From: Buttiauxella agrestis
GTDB lineage: Bacteria; Pseudomonadota; Gammaproteobacteria; Enterobacterales; Enterobacteriaceae
NCBI RefSeq assembly: GCF_900446255.1
Contig: NZ_UIGI01000001.1
Location: forward strand, 2,320,763-2,384,762
Length of the DNA: 64,000 nucleotides
Direction of reading: 5' to 3'
Shown: positions 1 through 64,000 of the stretch, piece after piece
Layout: each line of letters starts with the position of its first letter
Position numbering within the stretch: the stretch's first letter is position 1
Made by a program: the position numbers and the translations under genes
Notes under the pieces: model-generated
The model's database searches: none
The model's input: only the letters and a program-made list of their open reading frames with translations
What the model was told of the DNA's origin: nothing

Positions 1-1
1 G

Positions 2-268
2 TTAAAGAAAGAGATACCGGAAAAATTAGCCGGACAGCTGACCTGGCAGAAAGTCGGTAACCAGGTGCAGGTGACTAATCCAACCAATTATTACATGAAT
101 TTCAACCAGATCACGGTGAGCGGTAAAGTCGTGCCGGAGGTGACTTTCGTCGCGCCTGGCAGTACTGCACGCTTCAATTTACCCGCAGGAGTTTCATCTG
201 GCGCGTTAAGTTTTAAATTAATCAGTGATTATGGCGGCACCGGTGAAGCTCATAACGCCACAATTTAA
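2..268 (+). CDS. Fimbrial periplasmic chaperone, C-terminal part (gene starts before the window)
   Basis: The open frame runs from the window edge to a TAA at 266-268 and gives about 88 residues. They match domain 2 of PapD/FimC-type chaperones: the stretch NPTNYYMNFNQI, then VAPGSTARF, and a C-terminal SFKLISDYGG. These chaperones fold pilin subunits in the periplasm by donating a beta strand and pass them to the usher. The subunit-binding residues of domain 1 lie outside the window. The usher gene follows after 81 nt in the same direction, which fits a chaperone-usher operon. Family assignment is secure; the fimbrial type is not. Confidence 0.9.
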   Translation, partial: LKKEIPEKLAGQLTWQKVGNQVQVTNPTNYYMNFNQITVSGKVVPEVTFVAPGSTARFNLPAGVSSGALSFKLISDYGGTGEAHNATI

Positions 269-349
269 TAACCCGAATAAATACTTCCCGGACGTACAGG
301 GTAGTACGGACCAGAATTATATAGCCTGATATATACAGGCAGGAAGTTA

Positions 350-2884
350 ATGATGAAAGCAAATAATCGTCTTCAATTACGATCGACCCATCTCGCCTGG
401 TGTGTAGCACTGGCCTGTTCAGGAATGAGTGAAATCGCGCAGTCGCGTGATTATTTTAACCCGGCATTACTCGAGGTTAATAACCCCTCATCACAAGGTG
501 CCGATCTTGCTGCTTTTGAAGATGGCGAGCAGGCAGCCGGTATTTATCGAGTTGATATTGTTCTTCACAATCAAATCGTCGATACCAGGGATGTTACGTT
601 TAAATTAGTCAAAGAAGGCAATGGAGAGGCAAAACTTCAACCTTGTTTGTCTGCCGGTGTTTTACAAAGTTACGGCGTGAAAACAACGCTGTTCCCGGAA
701 ATAAAAGCCGATGCGCAATGTGCCAATCTTGCTGCTATTCCACTCGCGTCAGCGGAGTTTTTATTTTCTTCCCAACGGTTGTTACTGAGTATTCCTCAGG
801 CAGCACTTTCCGCGCAGGCGCGCGGCTATGTCGCGCCCGAACTCTGGGATGAAGGGATTAATGCGCTGTTGCTGAACTACAGCGTGAGCGGTAATAACAC
901 ATTCGTGCGCAATGGTGAGAATAGTAACAGCCAGTATGCCAACCTGCGTCCGGGAATTAACTACGGCGCATGGCGCTTGCGTAACTACACCACGTGGAAT
1001 CGCGACAGCGCCGGTAAAGACAAATGGGACACGGTTTATACCTACGCCCAGCGTGATGTCGTTGCCCTGAAAAGCCAGATGACACTGGGCGATAGCTCAA
1101 CACCAGCTGACGTGTTCGACAGTATTCCGTTCCGTGGCGGTCAACTTGCCTCTGACGACGATATGTTACCGGACAGCCTGAAAGGGTACGCCCCTGTGGT
1201 GCGCGGAATTGCACGCACCAATGCGCAGGTGATTATTCGCCAGAGCGGTTACGTTATTTATCAAAGCTATGTGGCACCGGGTGCCTTTGAAATTACCGAT
1301 ATGTACCCGACCGGCGGCTCCGGTGATTTGTATGTCACCATAAAAGAAGCCGATGGCAGCGAACAATACCTGGTGGTGCCTTTTGCATCCGTGCCTGTTT
1401 TGCAGCGTGAAGGGCGATTCAAATACAGCCTGACGGGTGGGCAGTATCGCTCGTACAGCAGCAGTGTGGAAAAAACACCGCTGGCACAGGGCACCGCAAT
1501 CTATGGTTTGCCGCATGGTTTTACCATTTATGGTGGTTTGCAGGAATCGAGCCGCTACCAGTCACTGGCGCTGGGATTGGGTAAAAACCTTGGCGATATT
1601 GGCGCAATTTCAACGGATGTGACGCAAGGCTGGTCAAGGCCAAAAGATGGGCTAAAAACGGACGGGCAGTCATGGCGTGTTCGCTATAGCAAGAACTTCT
1701 CCGACTCAGGAACCAACTTTGCGATTGCTGGTTATCGTTATTCCACCTCTGGCTTTTATAGCATGCAGGAAATACTCGATACCTACAGCGATTCAGACTT
1801 TATCCAGGACCGCCGTCGCAATCGTGCGGAAATGACCCTGAGTCAGGCGCTGGGTAAAAACATGGGGGCTATGACGCTGTCGGCCATCCGTGAAGATTAC
1901 TGGAATATTAATAAAACCATGGAGTCGTATGGCGCGAGCTATAACAACGCCTGGAATAGTGTCAGTTACAGTCTGGGTTACACATGGAGTAAAAACTCGA
2001 CGGCAAATGGCAGTAATAGCGGGAAAATTTACACTAACGACCAGCTGGTCTCTCTGAATATCAGCGTGCCGTTGTCAAACTTCCTGCCAAACAGCTGGGC
2101 TAACTACAACATGAATACCAGCAAGCGCGGCAATACCACCCATAATGTCGGCGTCAGTGGTATCGCGTTACCAGGAAACGCACTGAGCTGGAACGTGCAG
2201 CAGGGCTACGGCACGAACGACGTTGGCTACACTGGAAACTTGAACGCCGATTACCGGGGAACTTACGGTGAAGCGCTCGCGGGCTACAGCTACGATCAGC
2301 ATTCACAGCGCGTGAACTATGGAATATCGGGTGGTGTGCTTGCTCATAGTGACGGCATCACGCTGGCGCAGCCGTTCGGTGAAACCATCGCGTTGGTCAA
2401 AGCACCGGGTGCTGCCAGTGTTGGGGTGTTGAACCAGAATGGGGTGAAAACGGATTATCGCGGCTACACCGTGGTGAGTAATATGTCGCCATTCCGTAAA
2501 AATGACATCAGTTTCGATACCGGTAGTATGCCGGATAACGTTGAGCTGGAATTGACCACAAAAACCGTGGTACCGACTCGTGGCGCGGTGGTGCGTGCGG
2601 TTTATCAAGCTAACGTTGGGCAAAGGGCGCTTATTAATCTTAAACGCACTAATGGCGAACCAGTCCCATTTGGTGCCATTGTATCAATGAATAACAAAGA
2701 CACCGCTAACCATGGTTTTATTGTTGGTGATAACGGGCAGGTTTATTTAACCGGCCAGAACAGTAACCTCGATTTCACAGTGAAATGGGGTGAGGACGCA
2801 ACACAAATTTGCCAGGTTAAAGCTACTTTGCCCCAGTCAAAAAATGATGCATCCATTGTTCAGTTAGATACCGTGTGTCATTAA
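350..2884 (+). CDS. Outer membrane fimbrial usher (FimD/PapC family)
   Basis: This protein of 844 residues forms the outer membrane pore that takes chaperone-subunit complexes and assembles the pilus. It has an N-terminal signal region, then the usher N-terminal domain starting near DYFNPALLEV. The long middle is rich in G, N, S and Y (strands such as GYRYSTSGFYSMQE), as expected for the beta barrel. The C-terminal domain carries a Cys pair (TQICQVK and DTVCH). Length is normal for the family. An AGGAAG ribosome site at 341-346 serves the tandem ATG at 350/353. A small inverted repeat, GCCTG/CAGGC (324-340), lies just upstream of that site. The stop codon is 10 nt before the next gene, so translation is probably linked. 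Confidence 0.95.
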   Translation: MMKANNRLQLRSTHLAWCVALACSGMSEIAQSRDYFNPALLEVNNPSSQGADLAAFEDGEQAAGIYRVDIVLHNQIVDTRDVTFKLVKEGNGEAKLQPCLSAGVLQSYGVKTTLFPEIKADAQCANLAAIPLASAEFLFSSQRLLLSIPQAALSAQARGYVAPELWDEGINALLLNYSVSGNNTFVRNGENSNSQYANLRPGINYGAWRLRNYTTWNRDSAGKDKWDTVYTYAQRDVVALKSQMTLGDSSTPADVFDSIPFRGGQLASDDDMLPDSLKGYAPVVRGIARTNAQVIIRQSGYVIYQSYVAPGAFEITDMYPTGGSGDLYVTIKEADGSEQYLVVPFASVPVLQREGRFKYSLTGGQYRSYSSSVEKTPLAQGTAIYGLPHGFTIYGGLQESSRYQSLALGLGKNLGDIGAISTDVTQGWSRPKDGLKTDGQSWRVRYSKNFSDSGTNFAIAGYRYSTSGFYSMQEILDTYSDSDFIQDRRRNRAEMTLSQALGKNMGAMTLSAIREDYWNINKTMESYGASYNNAWNSVSYSLGYTWSKNSTANGSNSGKIYTNDQLVSLNISVPLSNFLPNSWANYNMNTSKRGNTTHNVGVSGIALPGNALSWNVQQGYGTNDVGYTGNLNADYRGTYGEALAGYSYDQHSQRVNYGISGGVLAHSDGITLAQPFGETIALVKAPGAASVGVLNQNGVKTDYRGYTVVSNMSPFRKNDISFDTGSMPDNVELELTTKTVVPTRGAVVRAVYQANVGQRALINLKRTNGEPVPFGAIVSMNNKDTANHGFIVGDNGQVYLTGQNSNLDFTVKWGEDATQICQVKATLPQSKNDASIVQLDTVCH

Positions 2885-2894
2885 GGAATTTGCT

Positions 2895-3842
2895 ATGAAA
2901 TATTTTGCTTTAATTATCACATTATTATTTTCTGGTATGGCGGGGGCGACTTGCCAGACAGTTAATAATTGGCTGTCAACTATTGATGCCGGAAACATAA
3001 TCGTTCAGCGCGATACGCCGGTAGGTGCTTTAATTGCCAGTATACCAACACCAGTCGTCGCTTCTACACTATTGGCTGTATGTACTGATGGTGGTGGCCA
3101 GGCAATTGGTCAGTTCGATTATATGGGCGGGGTGGCGACTTCCATTCCTAATGTGTATTACACTAATATTCCCGGAGTTGGTATGGAGATTATCGGTAAC
3201 TCTGGGGGGGTGTCTAGTATGCAAAACCCACCGAGGAGTTATGTGCTGAGTGCTGGTATGGTATTGACAAATATCTATAGTGGGAATCCTCAAGTCGTAA
3301 ATCTGTATAAAGTTGGAAATATTATCTCAGGCAATTTTGTTCCAGGCAGAGTCGGGCATCAAATGGTTGCGGATGATGGTGGATTTATTCGTGAGATCCA
3401 ATTATCGGGTGGGTCTGTTACGCAGGTGGCTTGTTCGATAAAAACACCTAATTTAGTTTTCCCGCTGGGTGACGTTCCGGTTTCAACCTTCGGGAATACC
3501 ATTGGTTTTATACCTGATGTGAGTTCCACGCAAAACCTGGGGCTGGATTGCGATGCCGGTGCCAATATTAATGTGTCGCTAAATGGAACGCAAAACCCGG
3601 ACAGTTCAGATGCTAGCGTATTAGCCCTTAATAACCAGGGCGGGAATGATGTCGCCAGCGGGTTAGGAATTCAGCTTCTTTATAACGATGTACCTTTAGT
3701 ACTGAACGACACAATTGTGCTGAAAACTTCTCCGGGTGGTGTTGAAACCTTCCCTCTGAAAGCGCGGTACATTCAGACTAAAACCACCGTAACGGCTGGC
3801 GACGCAAGTACTAATGCCACGCTGCAATTAACTTATCAATAA
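2895..3842 (+). CDS. Fimbrial tip adhesin-like protein (two-domain, FimH-like)
   Basis: A protein of 315 residues with a signal peptide (MKYFALIITLLFSGMAGA) and twice the size of a plain pilin. The N-terminal half shows no motif I can name and would be the receptor-binding lectin domain. The C-terminal half, from about residue 175 (VACSIKTPNLVFPLGDV), looks like a pilin domain: a Cys pair (VACS and LGLDCD), a glycine/asparagine-rich middle and the closing LQLTYQ typical of subunits bound by the chaperone. This is the FimH-type arrangement. The receptor cannot be read from sequence. An AAGGA ribosome site overlaps the end of the usher gene. Confidence 0.82.
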   Translation: MKYFALIITLLFSGMAGATCQTVNNWLSTIDAGNIIVQRDTPVGALIASIPTPVVASTLLAVCTDGGGQAIGQFDYMGGVATSIPNVYYTNIPGVGMEIIGNSGGVSSMQNPPRSYVLSAGMVLTNIYSGNPQVVNLYKVGNIISGNFVPGRVGHQMVADDGGFIREIQLSGGSVTQVACSIKTPNLVFPLGDVPVSTFGNTIGFIPDVSSTQNLGLDCDAGANINVSLNGTQNPDSSDASVLALNNQGGNDVASGLGIQLLYNDVPLVLNDTIVLKTSPGGVETFPLKARYIQTKTTVTAGDASTNATLQLTYQ

Positions 3843-3856
3843 GGGCGGTAATTATC

Positions 3857-4378
3857 ATGAAAAAGACTATTACTGCTTTGATATTCTCGGGAGCAGCACT
3901 GTGTTATACCGGGATAGCCAGCGCTGCTGACCCGGTTAACATCAGCGTCACCGGGCGTGTTTTGGCTTCACCGTGTGTGGTGGATACCGACACTGTCTCA
4001 AAACAAGTGGATTTAGGACAAGCCATTGCAAACAACCTTAATCAGCCTGGTGGGAATCCCATCTGGAAAGACTTCCAGCTGTTATTAACCCAGTGCCCGG
4101 CTACCACTCAATCAGCAACGGCAACTTTTACCGGTGTGGTTGACAGTACCGACCCGACAGCATTTAAGAATCAAGGAACGGCAGGAAATAGCGCCTTGCA
4201 GATGACAAATACTGACCATTCAGTTATTTACGGGAATGCCAGTCAAATGACAGTGGCAATTGATAATTCAACTCGGCAGGCAATATTTCCGCTTTCAGCC
4301 AGAATATTCAGCCCTTCTGAGAATGCTACGGGTGGAACGTTTAATGCTGCGCTCAGCGTTGTATTTACATATCAGTAA
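3857..4378 (+). CDS. Fimbrial subunit (type 1 pilin family)
   Basis: A protein of 173 residues with a clear signal peptide ending in GIASA|ADP. It is followed by the type 1 pilin fold signature: an early Cys (SPCVVDTDT), DLGQAIANN, a second Cys in LLLTQCP, and the C-terminal VVFTYQ with the penultimate Tyr that the chaperone binds. Length is that of FimA/FimF/FimG subunits. It lies downstream of the adhesin rather than at the start of the operon, so it could be a minor subunit with the major pilin encoded before the window. Start codon follows the adhesin stop by 14 nt. Confidence 0.88.
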   Translation: MKKTITALIFSGAALCYTGIASAADPVNISVTGRVLASPCVVDTDTVSKQVDLGQAIANNLNQPGGNPIWKDFQLLLTQCPATTQSATATFTGVVDSTDPTAFKNQGTAGNSALQMTNTDHSVIYGNASQMTVAIDNSTRQAIFPLSARIFSPSENATGGTFNAALSVVFTYQ

Positions 4379-4419
4379 GATCTTATTTTTGGTCAAATAG
4401 CATTCTGAGAAAGGAAAAG

Positions 4420-5046
4420 ATGTTAAATATTGCCATCGATGACAAGGACGCACTGTATCGGAACGGAATGGAAATATTTCTCGAAGAGATATTTCTTGAA
4501 GAACAAAAAGAGTCGGTGCAGTTTAATTGTCTCACTAAAACAAATGCTATTCAGGCTGATATTATTGTGAAAAGTTTTGTGGCTGGCGCGGAGTACATTT
4601 GCCAGCCCATGCTAAAGTATCGTAGCAAACCCGGAATGATTATTGGCATCTACAGCGGCGATAAGTCTCCTTATCATGAAAAGTTGCCGCTGTGTATTAA
4701 AAATATTGTATTTGTAAACCGTTCCGAACCTTTATACACAGCGCGGAAACAAGTTGTGCAAGGGTGGAAAGATAATATTGAAAATCCTGAACTATTGCCG
4801 TGTAAAAAATGCCTTAAATGCAAATATCGCACGCTAACCCCGCAGCAAATGACGATCGCAAAATATTTGCTACGGGGTAATGACATTATTGATATTGCAC
4901 ATTTATTAGGGATTCATGTCAAAACAGTCAGCGCCCATAAGCGCTTGATGATGAGTAAATTTAATCTTAGTTCGGATTGCGATTTATTGCATTTTCTTAA
5001 TAATCTGGAAAAGCATAGTCCACCGATACATTTATTTATGGATTAA
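4420..5046 (+). CDS. LuxR-type DNA-binding regulator at the end of the fimbrial cluster
   Basis: A protein of 208 residues. The C-terminal 65 residues form a LuxR/FixJ helix-turn-helix: LTPQQMTIAKYLLRG, then DIAHLLGIHVKTVSAHK and a final SKFNL. The N-terminal part has the size of a response-regulator receiver but no convincing phospho-acceptor pattern, so I read it as a degenerate or unrelated sensor domain. A Cys cluster (CKKCLKC) sits just before the helix-turn-helix. Residues 17-26 are a tandem duplication (IFLEE IFLEE). An AAGGAA ribosome site precedes the ATG. Its place at the 3' end of the fimbrial genes suggests local control of fimbriae or of the fimbriation/motility switch. That role is inferred from context only. 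Confidence 0.8.
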   Translation: MLNIAIDDKDALYRNGMEIFLEEIFLEEQKESVQFNCLTKTNAIQADIIVKSFVAGAEYICQPMLKYRSKPGMIIGIYSGDKSPYHEKLPLCIKNIVFVNRSEPLYTARKQVVQGWKDNIENPELLPCKKCLKCKYRTLTPQQMTIAKYLLRGNDIIDIAHLLGIHVKTVSAHKRLMMSKFNLSSDCDLLHFLNNLEKHSPPIHLFMD

Positions 5047-5055
5047 TATTAATCA

Positions 5056-5089
5056 CTCCCCCAATGCGCGTTCAGGCGCATTGGGGGTG
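5056..5089. terminator. Bidirectional terminator between the fimbrial regulator and yciA
   Basis: The arms CCCCCAATGCGC and GCGCATTGGGGG flank a short loop between two convergent genes. No long T run follows on either strand, so efficiency is uncertain. Confidence 0.6.
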
Positions 5090-5095
5090 ATAGCA

Positions 5096-5488
5096 TTAGC
5101 GCGGAATAGGGCGCGGTTTGCCCTCTGCATCGACTGCAACATAGATAAATACGGCCTCGGTGGCTTTATAACGCTGCCCAATCGGCTCAGAAGAAACCTT
5201 TTTCACCCAGACTTCGATATTCACTGTAATGGAACTGTTCCCACGTTTTATACAGTTCGCGTAGCAGCACACCACATCCCCAACGGCGACAGGTTTGAGA
5301 AACGTCATCCCATCGACCCGAACCGTTACCACTCGACCCTGGGCGATTTCTTTCGCCATTATCGCGCCGCCCATATCCATCTGCGCCATTAGCCAGCCGC
5401 CAAAAATATCGCCATTCGCGTTGGTGTCGGCGGGCATGGCCAGGGTGCGTAAAACCAGTTCTCCGGCAGGAGCGTCTTGCTGGGTCAT
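5096..5488 (-). CDS. yciA: Acyl-CoA thioester hydrolase YciA
   Basis: A protein of 130 residues matching YciA (132 in E. coli). It is a hot-dog fold thioesterase that hydrolyses a broad range of acyl-CoA esters in the cytosol. The hot-dog signature is present: MPADTNANGDIFGGWLMAQMD with the catalytic-region Asp, then RVDGMTFLKPVAVGD. An AGGAAG ribosome site lies upstream of the ATG. In E. coli the convergent neighbour is tonB; here that side holds the fimbrial cluster. yciB and yciC lie upstream on the same strand, but a divergent glycine-zipper gene separates them from yciA, so yciA must have its own promoter. Confidence 0.95.
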   Translation of the reverse strand: MTQQDAPAGELVLRTLAMPADTNANGDIFGGWLMAQMDMGGAIMAKEIAQGRVVTVRVDGMTFLKPVAVGDVVCCYANCIKRGNSSITVNIEVWVKKVSSEPIGQRYKATEAVFIYVAVDAEGKPRPIPR

Positions 5489-5635
5489 TTGTCTTCCTGA
5501 AATAATAATTGAAATTCTTTAACTTAAGTTTAATACGACAAGGGCGTTTGCGTCACTAAGTAGCATTAATGTCTAAAGGGGTTTTGGCGGGGACTGGCAG
5601 AATCATGCTCACTTTGAATCGACACTGTAACCAAT

Positions 5636-6064
5636 ATGAAGAAATACTTACTTATCTTTGTCAGTCTGCTTGCGTTATCCAGCCAGTCCAGTTTTGCCGG
5701 GACGAAAACGCTGGTGGAATATGGTGTGGTGCAACAAGCGCAAATCATCACGACCCAAACCCGTTCCCATCCGCTGCGAACCGTCGCCGCAGGGGCTGCG
5801 GGGGCCGCCATTGGCAACCAGTTTGGTGGAGGTTCGGGTAAAACCATCATGACGGCGACGGGTGCCGTTGCGGGCGCTCAGGTTTCACGTAACCGCCAGG
5901 GTCAACAGCAAAACGCCCAGCAGGTGGATTTGACAATCAAAACCGATGCGGGGCAAATTATCCAGGTTACGCAGAGTTACGATGGACGCATCACGTTTAA
6001 TCAGGGAGATAAAGTGCGCATTCTCACCTCTGGCAACAACACCAGCGTGGATAAATCCTCGTAA
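5636..6064 (+). CDS. Exported glycine-zipper protein of unknown function
   Basis: A protein of 142 residues with a signal peptide (MKKYLLIFVSLLALSSQSSFAG) and no lipobox Cys, so it is predicted to be periplasmic or outer-membrane associated rather than a lipoprotein. Residues 50-85 are a glycine zipper of the 17-kDa antigen type (AAGAAGAAIGNQFGGG, then ATGAVAGA). The C-terminal part, VDLTIKTDAGQIIQVTQ to KVRILTSG, looks like a small beta domain. Glycine zippers pack against membranes. The gene lies between yciA and yciB, oriented against both, and ends at a strong bidirectional terminator. I do not recognise a named orthologue. Confidence 0.8.
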   Translation: MKKYLLIFVSLLALSSQSSFAGTKTLVEYGVVQQAQIITTQTRSHPLRTVAAGAAGAAIGNQFGGGSGKTIMTATGAVAGAQVSRNRQGQQQNAQQVDLTIKTDAGQIIQVTQSYDGRITFNQGDKVRILTSGNNTSVDKSS

Positions 6065-6080
6065 TAGAATGTTCGAACAT

Positions 6081-6106
6081 AAAAAAACCCGCCAAGGCGG
6101 GTTTTT
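6081..6106. terminator. Bidirectional rho-independent terminator
   Basis: The stem ACCCGCC/GGCGGGT has a two-base loop, with an A tract before it and a T tract after it, between the convergent glycine-zipper gene and yciB. Confidence 0.9.
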
Positions 6107-6123
6107 GCATTTCTGGAGGGGGA

Positions 6124-6660
6124 TTACTTCTCTTCTTGCGGCATGTGCTTATAGATGTAGACGCCGCTCAGCAGGGTGAAGACCAGTGTCGCAGCGGTCA
6201 GGCCGAACACTTTAAAGTTCACCCAAACGCTCTGCGGGAGCCAGAACGCCACGTAAATATTCAACGCGCCACAGGCAATGAAGAACAGCGCCCAGGCAAT
6301 GTTCAGACGGGACCACACCGTTTGCGGCAGTGAAATCTCTTTCCCAAGCATGCGCTGAATCAATGGTTTGTTCATCACCCACTGGCTAATCAGCAAGGCG
6401 GCGGCGAACAGGCCATAAATCACGGTGACTTTCCATTTGATAAATTCATCGTTATGGAAGAACAACGTCAGGCCGCCAAATACGGCAACCATCAGGAAAG
6501 TGATCAGCGCCATTTTTTCCAGTTTGCGGAATTTGTACCAGCTGTAGACCAGCGCAAAACCGGTGGCAACGATAAGCGCCCCTGACGCCACATAGATGTC
6601 GTACATTTTATAAAATGCGAAGAAAACAATCAGCGGCAGGAAGTCGAGAAACTGCTTCAT
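6124..6660 (-). CDS. yciB: Inner membrane protein YciB (septation protein A family)
   Basis: A protein of 178 residues (179 in E. coli) made almost entirely of hydrophobic segments, about five membrane spans. It begins [23 protein letters not shown], the conserved start of the YciB/IspA septation family. In E. coli it affects cell envelope integrity, septation and inner membrane homeostasis; the exact biochemical role is not settled. yciC lies directly upstream on the same strand with a gap of 58 nt, so the two are probably co-transcribed. Confidence 0.95.
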
Positions 6661-6718
6661 AATCTGTTCCGTAAAATGACTCCTGAGCGTTTATTTACCG
6701 CTCAGGAGCAGGTGAATG

Positions 6719-7462
6719 TTATTGGCGAACCAGCATATACAAGCGGAATAAATAGATGAGCAATACCGCAGAAATAAGGTTGCTTATCGTGTTTGCTATC
6801 ACCCCGCCAACCGCGGGTGAGAGCGCCGCAAATGAAGATGCGAGCATCAAAAGAGCCGTTTTCGCCAGTAACCAGCTAATAACAGCCGGGGCGACAAGAC
6901 GCATGTTTCCCCAGGCCAGGCGCATACTGCTGCGCAGTGACTGGAAAATCCCGATTTTATCCTGAACAACCATCACCGGTGCAAAAGAGAGCAGAATCGC
7001 AAATATCACCCCCGGCACCACCACCAACATGATTCCGATTTGCACCACAAAAGTGGTCAGGAACATCAGAACAAAGATTTTAGGCAACACTGGAGCCGAT
7101 GTGCCAATGGCACGAAGGGCGCTTACGCGCTGCCCGGCGCTCACCATCTGGATGAGAACCAAAATGCTACCCGCGAGAATAGCGTTACCAATCAAGCCTG
7201 CAAACGTTGATGCAGCAGAGGCTTTAAGTAGCATCTGCTGCTGTTCAGGTGTCATGTTTTGCACAAGGTCAAATAGCCCAACGCTATTCGATAAATTATC
7301 CCCTTCACTAAGGATAGACATTTGCTCATCGCTAGGTGAAAAAGCGTGACCGATAACAACCGAAATAAAGGCACAAAGCAAAGCAATCAGTAAAACAGTA
7401 ACGAACTGATTGCGTAGAAAATTCCCCGTGTCACGGTACACAGAACCCGCCGTGATAGACAT
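6719..7462 (-). CDS. yciC: Inner membrane protein YciC (UPF0259)
   Basis: A protein of 247 residues, the normal length for YciC, with about six hydrophobic segments. Examples are [22 protein letters not shown] near the N-terminus and [19 protein letters not shown] in the middle. The family has no established function; its link with yciB is conserved in enterobacteria. The region upstream faces ompW, so the 275 nt between 7463 and 7737 holds two divergent promoters. Confidence 0.93.
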
Positions 7463-7655
7463 GCACTCTCCTTGATGTTGCTCGGTTAAAAATCAGCGGG
7501 AATTGTACACCGGATGAAGGACGCTGGCACCGACAAGATGCGTGGTGAAAGTAAGTTACTGTCAATGTGAAAAATTGATCTGGAGTGGGTAAGTCGATAT
7601 TTACGCATAATGCCGAAAAATTAATCCAGATCATTAAATGTTAAATTAGCCAGCG

Positions 7656-7680
7656 AAGTGTGATCGTGGTTAGATCACTT
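7656..7680. promoter_or_regulatory. Inverted repeat upstream of ompW
   Basis: The near-palindrome AAGTGTGATC-7 nt-GATCACTT is centred about 70 nt before the ompW start. Its half-sites resemble CRP half-sites, but the spacing is wrong for CRP. A possible FNR half-site (TTGAT) lies further upstream near 7577. The protein that binds is unknown. Confidence 0.35.
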
Positions 7681-7737
7681 TGTACCCAAAAGTGAGTATA
7701 TTCAGCCCGCTTATAAAACCATAACAAGGAGAGGGCT

Positions 7738-8370
7738 ATGAAAAAATTATCTGTGGCGTTACTTGCATTAAGCTGTTTGTCGGGCGAGGTGTTGGCGCAC
7801 CAACAAGGTGAGTTCTTCATGCGTGCGGGTTCTGCCACCGTACGTCCTACGGAAGGTTCTGACAGTGTGCTTGGCATGGGCGGTTTTAACGTCAGCAACA
7901 ATACTCAGCTGGGACTGACATTCGATTATATGGTGACGGATAACATCGGTATCGAGCTATTGGCTGCGACACCGTTCCGTCATCACGTAGGTTTAGGCCC
8001 AACAGGAAACCTGGCAACGGTGAGCCAATTGCCGCCGACATTAATGGCGCAATGGTACTTTGGTAATTCGAAAAGCAAAGTGCGCCCTTATGTTGGCGTG
8101 GGCATCAACTACACCACTTTCTTTGATACCGATTTTAATCAGACCGGCAAAGATGCAGGCTTAACCGATCTCAGCGTGAAGGATTCGTGGGGGGCGGCGG
8201 GCCAGGTGGGGCTGGATTATATGATTAACCCAAACTGGCTGTTGAATATGTCCGTCTGGTACATGGATATCGACACCGAAGTGAAGTTTAAAGCCGGTGG
8301 CGAGCAACAGAACATTAATACGCGTATCGATCCGTGGGTGTTTATGTTCTCAGCGGGTTATCGCTTCTAA
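7738..8370 (+). CDS. ompW: Outer membrane protein W
   Basis: A protein of 210 residues (212 in E. coli): a signal peptide MKKLSVALLALSCLSGEVLA, then an eight-stranded beta barrel with a narrow hydrophobic channel. Typical stretches are GEFFMRAGSATVRPTEG, LGLTFDYMVTDNIGIEL, the SKVRPYVGVGINYTTFF strand, and the C-terminal FMFSAGYRF ending in Phe, the outer membrane assembly signal. OmpW is linked to transport of small hydrophobic compounds and to stress and colicin S4 reception. A GGAGAGG ribosome site precedes the ATG. In E. coli yciEFG follow; here the next gene is trpA. Confidence 0.97.
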   Translation: MKKLSVALLALSCLSGEVLAHQQGEFFMRAGSATVRPTEGSDSVLGMGGFNVSNNTQLGLTFDYMVTDNIGIELLAATPFRHHVGLGPTGNLATVSQLPPTLMAQWYFGNSKSKVRPYVGVGINYTTFFDTDFNQTGKDAGLTDLSVKDSWGAAGQVGLDYMINPNWLLNMSVWYMDIDTEVKFKAGGEQQNINTRIDPWVFMFSAGYRF

Positions 8371-8382
8371 TAATCACGTCAT

Positions 8383-8454
8383 GCCGGATGTCGCTTACGC
8401 TTATCCGACCTACGCGAACACTTGTAGGCCGGATAAGCGTAAGCGTCATCCGGC
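8383..8454. repeat. REP/BIME element (two REP palindromes head to head)
   Basis: GCCGGATGTCGCTTACGCTT... is followed 45 nt on by its near reverse complement ...AAGCGTAAGCGTCATCCGGC. The arms carry the REP cores CTTATCCGACCTAC and GTAGGCCGGATAAG. The element lies between the convergent ompW and trpA, the usual setting for REP elements, which can stabilise upstream mRNA and bind gyrase or IHF. Confidence 0.9.
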
Positions 8455-8465
8455 AACAATGAAAA

Positions 8466-9272
8466 TCAACGACGAGTCGCGGCTTTCAAACTCTGCACAA
8501 ACGCTTTTAGTTCACTGAGCATCACTTCGGGGTTATCCAGGTTCTTCTCAATAATCTTCACGATCGCGGAGCCTGAAATTGCGCCAGCAGCACCGGCGTC
8601 AATTGCATCCTTAACTTGCGAAGGTTCGGAAATCCCAAAGCCTTGCAGTGAAGGTGCAGCACCAAATTCCGCTAGCTTTTCGACCAGATGATGAAGCGGC
8701 AACTGTGCACGCGTTTCTGCACCCGTGACACCGGCACGAGAAAGCAGGTAAGTGTAACCACGGCCATGGGTGGCGATTTCACGCAGCAGCGCATCATCAG
8801 CATTTGGCGGGCAAATGAAGATAGGCGCGACGTTGTGGCGCATCGCCGCCTGGCGGAATGGCGCAGACTCTTCAATTGGCACATCCGCAATCAGCACCGA
8901 ATCCACACCAACTTTGGCGCACAGCGCATAGAACTCGTCTATGCCACGATTATAAACCAGGTTGGCGTACATCAGCAGGCCGATAGGAATAGTCGGGTGT
9001 TTCTGGCGAATCACGGCCAGCATTTCAAAACATTGCGTTGGCGTTACACCGGCGGCAAATGCACGCAGCGCCGCATTCTGAATGGTTGGACCATCCGCCA
9101 GCGGGTCAGAAAACGGGATGCCTAATTCCAGTGCATCGGCCCCGGCTTCAATCAGCGTGTCAATAATTTTTAATGACTGCTCAGGAGAGGGATCACCCAG
9201 CGTGACGAAGGGAACAAAAGCGCCTTCTTTACGTGCCTGTAACTGCTCAAAAGCGTGTTGATAACGTTCCAT
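8466..9272 (-). CDS. trpA: Tryptophan synthase alpha subunit
   Basis: A protein of 268 residues, identical in length to E. coli TrpA. It cleaves indole-3-glycerol phosphate to indole and glyceraldehyde 3-phosphate and passes indole to TrpB through a tunnel. The catalytic Glu and Asp are seen in [17 protein letters not shown], and the phosphate-binding loop in [15 protein letters not shown] and [10 protein letters not shown]. The ATG overlaps the trpB stop (TAATG), which couples translation of the two subunits. Last gene of the trp operon. Confidence 0.98.
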
Positions 9273-10462
9273 TAGATTTCCCCTCGTGCTTTCAAAATGT
9301 CGTGAACGGTGAAGATGTCTTTGTCACCACGGCCAGAGAGGTTCACCACCAACAATTGTTCTTTTTCAGGATTCTCTTTGATCATTTTCAGCGCGTGAGC
9401 CAGCGCGTGGGAAGACTCAAGTGCCGGGATAATCCCTTCGCTACGACACAGCGTTTTGAAGGCTTCGAGTGCTTCATCATCGGTAATCGAAACATAATCG
9501 GCACGACCGATGCTGTTCAGGTGCGCGTGTTGTGGCCCGACGGAAGGGAAGTCCAGACCGGCAGAAATTGAATAAGATTCTTCAATCTGGCCTTCGTCGG
9601 TTTGCATCATCGGCGATTTCATACCGAAGTAGATGCCCACACGACCATGCTTAAGTGGCGCGCCGTGTTCACCGCTTTCAATACCGTGTCCGGCAGGTTC
9701 TACGCCAATCAGACCGACTTTAGCGTCATTGATGAAATCAGCAAACATACCAATGGCGTTTGAACCACCGCCGACACAGGCGATAACCGCATCAGGGAGA
9801 CGGCCTTCTTTTTCAAGAATTTGTGCTTTTGTCTCTTCGCCAATCATGCGCTGGAATTCACGAACGATAGTCGGGAACGGGTGCGGACCTGCTGCGGTGC
9901 CGAGCATGTAGTGCGCGGTGTCGTAGCTACCAGACCAGTCGCGCAACGCTTCGTTACACGCATCTTTCAGCGTCGCAGAACCGCTGTGTACTGGAATGAC
10001 TTCCGCACCCATCAGGCGCATACGGAACACGTTCGGCGACTGGCGCTCAACGTCTTTAGCACCCATATAAATACGGCATTTGAGGCCGAGCAGGGCGCTG
10101 GCTAAGGCCGAGGCCACACCGTGTTGTCCGGCACCGGTTTCCGCAATGATTTCAGTCTTGCCCATTCTCTTAGCAAGCAGAGCCTGGCCAAGAACCTGGT
10201 TAGTTTTGTGCGCGCCACCGTGCAGCAAATCTTCACGCTTTAAATACAGTGTGGTTTTGGTGCCAGCCGTCAGGTTGCGACATTTAGTCAACGCCGTTGG
10301 GCGGCCCGCGTAGTTCTTCAGTAAATCGTTAAATTCAGCCTGAAAATCTGCATCACTTTGCGCAGCAACAAAGGCTTCTTCCAGCTGACGCAGTGCAGGC
10401 ATCAGGATTTGCGGCACGTACATGCCACCGAACTCGCCAAAATAGGGATTAAGTAAAGTCAT
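9272..10462 (-). CDS. trpB: Tryptophan synthase beta subunit
   Basis: A protein of 396 residues when started at the ATG at 10462, which has AAGG upstream and gives the family N-terminus [18 protein letters not shown]; the frame stays open further upstream but that part is trpC sequence. It condenses indole with serine using pyridoxal phosphate. The PLP lysine is in [10 protein letters not shown], the phosphate loop is [11 protein letters not shown], and the monovalent-cation/C-terminal region includes NLSGRGDKD. It forms the alpha2-beta2 complex with TrpA. Confidence 0.98.
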
Positions 10463-10472
10463 GATATTTTCC

Positions 10473-11834
10473 TTAGTAAGCCCGCAGCGTCTGGAAGACG
10501 GCAGCCAGCTTGTTAGCATCTTTAATACCCGGTGCGCTTTCGACACCTGAGTTGAAATCTAAACCGATGCAGCCCGTTTTCGCTGCTTCAATGCAATTAT
10601 CAGCACCCAGTCCGCCAGCCAGAATCACGTTGTCCAGATTCTGTCCTGCAAGGAGTGACCAATCAAACCGTTGCCCGCTACCGCCCTGGCCGTTGTCGAA
10701 CAGGTAGTTATCGACGTGGTTTAAATCACGAGCTGGCAAAGTGTCTTTCACGCTCAGCGCTTTCCAGATTTGTACATTTTCAGGAAGGACTACGCGCAGT
10801 TCGTCGATATAGGTCTGGTCTTCATCGCCATGCAGTTGTACGGCATTGAGCGAGAACTTCTCCACTTTTTGCAGCACTTCCGAAAGCGGCGTATTGCGGA
10901 AAACCCCTGCGTATTTCAGCGGTGCAGCGGCGATAACCGTTGCAGCGGTTTCATCGCTGACAAAGCGGGGTGACGAAGGAACAAAAATCAGCCCGCCATA
11001 AATGGCACCGGCTTCATAGGCGGCGCGGGAATCTTGCGCCCGCGTCAGTCCACAGACTTTATTGTTCCCTAGGGTGACGCGACGAACCGCAGCATTGAGA
11101 TCGTCTTCGCCCATTAAGGCGGAGCCAATCAGGAAGCCGTTGGCAAAATGGCTCAATTCACGAATCTGGCCGTAGTTGCTGATGCCTGACTCGCTAATCA
11201 CCGTCACACCGTGACCTAAGCGCGGCGCTAACTGGCGCGTACGGTTCAAATCAATCGACAAATCACGCAGGTCGCGGTTATTGATACCGACGACTTTTGC
11301 ACCCAGAACGATGGCTCGCTCCAGCTCTTCTTCATTACTCACTTCAGTCAACACGCCCATATTCAGGCTGTGCGCGACCGCCGCGAGCTGGCGATATTGC
11401 TCATCATCAAGCACAGAAAGCATCAGCAGACAGGCATCGGCCTGGTAAAAACGCGCCAGATGAATCTGATACGAGTCGATAATAAAGTCTTTGCACAGCA
11501 CTGGCTGCGTGACAATGTCACTGACAATCGGCAGGAAATCAAAACTGCCCTGGAAATACTTTTCGTCGGTCAGGACTGAAATCGCAGAAGCGTAGTGTTT
11601 ATAAACGTTTGCAATACGCGCCGGGTCAAAATCATCACGAATCACGCCTTTGGATGGAGAGGCTTTTTTGCACTCCAGAATGAAAGCGGTTCGGGCACCT
11701 TGCAGCGCGTGATAAAAATTACGGGTCGCCGGTACAATGTTGTTCTGGAAACTTGCCAGGGGTTGTTGTTGCTTGCGTGCTTCAACCCATATCGCCTTAT
11801 CAGTGACGATCTTCTTTAATACGGTTTCCTGCAT
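10473..11834 (-). CDS. trpC: Bifunctional indole-3-glycerol-phosphate synthase / phosphoribosylanthranilate isomerase
   Basis: A protein of 453 residues, the E. coli length, with two fused TIM barrels. The N-terminal synthase domain (about 1-255) has [13 protein letters not shown] with the catalytic Lys, the barrel strand [11 protein letters not shown], and GINNRDL. The C-terminal isomerase domain has [11 protein letters not shown] with the catalytic Cys, AVQLHGDED, and [11 protein letters not shown]. The two domains perform successive steps of the tryptophan pathway in the order isomerase then synthase. The gap to trpD is 3 nt. Confidence 0.98.
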
Positions 11835-11837
11835 GAC

Positions 11838-13433
11838 TTATCCTCTTCCTGCCAGCGCTGTTACCCGGTCATACGCAGCACCGCTGCGCAGGACTTCCAG
11901 CACTCGTTGTGCGTTTGCTTTGAGATCTTCTTGCCCGTGAAGACGCATTAACATGGCGACGTTTGCCGCCACCGCAGACTCATGAGCCGTCTCTCCTTTA
12001 CCTTGTAACAGGCGGGTGAGAATGTCACGGTTTTCTTCCGGTGTACCGCCTGCAAGCTCGTCCTGGTGATAGGCTGGCAGGCCGAAGTCAGTGGCTTCAA
12101 GCTGGTAGCTTTTAATCTCGCCTTCGTTTAGTTCCGCCACTTGCGTAGTGGCATGCAGAGACACCTCGTCCATTCCACCGCTGTGTACTACCGCCGCACG
12201 TTTGTAACCCAATACGCGCAGGGTTTCGGCAATTGGCAGCACCAGTTCCGCGCTGTAAACACCAATCAGCGCCATTTGCGGATGTGCCGGGTTAATCAAT
12301 GGCCCGAGCACGTTAAACAACGTGCGTGTTTTTAACTGCTGGCGCACAGGCATCGCGTGGCGGAAACCGGTGTGATATTTCGGTGCGAACAGGAAACACA
12401 CGCCCAAATCATCCAGCGCTTTGCGCGATGCGTCAGCACTCATTTCCAGGTTAATCCCGAATGCGGCCAGTAAGTCTGACGAACCTGATTTACTGGAAAC
12501 GCTGCGGTTGCCGTGTTTGGCGACTTTCAGGCCCACCGCTGCGGCAACAAACGCGCTGGCGGTCGAGATGTTAATGCTGTTGCTGCCATCGCCGCCGGTG
12601 CCAACGATATCGGCAAACGGGTAATCCGGGCTTGGGAAGGGCGCTGCCGCTTCAAGCATCGCGGTTGCCGCCCCGGCAATTTCGTTGGGATGCTCACCGC
12701 GCACTTTCATACTCACCAGCGCAGCGGCCAGTTGTTCTGGCTTCAGCTCGCCACGGACAATCGCGGCGAACAGCTGGTGGCTCTCTTCCCGGCTCAGGGT
12801 TTGCGCTTTATACAGTTTGTCGAGAATCGGTTGCAGCGTGTTGGCTTGTTTTAACTTCAGCAACGCCCAGTCGAGCGTTTGTTCGAGCAGACGCGCGCCG
12901 TGGGTAGTCAGGATGGATTCAGGATGGAACTGGAAACCACATACGCGGTCAGCGTCGTGGCGAACCGCCATCACCATGCCATCGAAATGGGCGTTAATCG
13001 TCAAGCCTGCCGGAATGTTGCTGCCAACCAGTGAATGGTAGCGGGCAACTGGCAGCGGATTTGGCAGACCGGCAAACATCGCTTCGCCATCATGAGAAAT
13101 AATCGATGCTTTGCCGTGCAGGATTTCACCCGCCTGGCCAACATACCCGCCGTAGGCTTCAACAATCGCCTGGTGGCCGAGGCAGATACCAATAATCGGT
13201 AATTTACCGCGCAGGCGAGTCAGTAATTCTGGCATGCAACCGGCTTCACTGGGTGCACCAGGGCCTGGGGAAAGCATCAACACCGGGTTGTCCATGGTTT
13301 CCAGGCGTTCAATTAACGTCTGCGCCGGAACATGGTTGCGATAGATAACGACATTGTGTCCGTTGGCACGCAGCTGATCGGCCAGGTTATAAGTGAACGA
13401 GTCGATGTTATCGAGCAGCAGAATGTCAGCCAT
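11838..13433 (-). CDS. trpD: Bifunctional anthranilate synthase component II (glutaminase) / anthranilate phosphoribosyltransferase
   Basis: A protein of 531 residues, a TrpG-TrpD fusion as in E. coli. The N-terminal class I glutamine amidotransferase has the oxyanion/nucleophile motif GICLGHQAI with the catalytic Cys, and the His-Glu pair in FQFHPESIL. The C-terminal phosphoribosyltransferase has [17 protein letters not shown] and [17 protein letters not shown], which bind PRPP and anthranilate. The ATG overlaps the trpE stop (TGATG), the classic trpE-trpD translational coupling that keeps the two anthranilate synthase components equimolar. Confidence 0.98.
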
Positions 13434-14995
13434 CAGAAAATCTCCTGTGCGTGATGCGCGGTGGCAATGGCGCGCAGTACAGCGCGGGCTTTATTGCGGG
13501 TTTCATCGGCTTCGGACTGCGGGACGGAGTCCAGCACCACGCCAGCGCCTGCCTGAACGGTAGCAATACCGTTTTCAACGTAGGCAGAGCGGATAACGAT
13601 GCAGGTGTCTAAATCACCGTGAGCGGTGAAGTAACCGACCGCGCCGCCGTAACTGCCACGGCGCACGCCTTCGGCTTTGGCAATCAACTGCATCGCACGA
13701 ACCTTTGGCGCACCGCTTAACGTGCCCATATTCATGCAGGCGCGGTAAGCGTGCAGCACATCCAGATCTTTATGCAGCTCGCCTACAACGCGGGAAACCA
13801 GGTGCATCACAAACGAATAACGATCGACTTTCGTCAGGTCGGCAACGTAACGGCTGCCTGGGGTACAAATGCGTGCCAGGTCGTTACGGGCGAGATCTAC
13901 CAGCATTAAATGCTCGGACATCTCTTTATGGTCAGTACGCATTTCCAGCTCTATGCGGCTGTCGAGATCACGATCCAGCGTTCCATCTGCACGGCGACCG
14001 CGTGGGCGAGTTCCGGCAATCGGGTAGATTTCAATCTGGCGGGAATCCGCGTCGTATTTCAGCGAGCTTTCAGGGGATGCGCCAAATAAGGTGAAATCAT
14101 TGTCCTGCATAAAGAACATATACGGGCTCGGGTTGCTCTTTTTCAACGTCTGGTAAGCGGCCAGTGGAGAAGGGCAAGGGAGTGAGAAGCGGCGCGAAGG
14201 CACGACCTGGAAAATCTCACCGATGCGGATCGCTTTTTGCATTTTGCGCACCACATCGCCAAATTCTTCATCGCTCTGGTTGCACTCGCAGGTCATGCGT
14301 TCCACTTTTTGCACCGGCAGCGCAGAAGGCTCTTGCTGCATTTGCTTGCTCAATTGCGCCGTGCGCTGAATTAAACGTTGTTTTTCAGAAGCTGACGGAG
14401 TGAACAGGCTCGCCTGAATACGGGTATGTTTTTTCTGATGGTCAATCACCAGCAGCGTTTCAGCTAAATAGAAACAGTAATCAGGGCAGTTGTTGTCTTG
14501 CTTGAGATCAGGCAAGTCTTCAAATCCTGCGACCAGGTCGTAGGCAAACAAACCGCCGAAGAACATTGCCTCGCGCTCGTTTTCTGGCACCGTGACCAGT
14601 TCCTGCATAATGCGGAAGGCATCAAATACTGACAGTGAGCACAGGCGCGCATCCTCATCCAGCAGGGAACTCACCGCCGGGAAGCGCAGGACGCGGCCTT
14701 GCGGAGAATGTTGGTTCTCAACCCCTGTAGGAAGTGCTGCATCGAGCAAAGGGAGTAACGAAGCACCGTTCTCAGAAAGGGCATGAATCGTGACGGTGTC
14801 ACCTAAAGCGGTAATCCGCAGCGCGCTGTCAACTAACAGCAGGCTTTTTAAATCATCTTTGCTGTCGATATCGGCTGATTCGAGCAACAAGGTCGCAGGG
14901 CGCGCGCCGCATAGCTGGTGGAAAACCGCTGTTGGGTTATCACGATAGGGTGCGTCACCGATGAGTAATTCGAGCGCTGGTTTTTGTGTTTGCAT
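13433..14995 (-). CDS. trpE: Anthranilate synthase component I
   Basis: A protein of 520 residues (E. coli 520) that aminates chorismate to anthranilate with ammonia from TrpD. The tryptophan feedback site is visible as [14 protein letters not shown] near residue 38. The chorismate-binding core has the family motifs [36 protein letters not shown] and [10 protein letters not shown]. It is the first structural gene after trpL. An AGAGCAG stretch lies just before the ATG. Confidence 0.98.
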
Positions 14996-15020
14996 TTTCT
15001 GCTCTCATATTTTGTTCAAT

Positions 15021-15043
15021 AAAAAGCCCGCTCTGGGCGGGCC
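15021..15043 (-). terminator. trp attenuator (3:4 terminator)
   Basis: On the transcript, stem GCCCGC/GCGGGC has loop CCAGA and is followed by UUUUU. It lies between trpL and trpE, 47 nt past the trpL stop. When tryptophan is plentiful the ribosome finishes trpL and this hairpin forms; stalling at the two Trp codons favours the alternative antiterminator. Confidence 0.93.
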
Positions 15044-15089
15044 TGGTATCTGGGCTGAATTTCAGCCATAGCGATTACACTGCCCGTTA

Positions 15090-15134
15090 TCAGGAAGTAC
15101 GCCACCAGCTATGCATGAGGATGTTCGCTTTCAT
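15090..15134 (-). CDS. trpL: trp operon leader peptide
   Basis: A 14-codon frame read from the sequence, MKANILMHSWWRTS, with tandem Trp codons followed by Arg-Thr-Ser as in E. coli ([14 protein letters not shown]). It lies between the trp operator and the attenuator. The two Trp codons sense charged tRNA-Trp. The middle of the peptide differs from E. coli, which is expected because only the Trp codons and the RNA pairing are under selection. Confidence 0.95.
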   Translation of the reverse strand: MKANILMHSWWRTS

Positions 15135-15165
15135 TTTCAGATACCTTTATCGTGTGAACTTGCGT

Positions 15166-15197
15166 ACTAGTTAACTAGTTCGATGAATCAAAGTCAA
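15166..15197 (-). promoter_or_regulatory. trp promoter and TrpR operator
   Basis: The palindrome ACTAGTTAACTAGT (15166-15179) is the TrpR operator core, the same as in E. coli, and contains the -10 region. The -35 box TTGACT on the minus strand is at 15192-15197. Transcription runs toward trpL. The region is shared with the divergent rnm gene. Confidence 0.93.
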
Positions 15198-15273
15198 TAG
15201 CGATTTTTAGTTATTGCCGAATATCGCTATTATGAGCGGCGTTTTTCTTTTTATTAACACACCCGGAGCCATT

Positions 15274-16155
15274 TTGAGCGAACCCACACTAGCGGTGATT
15301 TACGACTTACATAGCCATACCACCGCGTCAGATGGCTTGTTAACGCCCGAAGCGTTGGTGAAGCGTGCAGTAGAAATGCGAGTGGGCATTCTGGCAATCA
15401 CTGACCATGACACAGTAGCCGGAATTGGCGCTGCAAGGGAAGCGGTATCACGCCTGCAACTGCCCTTGCGTGTGATCAGCGGTGTGGAGATTTCCACCGT
15501 CTGGGAAAATCATGAAATTCATATCGTTGGACTGGGTGTTGATGAACATCATCCCGTTCTGACAGAATTTTTGGCGCAGCAAAGCGAGCGCCGTGTTCAA
15601 CGTGCGGCCTTGATCGCAGAACGGCTTGAAAAAGCTCATATCCCCGGTGCGCTGGAAGGCGCAATGCGCCATGCCAACGGCGGAGAAGTCACCCGTGGTC
15701 ATTTCGCTCGTTATTTGGTGGAGTGCGGGAAAGCCAGCACCATGGCCGATGTGTTTAAGAAATATCTTGCAAAAGGGAAAACCGGTTATGTTCCGCCACA
15801 GTGGTGTACAATAGAACAAGCTATTGATGTCATTCATCATTCTGGTGGGCAAGCGGTTTTGGCGCATCCAGGCCGGTATGACCTGACCGCTAAATGGCTG
15901 AAAAGATTGCTGGCGCAGTTTGCCGAAAGTGGTGGCGATGCCATGGAAGTCGCCCAGTGTCAGCAAGCCCCAAATGAGCGTACCCAGCTTGCCAGCTATG
16001 CAAAACAGTTTAATTTGCTGGCGTCGCAAGGCTCAGATTTCCATATGCCGTGTGCGTGGATTGAGCTTGGGCGCAAGCTCTGGCTGCCCGGTGGCGTCGA
16101 ACCGGTCTGGCAGAATTGGGAGAAAAGTTATAGCGAAAAAGAGAGGGCAGTATGA
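15274..16155 (+). CDS. rnm: RNase AM / PHP-domain phosphoesterase (YciV, TrpH)
   Basis: A protein of 293 residues when started at the TTG at 15274, the E. coli length. CGGAG lies 5 nt upstream of it, and an in-frame ATG at 15214 would add 20 residues not found in the family. PHP metal-binding motifs are complete: YDLHSHTTASDG, ITDHDTVAG, SGVEIST, LAHPGRYD and GSDFHMP. The E. coli enzyme is a 5'-to-3' exoribonuclease that matures rRNA 5' ends and also degrades short RNA and 3',5'-bisphosphate nucleotides. Its stop overlaps the yciO start by four bases (ATGA). Confidence 0.93.
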   Translation: MSEPTLAVIYDLHSHTTASDGLLTPEALVKRAVEMRVGILAITDHDTVAGIGAAREAVSRLQLPLRVISGVEISTVWENHEIHIVGLGVDEHHPVLTEFLAQQSERRVQRAALIAERLEKAHIPGALEGAMRHANGGEVTRGHFARYLVECGKASTMADVFKKYLAKGKTGYVPPQWCTIEQAIDVIHHSGGQAVLAHPGRYDLTAKWLKRLLAQFAESGGDAMEVAQCQQAPNERTQLASYAKQFNLLASQGSDFHMPCAWIELGRKLWLPGGVEPVWQNWEKSYSEKERAV

Positions 16156-16772
16156 GTCAATTTTTCTATATTCATCCAGATAACCCGCAACAGCGCCTGA
16201 TTAACCAGGCGGTAGAAATTGTTCGCAAAGGCGGCGTCATTGTTTATCCCACCGATTCGGGTTATGCGCTGGGCTGTAAACTGGAAGATAAGTCGGCGAT
16301 GGAGCGCATTTGCCGTATTCGCCAGTTACCTGACGGGCACAACTTCACCCTTATGTGTCGCGACCTGTCGGAGCTTTCGACCTACGCATTTGTCGATAAC
16401 GTGGCGTTTCGCTTAATCAAAAATAATACGCCGGGCAATTACACCTTTATTCTCAAAGGCACGAAAGAAGTCCCGCGCCGTTTGTTGCAGGAAAAGCGCA
16501 AAACTATTGGTCTGCGCGTGCCTTCTAACCCGATTGCGCTGGCACTGCTCGAAGTGCTGAACGAGCCGATGCTATCGACGTCATTAATGCTGCCAGGAAG
16601 TGAATTTACCGAGTCTGACCCGGAAGAGATTAAAGACAGACTCGAGAAAGTCGTCGATTTAGTGATTCACGGCGGTTACCTGGGCCAGCAACCGACAACT
16701 GTGGTGGATTTGACCGACGATTCACCGGTTGTTATCCGCGAAGGCGCGGGCGATGCAAAACCTTTCTTATAA
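16152..16772 (+). CDS. yciO: YciO, Sua5/YciO/YrdC-family protein
   Basis: A protein of 206 residues, exactly the E. coli length. The YrdC-like fold binds ATP, threonine and bicarbonate in relatives that make threonylcarbamoyl-AMP for tRNA t6A. Recognisable parts are [49 protein letters not shown] and [11 protein letters not shown]. coli YciO cannot replace the essential TsaC in vivo, and its own role is uncertain. Translationally coupled to rnm. Confidence 0.95.
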
Positions 16773-16802
16773 GTTCGTCTGCGGCTATACTGTCCGGCCT
16801 AA

Positions 16803-16850
16803 AATGGGGCTATCAGGCCCCATTACCCCAATTCGACGCCTGTGAAGGCG
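16803..16850 (+). other. Two stem-loops in the rluB leader
   Basis: AATGGGGC-TATCAG-GCCCCATT (16803-16824) is a perfect 8-bp stem. It is followed by CGCC-TGTGAA-GGCG (16837-16850), ending 17 nt before the rluB ATG. No T run follows either stem, so these are not obvious terminators. They may be a yciO 3' end or a leader structure that controls rluB. Confidence 0.5.
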
Positions 16851-16867
16851 ACACCCGAGGAAGCTCA

Positions 16868-17749
16868 ATGAGCGATAAGAGCGAAAAGTTACAAAAAGTT
16901 TTAGCCCGTGCTGGTCATGGTTCCCGTCGTGAGATTGAAACAATCATCTCCGCAGGCCGTGTCAGTGTGGATGGCAAAGTTGCCAAATTAGGCGACCGTG
17001 TTGAAGTGACACATGCGCTGAAAATCCGTATTGATGGTCATCTGATTTCTATTAAAGAATCGGCTGAACAAATTTGCCGCGTGTTGGCTTACTACAAGCC
17101 AGAAGGCGAATTATGTACGCGTAATGACCCTGAAGGGCGTCCAACCGTATTTGACCGTTTACCAAAACTGCGCGGCGCGCGCTGGATTGCGGTCGGTCGT
17201 CTGGATGTGAACACCTGTGGTTTACTGCTGTTCACCACTGATGGTGAGCTGGCAAACCGCCTGATGCACCCAAGCCGTGAAGTTGAGCGTGAATACGCGG
17301 TTCGTGTATTTGGCGAAGTTGACGAAGACAAAGTGAAGCAACTGGGTCGTGGTGTGCAGCTTGAAGATGGCCCTGCGGCATTCAAAACCATCAAGTTTAC
17401 CGGTGGTGAAGGCATTAACCAGTGGTACAACGTGACCCTGACCGAAGGCCGCAACCGTGAAGTGCGTCGCCTGTGGGAAGCGGTTGGTGTGCAGGTTAGC
17501 CGTCTGATTCGTGTGCGCTACGGTGACATTCAGTTGCCGAAAGGCCTGCCGCGTGGCGGCTATACTGAACTCGATCTGGGGCAAACTAACTACCTGCGTA
17601 AATTGGTAGAACTGCCAGAAGAGACAGAAAGCAAAGTGGCGGTTGAAAAAGACCGTCGTCGTATGAAAGCGAATCAGATTCGCCGTGCGGTTAAACGCCA
17701 TACGCAAACCACTGGTGGCGGCGGTCGTCGCGGTGGTCGCAGCAGCTAA
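16868..17749 (+). CDS. rluB: 23S rRNA pseudouridine(2605) synthase RluB
   Basis: A protein of 293 residues (291 in E. coli). The N-terminal S4 RNA-binding domain spans [19 protein letters not shown] to about residue 60. The RsuA-family catalytic domain follows, with [17 protein letters not shown] carrying the catalytic Asp and [16 protein letters not shown] basic C-terminal tail ([19 protein letters not shown]) is typical of RluB. It converts U2605 of 23S rRNA to pseudouridine. A strong terminator follows. Confidence 0.96.
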
Positions 17750-17755
17750 AATACA

Positions 17756-17779
17756 AACCCCTCTGTTGAGGGGTTTTTT
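17756..17779. terminator. Rho-independent terminator after rluB
   Basis: AACCCCTC-TGTT-GAGGGGTT is followed by a T run on the plus strand and by ATTTT on the minus strand, between the convergent rluB and btuR. Confidence 0.93.
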
Positions 17780-17784
17780 AATGC

Positions 17785-18375
17785 TTAATAATCGATACCG
17801 ATTTGCGCTTTAACACCCGCATCAAACGCGTGCTTCACGGGTCGTAACTCGCTGACCGTATCTGCGATTTCAAGAATATCCCGATGACATCCACGCCCGG
17901 TAATAATCACCGTCTGGCTCTCAGGGCGCTGTGTCAGCGCCGTCAGCACCTCTTCCAGCGGTAAATAGTCATAGGCCACCATGTAGGTGATTTCGTCGAG
18001 AATAACCATATCCAGCGAGCTGTCTGCCAGCATCCGCTTTGCATGCTCCCACACTTCCACGCACGCAGCGGTATCCGTTTCGCGGTTTTGTGTATCCCAG
18101 GTAAAACCGGTCGCCATCACCTGAAACTCCACGCCTAGTGGCTCCAGTAAATTGCGTTCGCCATTCGGCCATTGGCCTTTGATGAACTGGATGATGCCGA
18201 CTTTTTTGCCGTGCCCGACTGCGCGTGTGGCGGTGCCGAAAGCGGCTGTCGTTTTACCTTTACCGTTTCCGGTAAAGACAATCACAATCCCGCGTTCTTC
18301 TTGCGCGGCTGCGACGCGGGCGTCCACTTTTTCTTTCTGGCGCTGTTGGCGCTGCTGGTAACGATCTTCACTCAT
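17785..18375 (-). CDS. btuR: Corrinoid adenosyltransferase (BtuR/CobA)
   Basis: A protein of 196 residues, the E. coli length. It transfers the adenosyl group of ATP to cob(I)alamin to make coenzyme B12. The P-loop is visible as FTGNGKGKTTAAFG, and the family motifs as IQFIKGQWPNGE, MVILDEITYM and VIITGRGCHRDILEIADTVSE. Its start overlaps the yciK stop by four bases (ATGA), so the two genes are co-translated. The window shows no other cobalamin genes. Confidence 0.97.
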   Translation of the reverse strand: MSEDRYQQRQQRQKEKVDARVAAAQEERGIVIVFTGNGKGKTTAAFGTATRAVGHGKKVGIIQFIKGQWPNGERNLLEPLGVEFQVMATGFTWDTQNRETDTAACVEVWEHAKRMLADSSLDMVILDEITYMVAYDYLPLEEVLTALTQRPESQTVIITGRGCHRDILEIADTVSELRPVKHAFDAGVKAQIGIDY

Positions 18376-19133
18376 TCGGAAATTCCTGGTTTACGATTGG
18401 GTTGAGCATCAAAGCTCATGCCTGTTTTACGGCGGCTGTCATCGCCCATTAGCCAAAGATAGAGCGGCATTAAATCACGTGGCGTTTTCAGTTTGTCGGG
18501 GTCTTCGGTCGGGAATGCACTTGCGCGCATAGCAGTTCGCGTTCCGCCAGGGTTGATACAATTAACGCGTAAATTATGCTGCTTATACTCTTCTGCGAGC
18601 ACCTGCATCATGCCCTCAGTCGCGAATTTTGATACCGCATAGGCACCCCAGCCCGCGCGGCCCTGACGACCGACACTCGAACTGGTGAACACCAGTGAGC
18701 CTGAGTCTGATTTGAGTAATAAAGGAAGCAAAGCCTGTGTCAGGAAGAAAGTTACATTCACATTGACCTGCATCACAGCCTGCCACGTTTGCGGATCTTG
18801 CTCGTCCATTGGCCGAATATCGCCGAGGATCCCGGCATTGTGCAGGACGCCATCCAGGCGGGGAATTAATCCGGAAAGCTTGTGTGCCAGACTCTGGCAA
18901 TCATCAGGTGTCGCCGTGGCAAAATCGAGAATAAACCAGTGGGGAAGGCTGCCGTAGCGGGTCTGTAGTTCATGGGCAACGCTGCGCAGCTTTTCTTCGT
19001 TACGACCCAGTAATATGACGCTGGCACCGTATCTGGCGTAGGTTAGTGCGGCTTCTCGACCGATGCCATCGCTGGCCCCGGTGACTAAAATGATGCGGTT
19101 TTGCAGTAAGTCGGTCTTCGGTTGATAGTGCAC
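18372..19133 (-). CDS. yciK: YciK, short-chain dehydrogenase/reductase family protein
   Basis: I place the start at the GTG at 19133, six bases after a perfect GAGGAG, giving 253 residues with the family N-terminus VHYQPK (252 in E. coli). An ATG at 19163 in frame would add ten residues. The Rossmann motif is TGASDGIGREAALTYARYG, the NAG motif is VLHNAGILGD, and the catalytic YxxxK is in WGAYAVSKFATEG. The substrate is not established. Translationally coupled to btuR. Confidence 0.94.
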   Translation of the reverse strand: MHYQPKTDLLQNRIILVTGASDGIGREAALTYARYGASVILLGRNEEKLRSVAHELQTRYGSLPHWFILDFATATPDDCQSLAHKLSGLIPRLDGVLHNAGILGDIRPMDEQDPQTWQAVMQVNVNVTFFLTQALLPLLLKSDSGSLVFTSSSVGRQGRAGWGAYAVSKFATEGMMQVLAEEYKQHNLRVNCINPGGTRTAMRASAFPTEDPDKLKTPRDLMPLYLWLMGDDSRRKTGMSFDAQPNRKPGISE

Positions 19134-19404
19134 ATTCAACTCCTCGCGTGATGTGTCGCTCACGTCTTGATTCTCAGAAATACCTGGGTATGCATGGGCT
19201 TTACGCTTTATGCCTGAAAGGGCTTGTTATTTCAATCAGGCAACAGGAGACAATACCTTTGATTAACATTTTGCAAAAGTTTCATTTTATTAAAAACGTT
19301 CAGGAAGCAGGCTCGCAGCATTTATAGTTGCTTGCAGACGCGGAATCACCGCTCGGTTACACTGAGCAGAAGATATTTAATCTCCTGAATGGAAGGCGGA
19401 AAGC

Positions 19405-20454
19405 GTGGATTTGATTGCAAACTATGGGCTTTTTTTGGCGAAAATCGTCACGGTCGTTGCGGCTATTGGCATTCTTGTCACAATAATCGTGAATGTTGCC
19501 GGGCGTAAAAGACACCAACGCGGGGAATTACGTCTCACCAATTTAAGTGAGCAATACCAGGAAATGCAGGAAGAAATGCAGGTCGCAAGACTTGATAGTC
19601 ATCAGCAAAAACTCTGGCATAAAACCCAAAAGAAAAAACATAAGCTGGAGGCTAAACAAGCCAAAGCGCATGCTAAACGCGGCGAAACGGTTATTTCTGA
19701 CAAGCCGACGCTTTATGTTCTGGATTTTAAAGGAAGTATGGATGCGCATGAAGTCACTTCCTTACGTGAAGAAATCACAGCCGTGCTGGCGGTAGTCAAA
19801 CCCGAAGATGAGGTTTTACTCCGTCTGGAAAGCCCTGGCGGTGTGGTGCATGGTTATGGGCTGGCAGCGTCGCAGTTGCAGCGTTTGCGTGAGAGCAAAG
19901 TTCGCCTGACGGTTGCTGTCGATAAAGTCGCGGCCAGCGGGGGTTATATGATGGCGTGTGTGGCAGATAAAATCGTTGCCGCTCCGTTTTCTATTATTGG
20001 TTCCATTGGTGTGGTGGCCCAGGTGCCAAACTTCCATCGCCTGCTGAAACGCAATGATATCGATGTCGAACTGCATACGGCCGGTCAGTACAAACGTACC
20101 CTGACTTTGTTTGGTGAGAACACCGAGCAGGGGCGTGAAAAATTCCGTGAAGACCTGAATGAAACACATCTGCTATTTAAGCAGTTTGTGCATGACATGC
20201 GTCCATCACTGGATATTGATTCTGTTGCAACGGGCGAACACTGGTACGGCACGCAGGCACTGGAAAAAGGGTTGATTGATGCGGTAAGCACCAGCGACGA
20301 TCTGCTGATTGGCCTGATGAAAAATCACGATGTGATTAATGTGCACTACACGCGCCGCAAAAAAATGATGGACCGTTTCACTGGTAGCGCGGCTAACAGT
20401 TTAGACAATCTGTTGTTGCGCTGGTGGCAGCGAGGCGAAAAACCACTGTTGTAA
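19405..20454 (+). CDS. sohB: SohB, S49-family inner membrane peptidase
   Basis: A protein of 349 residues (E. coli 349) that starts with GTG preceded by GGCGGAAA. An N-terminal membrane anchor (IVTVVAAIGILVTIIVNVAG) is followed by a charged coiled stretch, then the signal-peptide-peptidase-A-type domain. The catalytic Ser is in DKVAASGGYMMA and the Lys in HTAGQYKRTLTLFGE. SohB is linked to envelope protein quality control as a suppressor of htrA loss. Divergent from yciK; the 271 nt between them hold both promoters. Confidence 0.96.
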   Translation: MDLIANYGLFLAKIVTVVAAIGILVTIIVNVAGRKRHQRGELRLTNLSEQYQEMQEEMQVARLDSHQQKLWHKTQKKKHKLEAKQAKAHAKRGETVISDKPTLYVLDFKGSMDAHEVTSLREEITAVLAVVKPEDEVLLRLESPGGVVHGYGLAASQLQRLRESKVRLTVAVDKVAASGGYMMACVADKIVAAPFSIIGSIGVVAQVPNFHRLLKRNDIDVELHTAGQYKRTLTLFGENTEQGREKFREDLNETHLLFKQFVHDMRPSLDIDSVATGEHWYGTQALEKGLIDAVSTSDDLLIGLMKNHDVINVHYTRRKKMMDRFTGSAANSLDNLLLRWWQRGEKPLL

Positions 20455-20475
20455 TCGGATTCGAAGTGAAAGTAG

Positions 20476-20503
20476 AAACGAGGCCATTTGGCCTCGTTTT
20501 TTT
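20476..20503. terminator. Bidirectional terminator between sohB and yciN
   Basis: AAACGAGGC-CATTTG-GCCTCGTTT is followed by more T on the plus strand, between convergent genes. Confidence 0.9.
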
Positions 20504-20505
20504 AC

Positions 20506-20757
20506 TTAGTCTTGCAGGTGATATTTCTCTGCAAACACATGCGCAAGATGCTTGAACATATTAAATACTGCGGTGCTCTTCCCGGTAGGTAAGCCTTGTT
20601 CATCAAGGAAGTATTCACCTTTGAACACCAGCACCCCGTTTTTTTGCTCAACGTCCGTTGCTTCCATTCCATGCATGAAATCTTCATGAGCACGGATCAC
20701 TTTATTGGCTTCAACGAGTAGCGATTGTTTATCGATAGGTTGAGTGGTTGGTTGCAT
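20506..20757 (-). CDS. yciN: YciN, small protein of unknown function
   Basis: A protein of 83 residues, the E. coli length, recognised by its position before topA and the family sequence [17 protein letters not shown] and [30 protein letters not shown] ribosome site precedes the ATG. No function is established. Confidence 0.93.
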
Positions 20758-20875
20758 GATTTCCTCCTTTAAAAACTGGCAGTAGTGTACTTCCGCTATA
20801 CTGCAAAGGGCAATATCTCCCTGTAAACCTAAGGTGATTTAATCAGTTTACTGTGCTGGCAGGAATCCGGGTTGC

Positions 20876-21067
20876 ATGCTAATAAAGTTGCGTAACTCAT
20901 TTTATCAGGTAGAGTGTGACGCTTTCGCAAATCTGGCAACGGAATTGCTTGACATTCAACCAAAGTTCCGTCGTGCTATGTCACCGGTGCGAAAGACTCG
21001 TTATCTCAATCACCTGCGAATGTTCGCTAATCAGCCGGTGGATGAAAAAAGAGTTGATATCCATTGA
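20876..21067 (+). CDS. Possible small protein upstream of topA
   Basis: A 63-codon frame from ATG at 20876 to TGA, with an AGGA about 10 nt upstream. The predicted protein is basic and shows no membrane segment or motif I can name; parts are FYQVECDAFANLATELLD and TRYLNHLRMFANQPV. Codon choice is unremarkable for these neighbours. I know of no annotated gene here in E. coli, and this is also the topA promoter region, so a chance frame is quite possible. The rest of 20758-21158 shows no other gene. Confidence 0.35.
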   Translation: MLIKLRNSFYQVECDAFANLATELLDIQPKFRRAMSPVRKTRYLNHLRMFANQPVDEKRVDIH

Positions 21068-21158
21068 CGCTGCCGCAATATAAAAAAGCGCGTCGCCAGT
21101 GGAAGGTGTGATTAGTGTGCGACGTCTCCTGGAAGAATTACATTAGGTAAAGGTGAAT

Positions 21159-23756
21159 ATGGGTAAAGCTCTCGTCATCGTTGAGTCCCCGGCAAAAGCC
21201 AAAACGATCAACAAATATCTCGGTAATGACTACGTGGTTAAGTCCAGCGTCGGTCATATCCGTGATTTGCCGACCAGTGGATCAACCACCAAGAAGAGCG
21301 CTGACTCCGCCTCCACCAAAGGGACCAAAAAGGTCAAAAAGGATGAACGCGGTGCGCTCGTAAATCGTATGGGTGTCGATCCATGGCACAACTGGGAAGC
21401 ACAGTACGAAGTGCTGCCTGGTAAGGAAAAAGTGGTTTCAGAACTGAAGTCACTGGCTGAAAAAGCAGACCATATCTATCTCGCAACCGACCTTGACCGC
21501 GAAGGGGAAGCCATTGCATGGCACCTGCGGGAAGTTATCGGTGGTGATGAAACGCGTTACAGCCGCGTTGTTTTTAACGAGATTACAAAAAATGCAATTC
21601 AACAGGCCTTCGAAAAGCCGGGCGAATTGAATATTGACCGTGTTAACGCCCAGCAGGCGCGTCGTTTTATGGACCGCGTTGTGGGCTACATGGTGTCTCC
21701 GCTGCTGTGGAAAAAAATTGCCCGAGGTCTTTCTGCTGGCCGCGTACAGTCCGTTGCTGTGCGTCTGGTTGTTGACCGTGAACGTGAAATTAAAGCGTTC
21801 GTACCGGAAGAATACTGGGAAGTTGACGCGAACCTGACAACGCCGAAAGGCGACAGTCTGCCGGTTCAGGTCAGTCACCATAAAGACAAGCCGTTCCGCC
21901 CGGTTAACCGCGAGCAGACCATGTCTGCGGTTAGCGAGTTGGAAAAAGCGCGTTACACCGTGCTTGAGCGTGAAGATAAACCGACCAGCAGCAAACCTGG
22001 TGCGCCGTTTATCACCTCCACGTTGCAACAGGCTGCAAGCACCCGTCTTGGTTTTGGTGTGAAGAAAACCATGATGATGGCGCAGCGTCTGTATGAAGCG
22101 GGTCATATCACTTACATGCGTACTGACTCAACCAACTTGAGTCAGGATGCAGTGAGTATGGTTCGTGGGTATATCGAAGAGAGTTTCGGTAAGAAATATC
22201 TCCCGGAAGCCGCGAATCAGTACTCCAGCAAAGAAAACTCTCAGGAAGCGCACGAAGCGATTCGTCCTTCTGATGTGAGTGTCGTTGCTGAGTCGCTTAA
22301 AGATATGGAAGCTGACGCGCAGAAACTTTACCAGTTGATCTGGCGCCAGTTTGTGGCGTGTCAGATGACACCAGCGCAATACGACTCCACCACTTTGACG
22401 GTGCAAGCGGGTGACTTCCGTCTTAAAACGCGTGGCCGTACGCTGCGTTTTGATGGCTGGACTAAAGTCATGCCAGCACTGCGCAAAGGTGATGAAGACC
22501 GTACATTACCTGCCGTTGAACAGGGTGATGAGCTCGCTCTGGTTGAAGTTATTCCTGGCCAGCACTTTACAAAACCACCGGCTCGTTTTAGCGAAGCTTC
22601 GTTGGTTAAAGAGTTGGAAAAGCGTGGCATTGGCCGTCCGTCTACTTACGCGTCAATCATTTCCACCATCCAGGATCGTGGCTATGTGCGTGTAGAGAAC
22701 CGCCGCTTCTACGCTGAAAAAATGGGTGAAATTGTTACTGACCGCCTGGAAGAAAACTTCCGTGAGCTGATGAACTACGATTTCACCGCGCAGATGGAAA
22801 GCAGCCTTGACCAGGTGGCCAATAATCAGGCCGAGTGGAAAGGGGTGCTGGATAACTTCTTTAGCGATTTCAGCGAACAGCTTGGTAAAGCTGAACTGGA
22901 TCCGGAAGAAGGCGGTATGCGTCCAAACCAGATGGTTCTGACCAGTATTGATTGCCCGACCTGTGGTCGCGAAATGGGTATCCGTACTGCCAGCACTGGT
23001 GTGTTCCTCGGTTGTTCTGGTTATGCATTGCCGCCGAAAGAGCGCTGCAAAACCACCATCAATCTGGTGCCGGAAAACGAAGTTCTCAACGTGCTGGAAG
23101 GCGATGACGCGGAAACTAACGCCCTGCGTGCGAAGCGTCGTTGCGTGAAGTGTGGCACTGCGATGGACAGCTACCTCATCGATCCAAAACGTAAACTTCA
23201 CGTCTGTGGTAATAACCCGACGTGTGATGGTTACGAAATCGAAGAGGGCGAATTCCGGATCAAAGGTTATGACGGCCCAATCGTTGAGTGTGAGAAATGT
23301 GGTTCTGAAATGCACCTGAAAATGGGGCGTTTCGGTAAGTACATGGCTTGTACCAATGACGATTGCAAAAATACGCGTAAGATCCTGCGTAATGGCGAAG
23401 TGGCACCTCCGAAGGAAGATCCGGTTCCCTTGCCTGAGTTGCCTTGCGAGAAGTCAGACGCTTACTTTGTTCTGCGTGATGGCGCGGCGGGTGTTTTCCT
23501 TGCGGCAAACACTTTCCCTAAATCGCGTGAAACACGTGCGCCGCTGGTCGAAGAGCTTTATCGCTTCCGCGACCGCCTGCCAGAAAAACTGCGTTATCTG
23601 GCCGACGCACCACAGCAAGATGCAGACGGCAACAAAGCGGTCGTTCGCTTTAGCCGTAAGACTAAGCAACAGTACGTTTCTTCTGAAAAAGAAGGCAAAG
23701 CGACTGGCTGGTCAGCATTCTTTGTTGATGGTAAGTGGGTTGAAGGTAAGAAGTAA
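21159..23756 (+). CDS. topA: DNA topoisomerase I
   Basis: A protein of 865 residues when started at the ATG at 21159 (AAAGGTG upstream), exactly the E. coli length; an in-frame GTG six bases earlier is less likely. It relaxes negative supercoils. The TOPRIM domain begins [20 protein letters not shown], with the acidic [11 protein letters not shown]. The active-site Tyr lies in [14 protein letters not shown] near residue 319. The C-terminal third holds three four-Cys zinc ribbons ([29 protein letters not shown] with their partners), then two further DNA-binding ribbons. A terminator follows. Confidence 0.99.
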
Positions 23757-23769
23757 CTAGTCTTCTGAC

Positions 23770-23801
23770 AAAAAAGCCGGGGCCGATGCTCCGGCTTTTT
23801 T
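23770..23801 (+). terminator. topA terminator
   Basis: The stem AAAAAGCCGG/CCGGCTTTTT with GC-rich loop and a T run starts 14 nt after the topA stop. Confidence 0.93.
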
Positions 23802-23873
23802 ATATCCTTTTATATAACCTGATTATTATTTTTTCTTTCTAACTATACATAGATAGTATAAGTGATATAGTGA

Positions 23874-24923
<1,050 letters not shown>

Positions 24924-24930
24924 TATCTGA

Positions 24931-24958
24931 AGGTATCTTTTCGCCTGGAAAGATACCT
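24931..24958 (+). terminator. cysB terminator
   Basis: AGGTATCTTT-8 nt-AAAGATACCT is a perfect 10-bp stem, followed by a T-rich stretch. The remaining 300 nt up to 25259 are AT-rich, show no gene, and must contain the ymiA promoter. Confidence 0.85.
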
Positions 24959-25259
24959 ATTCTCTTTGCATTAATGAATATGATTTATCCCTTCTGGTAT
25001 TCAATATCCCTTAAATCTTAATTACCCATGCAATTTAAGTGGTTAATCTGTCTCAATTAAGAGACAAACGTAGATAATAATTAACCGCTCTGCAAATTTA
25101 GTGTTTCAATTATTTATTTCAGGTCAAAAGATTAAATCTTTTCCTGCATTCGGGAAGCAATTTCGCTGGCTTTTGTACTAGAGTTTCTTTAGGATTAATC
25201 CCATCAGGCGATTAATTATACCGATTGTTTAAGACTTTATGATAAGTGGTGCCGATTGT

Positions 25260-25400
25260 ATGAGGTTAGCAATGCCTTCAGGAAGTGAAGAACCGCAGAG
25301 GGAAACAGGGCTAAAACGTAAGGCCTGGATGGCGGTGTTTTTAGTATCAGGTCTGTTCTGGCTTGTCGTGGCAGTGGCAGCCTGGCATTTTTGGGGGTAA
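25260..25400 (+). CDS. ymiA: YmiA, very small membrane protein
   Basis: A frame of 46 residues read directly from the sequence: MRLAMPSGSEEPQRETGLKR, then a single hydrophobic segment AWMAVFLVSGLFWLVVAVAA and a short Trp-rich end. It matches E. coli YmiA (46 residues) in length, order and the LKRKAW junction. One transmembrane span is predicted; function unknown. The next small gene starts 2 nt after its stop. Confidence 0.85.
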   Translation: MRLAMPSGSEEPQRETGLKRKAWMAVFLVSGLFWLVVAVAAWHFWG

Positions 25401-25402
25401 CA

Positions 25403-25573
25403 ATGACTTCCCTTGCTCAAACACAAGCGCAGAAAACGGTGCGTCAGAAAGATGACAAACCACAACAAGAAGCGAAGCCTGGAAAAGTTCAGGTGCCTGA
25501 ATCGTGGCAACTGACGCAACAACAAAAAGACTTTATCGATCTGTTTTCAACAGACGAACATATTAAACAATAA
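25403..25573 (+). CDS. Small hydrophilic protein in the ymiA-acnA interval (yciX/ymiB position)
   Basis: A frame of 56 residues from ATG at 25403, only 2 nt after the ymiA stop; the GGGGGTAAC end of ymiA serves as ribosome site. The protein is Gln/Lys-rich and has no membrane segment: SLAQTQAQKTVRQKDDKPQQ, then WQLTQQQKDFIDLFSTDEHI. Tight linkage suggests co-translation with ymiA. E. coli has a small gene at this position; I leave the symbol empty because naming in databases varies. Confidence 0.75.
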   Translation: MTSLAQTQAQKTVRQKDDKPQQEAKPGKVQVPESWQLTQQQKDFIDLFSTDEHIKQ

Positions 25574-25734
25574 ATATAATTCTCATTTACCTTTATTTAA
25601 CTTGCTGTCAGTCACACTTTATAATTAAGCGTGATTAAGAGCACACTCTTTAAGTAATCACTACACACAGCAATATTCAAATCGACTGATTAATTATTCA
25701 GTCACAGTGTTTACTAAAATAAAGAGAGCGGCTT

Positions 25735-25833
25735 ATGAATACTCACTGTAGCGTCAAGTACTGGTCGTGGTTTACCGCATTTACTGTTTCGTTAGTCTTT
25801 TGGGCGCAAATGGTTTGGATGCTGGCGCAGTAA
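25735..25833 (+). CDS. ymiC: YmiC-like micro-protein, one membrane span
   Basis: A frame of 32 residues, MNTHCSVKYWSWFTAFTVSL followed by VFWAQMVWMLAQ, preceded by AAAGAGAG at a good distance. It is a single hydrophobic helix with aromatic ends, the pattern of enterobacterial single-span micro-proteins, and lies just before acnA where E. coli has ymiC. The match is by position and general pattern, from memory. Function unknown. Confidence 0.65.
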   Translation: MNTHCSVKYWSWFTAFTVSLVFWAQMVWMLAQ

Positions 25834-25964
25834 CACTTTCTTGCTTGCGCCCTGGTTCTCTACCGGGGCACTGATTCACTCTTCCTTTCCCTTTACACCT
25901 CTCGATTTATCAATTTGGGTTGTTATCAAATCGTTACGACATCTTTGTGTTATCTTTAATACTG

Positions 25965-25984
25965 TCCCTGATCTTCATCAGGGA
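25965..25984 (+). other. Stem-loop in the acnA leader
   Basis: TCCCTGAT-CTTC-ATCAGGGA is a perfect 8-bp stem with a four-base loop, 32 nt before the acnA ATG and close to its GGAGG ribosome site. No T run follows, so it is not a terminator. Confidence 0.6.
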
Positions 25985-26016
25985 TACCGCTATCCTAAGA
26001 AATTTATGGAGGAGCT

Positions 26017-28692
26017 ATGTCGTTAACCCTACGAGAAGCCAGTAAGGACACTCTACAGGCGCTGAATAAAACCTATCACTATTACAGCTTGCCGCTGGCC
26101 GCAAAGAAACTTGGGGATATCAGCCGCTTACCCAAGTCGTTAAAAGTTCTGCTCGAAAACCTGCTGCGCTGGCAGGATGAGGATTCTGTCACTCAAGATG
26201 ACATTCACGCGCTGGCCGCCTGGCTGAAAGACGCTCACGCGGACCGTGAAATTGCTTATCGCCCAGCTCGCGTTCTGATGCAAGATTTCACCGGTGTTCC
26301 GGCGGTGGTTGATTTAGCCGCCATGCGTGAAGCGGTCAAACGCCTCGGTGGCGATGTGGCCAAAGTTAACCCGCTTTCCCCTGTGGATCTGGTCATTGAC
26401 CACTCGGTGACTGTCGATCATTTTGGTGACGATGATGCATTTGAGGAGAACGTGCGCCTCGAGATGGAGCGCAACCACGAGCGCTATGTCTTCCTGCGTT
26501 GGGGGCAGCAAGCTTTCAGCCGCTTCAGCGTTGTGCCACCGGGAACCGGTATTTGTCACCAGGTTAACCTGGAATATCTCGGTAAAGCTGTGTGGAGTGA
26601 AATGCAGGGGGATGAGCTGGTGGCTTATCCTGACACGCTGGTGGGGACGGACTCCCATACCACCATGATCAACGGCCTCGGGGTTTTGGGCTGGGGCGTA
26701 GGGGGGATTGAAGCAGAGGCGGCTATGCTCGGCCAGCCGGTTTCAATGCTTATCCCGGATGTCGTCGGCTTTAAACTTGACGGTAAATTGCGCGAAGGTA
26801 TTACCGCGACAGACCTTGTTCTGACCGTTACGCAAATGCTGCGCAAACACGGCGTTGTGGGCAAGTTCGTGGAGTTTTACGGCGACGGGCTGGACACATT
26901 ACCCCTGGCCGATCGCGCAACGATTGCCAACATGGCTCCTGAATATGGTGCCACCTGCGGATTCTTCCCGATTGACGCCGTCACGCTGGATTATATGCGC
27001 CTTAGTGGACGCAGCGAAGAGCAGATAGCATTAGTTGAGGCGTATTCCAAAGCCCAGGGGATGTGGCGAAATACCGGCGATGAACCGGTCTTTACCAGTA
27101 CTCTGGCGCTGGATATGAATGAAGTTGAAGCAAGCCTTGCGGGGCCGAAGCGTCCGCAGGATCGCGTCGCGCTGGGCGATGTCCCGAAAGCGTTCAACGC
27201 CAGCAATGAACTCGAACTCAACTCTTCTCACAAAGACCGTGCGCCGGTGAATTACACCATGGGTGGGCGCGAATACCAGTTGCCTGATGGGGCGGTGGTC
27301 ATTTCTGCAATTACTTCTTGCACTAATACTTCAAACCCCAGTGTTCTGATGGCGGCAGGGTTGCTGGCGAAGAAAGCGGTAAAACTAGGTTTAAAACGCC
27401 AACCGTGGGTGAAAGCCTCTCTGGCCCCTGGCTCAAAAGTGGTTTCGGATTACCTGGCTAAGGCGCGATTGACACCTTATCTCGACGAATTAGGTTTTAA
27501 TCTGGTGGGATACGGTTGTACCACCTGTATAGGTAACTCTGGCCCGTTGCCGGACCCTATCGAACAGGCCATCAAGAAGGGCGATTTGACCGTGGGTGCC
27601 GTGCTTTCGGGGAACCGTAACTTTGAAGGACGAATTCATCCATTGGTGAAAACCAACTGGCTCGCATCCCCTCCGTTGGTGGTGGCTTATGCTCTGGCTG
27701 GGAACATGAATGTTAATTTGACGACGGACCCGCTTGGTCATGATCTCAAAGGCGACCCGGTTTATCTCAAAGATATTTGGCCGAGCAGCCAGGAAATCGC
27801 CCGTGCGGTCGCACAAGTGACAACGGAAATGTTCCACAAAGAATATGCCGAAGTCTTCCTGGGCACACCTGAATGGCAAAGCATTGAGGTCGACCGTTCG
27901 AATACTTACGGCTGGCAAAGCGATTCTACTTATATTCGCCTGTCGCCATTCTTTGATGATATGGAAGCCACGCCAAAACCCGTACCGGAGATTCATGGTG
28001 CGCGCGTTCTGGCGATCCTCGGCGACTCTGTCACCACAGACCATATTTCGCCTGCCGGTAGCATCAAGGCAGACAGCCCGGCTGGGCGCTACCTGCAAAA
28101 CCATGGCGTTGAGCGTAAAGATTTTAACTCTTATGGCTCACGACGCGGCAACCATGAAGTGATGATGCGCGGCACGTTCGCCAATATTCGCATTCGCAAT
28201 GAAATGGTGCCGGGGGTTGAAGGGGGTATGACGCGGTTGTTACCGGGCGATGAGGTAATCTCAATTTATGATGCGGCAATGAAATACCGCGATAAAGGGA
28301 TCCCTCTGGCCGTGTTTGCCGGTAAAGAATATGGCTCCGGTTCAAGTCGTGACTGGGCGGCAAAAGGGCCACGGTTGCTGGGGGTGCGGGTCGTTATCGC
28401 CGAGTCCTTCGAGCGAATTCACCGTTCCAACTTGATTGGTATGGGGATTCTTCCGCTGGAGTTTCCGCAGGGCGTGACGCGTAAAACATTGGGGCTGACG
28501 GGCGAGGAGTTTATCGATATTACTGGCCTGAACGAACTGGTGCCAGGGACTACGGTGCCGGTGTCATTAACCTTTGCCGATGGTAGAAAAGAGGTGGTTG
28601 AGTGTCGCTGCCGCATTGATACCAGTAATGAACTGACGTACTTCAAAAATGATGGGATTTTGCATTACGTGATTCGTAACATGCTGAAGTAG
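26017..28692 (+). CDS. acnA: Aconitate hydratase A
   Basis: A protein of 891 residues, the E. coli length. It isomerises citrate to isocitrate with a [4Fe-4S] cluster and is the stress-resistant aconitase. The cluster ligands are the Cys in [12 protein letters not shown] and the two in [11 protein letters not shown]. Other family blocks are [35 protein letters not shown] and the swivel-domain [17 protein letters not shown] strong GGAGG site lies 5 nt upstream of ATG. A terminator separates it from convergent ribA. Confidence 0.99.
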
Positions 28693-28697
28693 TAAAA

Positions 28698-28724
28698 ATT
28701 CTCCCCCAGAGATGGGGGAGAAAA
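28698..28724. terminator. Bidirectional terminator between acnA and ribA
   Basis: TTCTCCCCCA-GAGA-TGGGGGAGAA, with A tracts on both sides, between convergent genes. Confidence 0.9.
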
Positions 28725-28728
28725 CGGC

Positions 28729-29322
28729 TTATTCTTTGGACAGTAAATGGCCCATTTTAGCCGCTTTGGTATCCAGATAATGCGCGTTCTTCGGGTTGCG
28801 ACCCACAATAAGTGGCACTCGCTCAGTGATGTTAATTCCTGCCTCAGAAAGAATCTCAACCTTGCGCGGGTTGTTGGTCAGCAAGCGTACCGCATCGATA
28901 CCCAATAATTTAAACATGTCCGCGCACAGCGTGAAGTCGCGTTCATCGGCAGCAAAACCGAGTTGGTGGTTCGCTTCAACGGTGTCGTAGCCTTTATCCT
29001 GCAACGCGTAGGCACGAATTTTATTCAGCAGGCCGATGTTGCGACCTTCCTGGCGGTGATACAGCAACACACCGCGACCTTGTTCAGCAATTTGAGCCAG
29101 AGCCGCTTCAAGTTGGAAGCCACAGTCACAGCGCAGGCTGAATAGGGCGTCGCCCGTCAGACACTCTGAATGTACACGCGCCAGAACAGAATCATTTCCA
29201 GTAATGTCACCAAAAACCAGTGCAACGTGATCTTGCCCGGTTGCCAGTTCTTCAAAACCCACCATCAGGAAATCGCCCCATGGGGTAGGCAGTTTGGCTT
29301 CTGCCACACGTTTAAGCTGCAT
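28729..29322 (-). CDS. ribA: GTP cyclohydrolase II
   Basis: A protein of 197 residues (196 in E. coli). It opens GTP in the first step of riboflavin synthesis. The zinc ligands are the three Cys in [20 protein letters not shown], followed by [20 protein letters not shown] with the catalytic Arg and TNNPRKVE. Divergent from pgpB; the 223 nt between them hold both promoters. I see no FMN riboswitch, in line with E. coli where that element controls ribB. Confidence 0.98.
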
Positions 29323-29545
29323 GTGATTCTCCAGGTACTCTTATTGGCTCACGAAGTATTGACTCGCGTGATACCTGCCAGCTTTCTGGCTTGTTAAATT
29401 CCTATTGGCTATTTTGCCACAACGCCGGTCACTTCGCCTAATTGACTGGGCGCACTCTTATTTTTACGCTTAAAGTCACGCCACGTTTTCCCATCGGTGC
29501 GCTTTATCGGGTATTCTTAATGCTCAGATTGCATAAGGAAAAGTG

Positions 29546-30310
29546 ATGCGGGCAATAGCGAAGCGAACGACAATTGGAGCCGGAATACTATTAATCATGC
29601 CGCTAACGGTATGGATCTCAGGTTGGCAGTGGGTTCCTGGTGCTCAAGGCGCCTGGCTTAAAATGATGTATTGGGTGACAGAAACAGTCACCCAGCCGTG
29701 GGGCATCATTACTCATGTTTGCTTATGCGCCTGGTTTTTATGGTGCCTGAGGTTTCGCCTAAAAGCGGCAGTCATGCTATTTGCCATCCTTGGTGCGGCT
29801 ATTCTTGTTGGGCAAGGCGTGAAATCCGTCATCAAAGACAAAGTACAAGAACCTCGTCCTTTTGTGGTATGGCTTGAAAAAACACAACATATTCCGACAG
29901 ATGAGTTCTACAATTTAAAGCGTAAGCAACGTAGCGAACTGGTCAAAAGCCAGCTCGAGTCTCAGTCGGAAGTGCCTGGGTGGTTACGTAAACACTGGCA
30001 AAAAGAGACCGGATTTGCATTCCCTTCCGGACACACAATGTTTGCCGCAAGTTGGGCATTACTGGGTGTTGGCCTGTTGTGGCCGCGCAGGAGAACCTGG
30101 ACTATTGCTTTGTTGCTGGTATGGGCAGTCGGAGTGATGGGGAGTCGGTTAGTGCTCGGTATGCACTGGCCACGAGATTTGGTTGTCGCAACCTTAATCT
30201 CCTGGATATTAATTACCCTGGCAACCTGGCTTGCGCAAAAATTATGCGGCCCACTATCGCCACCAAGGCAAGAAGATGAGGAAATAGCCGAACGAGACGG
30301 CGAAGCTTGA
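29546..30310 (+). CDS. pgpB: Phosphatidylglycerophosphatase B
   Basis: A protein of 254 residues from the ATG at 29546 (AAGGA upstream; a GTG one codon earlier is also open). PAP2-type membrane phosphatase with about six spans. The three catalytic blocks are present: KDKVQEPRP, the FAFPSGHTMFAASW block, and GSRLVLGMHWPRDL with the catalytic His. It removes phosphate from phosphatidylglycerophosphate, undecaprenyl diphosphate and other lipid phosphates. Confidence 0.97.
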   Translation: MRAIAKRTTIGAGILLIMPLTVWISGWQWVPGAQGAWLKMMYWVTETVTQPWGIITHVCLCAWFLWCLRFRLKAAVMLFAILGAAILVGQGVKSVIKDKVQEPRPFVVWLEKTQHIPTDEFYNLKRKQRSELVKSQLESQSEVPGWLRKHWQKETGFAFPSGHTMFAASWALLGVGLLWPRRRTWTIALLLVWAVGVMGSRLVLGMHWPRDLVVATLISWILITLATWLAQKLCGPLSPPRQEDEEIAERDGEA

Positions 30311-30450
30311 GAATCTTGATTTAATCCCCATTTCTTATGAATTGGACGTCGCTAATGGATTCCCCGGAACTCCGGGAAATGGTAGTTTATACCGTTGGAA
30401 ATGCATTAGGGCATAATTTAGTCGCGTAAGACCACATGACGGGAAGTAAT

Positions 30451-30756
30451 GTGAAATATTTATTCATTTTCTTACTGGTGCTAGCGATTTTTGTGATTTC
30501 TGTCACTCTGGGCGCGCAAAACGATCAGGTTGTACATTTCAATTATCTGTTGGCACAGGGCGAGTATCGCGTCTCCACCTTGCTGGCGACTCTTTTTGCT
30601 GCGGGTTTTTTACTGGGTTGGATGATTTGTGGTCTGTTCTGGCTGCGTTTGCGTGTTTCCCTTGCCCGCGCCGATCGCAAGATCAAACGCCTGGAACAGC
30701 AAATCACCACGGGTTCTGACACCACCACAGTGGTTGTACCGGCTGTGAAGGAATAA
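30451..30756 (+). CDS. lapA: LapA (YciS), membrane partner in LPS assembly control
   Basis: I choose the GTG at 30451, with GGAAG five bases upstream, giving 101 residues and the family N-terminus VKYLFIFLLVLAIFVISVTL; an ATG at 30436 would add five residues. Two hydrophobic segments (residues 3-22 and about 40-63) are followed by a basic coiled tail (LARADRKIKRLEQQI). LapA works with LapB at the inner membrane. lapB starts 6 nt after the stop. Confidence 0.93.
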   Translation: MKYLFIFLLVLAIFVISVTLGAQNDQVVHFNYLLAQGEYRVSTLLATLFAAGFLLGWMICGLFWLRLRVSLARADRKIKRLEQQITTGSDTTTVVVPAVKE

Positions 30757-30762
30757 CCTGCC

Positions 30763-31932
30763 ATGTTGGAATTGTTGTTTCTGCTGTTGCCTGTTGCCGC
30801 CTTCTACGGTTGGTATATGGGCCGCAGAAGCGCGCATCAAGACAAGCAACAAGAAGCCAACCGCCTGTCGCGTGATTACGTGGCGGGGGTTAACTTTTTG
30901 CTGTCTAATCAGCAAGATAAAGCGGTAGATTTATTCCTGGATATGCTTAAAGAGGACACCAGTACTGTTGAGGCTCACCTCACGCTGGGTAACTTGTTCC
31001 GTTCCCGCGGTGAAGTCGATCGCGCCATCCGTATCCATCAGTCATTAATGGAAAGCGCCTCGCTAACCTACGAGCAGCGCCTGCTTGCGGTTCAGCAGTT
31101 GGGTCGTGACTACATGGCCGCCGGTTTGTATGACCGTGCAGAGGATATGTTCGGGCAACTGATCGATGAAACAGACTTCCGTATTGGTGCTTTGCAGCAA
31201 TTATTACTGATTCATCAGGCGACCAGCGACTGGCAAAAAGCCATTGATGTGGCCGAGCGTCTGGTGAAACTGGGTAAAGATAAACAGCGTACTGAAATCG
31301 CTCACTTCTATTGTGAACAAGCCTTGCAGTTGATGGGGAGCGACGATCTCGACCGCGCCATGTCACTGCTGAAAAAAGGGGCCGCGGCCGATAAAAACTG
31401 CGCGCGAGTTTCTATCATGATGGGCCGTATCTTCATGGCTCGAAATGAATATGCAAAAGCGGTTGAGTCATTACAACGCGTCATCGATCAAGATAGTGAG
31501 TTAGTCAGTGAAACGTTGGAGATGCTCCAGACTTGCTATCAACAACTCGATAAGCCACAAGAGTGGGAAGCCTTCTTAAAGCGCTGTGTTGAAGAGAATA
31601 CAGGCGCAGGGGCAGAACTGATGCTCGCCGAGATCCTTGAGCACAAAGAAGGTTCTGAAGTCGCTCAAATCTATATCAACCGCCAGCTCCAGCGCCACCC
31701 AACCATGCGTGTGTTCCATCGTTTGATGGATTATCACTTACAGGAAGCGGAAGAAGGGCGTGCGAAGGAAAGCCTGATGGTGTTGCGAAATATGGTGGGT
31801 GAGCAAGTGCGCACCAAACCACGTTATCGTTGCCAGAAGTGTGGATTTACCGCTTTTACTATGTACTGGCATTGTCCATCTTGCCGGGCATGGTCGACCA
31901 TTAAACCGATCCGCGGTTTGGACGGGCAATAA
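30763..31932 (+). CDS. lapB: LapB (YciM), TPR protein controlling LPS synthesis and LpxC turnover
   Basis: A protein of 389 residues, the E. coli length. A short N-terminal membrane anchor (MLELLFLLLPVAAFYGWYMG) holds it at the cytosolic face of the inner membrane. Nine or so TPR units follow, for example VEAHLTLGNLFRSRGEVDRA and SIMMGRIFMARNEYAKAVESL. The C-terminal rubredoxin-type zinc ribbon has CQKCGFTA and CPSCRAW. It directs FtsH to LpxC and is inhibited by PbgA/YejM. Confidence 0.98.
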   Translation: MLELLFLLLPVAAFYGWYMGRRSAHQDKQQEANRLSRDYVAGVNFLLSNQQDKAVDLFLDMLKEDTSTVEAHLTLGNLFRSRGEVDRAIRIHQSLMESASLTYEQRLLAVQQLGRDYMAAGLYDRAEDMFGQLIDETDFRIGALQQLLLIHQATSDWQKAIDVAERLVKLGKDKQRTEIAHFYCEQALQLMGSDDLDRAMSLLKKGAAADKNCARVSIMMGRIFMARNEYAKAVESLQRVIDQDSELVSETLEMLQTCYQQLDKPQEWEAFLKRCVEENTGAGAELMLAEILEHKEGSEVAQIYINRQLQRHPTMRVFHRLMDYHLQEAEEGRAKESLMVLRNMVGEQVRTKPRYRCQKCGFTAFTMYWHCPSCRAWSTIKPIRGLDGQ

Positions 31933-32138
31933 CGCAGAGAAGGTGTCGCGTTATAAAAAAAAATCCGTACTTTAGTTACAACATACTCATGATTGGTATC
32001 AGGAACTAAACCTCAGCATCGAGTCATTTGCGCCTTGCAGAGTGCAATGGCAACTGTAATTTTCTTCCCGCCGCGAGTAGAATGCTTGCCGTTTATCTCT
32101 TGCGCCGTGCTGGTGCCCAACAGTCAGAAGGTTTAGCC

Positions 32139-32876
32139 ATGAATTCAACTGCATCCTCCTCCTCCCGTGTTGCCACCGACTCCCCAATTGTTGTTGCACT
32201 TGATTACGATAATCGTGATAAAGCCTTAGCTTTTATTGACCGTATCGATCCGCGCGACTGTCGTCTGAAAGTCGGCAAAGAGATGTTCACTCTGTTTGGA
32301 CCGCAACTGGTGCGTGATATCCAGCAGCGTGGTTTCGACGTCTTTCTCGATTTGAAATTTCACGATATCCCGAACACCACCGCTCACGCGGTTGCGGCAG
32401 CGGCTGATCTAGGCGTGTGGATGGTGAATGTTCATGCGAGCGGCGGGGCACGTATGATGAGTGCGGCGCGAGAAGCATTGCAGTCCTTTGGCAAAGATGC
32501 GCCACTTCTTATTGCTGTGACCGTTCTGACCAGCATGGAAGCAAGCGATCTGGCGGATCTCGGCATTACCTCAACGCCTGCGGAATATGCTGAGCGTCTG
32601 GCACGCTTAACACAGAATTGCGGATTAGATGGCGTGGTTTGTTCCGCACATGAAGCCGTACGTTTCAAAGCTGAGTTGGGGCAGGCATTTAAACTGATTA
32701 CTCCGGGCATTCGTCCGGCTGGAAGCGACGCAGGCGATCAGCGCCGCATCATGACGCCACTGCAGGCGCAAAGTGCAGGTGTCGATTTTATGGTAATTGG
32801 ACGCCCGATCACCCAATCTGCAAATCCAGCTCAGACGCTGCGTGATATCCGTGAGTCTTTAAAGCAGGGGGCATGA
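32139..32876 (+). CDS. pyrF: Orotidine-5'-phosphate decarboxylase
   Basis: A protein of 245 residues from ATG at 32139, the E. coli length; the frame is open further upstream but lacks similarity to the family. It makes UMP from OMP. The catalytic Lys-Asp network is in [14 protein letters not shown], with [11 protein letters not shown] at the start of the barrel, [16 protein letters not shown] at the phosphate gripper, and IGRPITQS near the end. A GAAGG ribosome site lies upstream. The stop overlaps the yciH start. Confidence 0.98.
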
Positions 32877-33202
32877 TGAAAGACGATAACAGCCGTTTAG
32901 TTTACTCCACAGAAACAGGCCGTATTGACGAGCCCAAAGTGGCTCCGGTTCGCGAAAAAGGCGATGGTGTGGTACGCATTCAGCGCCAGACTTCGGGCCG
33001 TAAAGGCAAGGGAGTCTGTCTTATCACCGGAATTGATGCTAATGATGCTACGCTCACGGCACTGGCCGCAGAACTCAAAAAAAAGTGCGGTTGTGGTGGC
33101 TCTTTAAAAGATGGCGTTATTGAAATTCAGGGCGATAAACGTGACCTGATTAAATCGCTGTTGGAAGCTAAAGGCATGAAAGTAAAATTAGCAGGCGGTT
33201 GA
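32873..33202 (+). CDS. yciH: YciH, SUI1/eIF1-family translation factor
   Basis: A protein of 109 residues from the ATG overlapping the pyrF stop (ATGATG; starting at the second ATG gives 108, the E. coli length). The SUI1 fold is clear: [20 protein letters not shown], then [25 protein letters not shown]. The E. coli protein behaves like eukaryotic eIF1 on initiation complexes and affects gene expression under stress. A terminator follows after 20 nt. Confidence 0.96.
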
Positions 33203-33222
33203 TTTAGTTGCTGAAAATAATC

Positions 33223-33251
33223 AGGCCACGGTAAATATACTGTGGCCTTTT
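33223..33251 (+). terminator. pyrF-yciH terminator
   Basis: AGGCCAC/GTGGCCT stem with an AT-rich loop, followed by TTTATT. Confidence 0.85.
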
Positions 33252-33299
33252 ATTATGACTGCTGAAAGTCAGACCTGAATATCAAAGCTATTTATAATA

Positions 33300-33320
33300 A
33301 ATTAAAAGCGTTTGCGCTTT
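33300..33320 (-). terminator. osmB terminator
   Basis: On the minus strand AAAGCG-CAAA-CGCTTT is followed by TAATTTATTAT, starting 16 nt after the osmB stop. Confidence 0.65.
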
Positions 33321-33335
33321 CACAGGCAACAGGCT

Positions 33336-33554
33336 TTATTTACCCACCTGATGGCCGATAATACCACCCACTGCGGCACCACCTAATGTACCCAGTGCGC
33401 TACCATCAGTTAAGACAGCACCGCCTACGGCACCAGCACCAGCACCAATCGCGGTGTTACGGTCACGTTTGGACCAGTTAGAGCAGGCGCTAAGGGACAT
33501 TGCAACGGTCAAGGCCAGCACAACGGCAGCAATTTTTTTGTTATTTAAGGTCAT
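33336..33554 (-). CDS. osmB: Osmotically inducible lipoprotein B
   Basis: A protein of 72 residues, the E. coli length. The lipoprotein signal ends in the lipobox LSAC, with Ser-Asn after the Cys favouring the outer membrane. A glycine zipper follows (AIGAGAGAVGGAVLTDGS, then GGAAVGGIIGHQVGK). It is induced by osmotic stress and entry to stationary phase, and in E. coli also through RcsB. AGGAG precedes the ATG. The 266 nt to yciT show no gene. Confidence 0.97.
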   Translation of the reverse strand: MTLNNKKIAAVVLALTVAMSLSACSNWSKRDRNTAIGAGAGAVGGAVLTDGSALGTLGGAAVGGIIGHQVGK

Positions 33555-33820
33555 ATTACTTTCTCCTGAATTATTGATTCACGGAAATAAGTTTCTCTAA
33601 AAGTATAGTGGTTCTCAGGCAACTGATAGAAAGTCTCCGTGAAACGGCATGACGATATAAGACCTAAAAGATAACGCCAGTGATTATCACTTCCTGTTAT
33701 ATCGCTAATAAACATTCTAATTTCTACAGTAAATAACAACAGGTAAATAATCTTAAAGGGTGCGCAGGATAATTCTGATAAGAGAACTGCCCGCAACCAA
33801 TGCAGGCAGTCTAAATGACA

Positions 33821-34579
33821 TTATTCGAGGGGGAATTGTTTAACGATATTGACCTGAACGCCGCTGTCCTGAATTTGCTGCGTTGCGCTCTCGCTAAGAC
33901 CATCATCGGTAATCACCCGGTTGATGCGTGAAATGGGGCCGAGTGTGTAGGGGTGCATAGCGCCAAATTTACTGCTGTCCGTCAGAACAATGGTTTCGCT
34001 GCCTTTTTCCAGAACAGTATTCACCACATCAGCACGCATCATATCGCGGCTGGTAAACCCGGTTTCCGGCAAGAAACCATCGATGCCGATAAACGCCTTA
34101 CTAAAGTGCACTTGCTGAATAAACTGACGCGTCAGCGGCCCAACCATGCTTTCGCTTTTCTTCTGGTAGATTCCGCCCAGCAATACCACTTCACAGTCAG
34201 TATCTTTCAAAAGATGGGCAATGTAGCTACTCACGGTTATCAGCGTAATCTTTTTCTGCTCGGCTAAAGCGCGAGCCAGAAGGGCGTTACAGCTACCGTT
34301 TTCGATAAAAATGGTTTCACCGTCATTAACCAGTGTTGCCGCAAAATCCGCAAGTTGACGTTTCAGCGAATAATTGTTCATCATTCGCGTTTCAACATCT
34401 TCGCTATCCAGCGGTACGGCATAACCGTGAGCACGGCGCAGATAGTTTTTTTTCTCCAGCAGATTAAGATCCTGGCGGATAGTCACTTCTGAGACACCGG
34501 TTGTTTTAGCGAGTGAGGCCACACTCATGCGGCCTTGATCGATAACCATTTGTAAGATTATTTGTTGTCTGGAGTTCAT
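33821..34579 (-). CDS. yciT: YciT, DeoR-family transcriptional regulator
   Basis: A protein of 252 residues from the ATG at 34579 (E. coli 249; a TTG three codons earlier is open). The DeoR winged helix is [20 protein letters not shown] to [13 protein letters not shown]. The sugar-phosphate-sensing domain follows, with [15 protein letters not shown] and [20 protein letters not shown]. In E. coli it lies alone between osmB and yciZ. Here it is directly downstream of, and co-directional with, a glycyl-radical enzyme and its activase, a setting typical for DeoR regulators of sugar metabolism. The effector is not known. Confidence 0.94.
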
Positions 34580-34593
34580 GTCAGCCAATTATG

Positions 34594-34614
34594 GGCGGTG
34601 CTTAATGCACCGCC
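34594..34614 (-). other. Stem-loop between the ybiW-like gene and yciT
   Basis: GGCGGTGC-TTAAT-GCACCGCC is a perfect 8-bp stem in the 42-nt gap between the genes. On the minus strand it lacks a T run, so it is more like a processing or attenuation element than a strong terminator, and it sits just before the yciT start. Confidence 0.65.
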
Positions 34615-34621
34615 GGGATTA

Positions 34622-37054
34622 TCAAAGTGTATGTTCAGTACGGGCTATAATATCATCCTGAGCGTCTGGAGATAAGGCAGTAAAGAAAGCAGAGTAACCT
34701 GCTACACGTACGACCAGATCACGATATTTGTCAGGATGTTGTTTGGCATCTAACAGGGTTTCGCGGGAAACAATGTTGTATTGCACATGCCAGCCTTTAT
34801 GCGCCTCGAAGAAAGTACGCAGCATAAACATCAACTTCTCGCGGTCACGCGGGTTATCCAGGGTTGCTGGGTTCAGTTTTTGATTCAGTAAAACGCCCCC
34901 CAGAATTTTGCTGGTTGGCAGTTTGCCGACAGAGCTGATTACCGCCGTTGGCCCCAGACGGTCGGTGCCTGACGCTGGGCTTGCGCCTTCAGCCAGTGGC
35001 GTTGTCGCTTTACGACCATCCGGTGTTGCCATGGTTGCGGCACCAAACGGCACGTTAGCAGAAATTGAAGATGTCCCGGCGTAGTAAGTCCCGCCGATAG
35101 GGCCGCGGCCAAAGCGCGTGTTGTGATACTGCTTCAGTTCATCAATGTACGTCTGATAAGCGCGAGCCAGCAGCAAATCGACTTCATCTTCATCGTTACC
35201 ATATTTTGGCGCACCGTTAATCAAACGCTGGCGTAATTGCTCCCCGGTCAAACCGTCAAAGTCATTGGCCAGCGCTTCGGCTAACTGCTGCTGCCCAATC
35301 GCTCCTTGTTCAAACACCAGTTTCTTGACTGCGGCGAGGCTGTTACCGAGGTTGGCGATACCAACTTGCAAACCTGAAACCCAGTCATATTTAGCGCCAC
35401 CTTGCTTGATGCTCTTGCCGCGCTCAATGCAATCATCCACCAGAGCGGAGCACAGAATATCGTGGGCATTCTCTTCAAGAACCGTATCGACGACACATTC
35501 TATCTCGATAGATTTCTGCGTGTAGTAACGAATCTGAGTATCCCAGGCATCCATAACCTGTTCAAACTGAGTGAAATTGCCTGCGGAGAGGGCATGTTCT
35601 TGCGGCAGGAAGATTTTACCGCTGGTTGCGTCACGGCCATGTTCCATCGCCGCTAACATCACCCTGGCAAAGTTAATGAAACTCATGCCCGTGCAACGAT
35701 AACCCCACTTGCCTCCCACCGCTGTTTCGATACAACCGATGGCTGCATAGTCGTAGGCATCTTCGCGAGCAACACCGAGTTTGATGAATTCCTCAATGAC
35801 GATTTCATCATTATTAAATGCTGGCATCCCGAAGCCGCAGCGAATGACCTGAACACAGGCGTCGAGGAAGTCATTGCTCATGCCCGCGTGGTAGCGCACG
35901 CTCAAGTTTGGTTGTGTGGAGCGTAACTGTCCGCAAGATTCCAGAATGGCGTAAGAGAGTGGGTTCACCGCATCTACCGCCTCGCCATTCACCAGGTTTT
36001 GTCCACCAATGGTCACGTTCTGGTAAAGCGGGCTACCGGCCGATGCTTTAGAGTGCGAACCAGAACGAATCTTGTTCACCTCCAGCAACTTCAACCAGCA
36101 GCTTTGCAATAGCTCGATGGCCTGGTCGCGACCCAGGGTTTGCTCGAGTTCAACATCACGGCGATACCACGGATATAAGAACTGGTCGAGGCGGCCAAAT
36201 GACACGGAGTGGCCGTTAGACTCAATCTGCAAGACTAATTGCACGAAATAGCTTAATTGCAACGCCTGCCAGAAAGAGGTCGGTTTTTGATGCGCGATAA
36301 GCTCGCAGTTTTCTGCAATCGCCAGCAATTCATCACGGCGTGACTCGCGCTGTTCAGTGTCTGCCATTTTTTTAGCCAGAGCGGCGAAACGCATAATGTG
36401 GTCACTTAATGCCACAAAAGTAATATCAATCGCTTTCAGGAACTGTTCTTTGTGCAAATCTTCCCAGTCGGTCAGATGCAGACGCGAACGACGTTCGGCG
36501 ACTTTGGCGCGCAAACCGTCGATGCCTAATTCCAGCAAGAGCGGGAAGTTAACTGCCAGATGCGCATCACCCGAAGTCATATTGCCTTCAGCTTTGATAA
36601 TGCCGCTGGAGAGTAACTCTTTCTGCTCGTCGGTAAACATGCCATAGCAACGATCTTGCACGGTCTGGCCACGCCACCACGGGCAAATCTCATGCATGAC
36701 TGCTTTATCGGCATCCGAAATAGAGAAGCCAGCGCCTGGACGATCGCCTAGTTCATCAATCTCAGTTTCAATCCAACCCACGGTATATTCCGGGAAGAAC
36801 GGTGCACCACGAACGTGACTGGCCTGGTTGCCGACAATCAACTCATCGTGCTTAATCCAGATCGTGCGTTCGGCCAGATGATGGGCGAGGGCAAGTGCGC
36901 GACGCACCGGCAACGGTTTGTCCTGGTGCTGCTGGTAAATCGCGGTGTAATGCTGCGCGCGCTCGGTACAGACCGGCGGCTTCACAATGTGAATCAAGGC
37001 TTCTTTATGGTCTTTGATGCGTTGGCTTAAGGTGTTCAGGTTCAGTTGTGTCAT
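34622..37054 (-). CDS. ybiW: Glycyl-radical enzyme YbiW/PflF (pyruvate formate-lyase-like, probable dehydratase)
   Basis: A protein of 810 residues, the same length as E. coli YbiW and very close in recalled sequence. The glycyl-radical loop near the C-terminus is RVAGYSAFFTALSPDAQDD. The active-site Cys is in YAAIGCIETAVGGKWG: a single Cys followed by Ile-Glu, as in glycerol/diol-dehydratase-type members, not the Cys-Cys pair of true pyruvate formate-lyase. The role is therefore probably a radical dehydratase, but its substrate is unknown. The gene starts 4 nt after its activase. The enzyme must be oxygen-sensitive. Confidence 0.95.
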   Translation of the reverse strand: MTQLNLNTLSQRIKDHKEALIHIVKPPVCTERAQHYTAIYQQHQDKPLPVRRALALAHHLAERTIWIKHDELIVGNQASHVRGAPFFPEYTVGWIETEIDELGDRPGAGFSISDADKAVMHEICPWWRGQTVQDRCYGMFTDEQKELLSSGIIKAEGNMTSGDAHLAVNFPLLLELGIDGLRAKVAERRSRLHLTDWEDLHKEQFLKAIDITFVALSDHIMRFAALAKKMADTEQRESRRDELLAIAENCELIAHQKPTSFWQALQLSYFVQLVLQIESNGHSVSFGRLDQFLYPWYRRDVELEQTLGRDQAIELLQSCWLKLLEVNKIRSGSHSKASAGSPLYQNVTIGGQNLVNGEAVDAVNPLSYAILESCGQLRSTQPNLSVRYHAGMSNDFLDACVQVIRCGFGMPAFNNDEIVIEEFIKLGVAREDAYDYAAIGCIETAVGGKWGYRCTGMSFINFARVMLAAMEHGRDATSGKIFLPQEHALSAGNFTQFEQVMDAWDTQIRYYTQKSIEIECVVDTVLEENAHDILCSALVDDCIERGKSIKQGGAKYDWVSGLQVGIANLGNSLAAVKKLVFEQGAIGQQQLAEALANDFDGLTGEQLRQRLINGAPKYGNDEDEVDLLLARAYQTYIDELKQYHNTRFGRGPIGGTYYAGTSSISANVPFGAATMATPDGRKATTPLAEGASPASGTDRLGPTAVISSVGKLPTSKILGGVLLNQKLNPATLDNPRDREKLMFMLRTFFEAHKGWHVQYNIVSRETLLDAKQHPDKYRDLVVRVAGYSAFFTALSPDAQDDIIARTEHTL

Positions 37055-37058
37055 CAGT

Positions 37059-37958
37059 CTATCCTCTTATCCAGGCGGTCATCCCTTTTTGGCTTGCGTA
37101 CTGCTGGGCAAATTCCAGCAGTTCTGGCGCATCAAGAGGTTGCTGCGCGGCCAGATAAGGGAGATTCAGGAGTTTATATTTGTTGATACCTAAGGTGTGG
37201 TAAGGCAAAAAATGAATCGCTTTCACGCCGAGTTCATCGGCGGCAAAATCGCTGATGGCGCGAATAGATTGCTCATCAGCATTAAAATCAGGAATCAGCG
37301 GCACACGAATGGTCATCTCCACATCGCGGGCTGCCAGTTTGCGGAAGTTATCCATCACGCGTTCAGCACTGCCATCGGTCCATTGTTTAAAGCGTTTAGC
37401 ATCGACATGTTTCAGGTCGGCCAGCAACAAATCGAGATGTTCAATGGACGGCTCGATGTATTTCCACGGTACGTGAAGACAAGACTCGACAGCAGTATGG
37501 ATGCCCGCTTCTTTGCTTCTCTTCAGAAGTTGTTCCGCGATTTCAGGTTGCATAAAAGGTTCGCCACCGGAAAGCGTAATCCCACCGCCGCTGCGGTCAT
37601 AAAAGGGTTTATCGCGCAGGACTTTTTGCATAATGGCATCAACGCTTTGCGTTTCACCGCATACGCTTAACGCCTGAGTCGGGCAACAATCCGTCAACGT
37701 CACCATATCGTCAGCCATTAATTTTTCGCGTGCGATAACCAACGCGTCGTCAATTCGGCTAATCGCATGAGGTGCTGCCTGCGGACAAAGTTCGCAACCG
37801 GTGAGGCACAGGCGCTCATCAAACAACACATCATGATCACGTGCGCGGCTTTCAGGGTTCTGGCACCAGCGGCAACCTAATGAACAGCCTTTCAGAAACA
37901 CCACGGTGCGGATTCCTGGACCATCATGTGTTGAGTAACGTTGGATATTAAATAGCAT
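37059..37958 (-). CDS. ybiY: Glycyl-radical enzyme activating protein YbiY/PflE
   Basis: A protein of 299 residues. Radical SAM enzyme with the cluster motif [13 protein letters not shown] near residue 30, preceded by [18 protein letters not shown] Cys-rich insert ([13 protein letters not shown] and later [12 protein letters not shown]) can hold extra iron-sulfur clusters, as usual for dehydratase activases. The SAM-binding GGE motif is in [16 protein letters not shown]. It installs the glycyl radical on the partner encoded 4 nt downstream. Similar in length to E. coli YbiY, which lies next to ybiW and fsaA at a different locus. Confidence 0.95.
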
Positions 37959-37976
37959 ATTTCTGCCCTTAATCTT

Positions 37977-38054
37977 CTTTCGTAAATTAGATTACTTTCG
38001 AATGAAAGTTTTATTGATTTTGATCAGATAAAGAACAGACAGTGACGCTATGAT
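37977..38054. promoter_or_regulatory. Divergent control region of fsaA and ybiY-ybiW: DeoR-type repeats, FNR-like box, -10
   Basis: CTTTCG occurs at 37977 and 37995, 18 nt apart, and the second is part of the inverted repeat ACTTTC-GAAT-GAAAGT (37994-38009). Such repeats are common in DeoR-family operators. TTGAT-TTTG-ATCAG at 38014-38027 matches the FNR consensus TTGAT-N4-ATCAA in nine of ten bases. TATGAT at 38049-38054 is a good -10; a start site about 7 nt later puts the FNR-like box near -41, the class II activation position, for fsaA. Confidence 0.6.
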
Positions 38055-38090
38055 GTCGGCAATGAGATAGATGACCAGTCTGGAGAGCTT

Positions 38091-38753
38091 ATGGAACTGT
38101 ATTTAGACACTGCTGATGTAGCCGCAGTTAAACGCCTGGCGCGTGTTTTACCTTTACAAGGTGTTACCACAAACCCATCCATTGTTGCGAAAGCGGGTAT
38201 TTCGCTATGGGAAGTGCTGCCCGCGTTGCGGGAGGCATTAGGTGGCGACGGTAAACTGTTTGCTCAGGTTATTGCCGCGCAGGCTGATGAAATGGTGAAA
38301 GAGGCCGAGTTGTTGGTTAAGCGCGTGCCGGGCCTGGTCGTCAAAGTACCGACCACGGTAGAAGGCCTGGCGGCCATGAAACAATTGAAGGTTCTGGGGA
38401 TCCCAACGCTGGGTACGGCGGTTTATGGTGCCGCTCAAGGTTTACTAGCCGCGCTGGCGGGCGCTGAATATGTTGCTCCGTATGTGAATCGTCTTGATGC
38501 GCAGGGTGGAGATGGTATTCAAATGGTGCAGGATTTACAGCAGTTGCTGACGTTACACGCGCCGCAATCCAAAGTGCTTGCAGCCAGTTTCCGCACACCC
38601 CATCAGGCTATGTCATGCCTGCTGGCTGGTTGCGAAGCCATTACGTTACCGATTGATGTGACTGAACAGCTGTTAAGCACGCCAGCTGTGAATGCCGCCA
38701 TCGAGACTTTCGAAAAAGACTGGCAGGGTGCATTCGGTTCACTGAGTTTGTAA
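38091..38753 (+). CDS. fsaA: Fructose-6-phosphate aldolase (FSA, transaldolase family)
   Basis: A protein of 220 residues, the E. coli FsaA length. It begins [16 protein letters not shown] and has [13 protein letters not shown], the Schiff-base Lys in [12 protein letters not shown] (near residue 85), and [18 protein letters not shown]. It cleaves fructose 6-phosphate to dihydroxyacetone and glyceraldehyde 3-phosphate, or runs the reverse aldol reaction with dihydroxyacetone or hydroxyacetone. GGAGAG precedes the ATG. It is divergent from ybiY-ybiW; in E. coli K-12 fsaA is also next to ybiW/ybiY, so the whole block appears to be shared but placed elsewhere. Confidence 0.97.
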
Positions 38754-38777
38754 ATGGAAGTGATCGTTTAAAAGCAG

Positions 38778-38795
38778 CGCCGGTTCACACCGGCG
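38778..38795. terminator. Hairpin between fsaA and yciZ
   Basis: CGCCGGT-TCAC-ACCGGCG lies between convergent genes; a short T run (CTTTT) follows on the minus strand only. Confidence 0.6.
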
Positions 38796-38801
38796 TTAGA
38801 C

Positions 38802-38984
38802 TCAAATCTCCCAGGGTGACTTTTTCAAGTCGCTTTCTTTTTGTTCTTCGCCGTGCGCAATAGCGATTAATTCCGCTTTCAAAATTTCCAGATTATTAAT
38901 GGCGGAAGCGTGATCGCCACCCACCAGAATATCCAGCACAGTATCAATGCGTTTTGCGAGTTGCAGAGGGTTCACTGAAGGCAT
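38802..38984 (-). CDS. yciZ: YciZ (UPF0509) small protein
   Basis: A protein of 60 residues from ATG at 38984, preceded by AGGA; a longer frame to 39029 has no support. It carries the family core LAKRIDTVLDILVGGDHASA and INNLEILKAELIAIA and ends SPWEI. No function is established. In E. coli it lies between yciT and gmr, which here are separated by the fsaA block on one side and rpfF on the other. Confidence 0.9.
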   Translation of the reverse strand: MPSVNPLQLAKRIDTVLDILVGGDHASAINNLEILKAELIAIAHGEEQKESDLKKSPWEI

Positions 38985-39203
38985 TGTGCATCCTGTAATT
39001 ATTGGAAAAGTGTTGCCATCATAATGCAAAAAATGGCGCTAAAAGAGAAGGCGCAGACACGCTTTTTTAGCCTTACTCATCAATCAATTATCGAACAATA
39101 TATAAGTAATAATTATTAAATCCCCTGACACATTCATACGTAAGCGGTAGTGGATTAGTCTGATCCTGCGTGTAACGCGCTTTCATAACATGAGGATAAG
39201 ATA

Positions 39204-40073
39204 ATGACAGTGATTAACCAACCGACTTGCAAATTGTTCACGGATACTTCTCGATTCACGCAATTGTCAGGATATTACGAAGCTGAACGCCGCACCGTGT
39301 GGATGATGCTCGGAGCACAGCCACGCCCTTGCTTCAATCACAAGTTGATTGAAGAAATTATGAACCTGCGTTACCTGGTTCAACAGGAGGGATTTGTCGT
39401 TGATTTCTGGGTGACTGGCTCACTGGTTCAGGGAATGTATAACACAGGCGGTGATTTAGGATTCTTTGTTGAATCCATTCAACAAGGGCGTCGTGAGGCA
39501 CTCCGTGCTTATGCGCGGGCTTGCGTTGATTGCGTTCATGCGGCTTCTCGTGGTTTTGATAGCGGTGCAATTAGCCTGGCTATGGTTGAAGGCAGCGCAT
39601 TAGGCGGCGGTTTTGAAGCGGCGCTCGCGCATCATTTTATTCTGGCGCAACGAGATGCTCGCCTCGGCTTCCCTGAAATTGCCTTCAATCTGTTCCCTGG
39701 AATGGGCGCTTATTCGCTGGTTGCTCGTCGTTCAGGCATGAAACTGGCAGAAGAGCTGATTTATAAAGGGGAGTCGCACACAGCCGAGTGGTATGAACAA
39801 TTTGGTTTGGTGGATCAGCTTTTCGAACCAGGGCAGGGATATCTCGCGACCCGGACGTTTATTGATACCCTGCAACCCAAACTGAACGGCGTGCGCGCTA
39901 TGCTGCGTGCCCGTCAGCGTGTTCTCCAGTTGCCGCGTGCGGAATTAATGGATATCACCGAGGACTGGGTTGATGCCGCATTTTGCCTTGAACCGAAGGA
40001 CATTGCGTATATGGAAAGATTGGTACAATTGCAAAACCGGCACACCGCCACGGGTTTGCGCAAAGCCAGCTAA
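39204..40073 (+). CDS. rpfF: RpfF-type diffusible signal factor synthase (crotonase family)
   Basis: A protein of 289 residues, the RpfF length. Crotonase fold with the RpfF signature: RRTVWMMLGAQPRPCFNHKL near the N-terminus, YNTGGDLGFFVE, VEGSALGGGFEAALAHHFIL and LGFPEIAFNLFPGMGAYSL. The two Glu in GGGFEAA and GFPEIA correspond to the two catalytic acids of RpfF, which dehydrates a 3-hydroxyacyl-ACP and releases the cis-2-unsaturated fatty acid signal. A GAGG site precedes the ATG. Its expected partner RpfR is Gmr (41568-43559), separated here by two genes and a gmr relic. E. coli K-12 lacks this gene. Confidence 0.88.
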   Translation: MTVINQPTCKLFTDTSRFTQLSGYYEAERRTVWMMLGAQPRPCFNHKLIEEIMNLRYLVQQEGFVVDFWVTGSLVQGMYNTGGDLGFFVESIQQGRREALRAYARACVDCVHAASRGFDSGAISLAMVEGSALGGGFEAALAHHFILAQRDARLGFPEIAFNLFPGMGAYSLVARRSGMKLAEELIYKGESHTAEWYEQFGLVDQLFEPGQGYLATRTFIDTLQPKLNGVRAMLRARQRVLQLPRAELMDITEDWVDAAFCLEPKDIAYMERLVQLQNRHTATGLRKAS

Positions 40074-40082
40074 CCGCGCCAC

Positions 40083-40173
40083 TAACGCTCTAATATGGCT
40101 GCGGGCAATGGTTTAGTTAACTTCTGACTCAGCCATCTGTTGACGCCATTCTCGCAAAGAAGGCGTCTTCTTT
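40083..40173 (-). pseudogene. Relic of the 3' end of gmr
   Basis: This stretch aligns with the real gmr 3' end at 41602-41693. By hand I count about 69 identical of 92 aligned columns, ungapped over the first 68 and then with a one-base deletion that shifts frame. Shared runs include TTGACGCCATTC and AGGCGTCTTCTTT. It encodes the counterpart of the last 35 or so codons of Gmr with in-frame stops. It lies between the rpfF and lysR stop codons in the same orientation as gmr. Confidence 0.85.
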
Positions 40174-40181
40174 CACTCAAC

Positions 40182-41081
40182 CTACTGTTTCTGTGCCCGA
40201 ACCAGCTCAAGGAAGAAGAGCAACGCAGGGGACAGATTTTCCTTCGACCATGCGACAGCAATTCCCATCGACAAACGCTTCGTATCTTCCTTCAACTTCC
40301 GAAAAACCACCCCTTGCCTTTTGATGCACTGCAAAGAGGATGGAACCAAAGCGATGCCTTTGCCTTCGGCAATTAGCCCCAGCATGATGTGGTGATCTGG
40401 CGGCTCTGCAATCGCGTTTAGCTTAAAATCGATGCTTTGGAAAAACCTCTGACAATGATCATAAAAGCCAGGATTCATGCGCCGCTCAAACCAGAACATC
40501 GGCTCTTCGCGCAGGTTATCGAAAGAAATACTGCGTTTGGCGGCAAGCTTATGACCCGCAGGTAAAGCCACAACAAGGGGATCGTCGATAATTTTCTCAA
40601 CCGCCAGATCCTGCGTTTCGGTGTGCAAACCTACAAACGCTACATCCATTGTGCCGTTCTTCACTTCGCGAACCAGATTAACTAAATAATTTCCCTTTGA
40701 GAGAATTTGCCAGTCTGCAAAACGCTGCTGCATCTCTTGTGTCACATCAGGGATTGCGCTTCGTTCGAACACGGTGGTGTAGCCAACGATAAATTTCCCG
40801 GCATCAGTGCTCCGTTTCGATCTGGCGACGGCAATGGCTTTTTCTGCCTGAAGTAGCGTCTTTCTAACCTCGGGTAAAAATGCCGCACCGGCCTCAGTAA
40901 GCGTTACGCCACTCTTATGGCGATTAAACAACTGAACGCCGAGCTGCTCTTCAAGCTGATGAATTTGCCTGCTTAACGGTGGCTGCGAAATATGCATACG
41001 CAATGCCGCACGGCTGAAGTTGAGCTCTTCACAGACCGCGAGAAAGTAACGAAACTGGCGTAAATCGATAGATTCATTCAT
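40182..41081 (-). CDS. LysR-family transcriptional regulator
   Basis: A protein of 299 residues. The N-terminal winged helix is LRQFRYFLAVCEELNFSRAA to HQLEEQLGVQLFNRHKSG. The effector domain (about 90-299) includes GKFIVGYTTVFERSAIPDV and HHIMLGLIAEGKGIALVPSS, closest in style to the CatR/BenM/CbbR-like branch. It is divergent from a carboxymuconolactone decarboxylase-like gene with an 87-nt gap, the standard arrangement of a LysR regulator and its target. The effector is unknown, perhaps an aromatic or quinone compound given the neighbour. Not present at this locus in E. coli. Confidence 0.92.
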   Translation of the reverse strand: MNESIDLRQFRYFLAVCEELNFSRAALRMHISQPPLSRQIHQLEEQLGVQLFNRHKSGVTLTEAGAAFLPEVRKTLLQAEKAIAVARSKRSTDAGKFIVGYTTVFERSAIPDVTQEMQQRFADWQILSKGNYLVNLVREVKNGTMDVAFVGLHTETQDLAVEKIIDDPLVVALPAGHKLAAKRSISFDNLREEPMFWFERRMNPGFYDHCQRFFQSIDFKLNAIAEPPDHHIMLGLIAEGKGIALVPSSLQCIKRQGVVFRKLKEDTKRLSMGIAVAWSKENLSPALLFFLELVRAQKQ

Positions 41082-41108
41082 ACCAAAAAGGTATCACAAA
41101 AAGGGTAT
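41080..41108. promoter_or_regulatory. LysR-type operator between the LysR gene and the CMD gene
   Basis: ATACC-AAAAA-GGTAT (41080-41094) is a perfect inverted repeat with the T-N11-A pattern of LysR boxes. A second half, AAAAAGGGTAT, follows at 41098-41108. The first box overlaps the start codon of the LysR gene, which would suit autorepression. Confidence 0.65.
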
Positions 41109-41168
41109 TGGATGCATTGCCCGGCAGAATTTACAGTGCGTTCATCACACAACGTTAATGAATGAAAA

Positions 41169-41543
41169 ATGGAAAATGAACGCTATTTACGTGGGCTTGC
41201 GAAGTTAAAAGAAGTGGACGGTCACACCGGGGAAAACGTCATCAACAGCCTGAGCGACATCGCCCCAGATTTTGCCCGCCTGCTGATTGAATTTCCTTTT
41301 GGCGATATCTATTCAAGGCCGGGGCTGGATTTAAAGTCTCGTGAAATTGCGGTGGTTGCCGCACTTACCGCCCTGGGTAACGCCACACCACAACTCAAAG
41401 TGCATATCGAAGGTGCGCTTAATGTCGGCTGTACAGAGCAGGAAGTCATTGAGGTGATCATGCAGATGGCTGTTTACGCAGGGTTTCCTTGCGCACTGAA
41501 TGGGATATTTGCTGCTAAAGAGGTCTTTGCAAAAAGAAAATAG
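41169..41543 (+). CDS. Carboxymuconolactone decarboxylase (CMD) family protein
   Basis: A protein of 124 residues with the small all-helical CMD/AhpD fold: YSRPGLDLKSREIAVVAALT, then ALGNATPQLKVHIEGALNVG and CTEQEVIEVIMQMAVYAGFP. True AhpD peroxidases have a CxxC pair; here the single Cys residues are in VGCTEQ and FPCALNG, so a PcaC-like or redox-sensing role is equally possible. Divergent from the LysR gene that probably controls it. No other protocatechuate pathway gene is in the window. Confidence 0.88.
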   Translation: MENERYLRGLAKLKEVDGHTGENVINSLSDIAPDFARLLIEFPFGDIYSRPGLDLKSREIAVVAALTALGNATPQLKVHIEGALNVGCTEQEVIEVIMQMAVYAGFPCALNGIFAAKEVFAKRK

Positions 41544-41560
41544 CCAGGCTTGCCTGGCTA
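41541..41560 (-). terminator. gmr terminator
   Basis: TAGCCAGGC-TT-GCCTGGCTA is a perfect 9-bp stem. On the minus strand it is followed by TTTTCTTTTT, so it ends gmr transcripts; it overlaps the stop codon of the convergent CMD gene. Confidence 0.85.
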
Positions 41561-41567
41561 GATCAAA

Positions 41568-43559
41568 CTATCGCGCCGTTCTGGCAAGATATCGCTTTAA
41601 CCAACGCTCAAATACGGCGGCGGGCATCGGTTTAGCAAATAAATAACCCTGCCGTTCGTTGACGCCATTCTTCGTGAGAAAGGCGTCTTCTTTTTGGTTT
41701 TCAACACCTTCAGCAATCACCTGTAAATTCAGTGCCTGCGCAACGGCAACGATGGCTCGCACCAGCGATTGCGATACCGATTGTTTGTGAATGTCGCGAA
41801 CGAAACTTTGGTCGAGTTTAATGGCATCAATCGGAAAGCGCGCAAGCTGAGACAGCGAAGAATAACCGGTTCCAAAATCATCCAGATGCACCTGCGCACC
41901 CAAACGGCTGAATTGCTGGATAACGGAGAGGGCGAGTTCTTCGTTTTCAATCAGGCAGCTTTCGGTTAGTTCCACATCAATCGGGCAGTACTCAAAGTTG
42001 AGATCTTTCAACGCTTGCTTCAGATCGCTGAAGATAGTTTGATCCGCTAACTGGCGTGCAGAAACGTTCACCGCAACGCGCAAATTAATGCCTTTATCGC
42101 GCCATTTTGCCACTTGCTGAACCACACTCAGCATGACCCAACGGCCAAGCGGGACAATCAAACCGGACTCTTCAGCGTAAGAGATAAAATCCAGCGGTGG
42201 AATTAACCCGCGCTCCGGTGATTGCCAGCGCACCAGTGCTTCCAGACTGCGGACTTCGCCACGCCAGGTCATTTTCGGCTGATAGTGAATCACCAGTTGG
42301 TCGTTCTCCAGCGCTTTGCGCAGGTTGGTATCGAGCCACAAATATTCAAAAACACGCTGGTTCATCTCAGGCGAGAACACGCAGAATTTACCGCGGCCGC
42401 CCTCTTTGGCGGTATACATTGCGGTATCCGCATTCCGGATAACACTTTCTCTATCTTCACCATGCTGTGGTGCCAGCGAAATCCCTAATGAACAACCGGT
42501 GTAAACCTCAATCAGCCCAATGCGGAAAGGCTGTTTCAGGCGAGTCAGAATACGAGACGACATGGCTTCAAGTGCTGCCTGAGAAGTATCAGTTGCCAGA
42601 ACGATAAACTCATCGCCACCAAGGCGCGCCAGAATCTGCCCTTCATCAAGGCAACTGAGAATGGCCAGCGACACCGCCTGTAACAGCTGATCGCCGAACA
42701 TGTGCCCGTAGGCGTCATTCACTTTTTTAAAGTTATCGAGATCAAGATAAACAATGCCCACTTGAGTATCAGCGCGATTCTCAATGGCAGCAGTGATTAA
42801 GTCGTTGATGGCATTGCGATTGGGGAGGCCAGTGATGGTATCGGTATTCGCCAGCACACGCAGTCGCTCCTGAGCGCGGCGTTCTTCGGTAATGTCAGTA
42901 CCCGAACAAATCAGATAGATTTCGTTTTTGCCGCTGCCACTGTGGACGAATTTATTGCGAAACAAAAAAAGGCGCTGGCCTTTACGGGTTTTTACCCAAC
43001 GCTCGACCTCATAAGAATTCCCGTTACGGAAGAAGCCGCTGATATTTCGTTTCGAAGCGGCAGCCTCGCTGCGGCTCATAAAAAGTTTAAAGACGTTTTG
43101 GCCAATGACTTCTTGTTCTTTCAGTCCGGTATATTCTTCGCTCAAGCGATTGAAACGCTGAATATTCCCCAGGCGGTCAAGAATCACGATGACCGAATTT
43201 GCCTCGGAAACGACCTGCTCGGCAAAGGAGAGTCCCTGAACCAAATCGCGCGCGACAGAAGGGGTGTCATTCCAGGCGGATGCCGTGCCAGCCCACTCTT
43301 TCTTCGAGACTTTGCGCCCCACCAAATGCACAGGAATCTCACTGCCGAACAGTGAAATAGAGAGCGTGACGCTGGAGGTGATAACCGTCATCTGGCGGAT
43401 TTGGTCTGCCTGCTCTGGCTCAAGAGCTACGACCTGGCTGACGTCTGAACTTTCGCTTGCTGCTAATTGCAACGCATTGCTATCGTTCGGCAAACGCCAG
43501 TATGGGCTGGTTGTCCCTAAATAACGGTAGAGCAGATTCTGCTCCAAATCGTCTTTCAT
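41568..43559 (-). CDS. gmr: Gmr/PdeR (RpfR orthologue), PAS-GGDEF-EAL cyclic-di-GMP enzyme
   Basis: A protein of 663 residues (661 in E. coli). An N-terminal region of about 100 residues, [20 protein letters not shown] onward, corresponds to the RpfF-interaction domain of RpfR. A PAS domain ([15 protein letters not shown] to [11 protein letters not shown]) follows, then GGDEF with an intact [11 protein letters not shown], and EAL with SLEALVRW and [10 protein letters not shown]. In E. coli it is a c-di-GMP phosphodiesterase and trigger enzyme in curli control; in Cronobacter and Burkholderia the RpfR form binds the DSF signal in its PAS domain. Both catalytic motifs look intact. Confidence 0.95.
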
Positions 43560-43601
43560 GCTCTCTCCTGAACGGGGCCGACATAGCGTGCCAGTCTCTG
43601 A

Positions 43602-43620
43602 TTTATATTAGCAATATAAA
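43602..43620. promoter_or_regulatory. Perfect AT-rich palindrome upstream of gmr
   Basis: TTTATATT-AGC-AATATAAA lies 42 nt before the gmr ATG, where a promoter or operator would be. The rest of 43560-43800 is AT-rich and shows no gene. Confidence 0.4.
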
Positions 43621-43807
43621 ACCGATCTTAAAGTGACAACCGTGAGTAAAAGACATTGTTTTTGCAGAAGATGTGAGAAATCTGAATCTTCGCCTTTAGA
43701 TTGGTGACTTTCCCTGAGTAAAACCGGTAAAAAAAGAGTCATAACGCTAATCATTTCCCAGTTGTGATTATTAACTGTAAATCAGTAACCGTGAAAGAAA
43801 ACAAAAA

Positions 43808-43836
43808 AAAAGCTGAACATAAAGTTCAGCTTTTTA
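43808..43836 (-). terminator. rnb terminator
   Basis: On the minus strand AAAAAGCTGAAC is followed by GTTCAGCT and a long T run, 23 nt after the rnb stop. Confidence 0.92.
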
Positions 43837-43858
43837 ACGATGGTTCACAAACTTGATA

Positions 43859-45793
43859 TCAGGCAGCGGGGCGAGCGATCACGCTGCGTGTTTCCATACG
43901 AACTTCCGCGATGGTGACATCAATCACGTCAGTGACTTTGTAAGCCACTTCGCCTTTGATTTGCACAGTGCCTAATTCCTGGCTGCACACCATTTCATCA
44001 CGCACTGAGTGAATAAATGGGGCAGGGATAAAGGCAACCGCACCGTTATCAATCAGGCGAACACGCATTCCGCCACGGCTGACATCAATAATCTCTGCGG
44101 CAAATTTGGTATCCGTTCCCGCTTTATCTTGCAGGAAACGAGCATACAGCCAGTCGCCAACATCACGTTCAGCCATGCGGTTCAGACGGCGGCGTTCTGC
44201 CATTTGTACCGTAATTTCATCTTGTGGACGTGATGCCGTTTCACCTTTGATGATCGCTTTTAGCAGGCGATGGTTAATCATATCGCCGTATTTACGAATC
44301 GGTGAAGTCCAGGTGGCGTAAGCTTCCAGACCCAAACCGTAGTGCGGACCCGGTTCGGTGCTGATTTCAGCAAACGACTGATAACGACGAATACGGCTAT
44401 CAAGGAAACCGGTTGGTTGCGCGTCGAGTTCACGGCGCAACTTGCAGAAGCCGTTAAGCGTCAGCACTTCTTGCGCGTTAACCTCAAGGCCATGGCCTTG
44501 TAGCATTGTGGCAAGTTGTTCGATGTTTGCCGGGTCAAAACCGGTGTGAACGTTATAAACGCCGAAACCAAGCTTTTCACGCAGCACGATTGCCGCACAG
44601 ACGTTTGCCGCAATCATTGATTCTTCTACGATGCGGTTAGCGATACGACGTGGCTCGGAAACGATATCCAGCACTTCGCCTTTCTCGCCTAATACAAAGC
44701 GGTAATCTGGGCGGTCTTTAAACACCAACGCGTGAGTGCGGCGCCAGTCAGCACGGCTCAGGCAAACACGCTCGAGCAGGCGAATTTGTTTAGCTATGGC
44801 GTCAGATGGTGGCTGCCAGTCGCCTTTTTCTTCTAACCAGTCGGACACATCGTCATATGCCAGTTTGGCTTTTGATTCGATGGTGGCGACAAAGAAGTTA
44901 ATCTCGCTCTCAATGCTACCGTCCTGCGCGATAACCATGCGGCAAGCCACAACAGGGCGCGTGACATTAGGGCGCAGCGAGCACAAATCGTCTGACAATT
45001 CGCGTGGCAGCATCGGGATGTTGAAGCCCGGCAGGTAGTTTGTGAAGGCGCGAACTTTCGCGATATCGTCAAGCTTGCTGCCTTCTTCAATCCAGGCGGT
45101 TGGATCGGCAATCGCGACGGTCAGTTGCAGTTTGCCGTCGGCAAGTTCTTCAACAAACAGCGCATCATCCATATCTTCGGTGCTGGCGCTATCAATGGTG
45201 ACAAAATCCAGGGCGGTTAAATCTTCACGCACCAGGCCTTCGTCGAGCATTTCAGTTGCTACGCCATTAGGCGCTTCGCGCTCAAGATTGTGACGTGACA
45301 GTGTCACCCACCATGGTGCAAGGTGATCGTCACCAGAGGTGATGAATTGAGTCAAATCAGCATAGAAACCGCGATCCCCTTTCAACGGATGGCGCTTCAT
45401 TTCTGCGACGGCCCAGTCACCATTCTGGAAATCATGGGTGACGTTACGGTCAGCTCGACACTGAATAGCATCGCGCAGTAATGGATGGTCTGGAACAATT
45501 GTCAGACGGTCGTCTTTACGTTGCACACGGCCAACAAACCGGCTGAGGAACGGTTCGATAAGCTCTTCTGGCTCAGCGGTTTCGCGGTCCTTTTCGGTAT
45601 GAATCACCGCGCTCACGCGGTCACCGTGCATCACTTTTTTCATCTGCGGTGGCGGAATAAAGTAACTTTTCTGGGAATCCACTTCGAGGAAGCCAAAGCC
45701 TTTTTCCGTGCCTTTAACCACACCTTCAACGCGTGGAGTTTGGGAATGCAGTTGCTGTTTAAGCTGCGCGAGCAGCGGATTATCCTGGAACAT
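43859..45793 (-). CDS. rnb: Ribonuclease II
   Basis: A protein of 644 residues, the E. coli length. Processive 3'-to-5' exoribonuclease for single-stranded RNA. Two cold-shock domains at the N-terminus, RNB catalytic domain with the four Asp in [20 protein letters not shown], the [23 protein letters not shown]-type block near residue 500 (start of the block [20 protein letters not shown]), and an S1 domain at the end ([20 protein letters not shown]). Its own terminator lies downstream. Confidence 0.98.
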
Positions 45794-45894
45794 ATTTTTT
45801 AGTTTTCGTGGCCAAAAGAGCGGCTGACAGTTTTACGCGAAACCACCCTTTGCGGCAAGCGCTGTTTGCCGCAAAGGCACGTGTTAGCTGATGC

Positions 45895-47052
45895 TTAACT
45901 GGCATTACCCAGCCCGATTTTTAGCCGATTCAACCAGCCGTATAGCCCTGAACTGACAAGTAATTTTACAATGTCGTGCTCTTTAAAACCCTGCTCGTAC
46001 AAGGGTTGAAGCTGAGCGGCGCTAAAGCTGCCAGGCGATCGCGTTAATACACGCACAGCCTGGATGATTGCCCGTTCACGCGGGTGGTTATGGCACCACG
46101 CCTGTAACGCTCTTTCACCATTGCGCATGGCTTCTGGCAGATGACTGTCACCGCGCCAGGCAAGTGCAAAATCTGTAAAGCAACTCACGCTGCCGTTAAT
46201 GCGGGCGGTCAACAGACCAACCAGAACCGTATCGTCATCAGCCTGAGCGGTCGGCAGGCAAAATAATCGGGTTAACTGGCTCAATGCGTGAAGCGCTGAG
46301 ACATCGTTTGCCAACAATCCGCTTAACTCTCGTAACGCTTGCTGAGGTTCACTGAAATTGATTGCCTCAAGTTGTTGGCTATTGGCATAGCGCTGTTCTA
46401 CCGCAGGCAAAGCGGGCTGCCAGGATTTATCACCTTCCAGGAATAACTCTGCACTGGCGTCCTGTTGCATATCAAGACCTGGTAGCCAGCGCACAGGAAG
46501 CCCCTGAAGCGCCTGAAACACAGCAATCACGCGAGCCTGAAAACCGATAAAGCCAATCAGTTGATTAAACGTAACGATGTCATTTACTGAGAGCGCGACT
46601 TCATCGAGCTGCTGGCGTGAATTGTCATCAATTAACGTTGGCTGACTGGCCAGTTGGCGAGCGTACTGCGTGATTTGCGTCAGGCGACGATTGCTCTCGC
46701 GGGAGGAGTCGGGACCCGGTTGCGGGGCAAGGCGGGCGGCATAGTGGTTACACAGACGCTGAACGCCGTAAACCTGGGCGACAGTCAGAGCTGTACTCAG
46801 ACGGTCATAGCAACTTAGCGTGTTCAAACGCGTAACAGGGGTGCTTTCCGGGAGCAAACATTCAGCGGCATTGCGCGCGACGCAAAGCCAGTCTGCTTCA
46901 GTCGCACGTTGCTCAACACTGAGTGCTAAGTCGAGCAAAAAGCGGTCCTGAAGGAATGCGGCCTCAGGAACTAACGGTAATACGGCGTCGCTGCGGCTGG
47001 ATTGAGTTTCATGATACCAGTGGCCTTTGCCAGAGATTCGGCGTTGTTCCAT
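45895..47052 (-). CDS. yciW: YciW, CMD-domain protein of uncertain function
   Basis: A protein of 385 residues, slightly longer than E. coli YciW (about 375). It begins MEQRRISGKGHWYHETQSS, and the conserved middle is YAARLAPQPGPDSSRESNRR then LTQITQYARQLA. Two AhpD/CMD-like halves are suggested by VNDIVTFNQLIGFIGFQARV and LLTARINGSVSCFTDFAL. It ends with the conserved SSGLYGWLNRLKIGLG. It has been proposed to act in cysteine or peroxide metabolism, without a firm activity. The 189 nt to fabI hold the fabI terminator. Confidence 0.93.
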   Translation of the reverse strand: MEQRRISGKGHWYHETQSSRSDAVLPLVPEAAFLQDRFLLDLALSVEQRATEADWLCVARNAAECLLPESTPVTRLNTLSCYDRLSTALTVAQVYGVQRLCNHYAARLAPQPGPDSSRESNRRLTQITQYARQLASQPTLIDDNSRQQLDEVALSVNDIVTFNQLIGFIGFQARVIAVFQALQGLPVRWLPGLDMQQDASAELFLEGDKSWQPALPAVEQRYANSQQLEAINFSEPQQALRELSGLLANDVSALHALSQLTRLFCLPTAQADDDTVLVGLLTARINGSVSCFTDFALAWRGDSHLPEAMRNGERALQAWCHNHPRERAIIQAVRVLTRSPGSFSAAQLQPLYEQGFKEHDIVKLLVSSGLYGWLNRLKIGLGNAS

Positions 47053-47209
47053 GGTCGTTCCTTGGTCAAAGAGTTTACAAGCCCGGGTAAAACACCTGAC
47101 GGCCTGGTTAGCTGCTTTATCCTGGCGTAACCACGGAACACGACAAAAGAATGATAGGAGATAACAAATATCAGAAAAGAATAACTGCCAGAGAGGAAAA
47201 AGAAGAACA

Positions 47210-47228
47210 GGGCGGACGAATGCCGCCC
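47210..47228 (-). terminator. fabI terminator
   Basis: On the minus strand GGGCGG-7 nt-CCGCCC is followed by a T-rich run (TGTTCTTCTTTTTCC), 14 nt after the fabI stop. Confidence 0.75.
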
Positions 47229-47242
47229 CGTTGCGAACGGAA

Positions 47243-48034
47243 TTAGTCTTTCAGTTCCAGTTCGTTCATTGCAGCGATGCTGAAGCCGCCGTCAACGTGC
47301 AGGACTTCACCGGAAACACCGGCAGACAGATCAGAGCACAGGAATGCTGCTGAGTTGCCCACGTCTTCAATGGTCACGGTACGACGAATCGGCGTTACCG
47401 CTTCGCAATGTGACAGCATTTTACGGAAATCTTTAATGCCAGATGCCGCCAGAGTACGGATTGGACCTGCAGAAATCGCGTTCACACGCACGCCTTCTGG
47501 ACCCATCGCGTTCGCCATATAGCGCACGTTAGCTTCCAGAGACGCTTTAGCCAGACCCATAACGTTGTAGTTAGGGATAGCACGTTCAGCGCCCAGGTAA
47601 GACAGAGTCAGCAGTGCAGAACCAGGGTTCAGCATTTCACGGCAAACTTTAGCCATGGCTACAAAGCTGTAGGAGCTGATGTCGTGAGCAATTTTGAAGC
47701 CTTCACGGGTAACTGCATTCACGTAATCGCCATCTAACTGGTCGCCTGGTGCGAAGCCAATTGAGTGAACGAAACCGTCAAACTTCGGCCAGCTTTTCGC
47801 AAGCTCAGCAAACATCGCGTCGATGCTTGCATCTTCTGCCACGTCGCACGGCAGAACCAGGCTTGAACCCAGGTCCGCAGCAAAACCTTCCACACGGCCT
47901 TTCAGTTTTTCATTCTGGTAAGTGAAAGCCAGTTCAGCACCTTCGCGATGCATAGCCTGTGCGATACCGTAGGCAATGGAGAGTTTACTGGCGACGCCAG
48001 TGATCAGAATGCGTTTACCGGTAAGAAAACCCAT
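47243..48034 (-). CDS. fabI: Enoyl-[acyl-carrier-protein] reductase (NADH)
   Basis: A protein of 263 residues (262 in E. coli). It performs the last step of each fatty-acid elongation cycle and is the target of triclosan. The NADH motif is [19 protein letters not shown]. The Gly whose mutation gives triclosan resistance is in [10 protein letters not shown], and the catalytic Tyr-x6-Lys is in [26 protein letters not shown] repeat at about 48176-48188 upstream is a possible promoter element. Confidence 0.98.
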
Positions 48035-48292
48035 AGCTTTGAATCCTTATAGTTTCTGCTAATTTTATGACTTAACAATCACTAAGTTACGATTGATTCG
48101 TCACAATTTTTCAACACGAAAGTGAAATTATATCCCACTCAGCGCCTGTTGTGTCACCTTATTTTTCTGGCCCCGGTTAACTGGTTATCACGTCGCCAGA
48201 GGTCATTCCTGTTACGTTCTCGCCAAAGCAAAATATGAAAGGCGCAGTAAACTTAAATCTCACCCTGGAAACAGAGAAACCGGAGAGTATCG

Positions 48293-48700
48293 ATGAAAAT
48301 TACTGTTGAAACTCGTGTTAAAGCACCCGTTGAAAAAGTCTGGCAGGCCTACATCAACCCGGAAGATGTTAAGCAATGGAACACCGCTTCACCCGACTGG
48401 TACACGCCAACGGCAGCCGCTGATTTCAGAGAAGGCGGAGCGTTTTCATTCCGTATGGAAGCTAAAGACGGCAGCATGGGGTTTGATTTTGCAGGAATTT
48501 ATACCCACATCGTACCGCTACAACTTATTGAATACACCTTCGGAGATCGCGAAGCGAAAGTGGAATTTACTCAAACCGCCGATGGCGTGGATATGCGTCT
48601 GGATTTCGACCCGGATCAACAATACCCCGTTGAACATCAGAAAAGCGGCTGGCAGGCGATTCTGGATAATTTTGCGCGGTATGTTGAGGCAAAAAAATAG
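48293..48700 (+). CDS. SRPBCC (AHSA1/START-like) domain protein
   Basis: A protein of 135 residues with a full SRPBCC fold: VETRVKAPVEKVWQAYINPE, then FREGGAFSFRMEAKDGSMGF and the AHSA1-type end HQKSGWQAILDNFARYVEA. These proteins bind hydrophobic ligands or act as co-chaperone-like domains; many small bacterial members have no known function. CGGAGAG precedes the ATG. It occupies the fabI-sap interval, where E. coli has ycjD. Confidence 0.88.
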   Translation: MKITVETRVKAPVEKVWQAYINPEDVKQWNTASPDWYTPTAAADFREGGAFSFRMEAKDGSMGFDFAGIYTHIVPLQLIEYTFGDREAKVEFTQTADGVDMRLDFDPDQQYPVEHQKSGWQAILDNFARYVEAKK

Positions 48701-49049
48701 AAATATCGCAGCACGGGTGAATGATATTTCACCCGCAAACTGTTTTTACGGAGGTTTTATATTTACAAACCATATGGTTCTTAAAGCATCCAATAACCAA
48801 TTAAGTTATTCGCGCTGTAATTTAATTTAATCAGTGCTTAATTTTTTTTGTTTTTTAAATATCCTTGAAATGTCATTTTTTATTTGATTGCTATTGGTGA
48901 ATTGGTTAATTTGATGCCTTTTAAAATATAAAAGGTTCTATGGATTTTAATGGACAGTAAGTTGATTATTTCAACATGCTCCTTGAAAATATCACATGGG
49001 GATACTGTGATGGGAACCTTTCGTTCAATTATTCCTGGAGGAATAAATA
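48701..49049. other. AT-rich interval before the orphan gene
   Basis: No gene is visible. It is much richer in A and T than its surroundings (long T runs near 48841-48885). Two inverted repeats lie near its end: GTTGA-TTATT-TCAAC (48961-48975) and ATCACA-9 nt-TGTGAT (48991-49011). A strong GGAGG site (49038-49042) serves the next gene. I read it as the promoter and leader of that gene. Confidence 0.5.
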
Positions 49050-49523
49050 ATGTTTCCATTTGAGCATGAAGGTAAAAGCTTTAAAGATGTTCATGACACT
49101 TTAAAAGAGTCGCTATGGCAACCCGTACCAGTAAAAAATATGGGTAATTTTCAACGGCAGGCTCGACCTGGACAGCGTTTTCGATTATTTAAAGAAAATG
49201 ATGTTTATACAGTACAACCTGTTACGCGTGATGGAAAGTTAACAGGGGTACGTGAAGTTGCCCATGGTTTATATGACTTCGCTATTAGATGGAAAGAACA
49301 AAATAAAATTTACTGTGGGCTTGAAAGTGTAATTAGCGGTCATACAGCCATCTCATTGGGCAGTGATGTAGCCTATGCCGGAGATATGCTTATTATGAAT
49401 GGTAAGCTAAAGCACTGGACTAACAATAGTGGACATTATATGCCGCCATCAGGTCGGCATTTAACAAACATTTGTCCAGAGCTAAGAGATATCTTGCCTA
49501 AAAAATTATTTAGTAATTATTAA
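49050..49523 (+). CDS. Orphan AT-rich protein with a C-terminal SGHY module
   Basis: A protein of 157 residues with no signal peptide or membrane span. I do not recognise the N-terminal part. The C-terminal half reads VISGHTAISLGSDVAYAGDM, then LIMNGKLKHWTNNSGHYMPP. An AGxxxxxxGKLxxxxxNSGHYxP pattern of this kind recalls a short module seen near the C-terminus of some bacterial toxin or effector proteins, from memory. It is AT-richer than its neighbours and absent from E. coli at this place, so it is probably acquired. No immunity-like partner gene is next to it. Confidence 0.75.
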   Translation: MFPFEHEGKSFKDVHDTLKESLWQPVPVKNMGNFQRQARPGQRFRLFKENDVYTVQPVTRDGKLTGVREVAHGLYDFAIRWKEQNKIYCGLESVISGHTAISLGSDVAYAGDMLIMNGKLKHWTNNSGHYMPPSGRHLTNICPELRDILPKKLFSNY

Positions 49524-49553
49524 CCCGAAACGTAGTTATTGTCTCTTGAGGCA

Positions 49554-49584
49554 ATAAAAATGGCCCTGGTTCAGGGCCGCTTTT
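49554..49584. terminator. Bidirectional terminator between the orphan gene and sapF
   Basis: GGCCCTG-GTT-CAGGGCC (49562-49578) is followed by GCTTTTA on the plus strand and ATTTTTATT on the minus strand. Confidence 0.88.
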
Positions 49585-49601
49585 ATAATATATATACATT
49601 T

Positions 49602-50408
49602 TCAACGATCTTTGCGCCATGCATCTGCGGTCAGTGCTTCACCAAAATGGCTGGTGATCAGGCGTTTGGTCAAATCATGCAGCGGCGAGGCGAGAACATC
49701 CGCCGTGCTGCCACGCTCAACGACTTCACCCTGGTGCATCACCATCACCTGGTCGCTGATGTGTTTCATCATGCCGATATGCTGAGTCACGTATATATAG
49801 GCAATGCCCTGTTTTTCCTGGAGTTCAAGCATCAGGTTGATCAGTTGCGAACGCATGGACATATCGAGAGATGCCAGCGCTTCATCGGCAATAATCACTT
49901 TTGGGCGCAGAATTAACGCACGCGCCAGACCCAGACGCTGTTTTTGCCCGGGGGCGAGCATGTGCGGGTAATAACTGGCATGATCAGGCAGCAAACCGAC
50001 CATGCGTAGCGTCTCGATAATCTGCTTATGTCGCGCTTCCGGCTCCAGGTCAGTATTCAGTCGCAGCGGGAAATCCAGGATCTGCGAAATACGCTGGCGT
50101 GGGTTAAGCGATGTGCTTGGGTCCTGGAAAATCATGCGAATATGCTGGCTACGATAGGTATAGTCGCCGTAATGCAGTAAATGGTCGTCGATCACCATTT
50201 CGCCGGTCGTGGGCTCAATCATCCCGGCGAGCATTTTCGCCAGCGTGGATTTGCCTGAGCCGTTCTCACCGATAATCGCCAGCGTTTGCTTCTCGCGCAG
50301 GGTAAAACTCAGTGGTTTGACGGCGTCAACATGCTGACGATGGAACAGCCCCGTACGGTAACGAAACGTTTTACTTAAATTCCGGACTTCGAGCAGCGTT
50401 TCGACCAT
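49602..50408 (-). CDS. sapF: Sap ABC transporter ATP-binding protein SapF
   Basis: A protein of 268 residues from the ATG at 50408 that overlaps the sapD stop (TAATG); this is the E. coli length and the longer open frame has no support. ABC ATPase with Walker A GENGSGKSTLAKM, signature APGQKQRLGLARA (a variant of LSGGQ) and Walker B KVIIADEALASLD. It powers the Sap importer with SapD. Sap was described in Salmonella for resistance to antimicrobial peptides, and in E. coli also for putrescine export and Trk potassium uptake. Confidence 0.97.
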   Translation of the reverse strand: MVETLLEVRNLSKTFRYRTGLFHRQHVDAVKPLSFTLREKQTLAIIGENGSGKSTLAKMLAGMIEPTTGEMVIDDHLLHYGDYTYRSQHIRMIFQDPSTSLNPRQRISQILDFPLRLNTDLEPEARHKQIIETLRMVGLLPDHASYYPHMLAPGQKQRLGLARALILRPKVIIADEALASLDMSMRSQLINLMLELQEKQGIAYIYVTQHIGMMKHISDQVMVMHQGEVVERGSTADVLASPLHDLTKRLITSHFGEALTADAWRKDR

Positions 50409-51400
50409 TACTGACTCTCCATATTCAGCGGGAAGTGGCAGGCGTAAAGATGGTTTTTCGCCCCCATCAGACGTGGCGTTTCGATGCATTCACGTTGTGC
50501 ATAAGGGCAGCGTGGCCCGAGTCGGCAACCCATCGGCAAATGCTCCAGTAAAGGGATCGCACCCGTCATGGTATTCAGGCGGCTTTTGTGTGGCATTGGG
50601 CTACCAAAGTCCGGGATGGCGCGGATCAGCGCCTGGGTGTACGGATGGTGCGGCGTGGCAATCAGATCTTCGCTTGTGGCACTTTCCACCGTTTGCCCGC
50701 AGTACATCACGTTAATTTTGTCGGCCCACTGGCTCAACATCTGCAAGTCGTGGCTGATCAGTAAAATCGTAGTGTTGTTGTACTGGTTCAGACGGGTCAG
50801 CAATTTGAAAATTTGCAGCTGAGTCGTCGGTTCCATGGCGTTTGTCGGCTCATCGGCAATCAACAGACGTGGCTGATTCGCCAGCGCAATGGCAATCATC
50901 ACCTTCTGGCATTCGCCGTCGGTCAGCTCATACGGATAACTGCGCATCGCATCTTTGTGATCTTTAATCCCGACACGGTGAAGCAGCTCTATCGCCCGGC
51001 GTTTACGCCAGCCAAACCGTTTCCACCAGCGGCCTTTATACGTCCAGCCGGGAATATTTTGCGTCAGCTGGCGGCCCACTCGCTCTGAAGGATCCAGACA
51101 CGATTGCGGCTCCTGGAAAATCATCGAAACGTTATGGCCGACCAGGCGCCGACGTTCGCGGCCACTCAAGCGTAGCAGGTCGATGTCGTCAAACCGCATA
51201 CGGTCGGCGGTGACGCGCCAGTTATCTTTGGTGACACCGCAAATGGCTTTGGCAATCAGGCTTTTTCCTGAACCAGACTCGCCCACTAAACCGCGGATTT
51301 CCCCTTCGTTCAGGGTCATACTGACGCGGTCTACCGCTTTAACCCAACCTTCGGATGTCATAAATTCGATGGTCAGATTTCGAATATCAAGTAATGGCAT
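50408..51400 (-). CDS. sapD: Sap ABC transporter ATP-binding protein SapD
   Basis: A protein of 330 residues from the ATG at 51400, which overlaps the sapC stop (TAATG); E. coli length. Walker [14 protein letters not shown], signature [17 protein letters not shown], Walker [14 protein letters not shown], and a C-terminal OppD/DppD-type Cys cluster ([15 protein letters not shown]) with a further Cys near the end that can hold an iron-sulfur cluster or metal. In E. coli SapD is also needed for ATP-dependent activation of the Trk potassium system. Confidence 0.97.
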
Positions 51401-52290
51401 TATTGCACCCCCGCATTGATTGCGCGGCGTAAACCATCGCCCAGCAGGTTGACCAGCAGCACACTGATCATGATAGCCACTCCTGGCAGCATTACCGTCC
51501 ACGGAGCCACATAAATCAGCTCCAGCGCGTCACCCAACATTGAACCCCATTCCGGGGATGGGAGCTGTGCGCCTAAATCCAGGAAACCTAAGGCGGCAAT
51601 ATCAAGAATAGCCATCGACAGCGCGCGGGTAATTTCAGTCACCAGAATTGCGGCGGTATTGGGCATCACGGCAAACCAAAGAATATTTAACGTCGATGCG
51701 CCATCCAGACGGGCGGCAACCACATAATCCTTTTCCAGTTCGTCGTGCACCGCGCTGTAAACCGAGCGCACCATGCGGGGCAAAAGTGCCAGCCACACCG
51801 CAAACATTGCGTGAACCAGGTGCGGACCAACAAATGCGACCACGATAATCGCCAGCAACAGGGAAGGAATCGACAGCAGCGTGTCGAGAATATGGTTCAA
51901 CACCGCAGAACGTAAGCCATGCGTTGAGCCAGCAAAAACGCCGAGAATAATCCCGAACACGGCCGCAGCCAGTGTCACCACAAACGCGCCACCAACGGTG
52001 GGAGCGGCGCCATTTAATAAACGGCTTAAAACATCGCGCCCCAGGTCATCGGTGCCGAGGAAGAACGACACATCGCCATAGCGTGACCACGAAGGCGGTA
52101 ACAATTGATAGCCGAGGAATTGCTGGTCAATACCATACGGCGCAAACACGCTGCCAAATACGCACAACAGCACCAAAGCCCCGCAACCGTACAGGCCAAT
52201 CATTGCCGTGGTGTCGCCGTAAAACTTGCGCCAAGTCAGGCGTAGCGTGCTCGGCGGTCGCTTCTCGCGATAGACGCTATCGTAAGGCAT
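51400..52290 (-). CDS. sapC: Sap ABC transporter permease SapC
   Basis: A protein of 296 residues, the E. coli length, of the DppC/OppC class. A N-terminal span ([20 protein letters not shown]) is followed by [20 protein letters not shown], the usual start of the permease domain, and the cytoplasmic coupling loop near [20 protein letters not shown]. About six membrane spans. It overlaps sapB by 14 nt. Confidence 0.97.
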
Positions 52291-53242
52291 ACCATTCCTT
52301 ATGTGTCAGTGGGTTTGCCATAGCACCCAAAATATCGGAGATAACGTTCACAATAATCACCAACGAACCGATGACCATTACGCCTGCAGAAATGGCCGTA
52401 TAATCCTGTTGGCGAATAGCATTGATAAGCCAGCGACCCAGGCCCGGCCAACTGAACACCACTTCGGTGATCATCGCCAGCGTCAGCATGGTTGAAAATT
52501 GCAGGCCGAGGCGTGGAATGACCGGCGGCAGGGCGTTATGCAAAACATGACGATGCAAAATAGTCAGGCGTGACAAACCCCGCGTTGCCGCTGCTTTTAT
52601 ATAGTTTTGGTCAAACACTTCAATGGTGCTCAGTCGCATCAAACGCACCACTTCGGTGGTCGGTGCGACAGCCAGCGCGACCACGGGCAAGATCATGTGG
52701 CGAATGGCGCTGATGATCATCTCGTCGCGGTAAGGCGAGTCAGACAGCCAGGCATCCACCAGGGCAAAACCTGTCTCCGACTTCACTTCATAGAGCAAAT
52801 CAAAACGCCCGGAAACCGGCAGCCAACCTAACGTTAACGAGAAGAACATCGTCAGCAGGAGCGCGAACCAAAACACCGGAATCGAGAAGCCTAACAGGGC
52901 GAGCGCGCTGATAAGTTTATCCTGCCATTTGTTGCGCATGATTCCGGCCAACATTCCAACCGGAATACCCACCAGTAATGCCAGCCCAAACGCCAGTAGG
53001 CAAAGTTCCATAGTGGCCGGGAAGACCATGCGTAACTGTTCGTTTATCGACTGGCCGTTAATGCTGGACACGCCGAAATCCCAGTGCAGGATACTTTCAA
53101 ACCAAAACACCCAGGCGTTCCACAGCGATGCCCCCTGCAATGGGGCATGCGGTGTAAAATAGTTGAGGCTAAAGCCAATAAAGGTCAGAAAAAACAGCGT
53201 AACCAGCAGCAATAGCAGGCGGCGCAAGGTGTAAATAATCAT
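52277..53242 (-). CDS. sapB: Sap ABC transporter permease SapB
   Basis: A protein of 321 residues, the E. coli length, of the DppB/OppB class. It begins [20 protein letters not shown], a typical first span. The coupling loop is [20 protein letters not shown] and the late motif is [17 protein letters not shown]. It forms the channel with SapC. It overlaps sapA by four bases at its start and sapC by 14 nt at its end, so all five sap genes form one coupled operon. Confidence 0.97.
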
Positions 53243-54879
53243 GGTTTTTTCACCTCAACATTCTCACGGGAAACCCCCGCAAACGATGCGTTGCCAAACG
53301 GACTCAGCACCAGCCCTATAATGTCGTAGCGGTAGGCTTGCAAACGCAGCGATGACGCCAGTGGCAGCACCGGCAATTGCTCTGCCAGAATATCCTGAGC
53401 TTCACGATAAGCCTCGATGCGCGACGCCAGTTGCTGAGAGGCCAGCGCTTTCTGTAGCACTTCATCAAACTTAGGGTCGCACCAGCGAGCATAGTTGGTC
53501 TGAGAGCGAATGGCGGCGCAACTCAGCATCGGGCGGAAGAAACTGTCCGGGTCGTTACTGTCTGTCGCCCAACCGGCAAGTGTTAAATCGTGGTTCATGT
53601 CCATCAAACGCGCTTCCTGGAAGCGGCCTTCGACCGGCACAATAATTACCTTTACGCCAATCTGCGCCATATCTGCCTGAATCAACTCCGCCGTTTTTAG
53701 CGGGCTTGGGTTCCAGGCCTGAGAGCTGGTCGGCACCCAGAGGCGTAATTCCAGGTTATTCAGACCCAGAGCTTTGAGTTGCTGGCGGGCTTTTTCTGGA
53801 TTGTATTCGGTAATTTTAGAATCACTGTCATACGCCCAGGAAGCGCGAGGCAAGATAGAAGCGGCTGTTTCGGCCGTCCCGTAATAAATCGACTGCATCA
53901 GGCGTTGGTTATTGATCGCCAGCGCCAGCGCATGGCGCACTGCCGGGTTATTTAGCGGAGCTTTATTGGTGTTAAACGCCAGATACGCGATGTTCATCCC
54001 TGGACGCAAAGTCAGCCGTAAACGCGGGTCATCACGCAAAATCGTTAACTGACTGGCCGCAGGATAGGCCAACACATCGCATTCGCCCGTCAGCAATTTA
54101 GACAGTCTGCCCGTACCGCCTGAACCCAGGTCCAGAACGACCTGCGGCATTAATGGCACGCCGCGCCAGAATTTCGGGTGGCGAGCCAGGCGAATATACT
54201 GCCCTGCACGATACTCGCTAATCTGGAATGGTCCGGTGCCCACGGGCTGACGATCCATCAACTCCTGGCGATCGGCTTTAGTTAACTGCGCGGCATATTC
54301 CGCTGACATGACGGACGCATAGTGCGTTGCCATGTGCCACAGGAATGAAGCGTCTGGTTTTTCGAGACGAAATTCGACCGTGTTATTGTCCAGTTTACGC
54401 ACACTTTTCACGGAGTCCGGGAACTGGAGACTATCGAAATAGGGATAATTTCCGCCGTTAACGTTATGCCACGGGTGTTTGCGGTCGAAAACACGTTGGA
54501 AGCTGAACACCACATCGTCGGCATTTAGTGCACGCGTCGGTGTAAACCACGGAGTGGTCTGGAACTGCACATTAGGGCGTAAATGGAAGCGGTAAGTGGC
54601 CCCGTTATCCAGCACTTCCCAGCTTTCAGCCAGTTCAGGCACCAGGCGATAGGTGTAGGGATCGACATCCAGTAAGCGGTCATATAACTGTGCGGCGAGG
54701 GTGTCCACAATCAAGCCGCCGCTGGCCATTTGCGGATTAAAGGTATTGACCTGACCGCTGACACAATAAACAAATCCGCTGCTACGGATATCTGCTGGCT
54801 TTTCAACAGGTGGGGCAGCAAATGCCGCGCCACTCAGGCAGCTAACCGCCAGTAACAGGGAGGATACAATTCCGCGCAT
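53239..54879 (-). CDS. sapA: Sap transporter periplasmic binding protein SapA
   Basis: A protein of 546 residues from ATG at 54879 (E. coli 547), with signal peptide [20 protein letters not shown] then AAPP. Family 5 solute-binding protein, like DppA and Opp[61 protein letters not shown] and [17 protein letters not shown]. First gene of the operon; an upstream in-frame ATG at 54939 is unsupported. In E. coli ymjA and the puu genes lie between sapA and pspF; here only about 177 nt remain. Confidence 0.96.
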
Positions 54880-55056
54880 AAGTTTTTGAGTTTTCTCGGG
54901 TGATAGCCAAAGTGTATCGCACTCTGGAGGGCTTCCCAAAATATGTCAGGCTATTTTGCTTTTTTTATCAACAATGCCGGTAAAAAAAGCAGGGGAATGC
55001 TGTTTTTTACGGCGTTTACCGCATTTACCCAACTCTGAAATTAACGCAAAGGGCGA

Positions 55057-56040
55057 TTATTCGGCCTGAACTATCTGATGTTTTTTAAGCAATGCGCGCA
55101 ATTGATGGTACGTCAGCCCCAGTAATTCAGCCGCTTTACGCTGGTTGTATTTCGCCTGTTTCAGGCTTTGTTCTACCAGGATTTTTTCTTGTTCGTTTTG
55201 CCAGGCGCGAAGGTCCATCGGCAGGCTCAGGGGTAATTCACCGTGTTGTTGCTTTAATGGCACAGGTTTTCGTGCAAACGGGTCGAGAATGACTTCATCC
55301 ACCGGCTCGTCGCTGGAACCATGGCGATAAACCGAACGTTCCACCACGTTTTTTAACTCACGGATATTTCCCGGCCAGGCATAATCCAGAAGCGTCGCTT
55401 GCGCTTCTTCGGTAAAGCCCGGGAAGAAGGGAAGGCCTAGTTCGCGGCACATGGTGATCGCAAAATGCTCCGCCATCAACATGATATCCGGCTGGCGCTC
55501 GCGTAGCGGCGGCAGTTTAACGACATCAAACGCCAGGCGGTCGAGGAGGTCAGCACGGAATTTGCCTTCTTCAGCCAGTTGGGGCAGGTCGGCGTTGGTC
55601 GCGCAAACCAGGCGCACATTAACCTGCAAAGGCTGACTGCCGCCCACACGCTCAAGTTCGCCATATTCCACCACACGCAGCAGCTTCTCCTGCACCATCA
55701 TCGGCGCGGTGGCGAGTTCATCAAGGAAAAGCGTTCCGCCGTCAGCCCGCTCAAAGCGGCCTGGATGGCGTTTTTGCGCCCCGGTAAACGCCCCGGCTTC
55801 GTGTCCGAAAAGTTCTGAATCAAGCAGATTATCGTTAAGTGCGGCACAGTTCAGGGAGATAAACGGCCCTTGCCAACGGCGTGAAAGAAAATGCAAACGG
55901 TTAGCAATCAACTCCTTGCCGGTACCGCGCTCGCCAATCACTAACACCGGTTTCTCAAGCGGTGCCAGCCGCGAGACTTGTTCCAGCACTTCAAGAAAGC
56001 TGTTCGCTTCGCCAATCAGGTTATCTTTACTATCTGCCAT
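55057..56040 (-). CDS. pspF: PspF, sigma-54 enhancer-binding activator of the phage shock operon
   Basis: A protein of 327 residues (325 in E. coli) from ATG at 56040. It has no N-terminal receiver, as is normal for PspF. The AAA+ domain has Walker A GERGTGKELIANR, the sigma-54-contacting loop EAGAFTGAQKRHPG, Walker B GGTLFLDEL, and RELKNVVERSVYR. The C-terminal Fis-type helix-turn-helix is RKAAELLGLTYHQLRALLKK. PspA holds it inactive until membrane stress. Divergent from pspA with a 173-nt shared control region. Confidence 0.97.
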   Translation of the reverse strand: MADSKDNLIGEANSFLEVLEQVSRLAPLEKPVLVIGERGTGKELIANRLHFLSRRWQGPFISLNCAALNDNLLDSELFGHEAGAFTGAQKRHPGRFERADGGTLFLDELATAPMMVQEKLLRVVEYGELERVGGSQPLQVNVRLVCATNADLPQLAEEGKFRADLLDRLAFDVVKLPPLRERQPDIMLMAEHFAITMCRELGLPFFPGFTEEAQATLLDYAWPGNIRELKNVVERSVYRHGSSDEPVDEVILDPFARKPVPLKQQHGELPLSLPMDLRAWQNEQEKILVEQSLKQAKYNQRKAAELLGLTYHQLRALLKKHQIVQAE

Positions 56041-56139
56041 GATTAAATTAACCAATAGTTAGTGAATATCACCACTATAAACGTTATGCATAATGAGTCA
56101 AATTTAATCATTTTGTTTAAAATCAACGTGATAAAAAGT

Positions 56140-56155
56140 TGGCACACCCCTTGCA
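56140..56155 (+). promoter_or_regulatory. Sigma-54 promoter of pspABCD
   Basis: TGGCACACCCCTTGCA matches the -24 GG / -12 GC consensus (TGGCAC-N5-TTGCA) exactly, 58 nt before the pspA ATG. The AT-rich stretch 56040-56139 upstream should hold the PspF sites and an IHF bend; GTGATATTCAC-like half-sites lie near 56062-56076. Confidence 0.95.
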
Positions 56156-56213
56156 ATATTCTTGTCGAGCAAGGTGCCGGGCACCTGAAATAATGACTAA
56201 AGAGGATTGAATT

Positions 56214-56885
56214 ATGGGTATTTTTTCTCGTTTTGCCGACATCGTGAATGCCAACATCAACTCACTGCTTGAGAAAGCAGAAGATCCACAGAAGTTGGTG
56301 CGCCTGATGATTCAGGAAATGGAAGACACTCTGGTTGAAGTGCGTTCCACCTCGGCTCGTGCGCTGGCAGAAAAGAAACAGCTTTCCCGCCGTGTAGAGC
56401 AAGCGACCGCACAGCAAGCCGAATGGCAGGACAAAGCCGAACTGGCGCTGCGTAAAGATAAAGAAGATCTTGCGCGTGCGGCACTGATCGAAAAACAAAA
56501 AATGACTGACATGATTGCCACCCTGGAAGATGAAATGGCGCATGTCGATGAAACCCTGGCGCGCATGAAAAAAGAAATTGGTGAGCTTGAGAATAAACTC
56601 AGCGAAACCCGCGCGCGCCAGCAGGCACTGACCCTGCGTCACCAGGCTGCTTCCTCTTCACGTGATGTTCGTCGCCAGCTTGATAGCGGCAAAATCGACG
56701 AAGCGATGGCGCGTTTTGAATCGTTTGAACGTCGCATCGACCAGATGGAATCAGAAGCGGAAAGCCACGGCTTTGGCAAGCAAAAAAGCCTCGATACAGA
56801 GTTTGCTGAACTGAAAGCAGATGATGAAATCAGCGAACAACTGGCTGCACTGAAAGCTAAAATGAACAACCAGGATCGTGGGTAA
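56214..56885 (+). CDS. pspA: Phage shock protein A
   Basis: A protein of 223 residues (222 in E. coli). An N-terminal amphipathic helix ([20 protein letters not shown]) is followed by long coiled coils ([20 protein letters not shown] and the region up to [11 protein letters not shown]). PspA binds and inhibits PspF in unstressed cells, and assembles on stressed inner membrane to keep the proton motive force; it is the bacterial ESCRT-III/Vipp1 relative. GAGGAT precedes the ATG. Confidence 0.98.
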
Positions 56886-56945
56886 TTAATTACACGGCGG
56901 CATGGGTATCATGCTGCCGTTGCCTGACTTGTAAAAGGAGTACAC

Positions 56946-57173
56946 ATGAGCGCGCTTTTTCTTGCCATTCCATTAACGATTTTTGTGTTGTTCGTCGCCC
57001 CGATCTGGCTGTGGTTGCACTACAACAACCGCGCTGCAAATGGCGGGCAGTTGTCCCAGGGCGAACAACAGCGTTTGGCACAATTGACTGATGAGGCACG
57101 CCGTATGCGTGAACGCATTCAGTCGCTGGAGCAGATTCTTGATGCAGAACATCCGAACTGGAGAGACAAATAA
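56946..57173 (+). CDS. pspB: Phage shock protein B
   Basis: A protein of 75 residues (74 in E. coli). One N-terminal span (LFLAIPLTIFVLFVAPIWLW) is followed by a charged helical tail with leucine-zipper spacing (RLAQLTDEARRMRERIQSLE). With PspC it senses membrane stress and frees PspF from PspA. AAAGGAG precedes the ATG; its stop overlaps the pspC start (TAATG). Confidence 0.97.
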   Translation: MSALFLAIPLTIFVLFVAPIWLWLHYNNRAANGGQLSQGEQQRLAQLTDEARRMRERIQSLEQILDAEHPNWRDK

Positions 57174-57532
57174 TGGTGAATTCAATTTCCGGTCGTAAAT
57201 TATGGCGCATTCCAGAAAAAGGTATGGTGAAAGGTGTGTGTGCGGGTATCGCGCACTACCTTGATGTGCCGGTAAAACTGGTTCGTCTGATTACTGTTTT
57301 AGCGATGATTTTTGGCCTGTTTTTCTTTGTTATGGTCGCCTACATCGCACTGACTTTTATCCTTGATCCCATGCCTGCAGGTGCGGAGCAGGGAACACCA
57401 CAACCGACCAGCCGTGATTTGCTGGACGAAGTGGATGCCGAATTAGCAGCCGGTGAACAGCGTTTACGCTCCATGGAGCGCTACATCACCTCTGATACCT
57501 TCACATTGCGTAGTCGCTTCCGCCAGCTTTAA
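57173..57532 (+). CDS. pspC: Phage shock protein C
   Basis: A protein of 119 residues, the E. coli length. The PspC domain is complete: [20 protein letters not shown] then [20 protein letters not shown], with the second hydrophobic stretch [15 protein letters not shown]. It is an inner membrane sensor that recruits PspA away from PspF. Translationally coupled to pspB. Confidence 0.97.
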
Positions 57533-57555
57533 CGGCTTGACTGTAAACAAATTTT

Positions 57556-57585
57556 GTCGGATGACGCTGCGCTTATCCGACCTAC
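57556..57585. repeat. Single REP palindrome between pspC and pspD
   Basis: GTCGGATGACGCTGCGCTTA and the following TCCGACCTAC form a REP unit, with the same CTTATCCGACCTAC core as the element at 8383-8454. It lies inside the psp operon, 17 nt before the pspD start. Confidence 0.85.
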
Positions 57586-57602
57586 TTTCTCCCGGAGATA
57601 AC

Positions 57603-57833
57603 ATGTCCAAATTCCAGACGGCTGCGAACAAAGCGAAGCCAGGCCTGAAAATCGTTGGCAAATTAGTGTTGCTGACGGCGCTGCGTTATGGCCCTGCAGG
57701 CGTCGCGGGTTGGGCAGTTAAATCGGTAGCGCGTCGTCCGCTGAAAATGCTGCTGGCACTGATTCTTGAACCCATGATGGCAAAAGTTTTGCGCAAAGTT
57801 TCAGCGCGTTACAGCAGCCCATCAGTGAAGTAA
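57603..57833 (+). CDS. pspD: Phage shock protein D
   Basis: A protein of 76 residues (73 in E. coli) from ATG at 57603, preceded by CGGAG. It reads [20 protein letters not shown] and then [20 protein letters not shown], a short amphipathic or peripheral membrane protein. Its role is minor and not well defined. pspE, which follows in E. coli, is absent; the next gene is ycjM. Confidence 0.93.
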
Positions 57834-57849
57834 CTCTCCATACCTGCCT

Positions 57850-57875
57850 GTTCCGCTCGTTTTTGAGCGGAACAT
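57850..57875 (+). terminator. Terminator-like hairpin after pspD
   Basis: TGTTCCGCTC-GTTTTT-GAGCGGAACA is a perfect 10-bp stem 17 nt after the pspD stop. Only a pyrimidine-rich, T-poor run follows, so strength is uncertain. Confidence 0.65.
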
Positions 57876-57957
57876 TCCCATCTCTCTCTTTCCATTCTCC
57901 GCCGTTTCATTTTAATTTGCGTTACCTCACAAATATTAATCTTCACTTCCCACTGCG

Positions 57958-57986
57958 TTGACAGAAAAATAAACCGGGAGTAGTCT
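57958..57986 (+). promoter_or_regulatory. Possible ycjM promoter
   Basis: TTGACA is followed after exactly 17 nt by TAGTCT, a perfect -35 with a weak -10, 38 nt before the ycjM start. Confidence 0.35.
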
Positions 57987-58023
57987 CGCTTCTCGTGGTA
58001 CCGCTCCCATGAGAAAACTAAAA

Positions 58024-59709
58024 ATGCAGAAAATTAAAGAATTGCTGTCATCAATTTATGACAACACGTTAAATAAATCAGTTACAGATACTTTTATTTC
58101 GCGGGTAGAGCAGGGCAAGCATGTCAGTATGAAAACCCGCAAGCAAGGTTGGGACGAAAGTGATGTGGTGCTCATTACCTATGCCGATCAATTTCATCAT
58201 CTGAATGATAAAACCTTAAAAACATTGGGCGACTTTTATAATCAATGGTTGAGTAAGAGTTTTTCACATATACATCTCTTGCCATTTTACCCATGGTCAT
58301 CAGATGATGGTTTTTCGGTGATTGATTATCATCAGGTTGACCCTGTCTGCGGCAGTTGGGACGATATTGCAAAATTAAATAAATCAACAAAACTCATGTT
58401 TGATTTTGTATGCAATCATATATCAGCGAAAAGCACTTGGTTCCAACAATATCTGGAAGGGAATCCCGAACTTGATAATTTCTTTATATCGGTTGATCCA
58501 GAATCTGACTTGTCAGCCGTAACACGCCCTCGCGCATTACCACTCTTGTCACCCTTTATTCTGGCAGATGGCACAAAACAACATATCTGGACCACCTTCA
58601 GTGACGACCAAATCGACCTTAACTTTGCTAATCCGCAAGTACTGCTGGCAATGGTTGATGTCTTGCTGCACTACCTACATGCAGGGGCAGATTATATTCG
58701 CCTCGATGCGGTGGGATATATGTGGAAAACGCCCGGTACCCGTTGTATTCACCTGGAAAAAACACATCAACTCGTTAAACTTTTCCGCGCTATTGTTGAT
58801 GAAGTCGCACCAGGCACCGTGCTGATTACCGAAACCAACGTTCCGCATAAGGACAATATTTCCTACCTCGGTAACGGCCACGACGAAGCGCATATGGTGT
58901 ATCAATTCCCGCTGCCGCCGTTGGTTTTGCATGCTATACACAGCGGTTCTGCGAGGGTGTTAAGTCAATGGGCTGCGTCTTTAGAAACCGCTGAAAACAA
59001 CAATACCACCTGGTTTAACTTCCTTGCTTCTCACGACGGTATCGGCCTCAATCCGTTACGCGGAATTCTGCCTGAAGAAGATATTCTGCACCTGGTCAAC
59101 GAATTGCAGGAGCAAGGCGCATTAGTTAACTGGAAGAATAACCCGGACGGTACACGTAGCCCGTATGAAGTTAATGTGACTTATATGGATGCGTTAAATC
59201 GACGAGATAGCAGTGACAAAGATCGTCTGGCAAGATTTATCCTGGCACACGCTATTTTACTGGCATTCCCCGGTGTCCCGGCAATATACATTCAAAGTAT
59301 TCTTGGTTCACGTAACGATTATGCAGGTGTTGAACGCCTGGGCTACAACCGGGCTATAAATCGCCAGAAATATGACCTGCATGAAATTGAAAGCCAATTA
59401 TCAGGTGAAAACGAATTGCGTGAACAGGTCTATAAAAAATTATCGCACCTGATTAATGTTCGCAAAAAACAGGCGGCGTTTCACCCTGGTAGCTCTTTTA
59501 ATACGCAATGTATTAATGACAACTTGCTTGTGATTAAACGGCATTCGAATAAAGGTGATAACGTCCTGGCGTTATTTAATTTAAGCCATGCGCCGCAGCC
59601 CTTTATGCTGCCGGACAATAATTTTGAAGACTTAATCACCGGGCAAAAAATTAACGGAAAGCAATCTTACAACATGCAACCTTATCAGGTGTTATGGCTT
59701 AGTTATTAA
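58024..59709 (+). CDS. ycjM: YcjM, GH13 sugar phosphorylase (glucosylglycerate phosphorylase type)
   Basis: A protein of 561 residues from ATG at 58024 (E. coli 559); an ATG at 58009 is in frame and neither start has a good ribosome site. GH13_18 alpha-amylase fold: WSSDDGFSVIDYHQVDP, the nucleophile Asp in YIRLDAVGYMWK, the acid/base Glu in VLITETNVPHKDN, and the transition-state Asp in FLASHDGIGLNPLRG. The E. coli enzyme phosphorolyses 2-O-alpha-glucosylglycerate. First gene of a ycj operon with an ABC importer and sugar-modifying enzymes. Confidence 0.95.
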   Translation: MQKIKELLSSIYDNTLNKSVTDTFISRVEQGKHVSMKTRKQGWDESDVVLITYADQFHHLNDKTLKTLGDFYNQWLSKSFSHIHLLPFYPWSSDDGFSVIDYHQVDPVCGSWDDIAKLNKSTKLMFDFVCNHISAKSTWFQQYLEGNPELDNFFISVDPESDLSAVTRPRALPLLSPFILADGTKQHIWTTFSDDQIDLNFANPQVLLAMVDVLLHYLHAGADYIRLDAVGYMWKTPGTRCIHLEKTHQLVKLFRAIVDEVAPGTVLITETNVPHKDNISYLGNGHDEAHMVYQFPLPPLVLHAIHSGSARVLSQWAASLETAENNNTTWFNFLASHDGIGLNPLRGILPEEDILHLVNELQEQGALVNWKNNPDGTRSPYEVNVTYMDALNRRDSSDKDRLARFILAHAILLAFPGVPAIYIQSILGSRNDYAGVERLGYNRAINRQKYDLHEIESQLSGENELREQVYKKLSHLINVRKKQAAFHPGSSFNTQCINDNLLVIKRHSNKGDNVLALFNLSHAPQPFMLPDNNFEDLITGQKINGKQSYNMQPYQVLWLSY

Positions 59710-59724
59710 TATAAGGGAATAACC

Positions 59725-61017
59725 ATGAAAACCTCTAAAACGGTGCTGTTATCAGCACTAATAGCCGCTGCTTTGCTCTCAGGATGTAAACAAGATGATC
59801 CTCAACAGGTCACGATAGAATTTATGCATTCGTCGGTTGAGCAGGAACGCCAGGCCGTTATCAGCAAATTAATCGAGCGTTTCAGCCAGGAAAATCCACA
59901 AATCATCGTCAAGCAAGTTCCGGTTGAAGAGGACGCTTACAACACCAAGGTCATTACGCTTGCGCGCTCCGGGGCGTTACCAGAAGTGATTGAAGTGAGC
60001 CATGATTACGCCAAAGTCATGGATAAAGAACAGCTTATTGACAGGGACGCGGTGAAAATGGTCATCGCAGGTGTCGGGGAAAACAGTTTCTATGACGGTG
60101 TGCTGCGCGTAGTGCGCACCGAAGATGCCACGGCGTTTACTGGTGTGCCAATTAGCGCATGGTTAGGTGGCGTCTGGTATCGCAAATCAGCCCTGGCGAA
60201 AGCGGGAATCGCGGAGCCAAAAAACTGGACCGAATTGCTTAATGCCGCACGCAGCATGACCAACACGGCGAATAAAAAATATGGCATTGCGCTGCCTACC
60301 GCTGAAAGCGTGATGACCGAACAAACCTTCTCGCAGTTTGCACTCTCCAACGGGGCGAACGTCTTTGATGCTGCGGGGAAAGTCACGGTTAACTCCCCGG
60401 AAATGCTCGCTTCACTCAATTACTACCGGGATCTGGCGCACTACACCATGCCGGGTTCCAACGATGTCATGGAAATTAAAGATGCCTTTATGAATGGCAC
60501 CGCACCTATGGCCGTCTATTCCACCTACATCCTGCCTGCTTTCTATAAAGATGGTTCGCCGCAGGATTTGGGCTTTGTCGTGCCAACGGAAAAATCCCCG
60601 GCGGTGTACGGCATGCTCACTTCTCTGACCATCACCTCTGGCCAAAGCAAAGAAGAGACGGAAGCGGCCGAGAAATTCGTCTCCTTCATGGAAAAAGCGC
60701 AGAACTCTGCCGATTGGGTATTGATGTCACCGGGAGCGGCGCTGCCTGTCACCAAAGCGGTGGTCGAAACCGATAGCTACAAAAATAACGACGTGATCAA
60801 AGCCTTTGGCTCACTCCCGTATGAACTGATTGCGCAGTTCTCTAACGTGCAGGTCTTTGGTTCAGTGGGTGAGAAGAACTTTACCCGTATGGGGGATATC
60901 ACCGGTTCGGCCATTTTAAGTGAGATGGTGAACCAGGTGACGGTGGGCAAGCAGGCCACGGCGCAAGCGTTGGATAAAAGCCAGCAGCGCATCGTTGAAT
61001 TAATGAAACAACACTGA
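59725..61017 (+). CDS. ycjN: YcjN, sugar ABC transporter substrate-binding lipoprotein
   Basis: A protein of 430 residues, the E. coli length. Lipoprotein signal SALIAAALLSGCKQDD with the lipobox LSGC; residue +2 is Lys, which does not signal inner membrane retention. Family 1 binding protein fold: VTIEFMHSSVEQERQAVISK, then VITLARSGALPEVIEVSHDY and AFMNGTAPMAVYSTYILPAF. It captures a sugar, probably a glucoside, for YcjO/YcjP. Begins 15 nt after ycjM. Confidence 0.95.
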   Translation: MKTSKTVLLSALIAAALLSGCKQDDPQQVTIEFMHSSVEQERQAVISKLIERFSQENPQIIVKQVPVEEDAYNTKVITLARSGALPEVIEVSHDYAKVMDKEQLIDRDAVKMVIAGVGENSFYDGVLRVVRTEDATAFTGVPISAWLGGVWYRKSALAKAGIAEPKNWTELLNAARSMTNTANKKYGIALPTAESVMTEQTFSQFALSNGANVFDAAGKVTVNSPEMLASLNYYRDLAHYTMPGSNDVMEIKDAFMNGTAPMAVYSTYILPAFYKDGSPQDLGFVVPTEKSPAVYGMLTSLTITSGQSKEETEAAEKFVSFMEKAQNSADWVLMSPGAALPVTKAVVETDSYKNNDVIKAFGSLPYELIAQFSNVQVFGSVGEKNFTRMGDITGSAILSEMVNQVTVGKQATAQALDKSQQRIVELMKQH

Positions 61018-61035
61018 TCCACAGGATAAGTCATT

Positions 61036-61908
61036 ATGAAGAAGTGGTTTTCTGGCCGCTCTGACATGCCATTCGCCATGATGCTCCTCGCACCCAGCTT
61101 GCTGTTGCTGGGTGGTCTGGTTGCCTGGCCGATGCTGTCGAACATCGAAATAAGTTTTCTGCGTTTACCGTTGAATCCGAACATTAATGCCCGGTTTATC
61201 GGAGTAGAAAACTACATCAATATCCTGACGGATTCCGCTTTCTGGCAATCGTTATGGACCACGTTCTGGTACACCGCACTGGTGGTGCTCGGCAGCACCG
61301 GTCTGGGACTTGGCGTGGCGCTGTTTTTCAACCGTGAATTTCGTCTGCGCAAAACGGCGCGTTCGCTGGTGATTCTTTCCTACGTCACACCGTCTATTTC
61401 GTTGGTGTTCGCCTGGAAATACATGTTCAACAGCGGCTACGGCATTGTGAACTACCTCGGTGTGGACATGCTTCACCTGTTTAACGAAGCGCCTCTGTGG
61501 TTCGATAACCCCGGTAGCAGCTTTTTCCTGGTGGTGCTGTTCGCCATCTGGCGCTACTTCCCGTATGCCTTTATCTCTTTTCTTGCCATTTTGCAGACCA
61601 TCGACAAATCGCTATATGAAGCAGCAGAAATGGACGGTGCTAACGGCTGGCAGAAATTCAAAATTGTTACGCTGCCCGCGATTATGCCGGTGCTGGCAAC
61701 CGTGGTCACGCTGCGCACCATCTGGATGTTCTATATGTTCGCCGATGTCTGGTTGTTAACCACCAAAGTCAACATTCTGGGTGTCTATCTCTACAAAACA
61801 GCCTTTGCCTTTAATGACTTAGGTAAGGCGGCTGCAATTTCCGTGGTGCTGTTCGTCATCATATTCGCCGTCATCTTGCTGACCAGAAAACGGGTAAATC
61901 TTAAATGA
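61036..61908 (+). CDS. ycjO: YcjO, sugar ABC transporter permease
   Basis: A protein of 290 residues (293 in E. coli) of the MalF class, with about six spans, for example FAMMLLAPSLLLLGGLVAWP. The cytoplasmic coupling loop is LYEAAEMDGANGWQKFKIVT then LPAIMP. The stop overlaps the ycjP start by four bases (ATGA). The ATPase of this importer (ycjV in E. coli, where it is damaged in K-12) must lie downstream of the window or be shared. Confidence 0.95.
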   Translation: MKKWFSGRSDMPFAMMLLAPSLLLLGGLVAWPMLSNIEISFLRLPLNPNINARFIGVENYINILTDSAFWQSLWTTFWYTALVVLGSTGLGLGVALFFNREFRLRKTARSLVILSYVTPSISLVFAWKYMFNSGYGIVNYLGVDMLHLFNEAPLWFDNPGSSFFLVVLFAIWRYFPYAFISFLAILQTIDKSLYEAAEMDGANGWQKFKIVTLPAIMPVLATVVTLRTIWMFYMFADVWLLTTKVNILGVYLYKTAFAFNDLGKAAAISVVLFVIIFAVILLTRKRVNLK

Positions 61909-62750
61909 CTGCTAATAACCGCAAACTGCTCGGGCGTGTGGGCTTTTACATCGGGCTGGCTCTGTTCCTGCTGGTCACACTGTTCCCGTTCTTTGTCATG
62001 TTGATGACGTCGTTCAAAAGCTCGCAGGATGCGATTTCGCTGCATCCAACTATCTTCCCGCAGGCGTGGACACTGCAACATTACATCGACATTTTTAATC
62101 CGCTCATTTTCCCGTTTTTGACCTATTTCAAAAACAGTCTGGTGGTGTCGTTAACGTCCTCCGCCATTGCGGTGCTGATTGGCATTCTTGGCGCGTATGC
62201 ACTTTCTAAACTGCGCTTTAAAGGGCGCATGACCATCAATGCCAGTTTCTATGCGGTGTATATGTTTTCGGGAATTTTGCTGGTGGTGCCGCTATTCAAA
62301 ATCATTACCGCCCTGGGAATTTATGACACCGAACTGGCGTTGATCATCACCATGGTGACGCAAACGCTGCCAACTGCCGTGTTTATGTTGAAAAGTTACT
62401 TCGACACCATTCCTGACGAAATCGAAGAAGCGGCAATGATGGACGGCTTAAACCGCCTGCAAATCATCTTTTACATCACGGTGCCGTTGGCGATATCCGG
62501 CCTGGTTTCGGTGTTTGTCTACTGCTTTATGGTGGCGTGGAACGACTATCTGTTTGCCTCTATTTTCCTCTCCAGTTCTGAAAACTTCACATTGCCAGTG
62601 GGCCTGAGCACGCTGTTCAGTACGCCTGATTATGTGTGGGGAAGAATGATGGCCGCCTCATTAGTGACCGCATTACCGGTGGTGGTGATGTATGCGTTAT
62701 CGGAACGGTTTATCAAAAGCGGCCTGACTGCAGGCGGCGTAAAAGGTTAA
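61905..62750 (+). CDS. ycjP: YcjP, sugar ABC transporter permease
   Basis: A protein of 281 residues (280 in E. coli) of the MalG class. Six spans, first LGRVGFYIGLALFLLVTLFP; coupling loop EIEEAAMMDGLNRLQIIFYI. The C-terminus SERFIKSGLTAGGVKG is the usual end of this family. Pairs with YcjO to form the membrane channel. Confidence 0.96.
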   Translation: MTANNRKLLGRVGFYIGLALFLLVTLFPFFVMLMTSFKSSQDAISLHPTIFPQAWTLQHYIDIFNPLIFPFLTYFKNSLVVSLTSSAIAVLIGILGAYALSKLRFKGRMTINASFYAVYMFSGILLVVPLFKIITALGIYDTELALIITMVTQTLPTAVFMLKSYFDTIPDEIEEAAMMDGLNRLQIIFYITVPLAISGLVSVFVYCFMVAWNDYLFASIFLSSSENFTLPVGLSTLFSTPDYVWGRMMAASLVTALPVVVMYALSERFIKSGLTAGGVKG

Positions 62751-62782
62751 ACACCCAATAATTTAAATATCGGAGTTGAGCA

Positions 62783-63832
62783 ATGAAGAAGTTAATCGCA
62801 AGCGCACCGCGCGTAGCCCAGTTAGTTGAGTATGAAGATCGCCCGGTACAGGCGCATGAAGTCAAAATTAAAGTCGCGTTTGGCGCACCAAAACACGGTA
62901 CCGAAGTCGTGGATTTTCGCGGTGCCAGCCCGTTCATTGATGAGGAGTTCAACAGTGAGTGGAACCTGTTTGTCCCACGTGCTGAAGGGGCGGCTCGCGG
63001 CATCGAGTTTGGTAAATTTCAGCTCGGTAATATGGTGGTAGGTGAGGTGATAGAACGTGGTTCTGATGTTACCGACTACCAAATCGGCGACCAGGTTTGT
63101 ACTTATGGCCCATTGCAGGAAACGGTCATTGCGAATGCCGTAAACAACTATAAATTGCGCAAAATGCCCGCGGGTTCGAGCTGGAAAAATGCCGTCTGCT
63201 ACGACCCTGCACAGTTCGCCATGAGCGGCGTGCGTGACGGTAATGTTCGCGTAGGGGATTTTGTCGTGGTGGTGGGCCTCGGCGCCATTGGTCAGATTGC
63301 TGTCCAGTTGGCGAAGAAAGCGGGTGCCTCAATTGTCATTGGTGTCGATCCTATTGCGCATCGCTGCGAAATCGCCACACGCCACGGCGCAGATTTTTGC
63401 CTCAACCCGATAGGTACCGACGTCGGACTTGAAATCAAGAAAATCACCAACAAACTGGGCGCGGATGTGATTATCGAAACCAGCGGTAATGACCAGGCGC
63501 TGCAAGGTGCTCTGCGCGGCATCGCCTACGGCGGCACCATCTCTTACGTCGCTTTCGCCAAACCTTTCCATGACTTCAATCTCGGCCGCGAAGCACACTT
63601 CAACAACGCAAAAATCGTCTTTTCACGCGGCAGCAGCGAGCCAAATCCGGACTACCCACGTTGGGATCGCAAACGTATCGAAGAAACCTGCTGGGAACTG
63701 CTGATGAACGGCTATCTCAATTGCGAAGACCTGATTGACCCGGTCGTCACCTTCCACGACAGCGCGGAAAGCTACATGAAGTACGTCGATCAACACCCTG
63801 ACCTGAGCATCAAAATGGGCGTTTTATTTTAA
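62783..63832 (+). CDS. ycjQ: YcjQ, zinc-type alcohol/sugar dehydrogenase (D-guloside 3-dehydrogenase in E. coli)
   Basis: A protein of 349 residues (350 in E. coli) of the medium-chain dehydrogenase family. The NAD-binding fold is VVVVGLGAIGQIAVQLAKKA, ending in the acidic IGVDP. The N-terminal catalytic part has FGAPKHGTEVVDFRGASPFI and MVVGEVIERGSDVTDYQIGD. In the reported E. coli Ycj pathway, YcjQ, YcjR and YcjS together convert D-gulosides to D-glucosides by oxidation at C3, epimerisation at C4 and reduction. GGAG precedes the ATG. Confidence 0.94.
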   Translation: MKKLIASAPRVAQLVEYEDRPVQAHEVKIKVAFGAPKHGTEVVDFRGASPFIDEEFNSEWNLFVPRAEGAARGIEFGKFQLGNMVVGEVIERGSDVTDYQIGDQVCTYGPLQETVIANAVNNYKLRKMPAGSSWKNAVCYDPAQFAMSGVRDGNVRVGDFVVVVGLGAIGQIAVQLAKKAGASIVIGVDPIAHRCEIATRHGADFCLNPIGTDVGLEIKKITNKLGADVIIETSGNDQALQGALRGIAYGGTISYVAFAKPFHDFNLGREAHFNNAKIVFSRGSSEPNPDYPRWDRKRIEETCWELLMNGYLNCEDLIDPVVTFHDSAESYMKYVDQHPDLSIKMGVLF

Positions 63833-63850
63833 TTTAAAAGGACTTAAATC

Positions 63851-64000
63851 ATGAAAATCGGTACTCAAAATCAGGCGTTTTTCCCGACAGATATTCTGGA
63901 AAAGTTTAAATATATTAAAGCCATGGGCTTCGACGGCTTTGAAATCGACGGCAAGCTATTGGTGGAAAACGTTCAGGCGGTCAAAGCCGCAATTGCTGAA
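63851..64000 (+). CDS. ycjR: YcjR, sugar epimerase/isomerase, N-terminal part (gene runs past the window)
   Basis: The first 50 codons are MKIGTQNQAFFPTDILEKFK, then YIKAMGFDGFEIDGKLLVEN and VQAVKAAIAE, which matches the start of E. coli YcjR, an AP-endonuclease-2-type TIM barrel that epimerises the 3-dehydro-D-guloside at C4. The metal ligands lie outside the window. The ATG is 18 nt after the ycjQ stop, in the same operon, with AAAGGAC upstream. Confidence 0.93.
   Translation, partial: MKIGTQNQAFFPTDILEKFKYIKAMGFDGFEIDGKLLVENVQAVKAAIAE

Follow-up and report, generated by a model that had tools for sequence, protein, structure and literature searches.

The stretch of Buttiauxella agrestis DNA analysed here, 64,000 nucleotides in all and called the window below, carries an rpfF-like gene of the crotonase family, a putative DSF/BDSF synthase gene (39204..40073, plus strand; an ORF with a match to Pfam ECH_1), and an intact gmr gene (rpfR/pdeR; 41568..43559, minus strand) whose PAS-GGDEF-EAL product scores 1295 bits against PRK10060 and is matched in Pfam. 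Between them lie a lysR-type regulator gene (40182..41081, minus strand; ORF with domain/family matches) and, divergent from it, a gene of the carboxymuconolactone decarboxylase family (CMD; 41169..41543, plus strand) that faces gmr. A strong terminator-like hairpin for gmr, TAGCCAGG/CCTGGCTA and then TTTTCTTTTT on the minus strand (41541..41560), overlaps the CMD stop. The rpfF-like product passes NCBIfam PRK08788 (410 bits, cut-off 177) and reaches 186 bits with the RpfF equivalog model NF053515, under its cut-off of 550; the name rpfF rests here on the paired rpfR/gmr and the convergent arrangement, and DSF synthesis is putative. The sequence-only reading that preceded this work called lysR and CMD foreign-looking, a description that composition hardly bears out: their GC content (0.49 each against 0.50 for the window) is ordinary, and we dropped foreign composition as a property of these genes.

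At the rpfF stop begins a relic of the gmr 3' end (40070..40173, no strand assigned), of which 40081-40173 is aligned and 40070-40080 was added by eye. Local alignment of 40081-40173 with the gmr tail at 41600-41693 gives 71 identical columns of 94 in the same orientation with a single gap one base long, so that the earlier hand count of 69 in 92 was nearly right. The alignment score of 71 lies far above the mean (16) and maximum (29) of 2000 dinucleotide shuffles, the comparison that the sequence-only reading had proposed, and the second-best match within the window scores 32; the relic is real. By eye the homology starts at the rpfF stop itself, where CTAACCGCGCC from 40070 corresponds to CTATCGCGCC from 41568, and beyond this matched piece about 22 nt are deleted from the relic. 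Stops interrupt the relic when it is read on the gmr strand, as had been claimed of its disabled frame, and homology beyond chance together with that frame marks it as a truncated duplicate of gmr. A nucleotide profile built on the gmr tails of 49 convergent loci, with the convergent L150, L166 and L169 left out, finds the window relic with an E value of 2.5e-14, against 0.67 for the best of 1758 control pieces. The nearest genome examined (G001), which has 40% of sampled 31-letter words in common with the window, carries the relic at 97%.

Within the relic we find a GC-rich stem-loop followed by a T-rich tract, the two sequence hallmarks of an intrinsic terminator downstream of rpfF. This proposed rpfF terminator (40142..40173, plus strand) has the pattern GACGCC-N14-GGCGTC-TTCTTT, with the stem GACGCC/GGCGTC at 40142-40167, 68 nt from rpfF, and the tract TTCTTT directly after it at 40168-40173. 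The 34-nt fold has an energy of -13.1 kcal/mol (z -3.4, matched by one shuffle in 200), the stem carries a one-base bulge and the tract is imperfect. A simple terminator scan did not list this hairpin, and a scan of the window for its best terminator-like site chose a hairpin within lysR coding DNA; the relic hairpin was examined directly afterwards. Its parental counterpart, a hairpin with T tract at 41661..41695 on the plus strand, lies antisense within gmr codons 623-633, where it here faces CMD, and the relic hairpin folds no better than this embedded one (-13.1 vs -14.5 kcal/mol). The T tract of the embedded hairpin is present in the rpfF direction only. Bidirectional terminators, with convergent genes sharing terminator regions, were reportedly described by Ju et al. 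in 2019; unlike those, the tract of the embedded rpfF hairpin would serve one direction. The sequence-only reading had seen the relic as the junction of a split, which stands, and had missed the terminator hairpin for rpfF inside it.

We give almost no credence to the idea that the element is a dispersed REP-like repeat or a chance similarity. It is short and palindromic, as such an element would be, but the alignment extends beyond the hairpin, Rfam reports nothing at gathering level across 38500-44000, and the hairpin and T-tract pattern occurs at only two places in the window, the relic and gmr, where 0.01 is expected. In four Buttiauxella genomes it occurs once or twice per genome, with one extra place in G010, too rarely for a repeat family, which we rejected.

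The convergent pair and the codons of the gmr tail

To place the relic we surveyed RpfF loci, the best 80 of 292 matched, in named genomes. These 80 include nine named Buttiauxella species (L104-L112), ten Erwinia or Pantoea (L174-L183) and one locus, L171, with no gmr near rpfF; in the remaining 60 the two genes are directly convergent in 52 and separated in eight. The stop codons of rpfF and gmr overlap by exactly 4 nt in 52 of the 52 convergent Enterobacteriaceae loci analysed. Among 12 Buttiauxella genomes examined, three are directly convergent (G010, G011, G012), seven have lysR-CMD between rpfF and gmr (G001, G003, G004, G005, G006, G008, G009), and G007 has a fimbrial operon in place of lysR/CMD, with a relic also present; G002 lacks rpfF and shows a pflD-fsa scar. 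The window is thus an eighth Buttiauxella case of lysR-CMD. Given the invariant 4-nt overlap, the ancestral order proposed in the sequence-only reading, with rpfF and gmr directly convergent, holds; the relatives with rpfF directly beside gmr that it had suggested seeking exist, three of the 11 rpfF-bearing Buttiauxella genomes among them, and the relic begins at the rpfF stop.

Some records in this survey deserve a remark. L104 and L109 are both titled Buttiauxella agrestis ATCC 33320, and this locus clearly marks them as different species (identity of RpfF to that of the window 99% and 96%); L109 is flagged UNVERIFIED_ORG and is probably mislabelled. L155, titled Chryseobacterium sp. 18061, is a typical enterobacterial rpfF-gmr locus and probably a contaminant or a wrong label. 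A second RpfF-like gene, 71% identical, lies elsewhere in one genome (G012:C1:4151204-4152064).

In 49 of the 52 convergent Enterobacteriaceae loci, and in three of three convergent Buttiauxella, the best terminator-like site is this same hairpin, 89 nt past the rpfF stop and antisense in gmr. The genes overlap convergently and the hairpin and tract lie inside the partner's ORF, which is the arrangement of an embedded terminator. In a scan of synonymous conservation across 55 convergent loci, codons 623-633 of gmr rank first of 648 windows and contain seven of the 14 near-invariant codon sites of the gene; the same codons rank 149 of 638 in 29 loci with rpfF absent or apart, and 287 of 595 in 12 loci without rpfF. 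All four stem codons (GAC GCC GGC GTC) are present in 53 of 55 convergent loci, where twelve random sets of D/A/G/V codons, taken as controls, reach 1 to 8 of 55. In separated loci the four codons are found in one of eight outside Buttiauxella and in seven of nine Buttiauxella, and without rpfF in 2 of 12, the same four amino acids being kept in 7 of 12. Across ten phylogenetically independent pairs, taken on a gmr tree from codons 1-610, the stem follows adjacency in a mean of 6.7 pairs and opposes it in 0 (median p 0.016), figures that become 7.8 and 0 (p 0.008) when the U-tract codons are included. Synonymous scan, controls and independent pairs together point to selection on the hairpin beyond the protein, and these codon comparisons tie the constraint in gmr to the adjacency of rpfF.

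Held-out loci behave in the same way, with the hairpin in nine of ten rows that have the 4-nt overlap and a close gmr tail; in 15 held-out rows with distant gmr tails there is no such hairpin. In E. coli, pdeR is faced by ymiD and the stem is absent. There are exceptions: the convergent loci L150 and L166 lack the stem codons, held-out L084 lacks the pattern, and L063 (G002) and L184 keep all four stem codons without rpfF. The ten Erwiniaceae loci have rpfF and gmr close together with no such hairpin and none of the ten has the four stem codons; the Erwiniaceae protein differs there. A reciprocal gmr terminator inside the rpfF tail was also considered and rejected, none being consistently placed on the minus strand.

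It could be argued that the conserved hairpin serves the gmr mRNA, in stability or translation, and not rpfF. A perfect inverted repeat does fold on both strands, but the T tract is on the rpfF strand, the codon constraint follows rpfF adjacency, and once the pair is split, hairpins of this type are retained next to rpfF while the gmr copy, outside Buttiauxella, mostly decays, so that we regard a role in the gmr mRNA as very improbable. We favour instead the reading that, in most Enterobacteriaceae with the pair, an intrinsic terminator of rpfF would lie inside the gmr coding sequence, antisense to it.

Copies of the hairpin freed from gmr

If the gmr tail is both coding sequence and rpfF terminator, it has two jobs, and a gene could therefore be inserted between the pair only after duplication of that tail. 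One copy would then complete gmr and the other would stay beside rpfF as terminator, the window relic being this second, rpfF-side copy. The freed copy would escape the coding constraint, and a constraint of this kind is visible at stem position 7: codons 627 (F627) and 631 (N631) end in a pyrimidine, so that two purines oppose each other there in 55 of 55 embedded copies. Of the 16 freed copies, 11 have position 7 paired, against none of the 55 embedded ones (Fisher 1.7e-9, a value that ignores kinship, nine of the 16 freed copies being from Buttiauxella); the 16 leave out L153, L168 and L171, which have other hairpins, of another type, beside rpfF. In the window and G001 a one-base deletion removes one of the two mismatched purines and leaves the bulge, and the freed hairpin of G005 has a 13-pair stem with T7; that of G006 has a poor T tract. 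In these comparisons the stem is repaired in freed copies, which would often gain pairs once released.

Searched with the gmr-tail profile, 18 separated intergenic stretches yield 11 with a relic at E 0.002 or lower: eight in Buttiauxella (the window, G001, G003, G004, G006, G007, G008 and G009) and three outside it, in Dryocola (L114), Pluralibacter (L146) and a MAG (L119). By the same profile G005 reaches only E 0.8, and L118, L120, L121, L153, L168 and L171 are not found. Hairpins of the relic type are nonetheless present in L118, L120, L121 and G092, and for L118, L120, L121 and G005 the hairpin type is the only pointer to descent from a gmr tail. The genes that separate the pair vary. L146 carries two DUF5862 ORFs, one with a sub-threshold Bacteriocin_IIc match; G092 carries waaY; G007 has five fimbrial-type ORFs, two of which were checked in Pfam and gave fimbrial and usher domains. 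No cargo gene is seen between rpfF and gmr in L119, L120, L121, L153 and L168, and in L119 a relic-type hairpin occupies a spacer of 85 nt. Where other cargo has come between the two genes, rpfF usually still has a hairpin of the relic type next to it.

As observations in their own right, the two DUF5862 ORFs (L146 8194-8928) are similar to each other and have short double-glycine-type leaders, possibly marking peptide toxins or bacteriocins. G092 has a 97-aa membrane-protein-like ORF (L191 14636-14929), the end of which, by eye, seems to recur as remnants in the rpfF-gmr spacers of L114 and L118.

Could the relic be neutral debris, the functionless remains of an insertion or a duplication? 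It is indeed frameshifted over most of its length, with stops, and shortened to different lengths in different species, and little of it remains in G005 and G006. But what each of the freed copies examined retains is the hairpin and T tract, the pairing gained at position 7 is one that coding forbids, and several genera whose cargo differs again have relics or comparable hairpins next to rpfF. We therefore consider debris improbable; the relic looks functional. It probably survives for its rpfF transcription stop signal, an intrinsic-terminator hairpin inside it being the likely reason that it was kept, and decay by frameshift, stops and deletion would have struck everything but the hairpin and its T tract. 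Our main explanation, that rpfF has a terminator embedded in gmr and that the relic is a duplicated gmr tail retained as that terminator, we hold with good confidence; we infer the termination event and the duplication step from the sequence comparisons.

Parts of this picture have precedents. According to passages of PMC2174442, an overlap between convergent genes forces rho-independent terminators into the coding region of the partner, and of 116 E. coli genes in such overlaps 23 have one, so the kind itself is already known; those passages do not treat rpfF/gmr, any codon constraint that depends on adjacency, or relics that outlast a split. The tail-to-tail Enterobacteriaceae genes mscL and arfA are a similar convergent pair, with a stem-loop in the partner's coding end: the stem-loop lies in the arfA 3' coding sequence, into which the mscL 3' UTR extends, and the spacing of the two genes varies among species (PMC10070815, in part). 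Unlike the case here, that pair is treated in the portions of PMC10070815 used here as antisense RNA control, with no retained tail relic. Convergent transcription of rpfF and rpfR, conserved in several genera, is reported in PMC6361424 and PMC4698668, in whose main texts the word 'terminator' is absent. A literature search that reached few subscription papers found no publication joining rpfF, terminator and gmr, and nothing on this subject for Buttiauxella with rpfF. Terminators in convergent partners are a known kind; the retained, repaired tail copy and the linked release of codons would be the new part.

The split and the genes that occupy it

The fimbrial operon of G007, accompanied by a relic, upholds the claim of the sequence-only reading that the relic marks the split of the rpfF/gmr pair. 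That lysR/CMD brought or caused the tail duplication is not borne out: L119 is split without a cargo gene, and the lysR and rnb trees conflict. G005, the window and G001 form a clade in the rnb tree (support 100/99) that the lysR tree rejects (AU test, p 0.006; the clade was taken from other genes, but after the first lysR tree had been seen). The cargo may therefore have been exchanged, gained more than once, or moved in later. The directly convergent G011 and G012 are sisters of G009, which has lysR/CMD, in trees whose deeper branches are weak (in the rnb tree, G011 only), a pattern that either repeated insertion or restoration of the direct order could give.

Islands that integrate at gene 3' ends leave an intact gene at one end and a displaced gene tail at the other. 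An older form of the import reading takes the insert for such an integrase-made island with a repeated gene end, and a gene end is repeated at the far side here; unlike such islands, the insert consists of lysR and CMD only, with no integrase ORF or other recombinase gene, the five ORFs of the G007 insert are likewise of fimbrial type, and the repeat is also found with other cargo or none. In its present form this alternative has lysR/CMD arrive on DNA with its own gmr tail, recombine in gmr and leave the old tail beside rpfF in the same step, the version of the sequence-only reading. The cargo does lie between two direct repeats, the relic and the intact tail; the lysR tree disagrees with that of rnb, and lysR-CMD pairs exist elsewhere in other genera: of 17 CMD loci from outside Buttiauxella, nine have a LysR match next to CMD. 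On the other side, gmr is found in 12 of those 17 genomes and never adjoins CMD (in the other five no gmr reaches the limit), no integrase ORF lies between relic and gmr, the last 632 nt of gmr give trees that broadly follow the rest of the gene, with weak support, and L119 is split without cargo. We think import of this kind possible and lean against it.

Beyond the window, our account suggests something broader, which we offer as a tentative proposal that comes near to an even chance and falls short of it: embedded terminators would lock convergent pairs, which open only by tail duplication and so leave functional relics, after which varied cargo enters and the terminator may be handed on. 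If true, 'empty' intergenic DNA should hold functional relics of gene tails as a predictable class, and the opened site would have taken lysR/CMD, a fimbrial operon, DUF5862 genes and waaY. Our main explanation by itself makes of the apparent fossil a dated natural experiment, in which the same DNA is held under coding plus terminator, terminator-only and coding-only constraint, so that comparison of the copies would show the demands of each job and explain the tight linkage of rpfF with its receptor gene. It also gives a rule for finding functional relics, namely to search split convergent pairs for a fragment of the former partner's tail, and a warning that synonymous sites in the receptor gene can control the end of a neighbour's mRNA.

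The hairpin left in gmr

After a split the gmr copy of the hairpin mostly decays, most Buttiauxella and L146 being exceptions. We suppose that gmr would lose the hairpin once no terminator-less gene faces it, and the neighbours of gmr suggest as much, under a rule formed partly after the data were seen: that a facing gene keeps the gmr stem. In both the window and G001 a 24-nt spacer separates gmr from the CMD gene facing it, which shows no evident terminator, and the gmr stem is kept. The CMD gene of G009 is followed by a strong hairpin (-20.7 kcal/mol) within a spacer of 65 nt, and here the gmr stem is broken. G003, G004, G005, G006 and G008 keep the stem even though a hairpin, its T tract weak, stands ahead of gmr. 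L146, with an ORF directed at gmr from a distance of 46 nt, keeps it too; in G007 and G092 the gene next to gmr has the same orientation as gmr and the stem is broken. The CMD gene of the window may thus use the gmr copy as its terminator, and if so a terminator left in a partner gene can pass to a newcomer. In L063 and L184 the stem is kept with no clear facing gene. The scar at the first of these (G002; L063 5440-5593) fuses the start of pflD to the end of fsa and has removed pflD, pflC and most of fsa.
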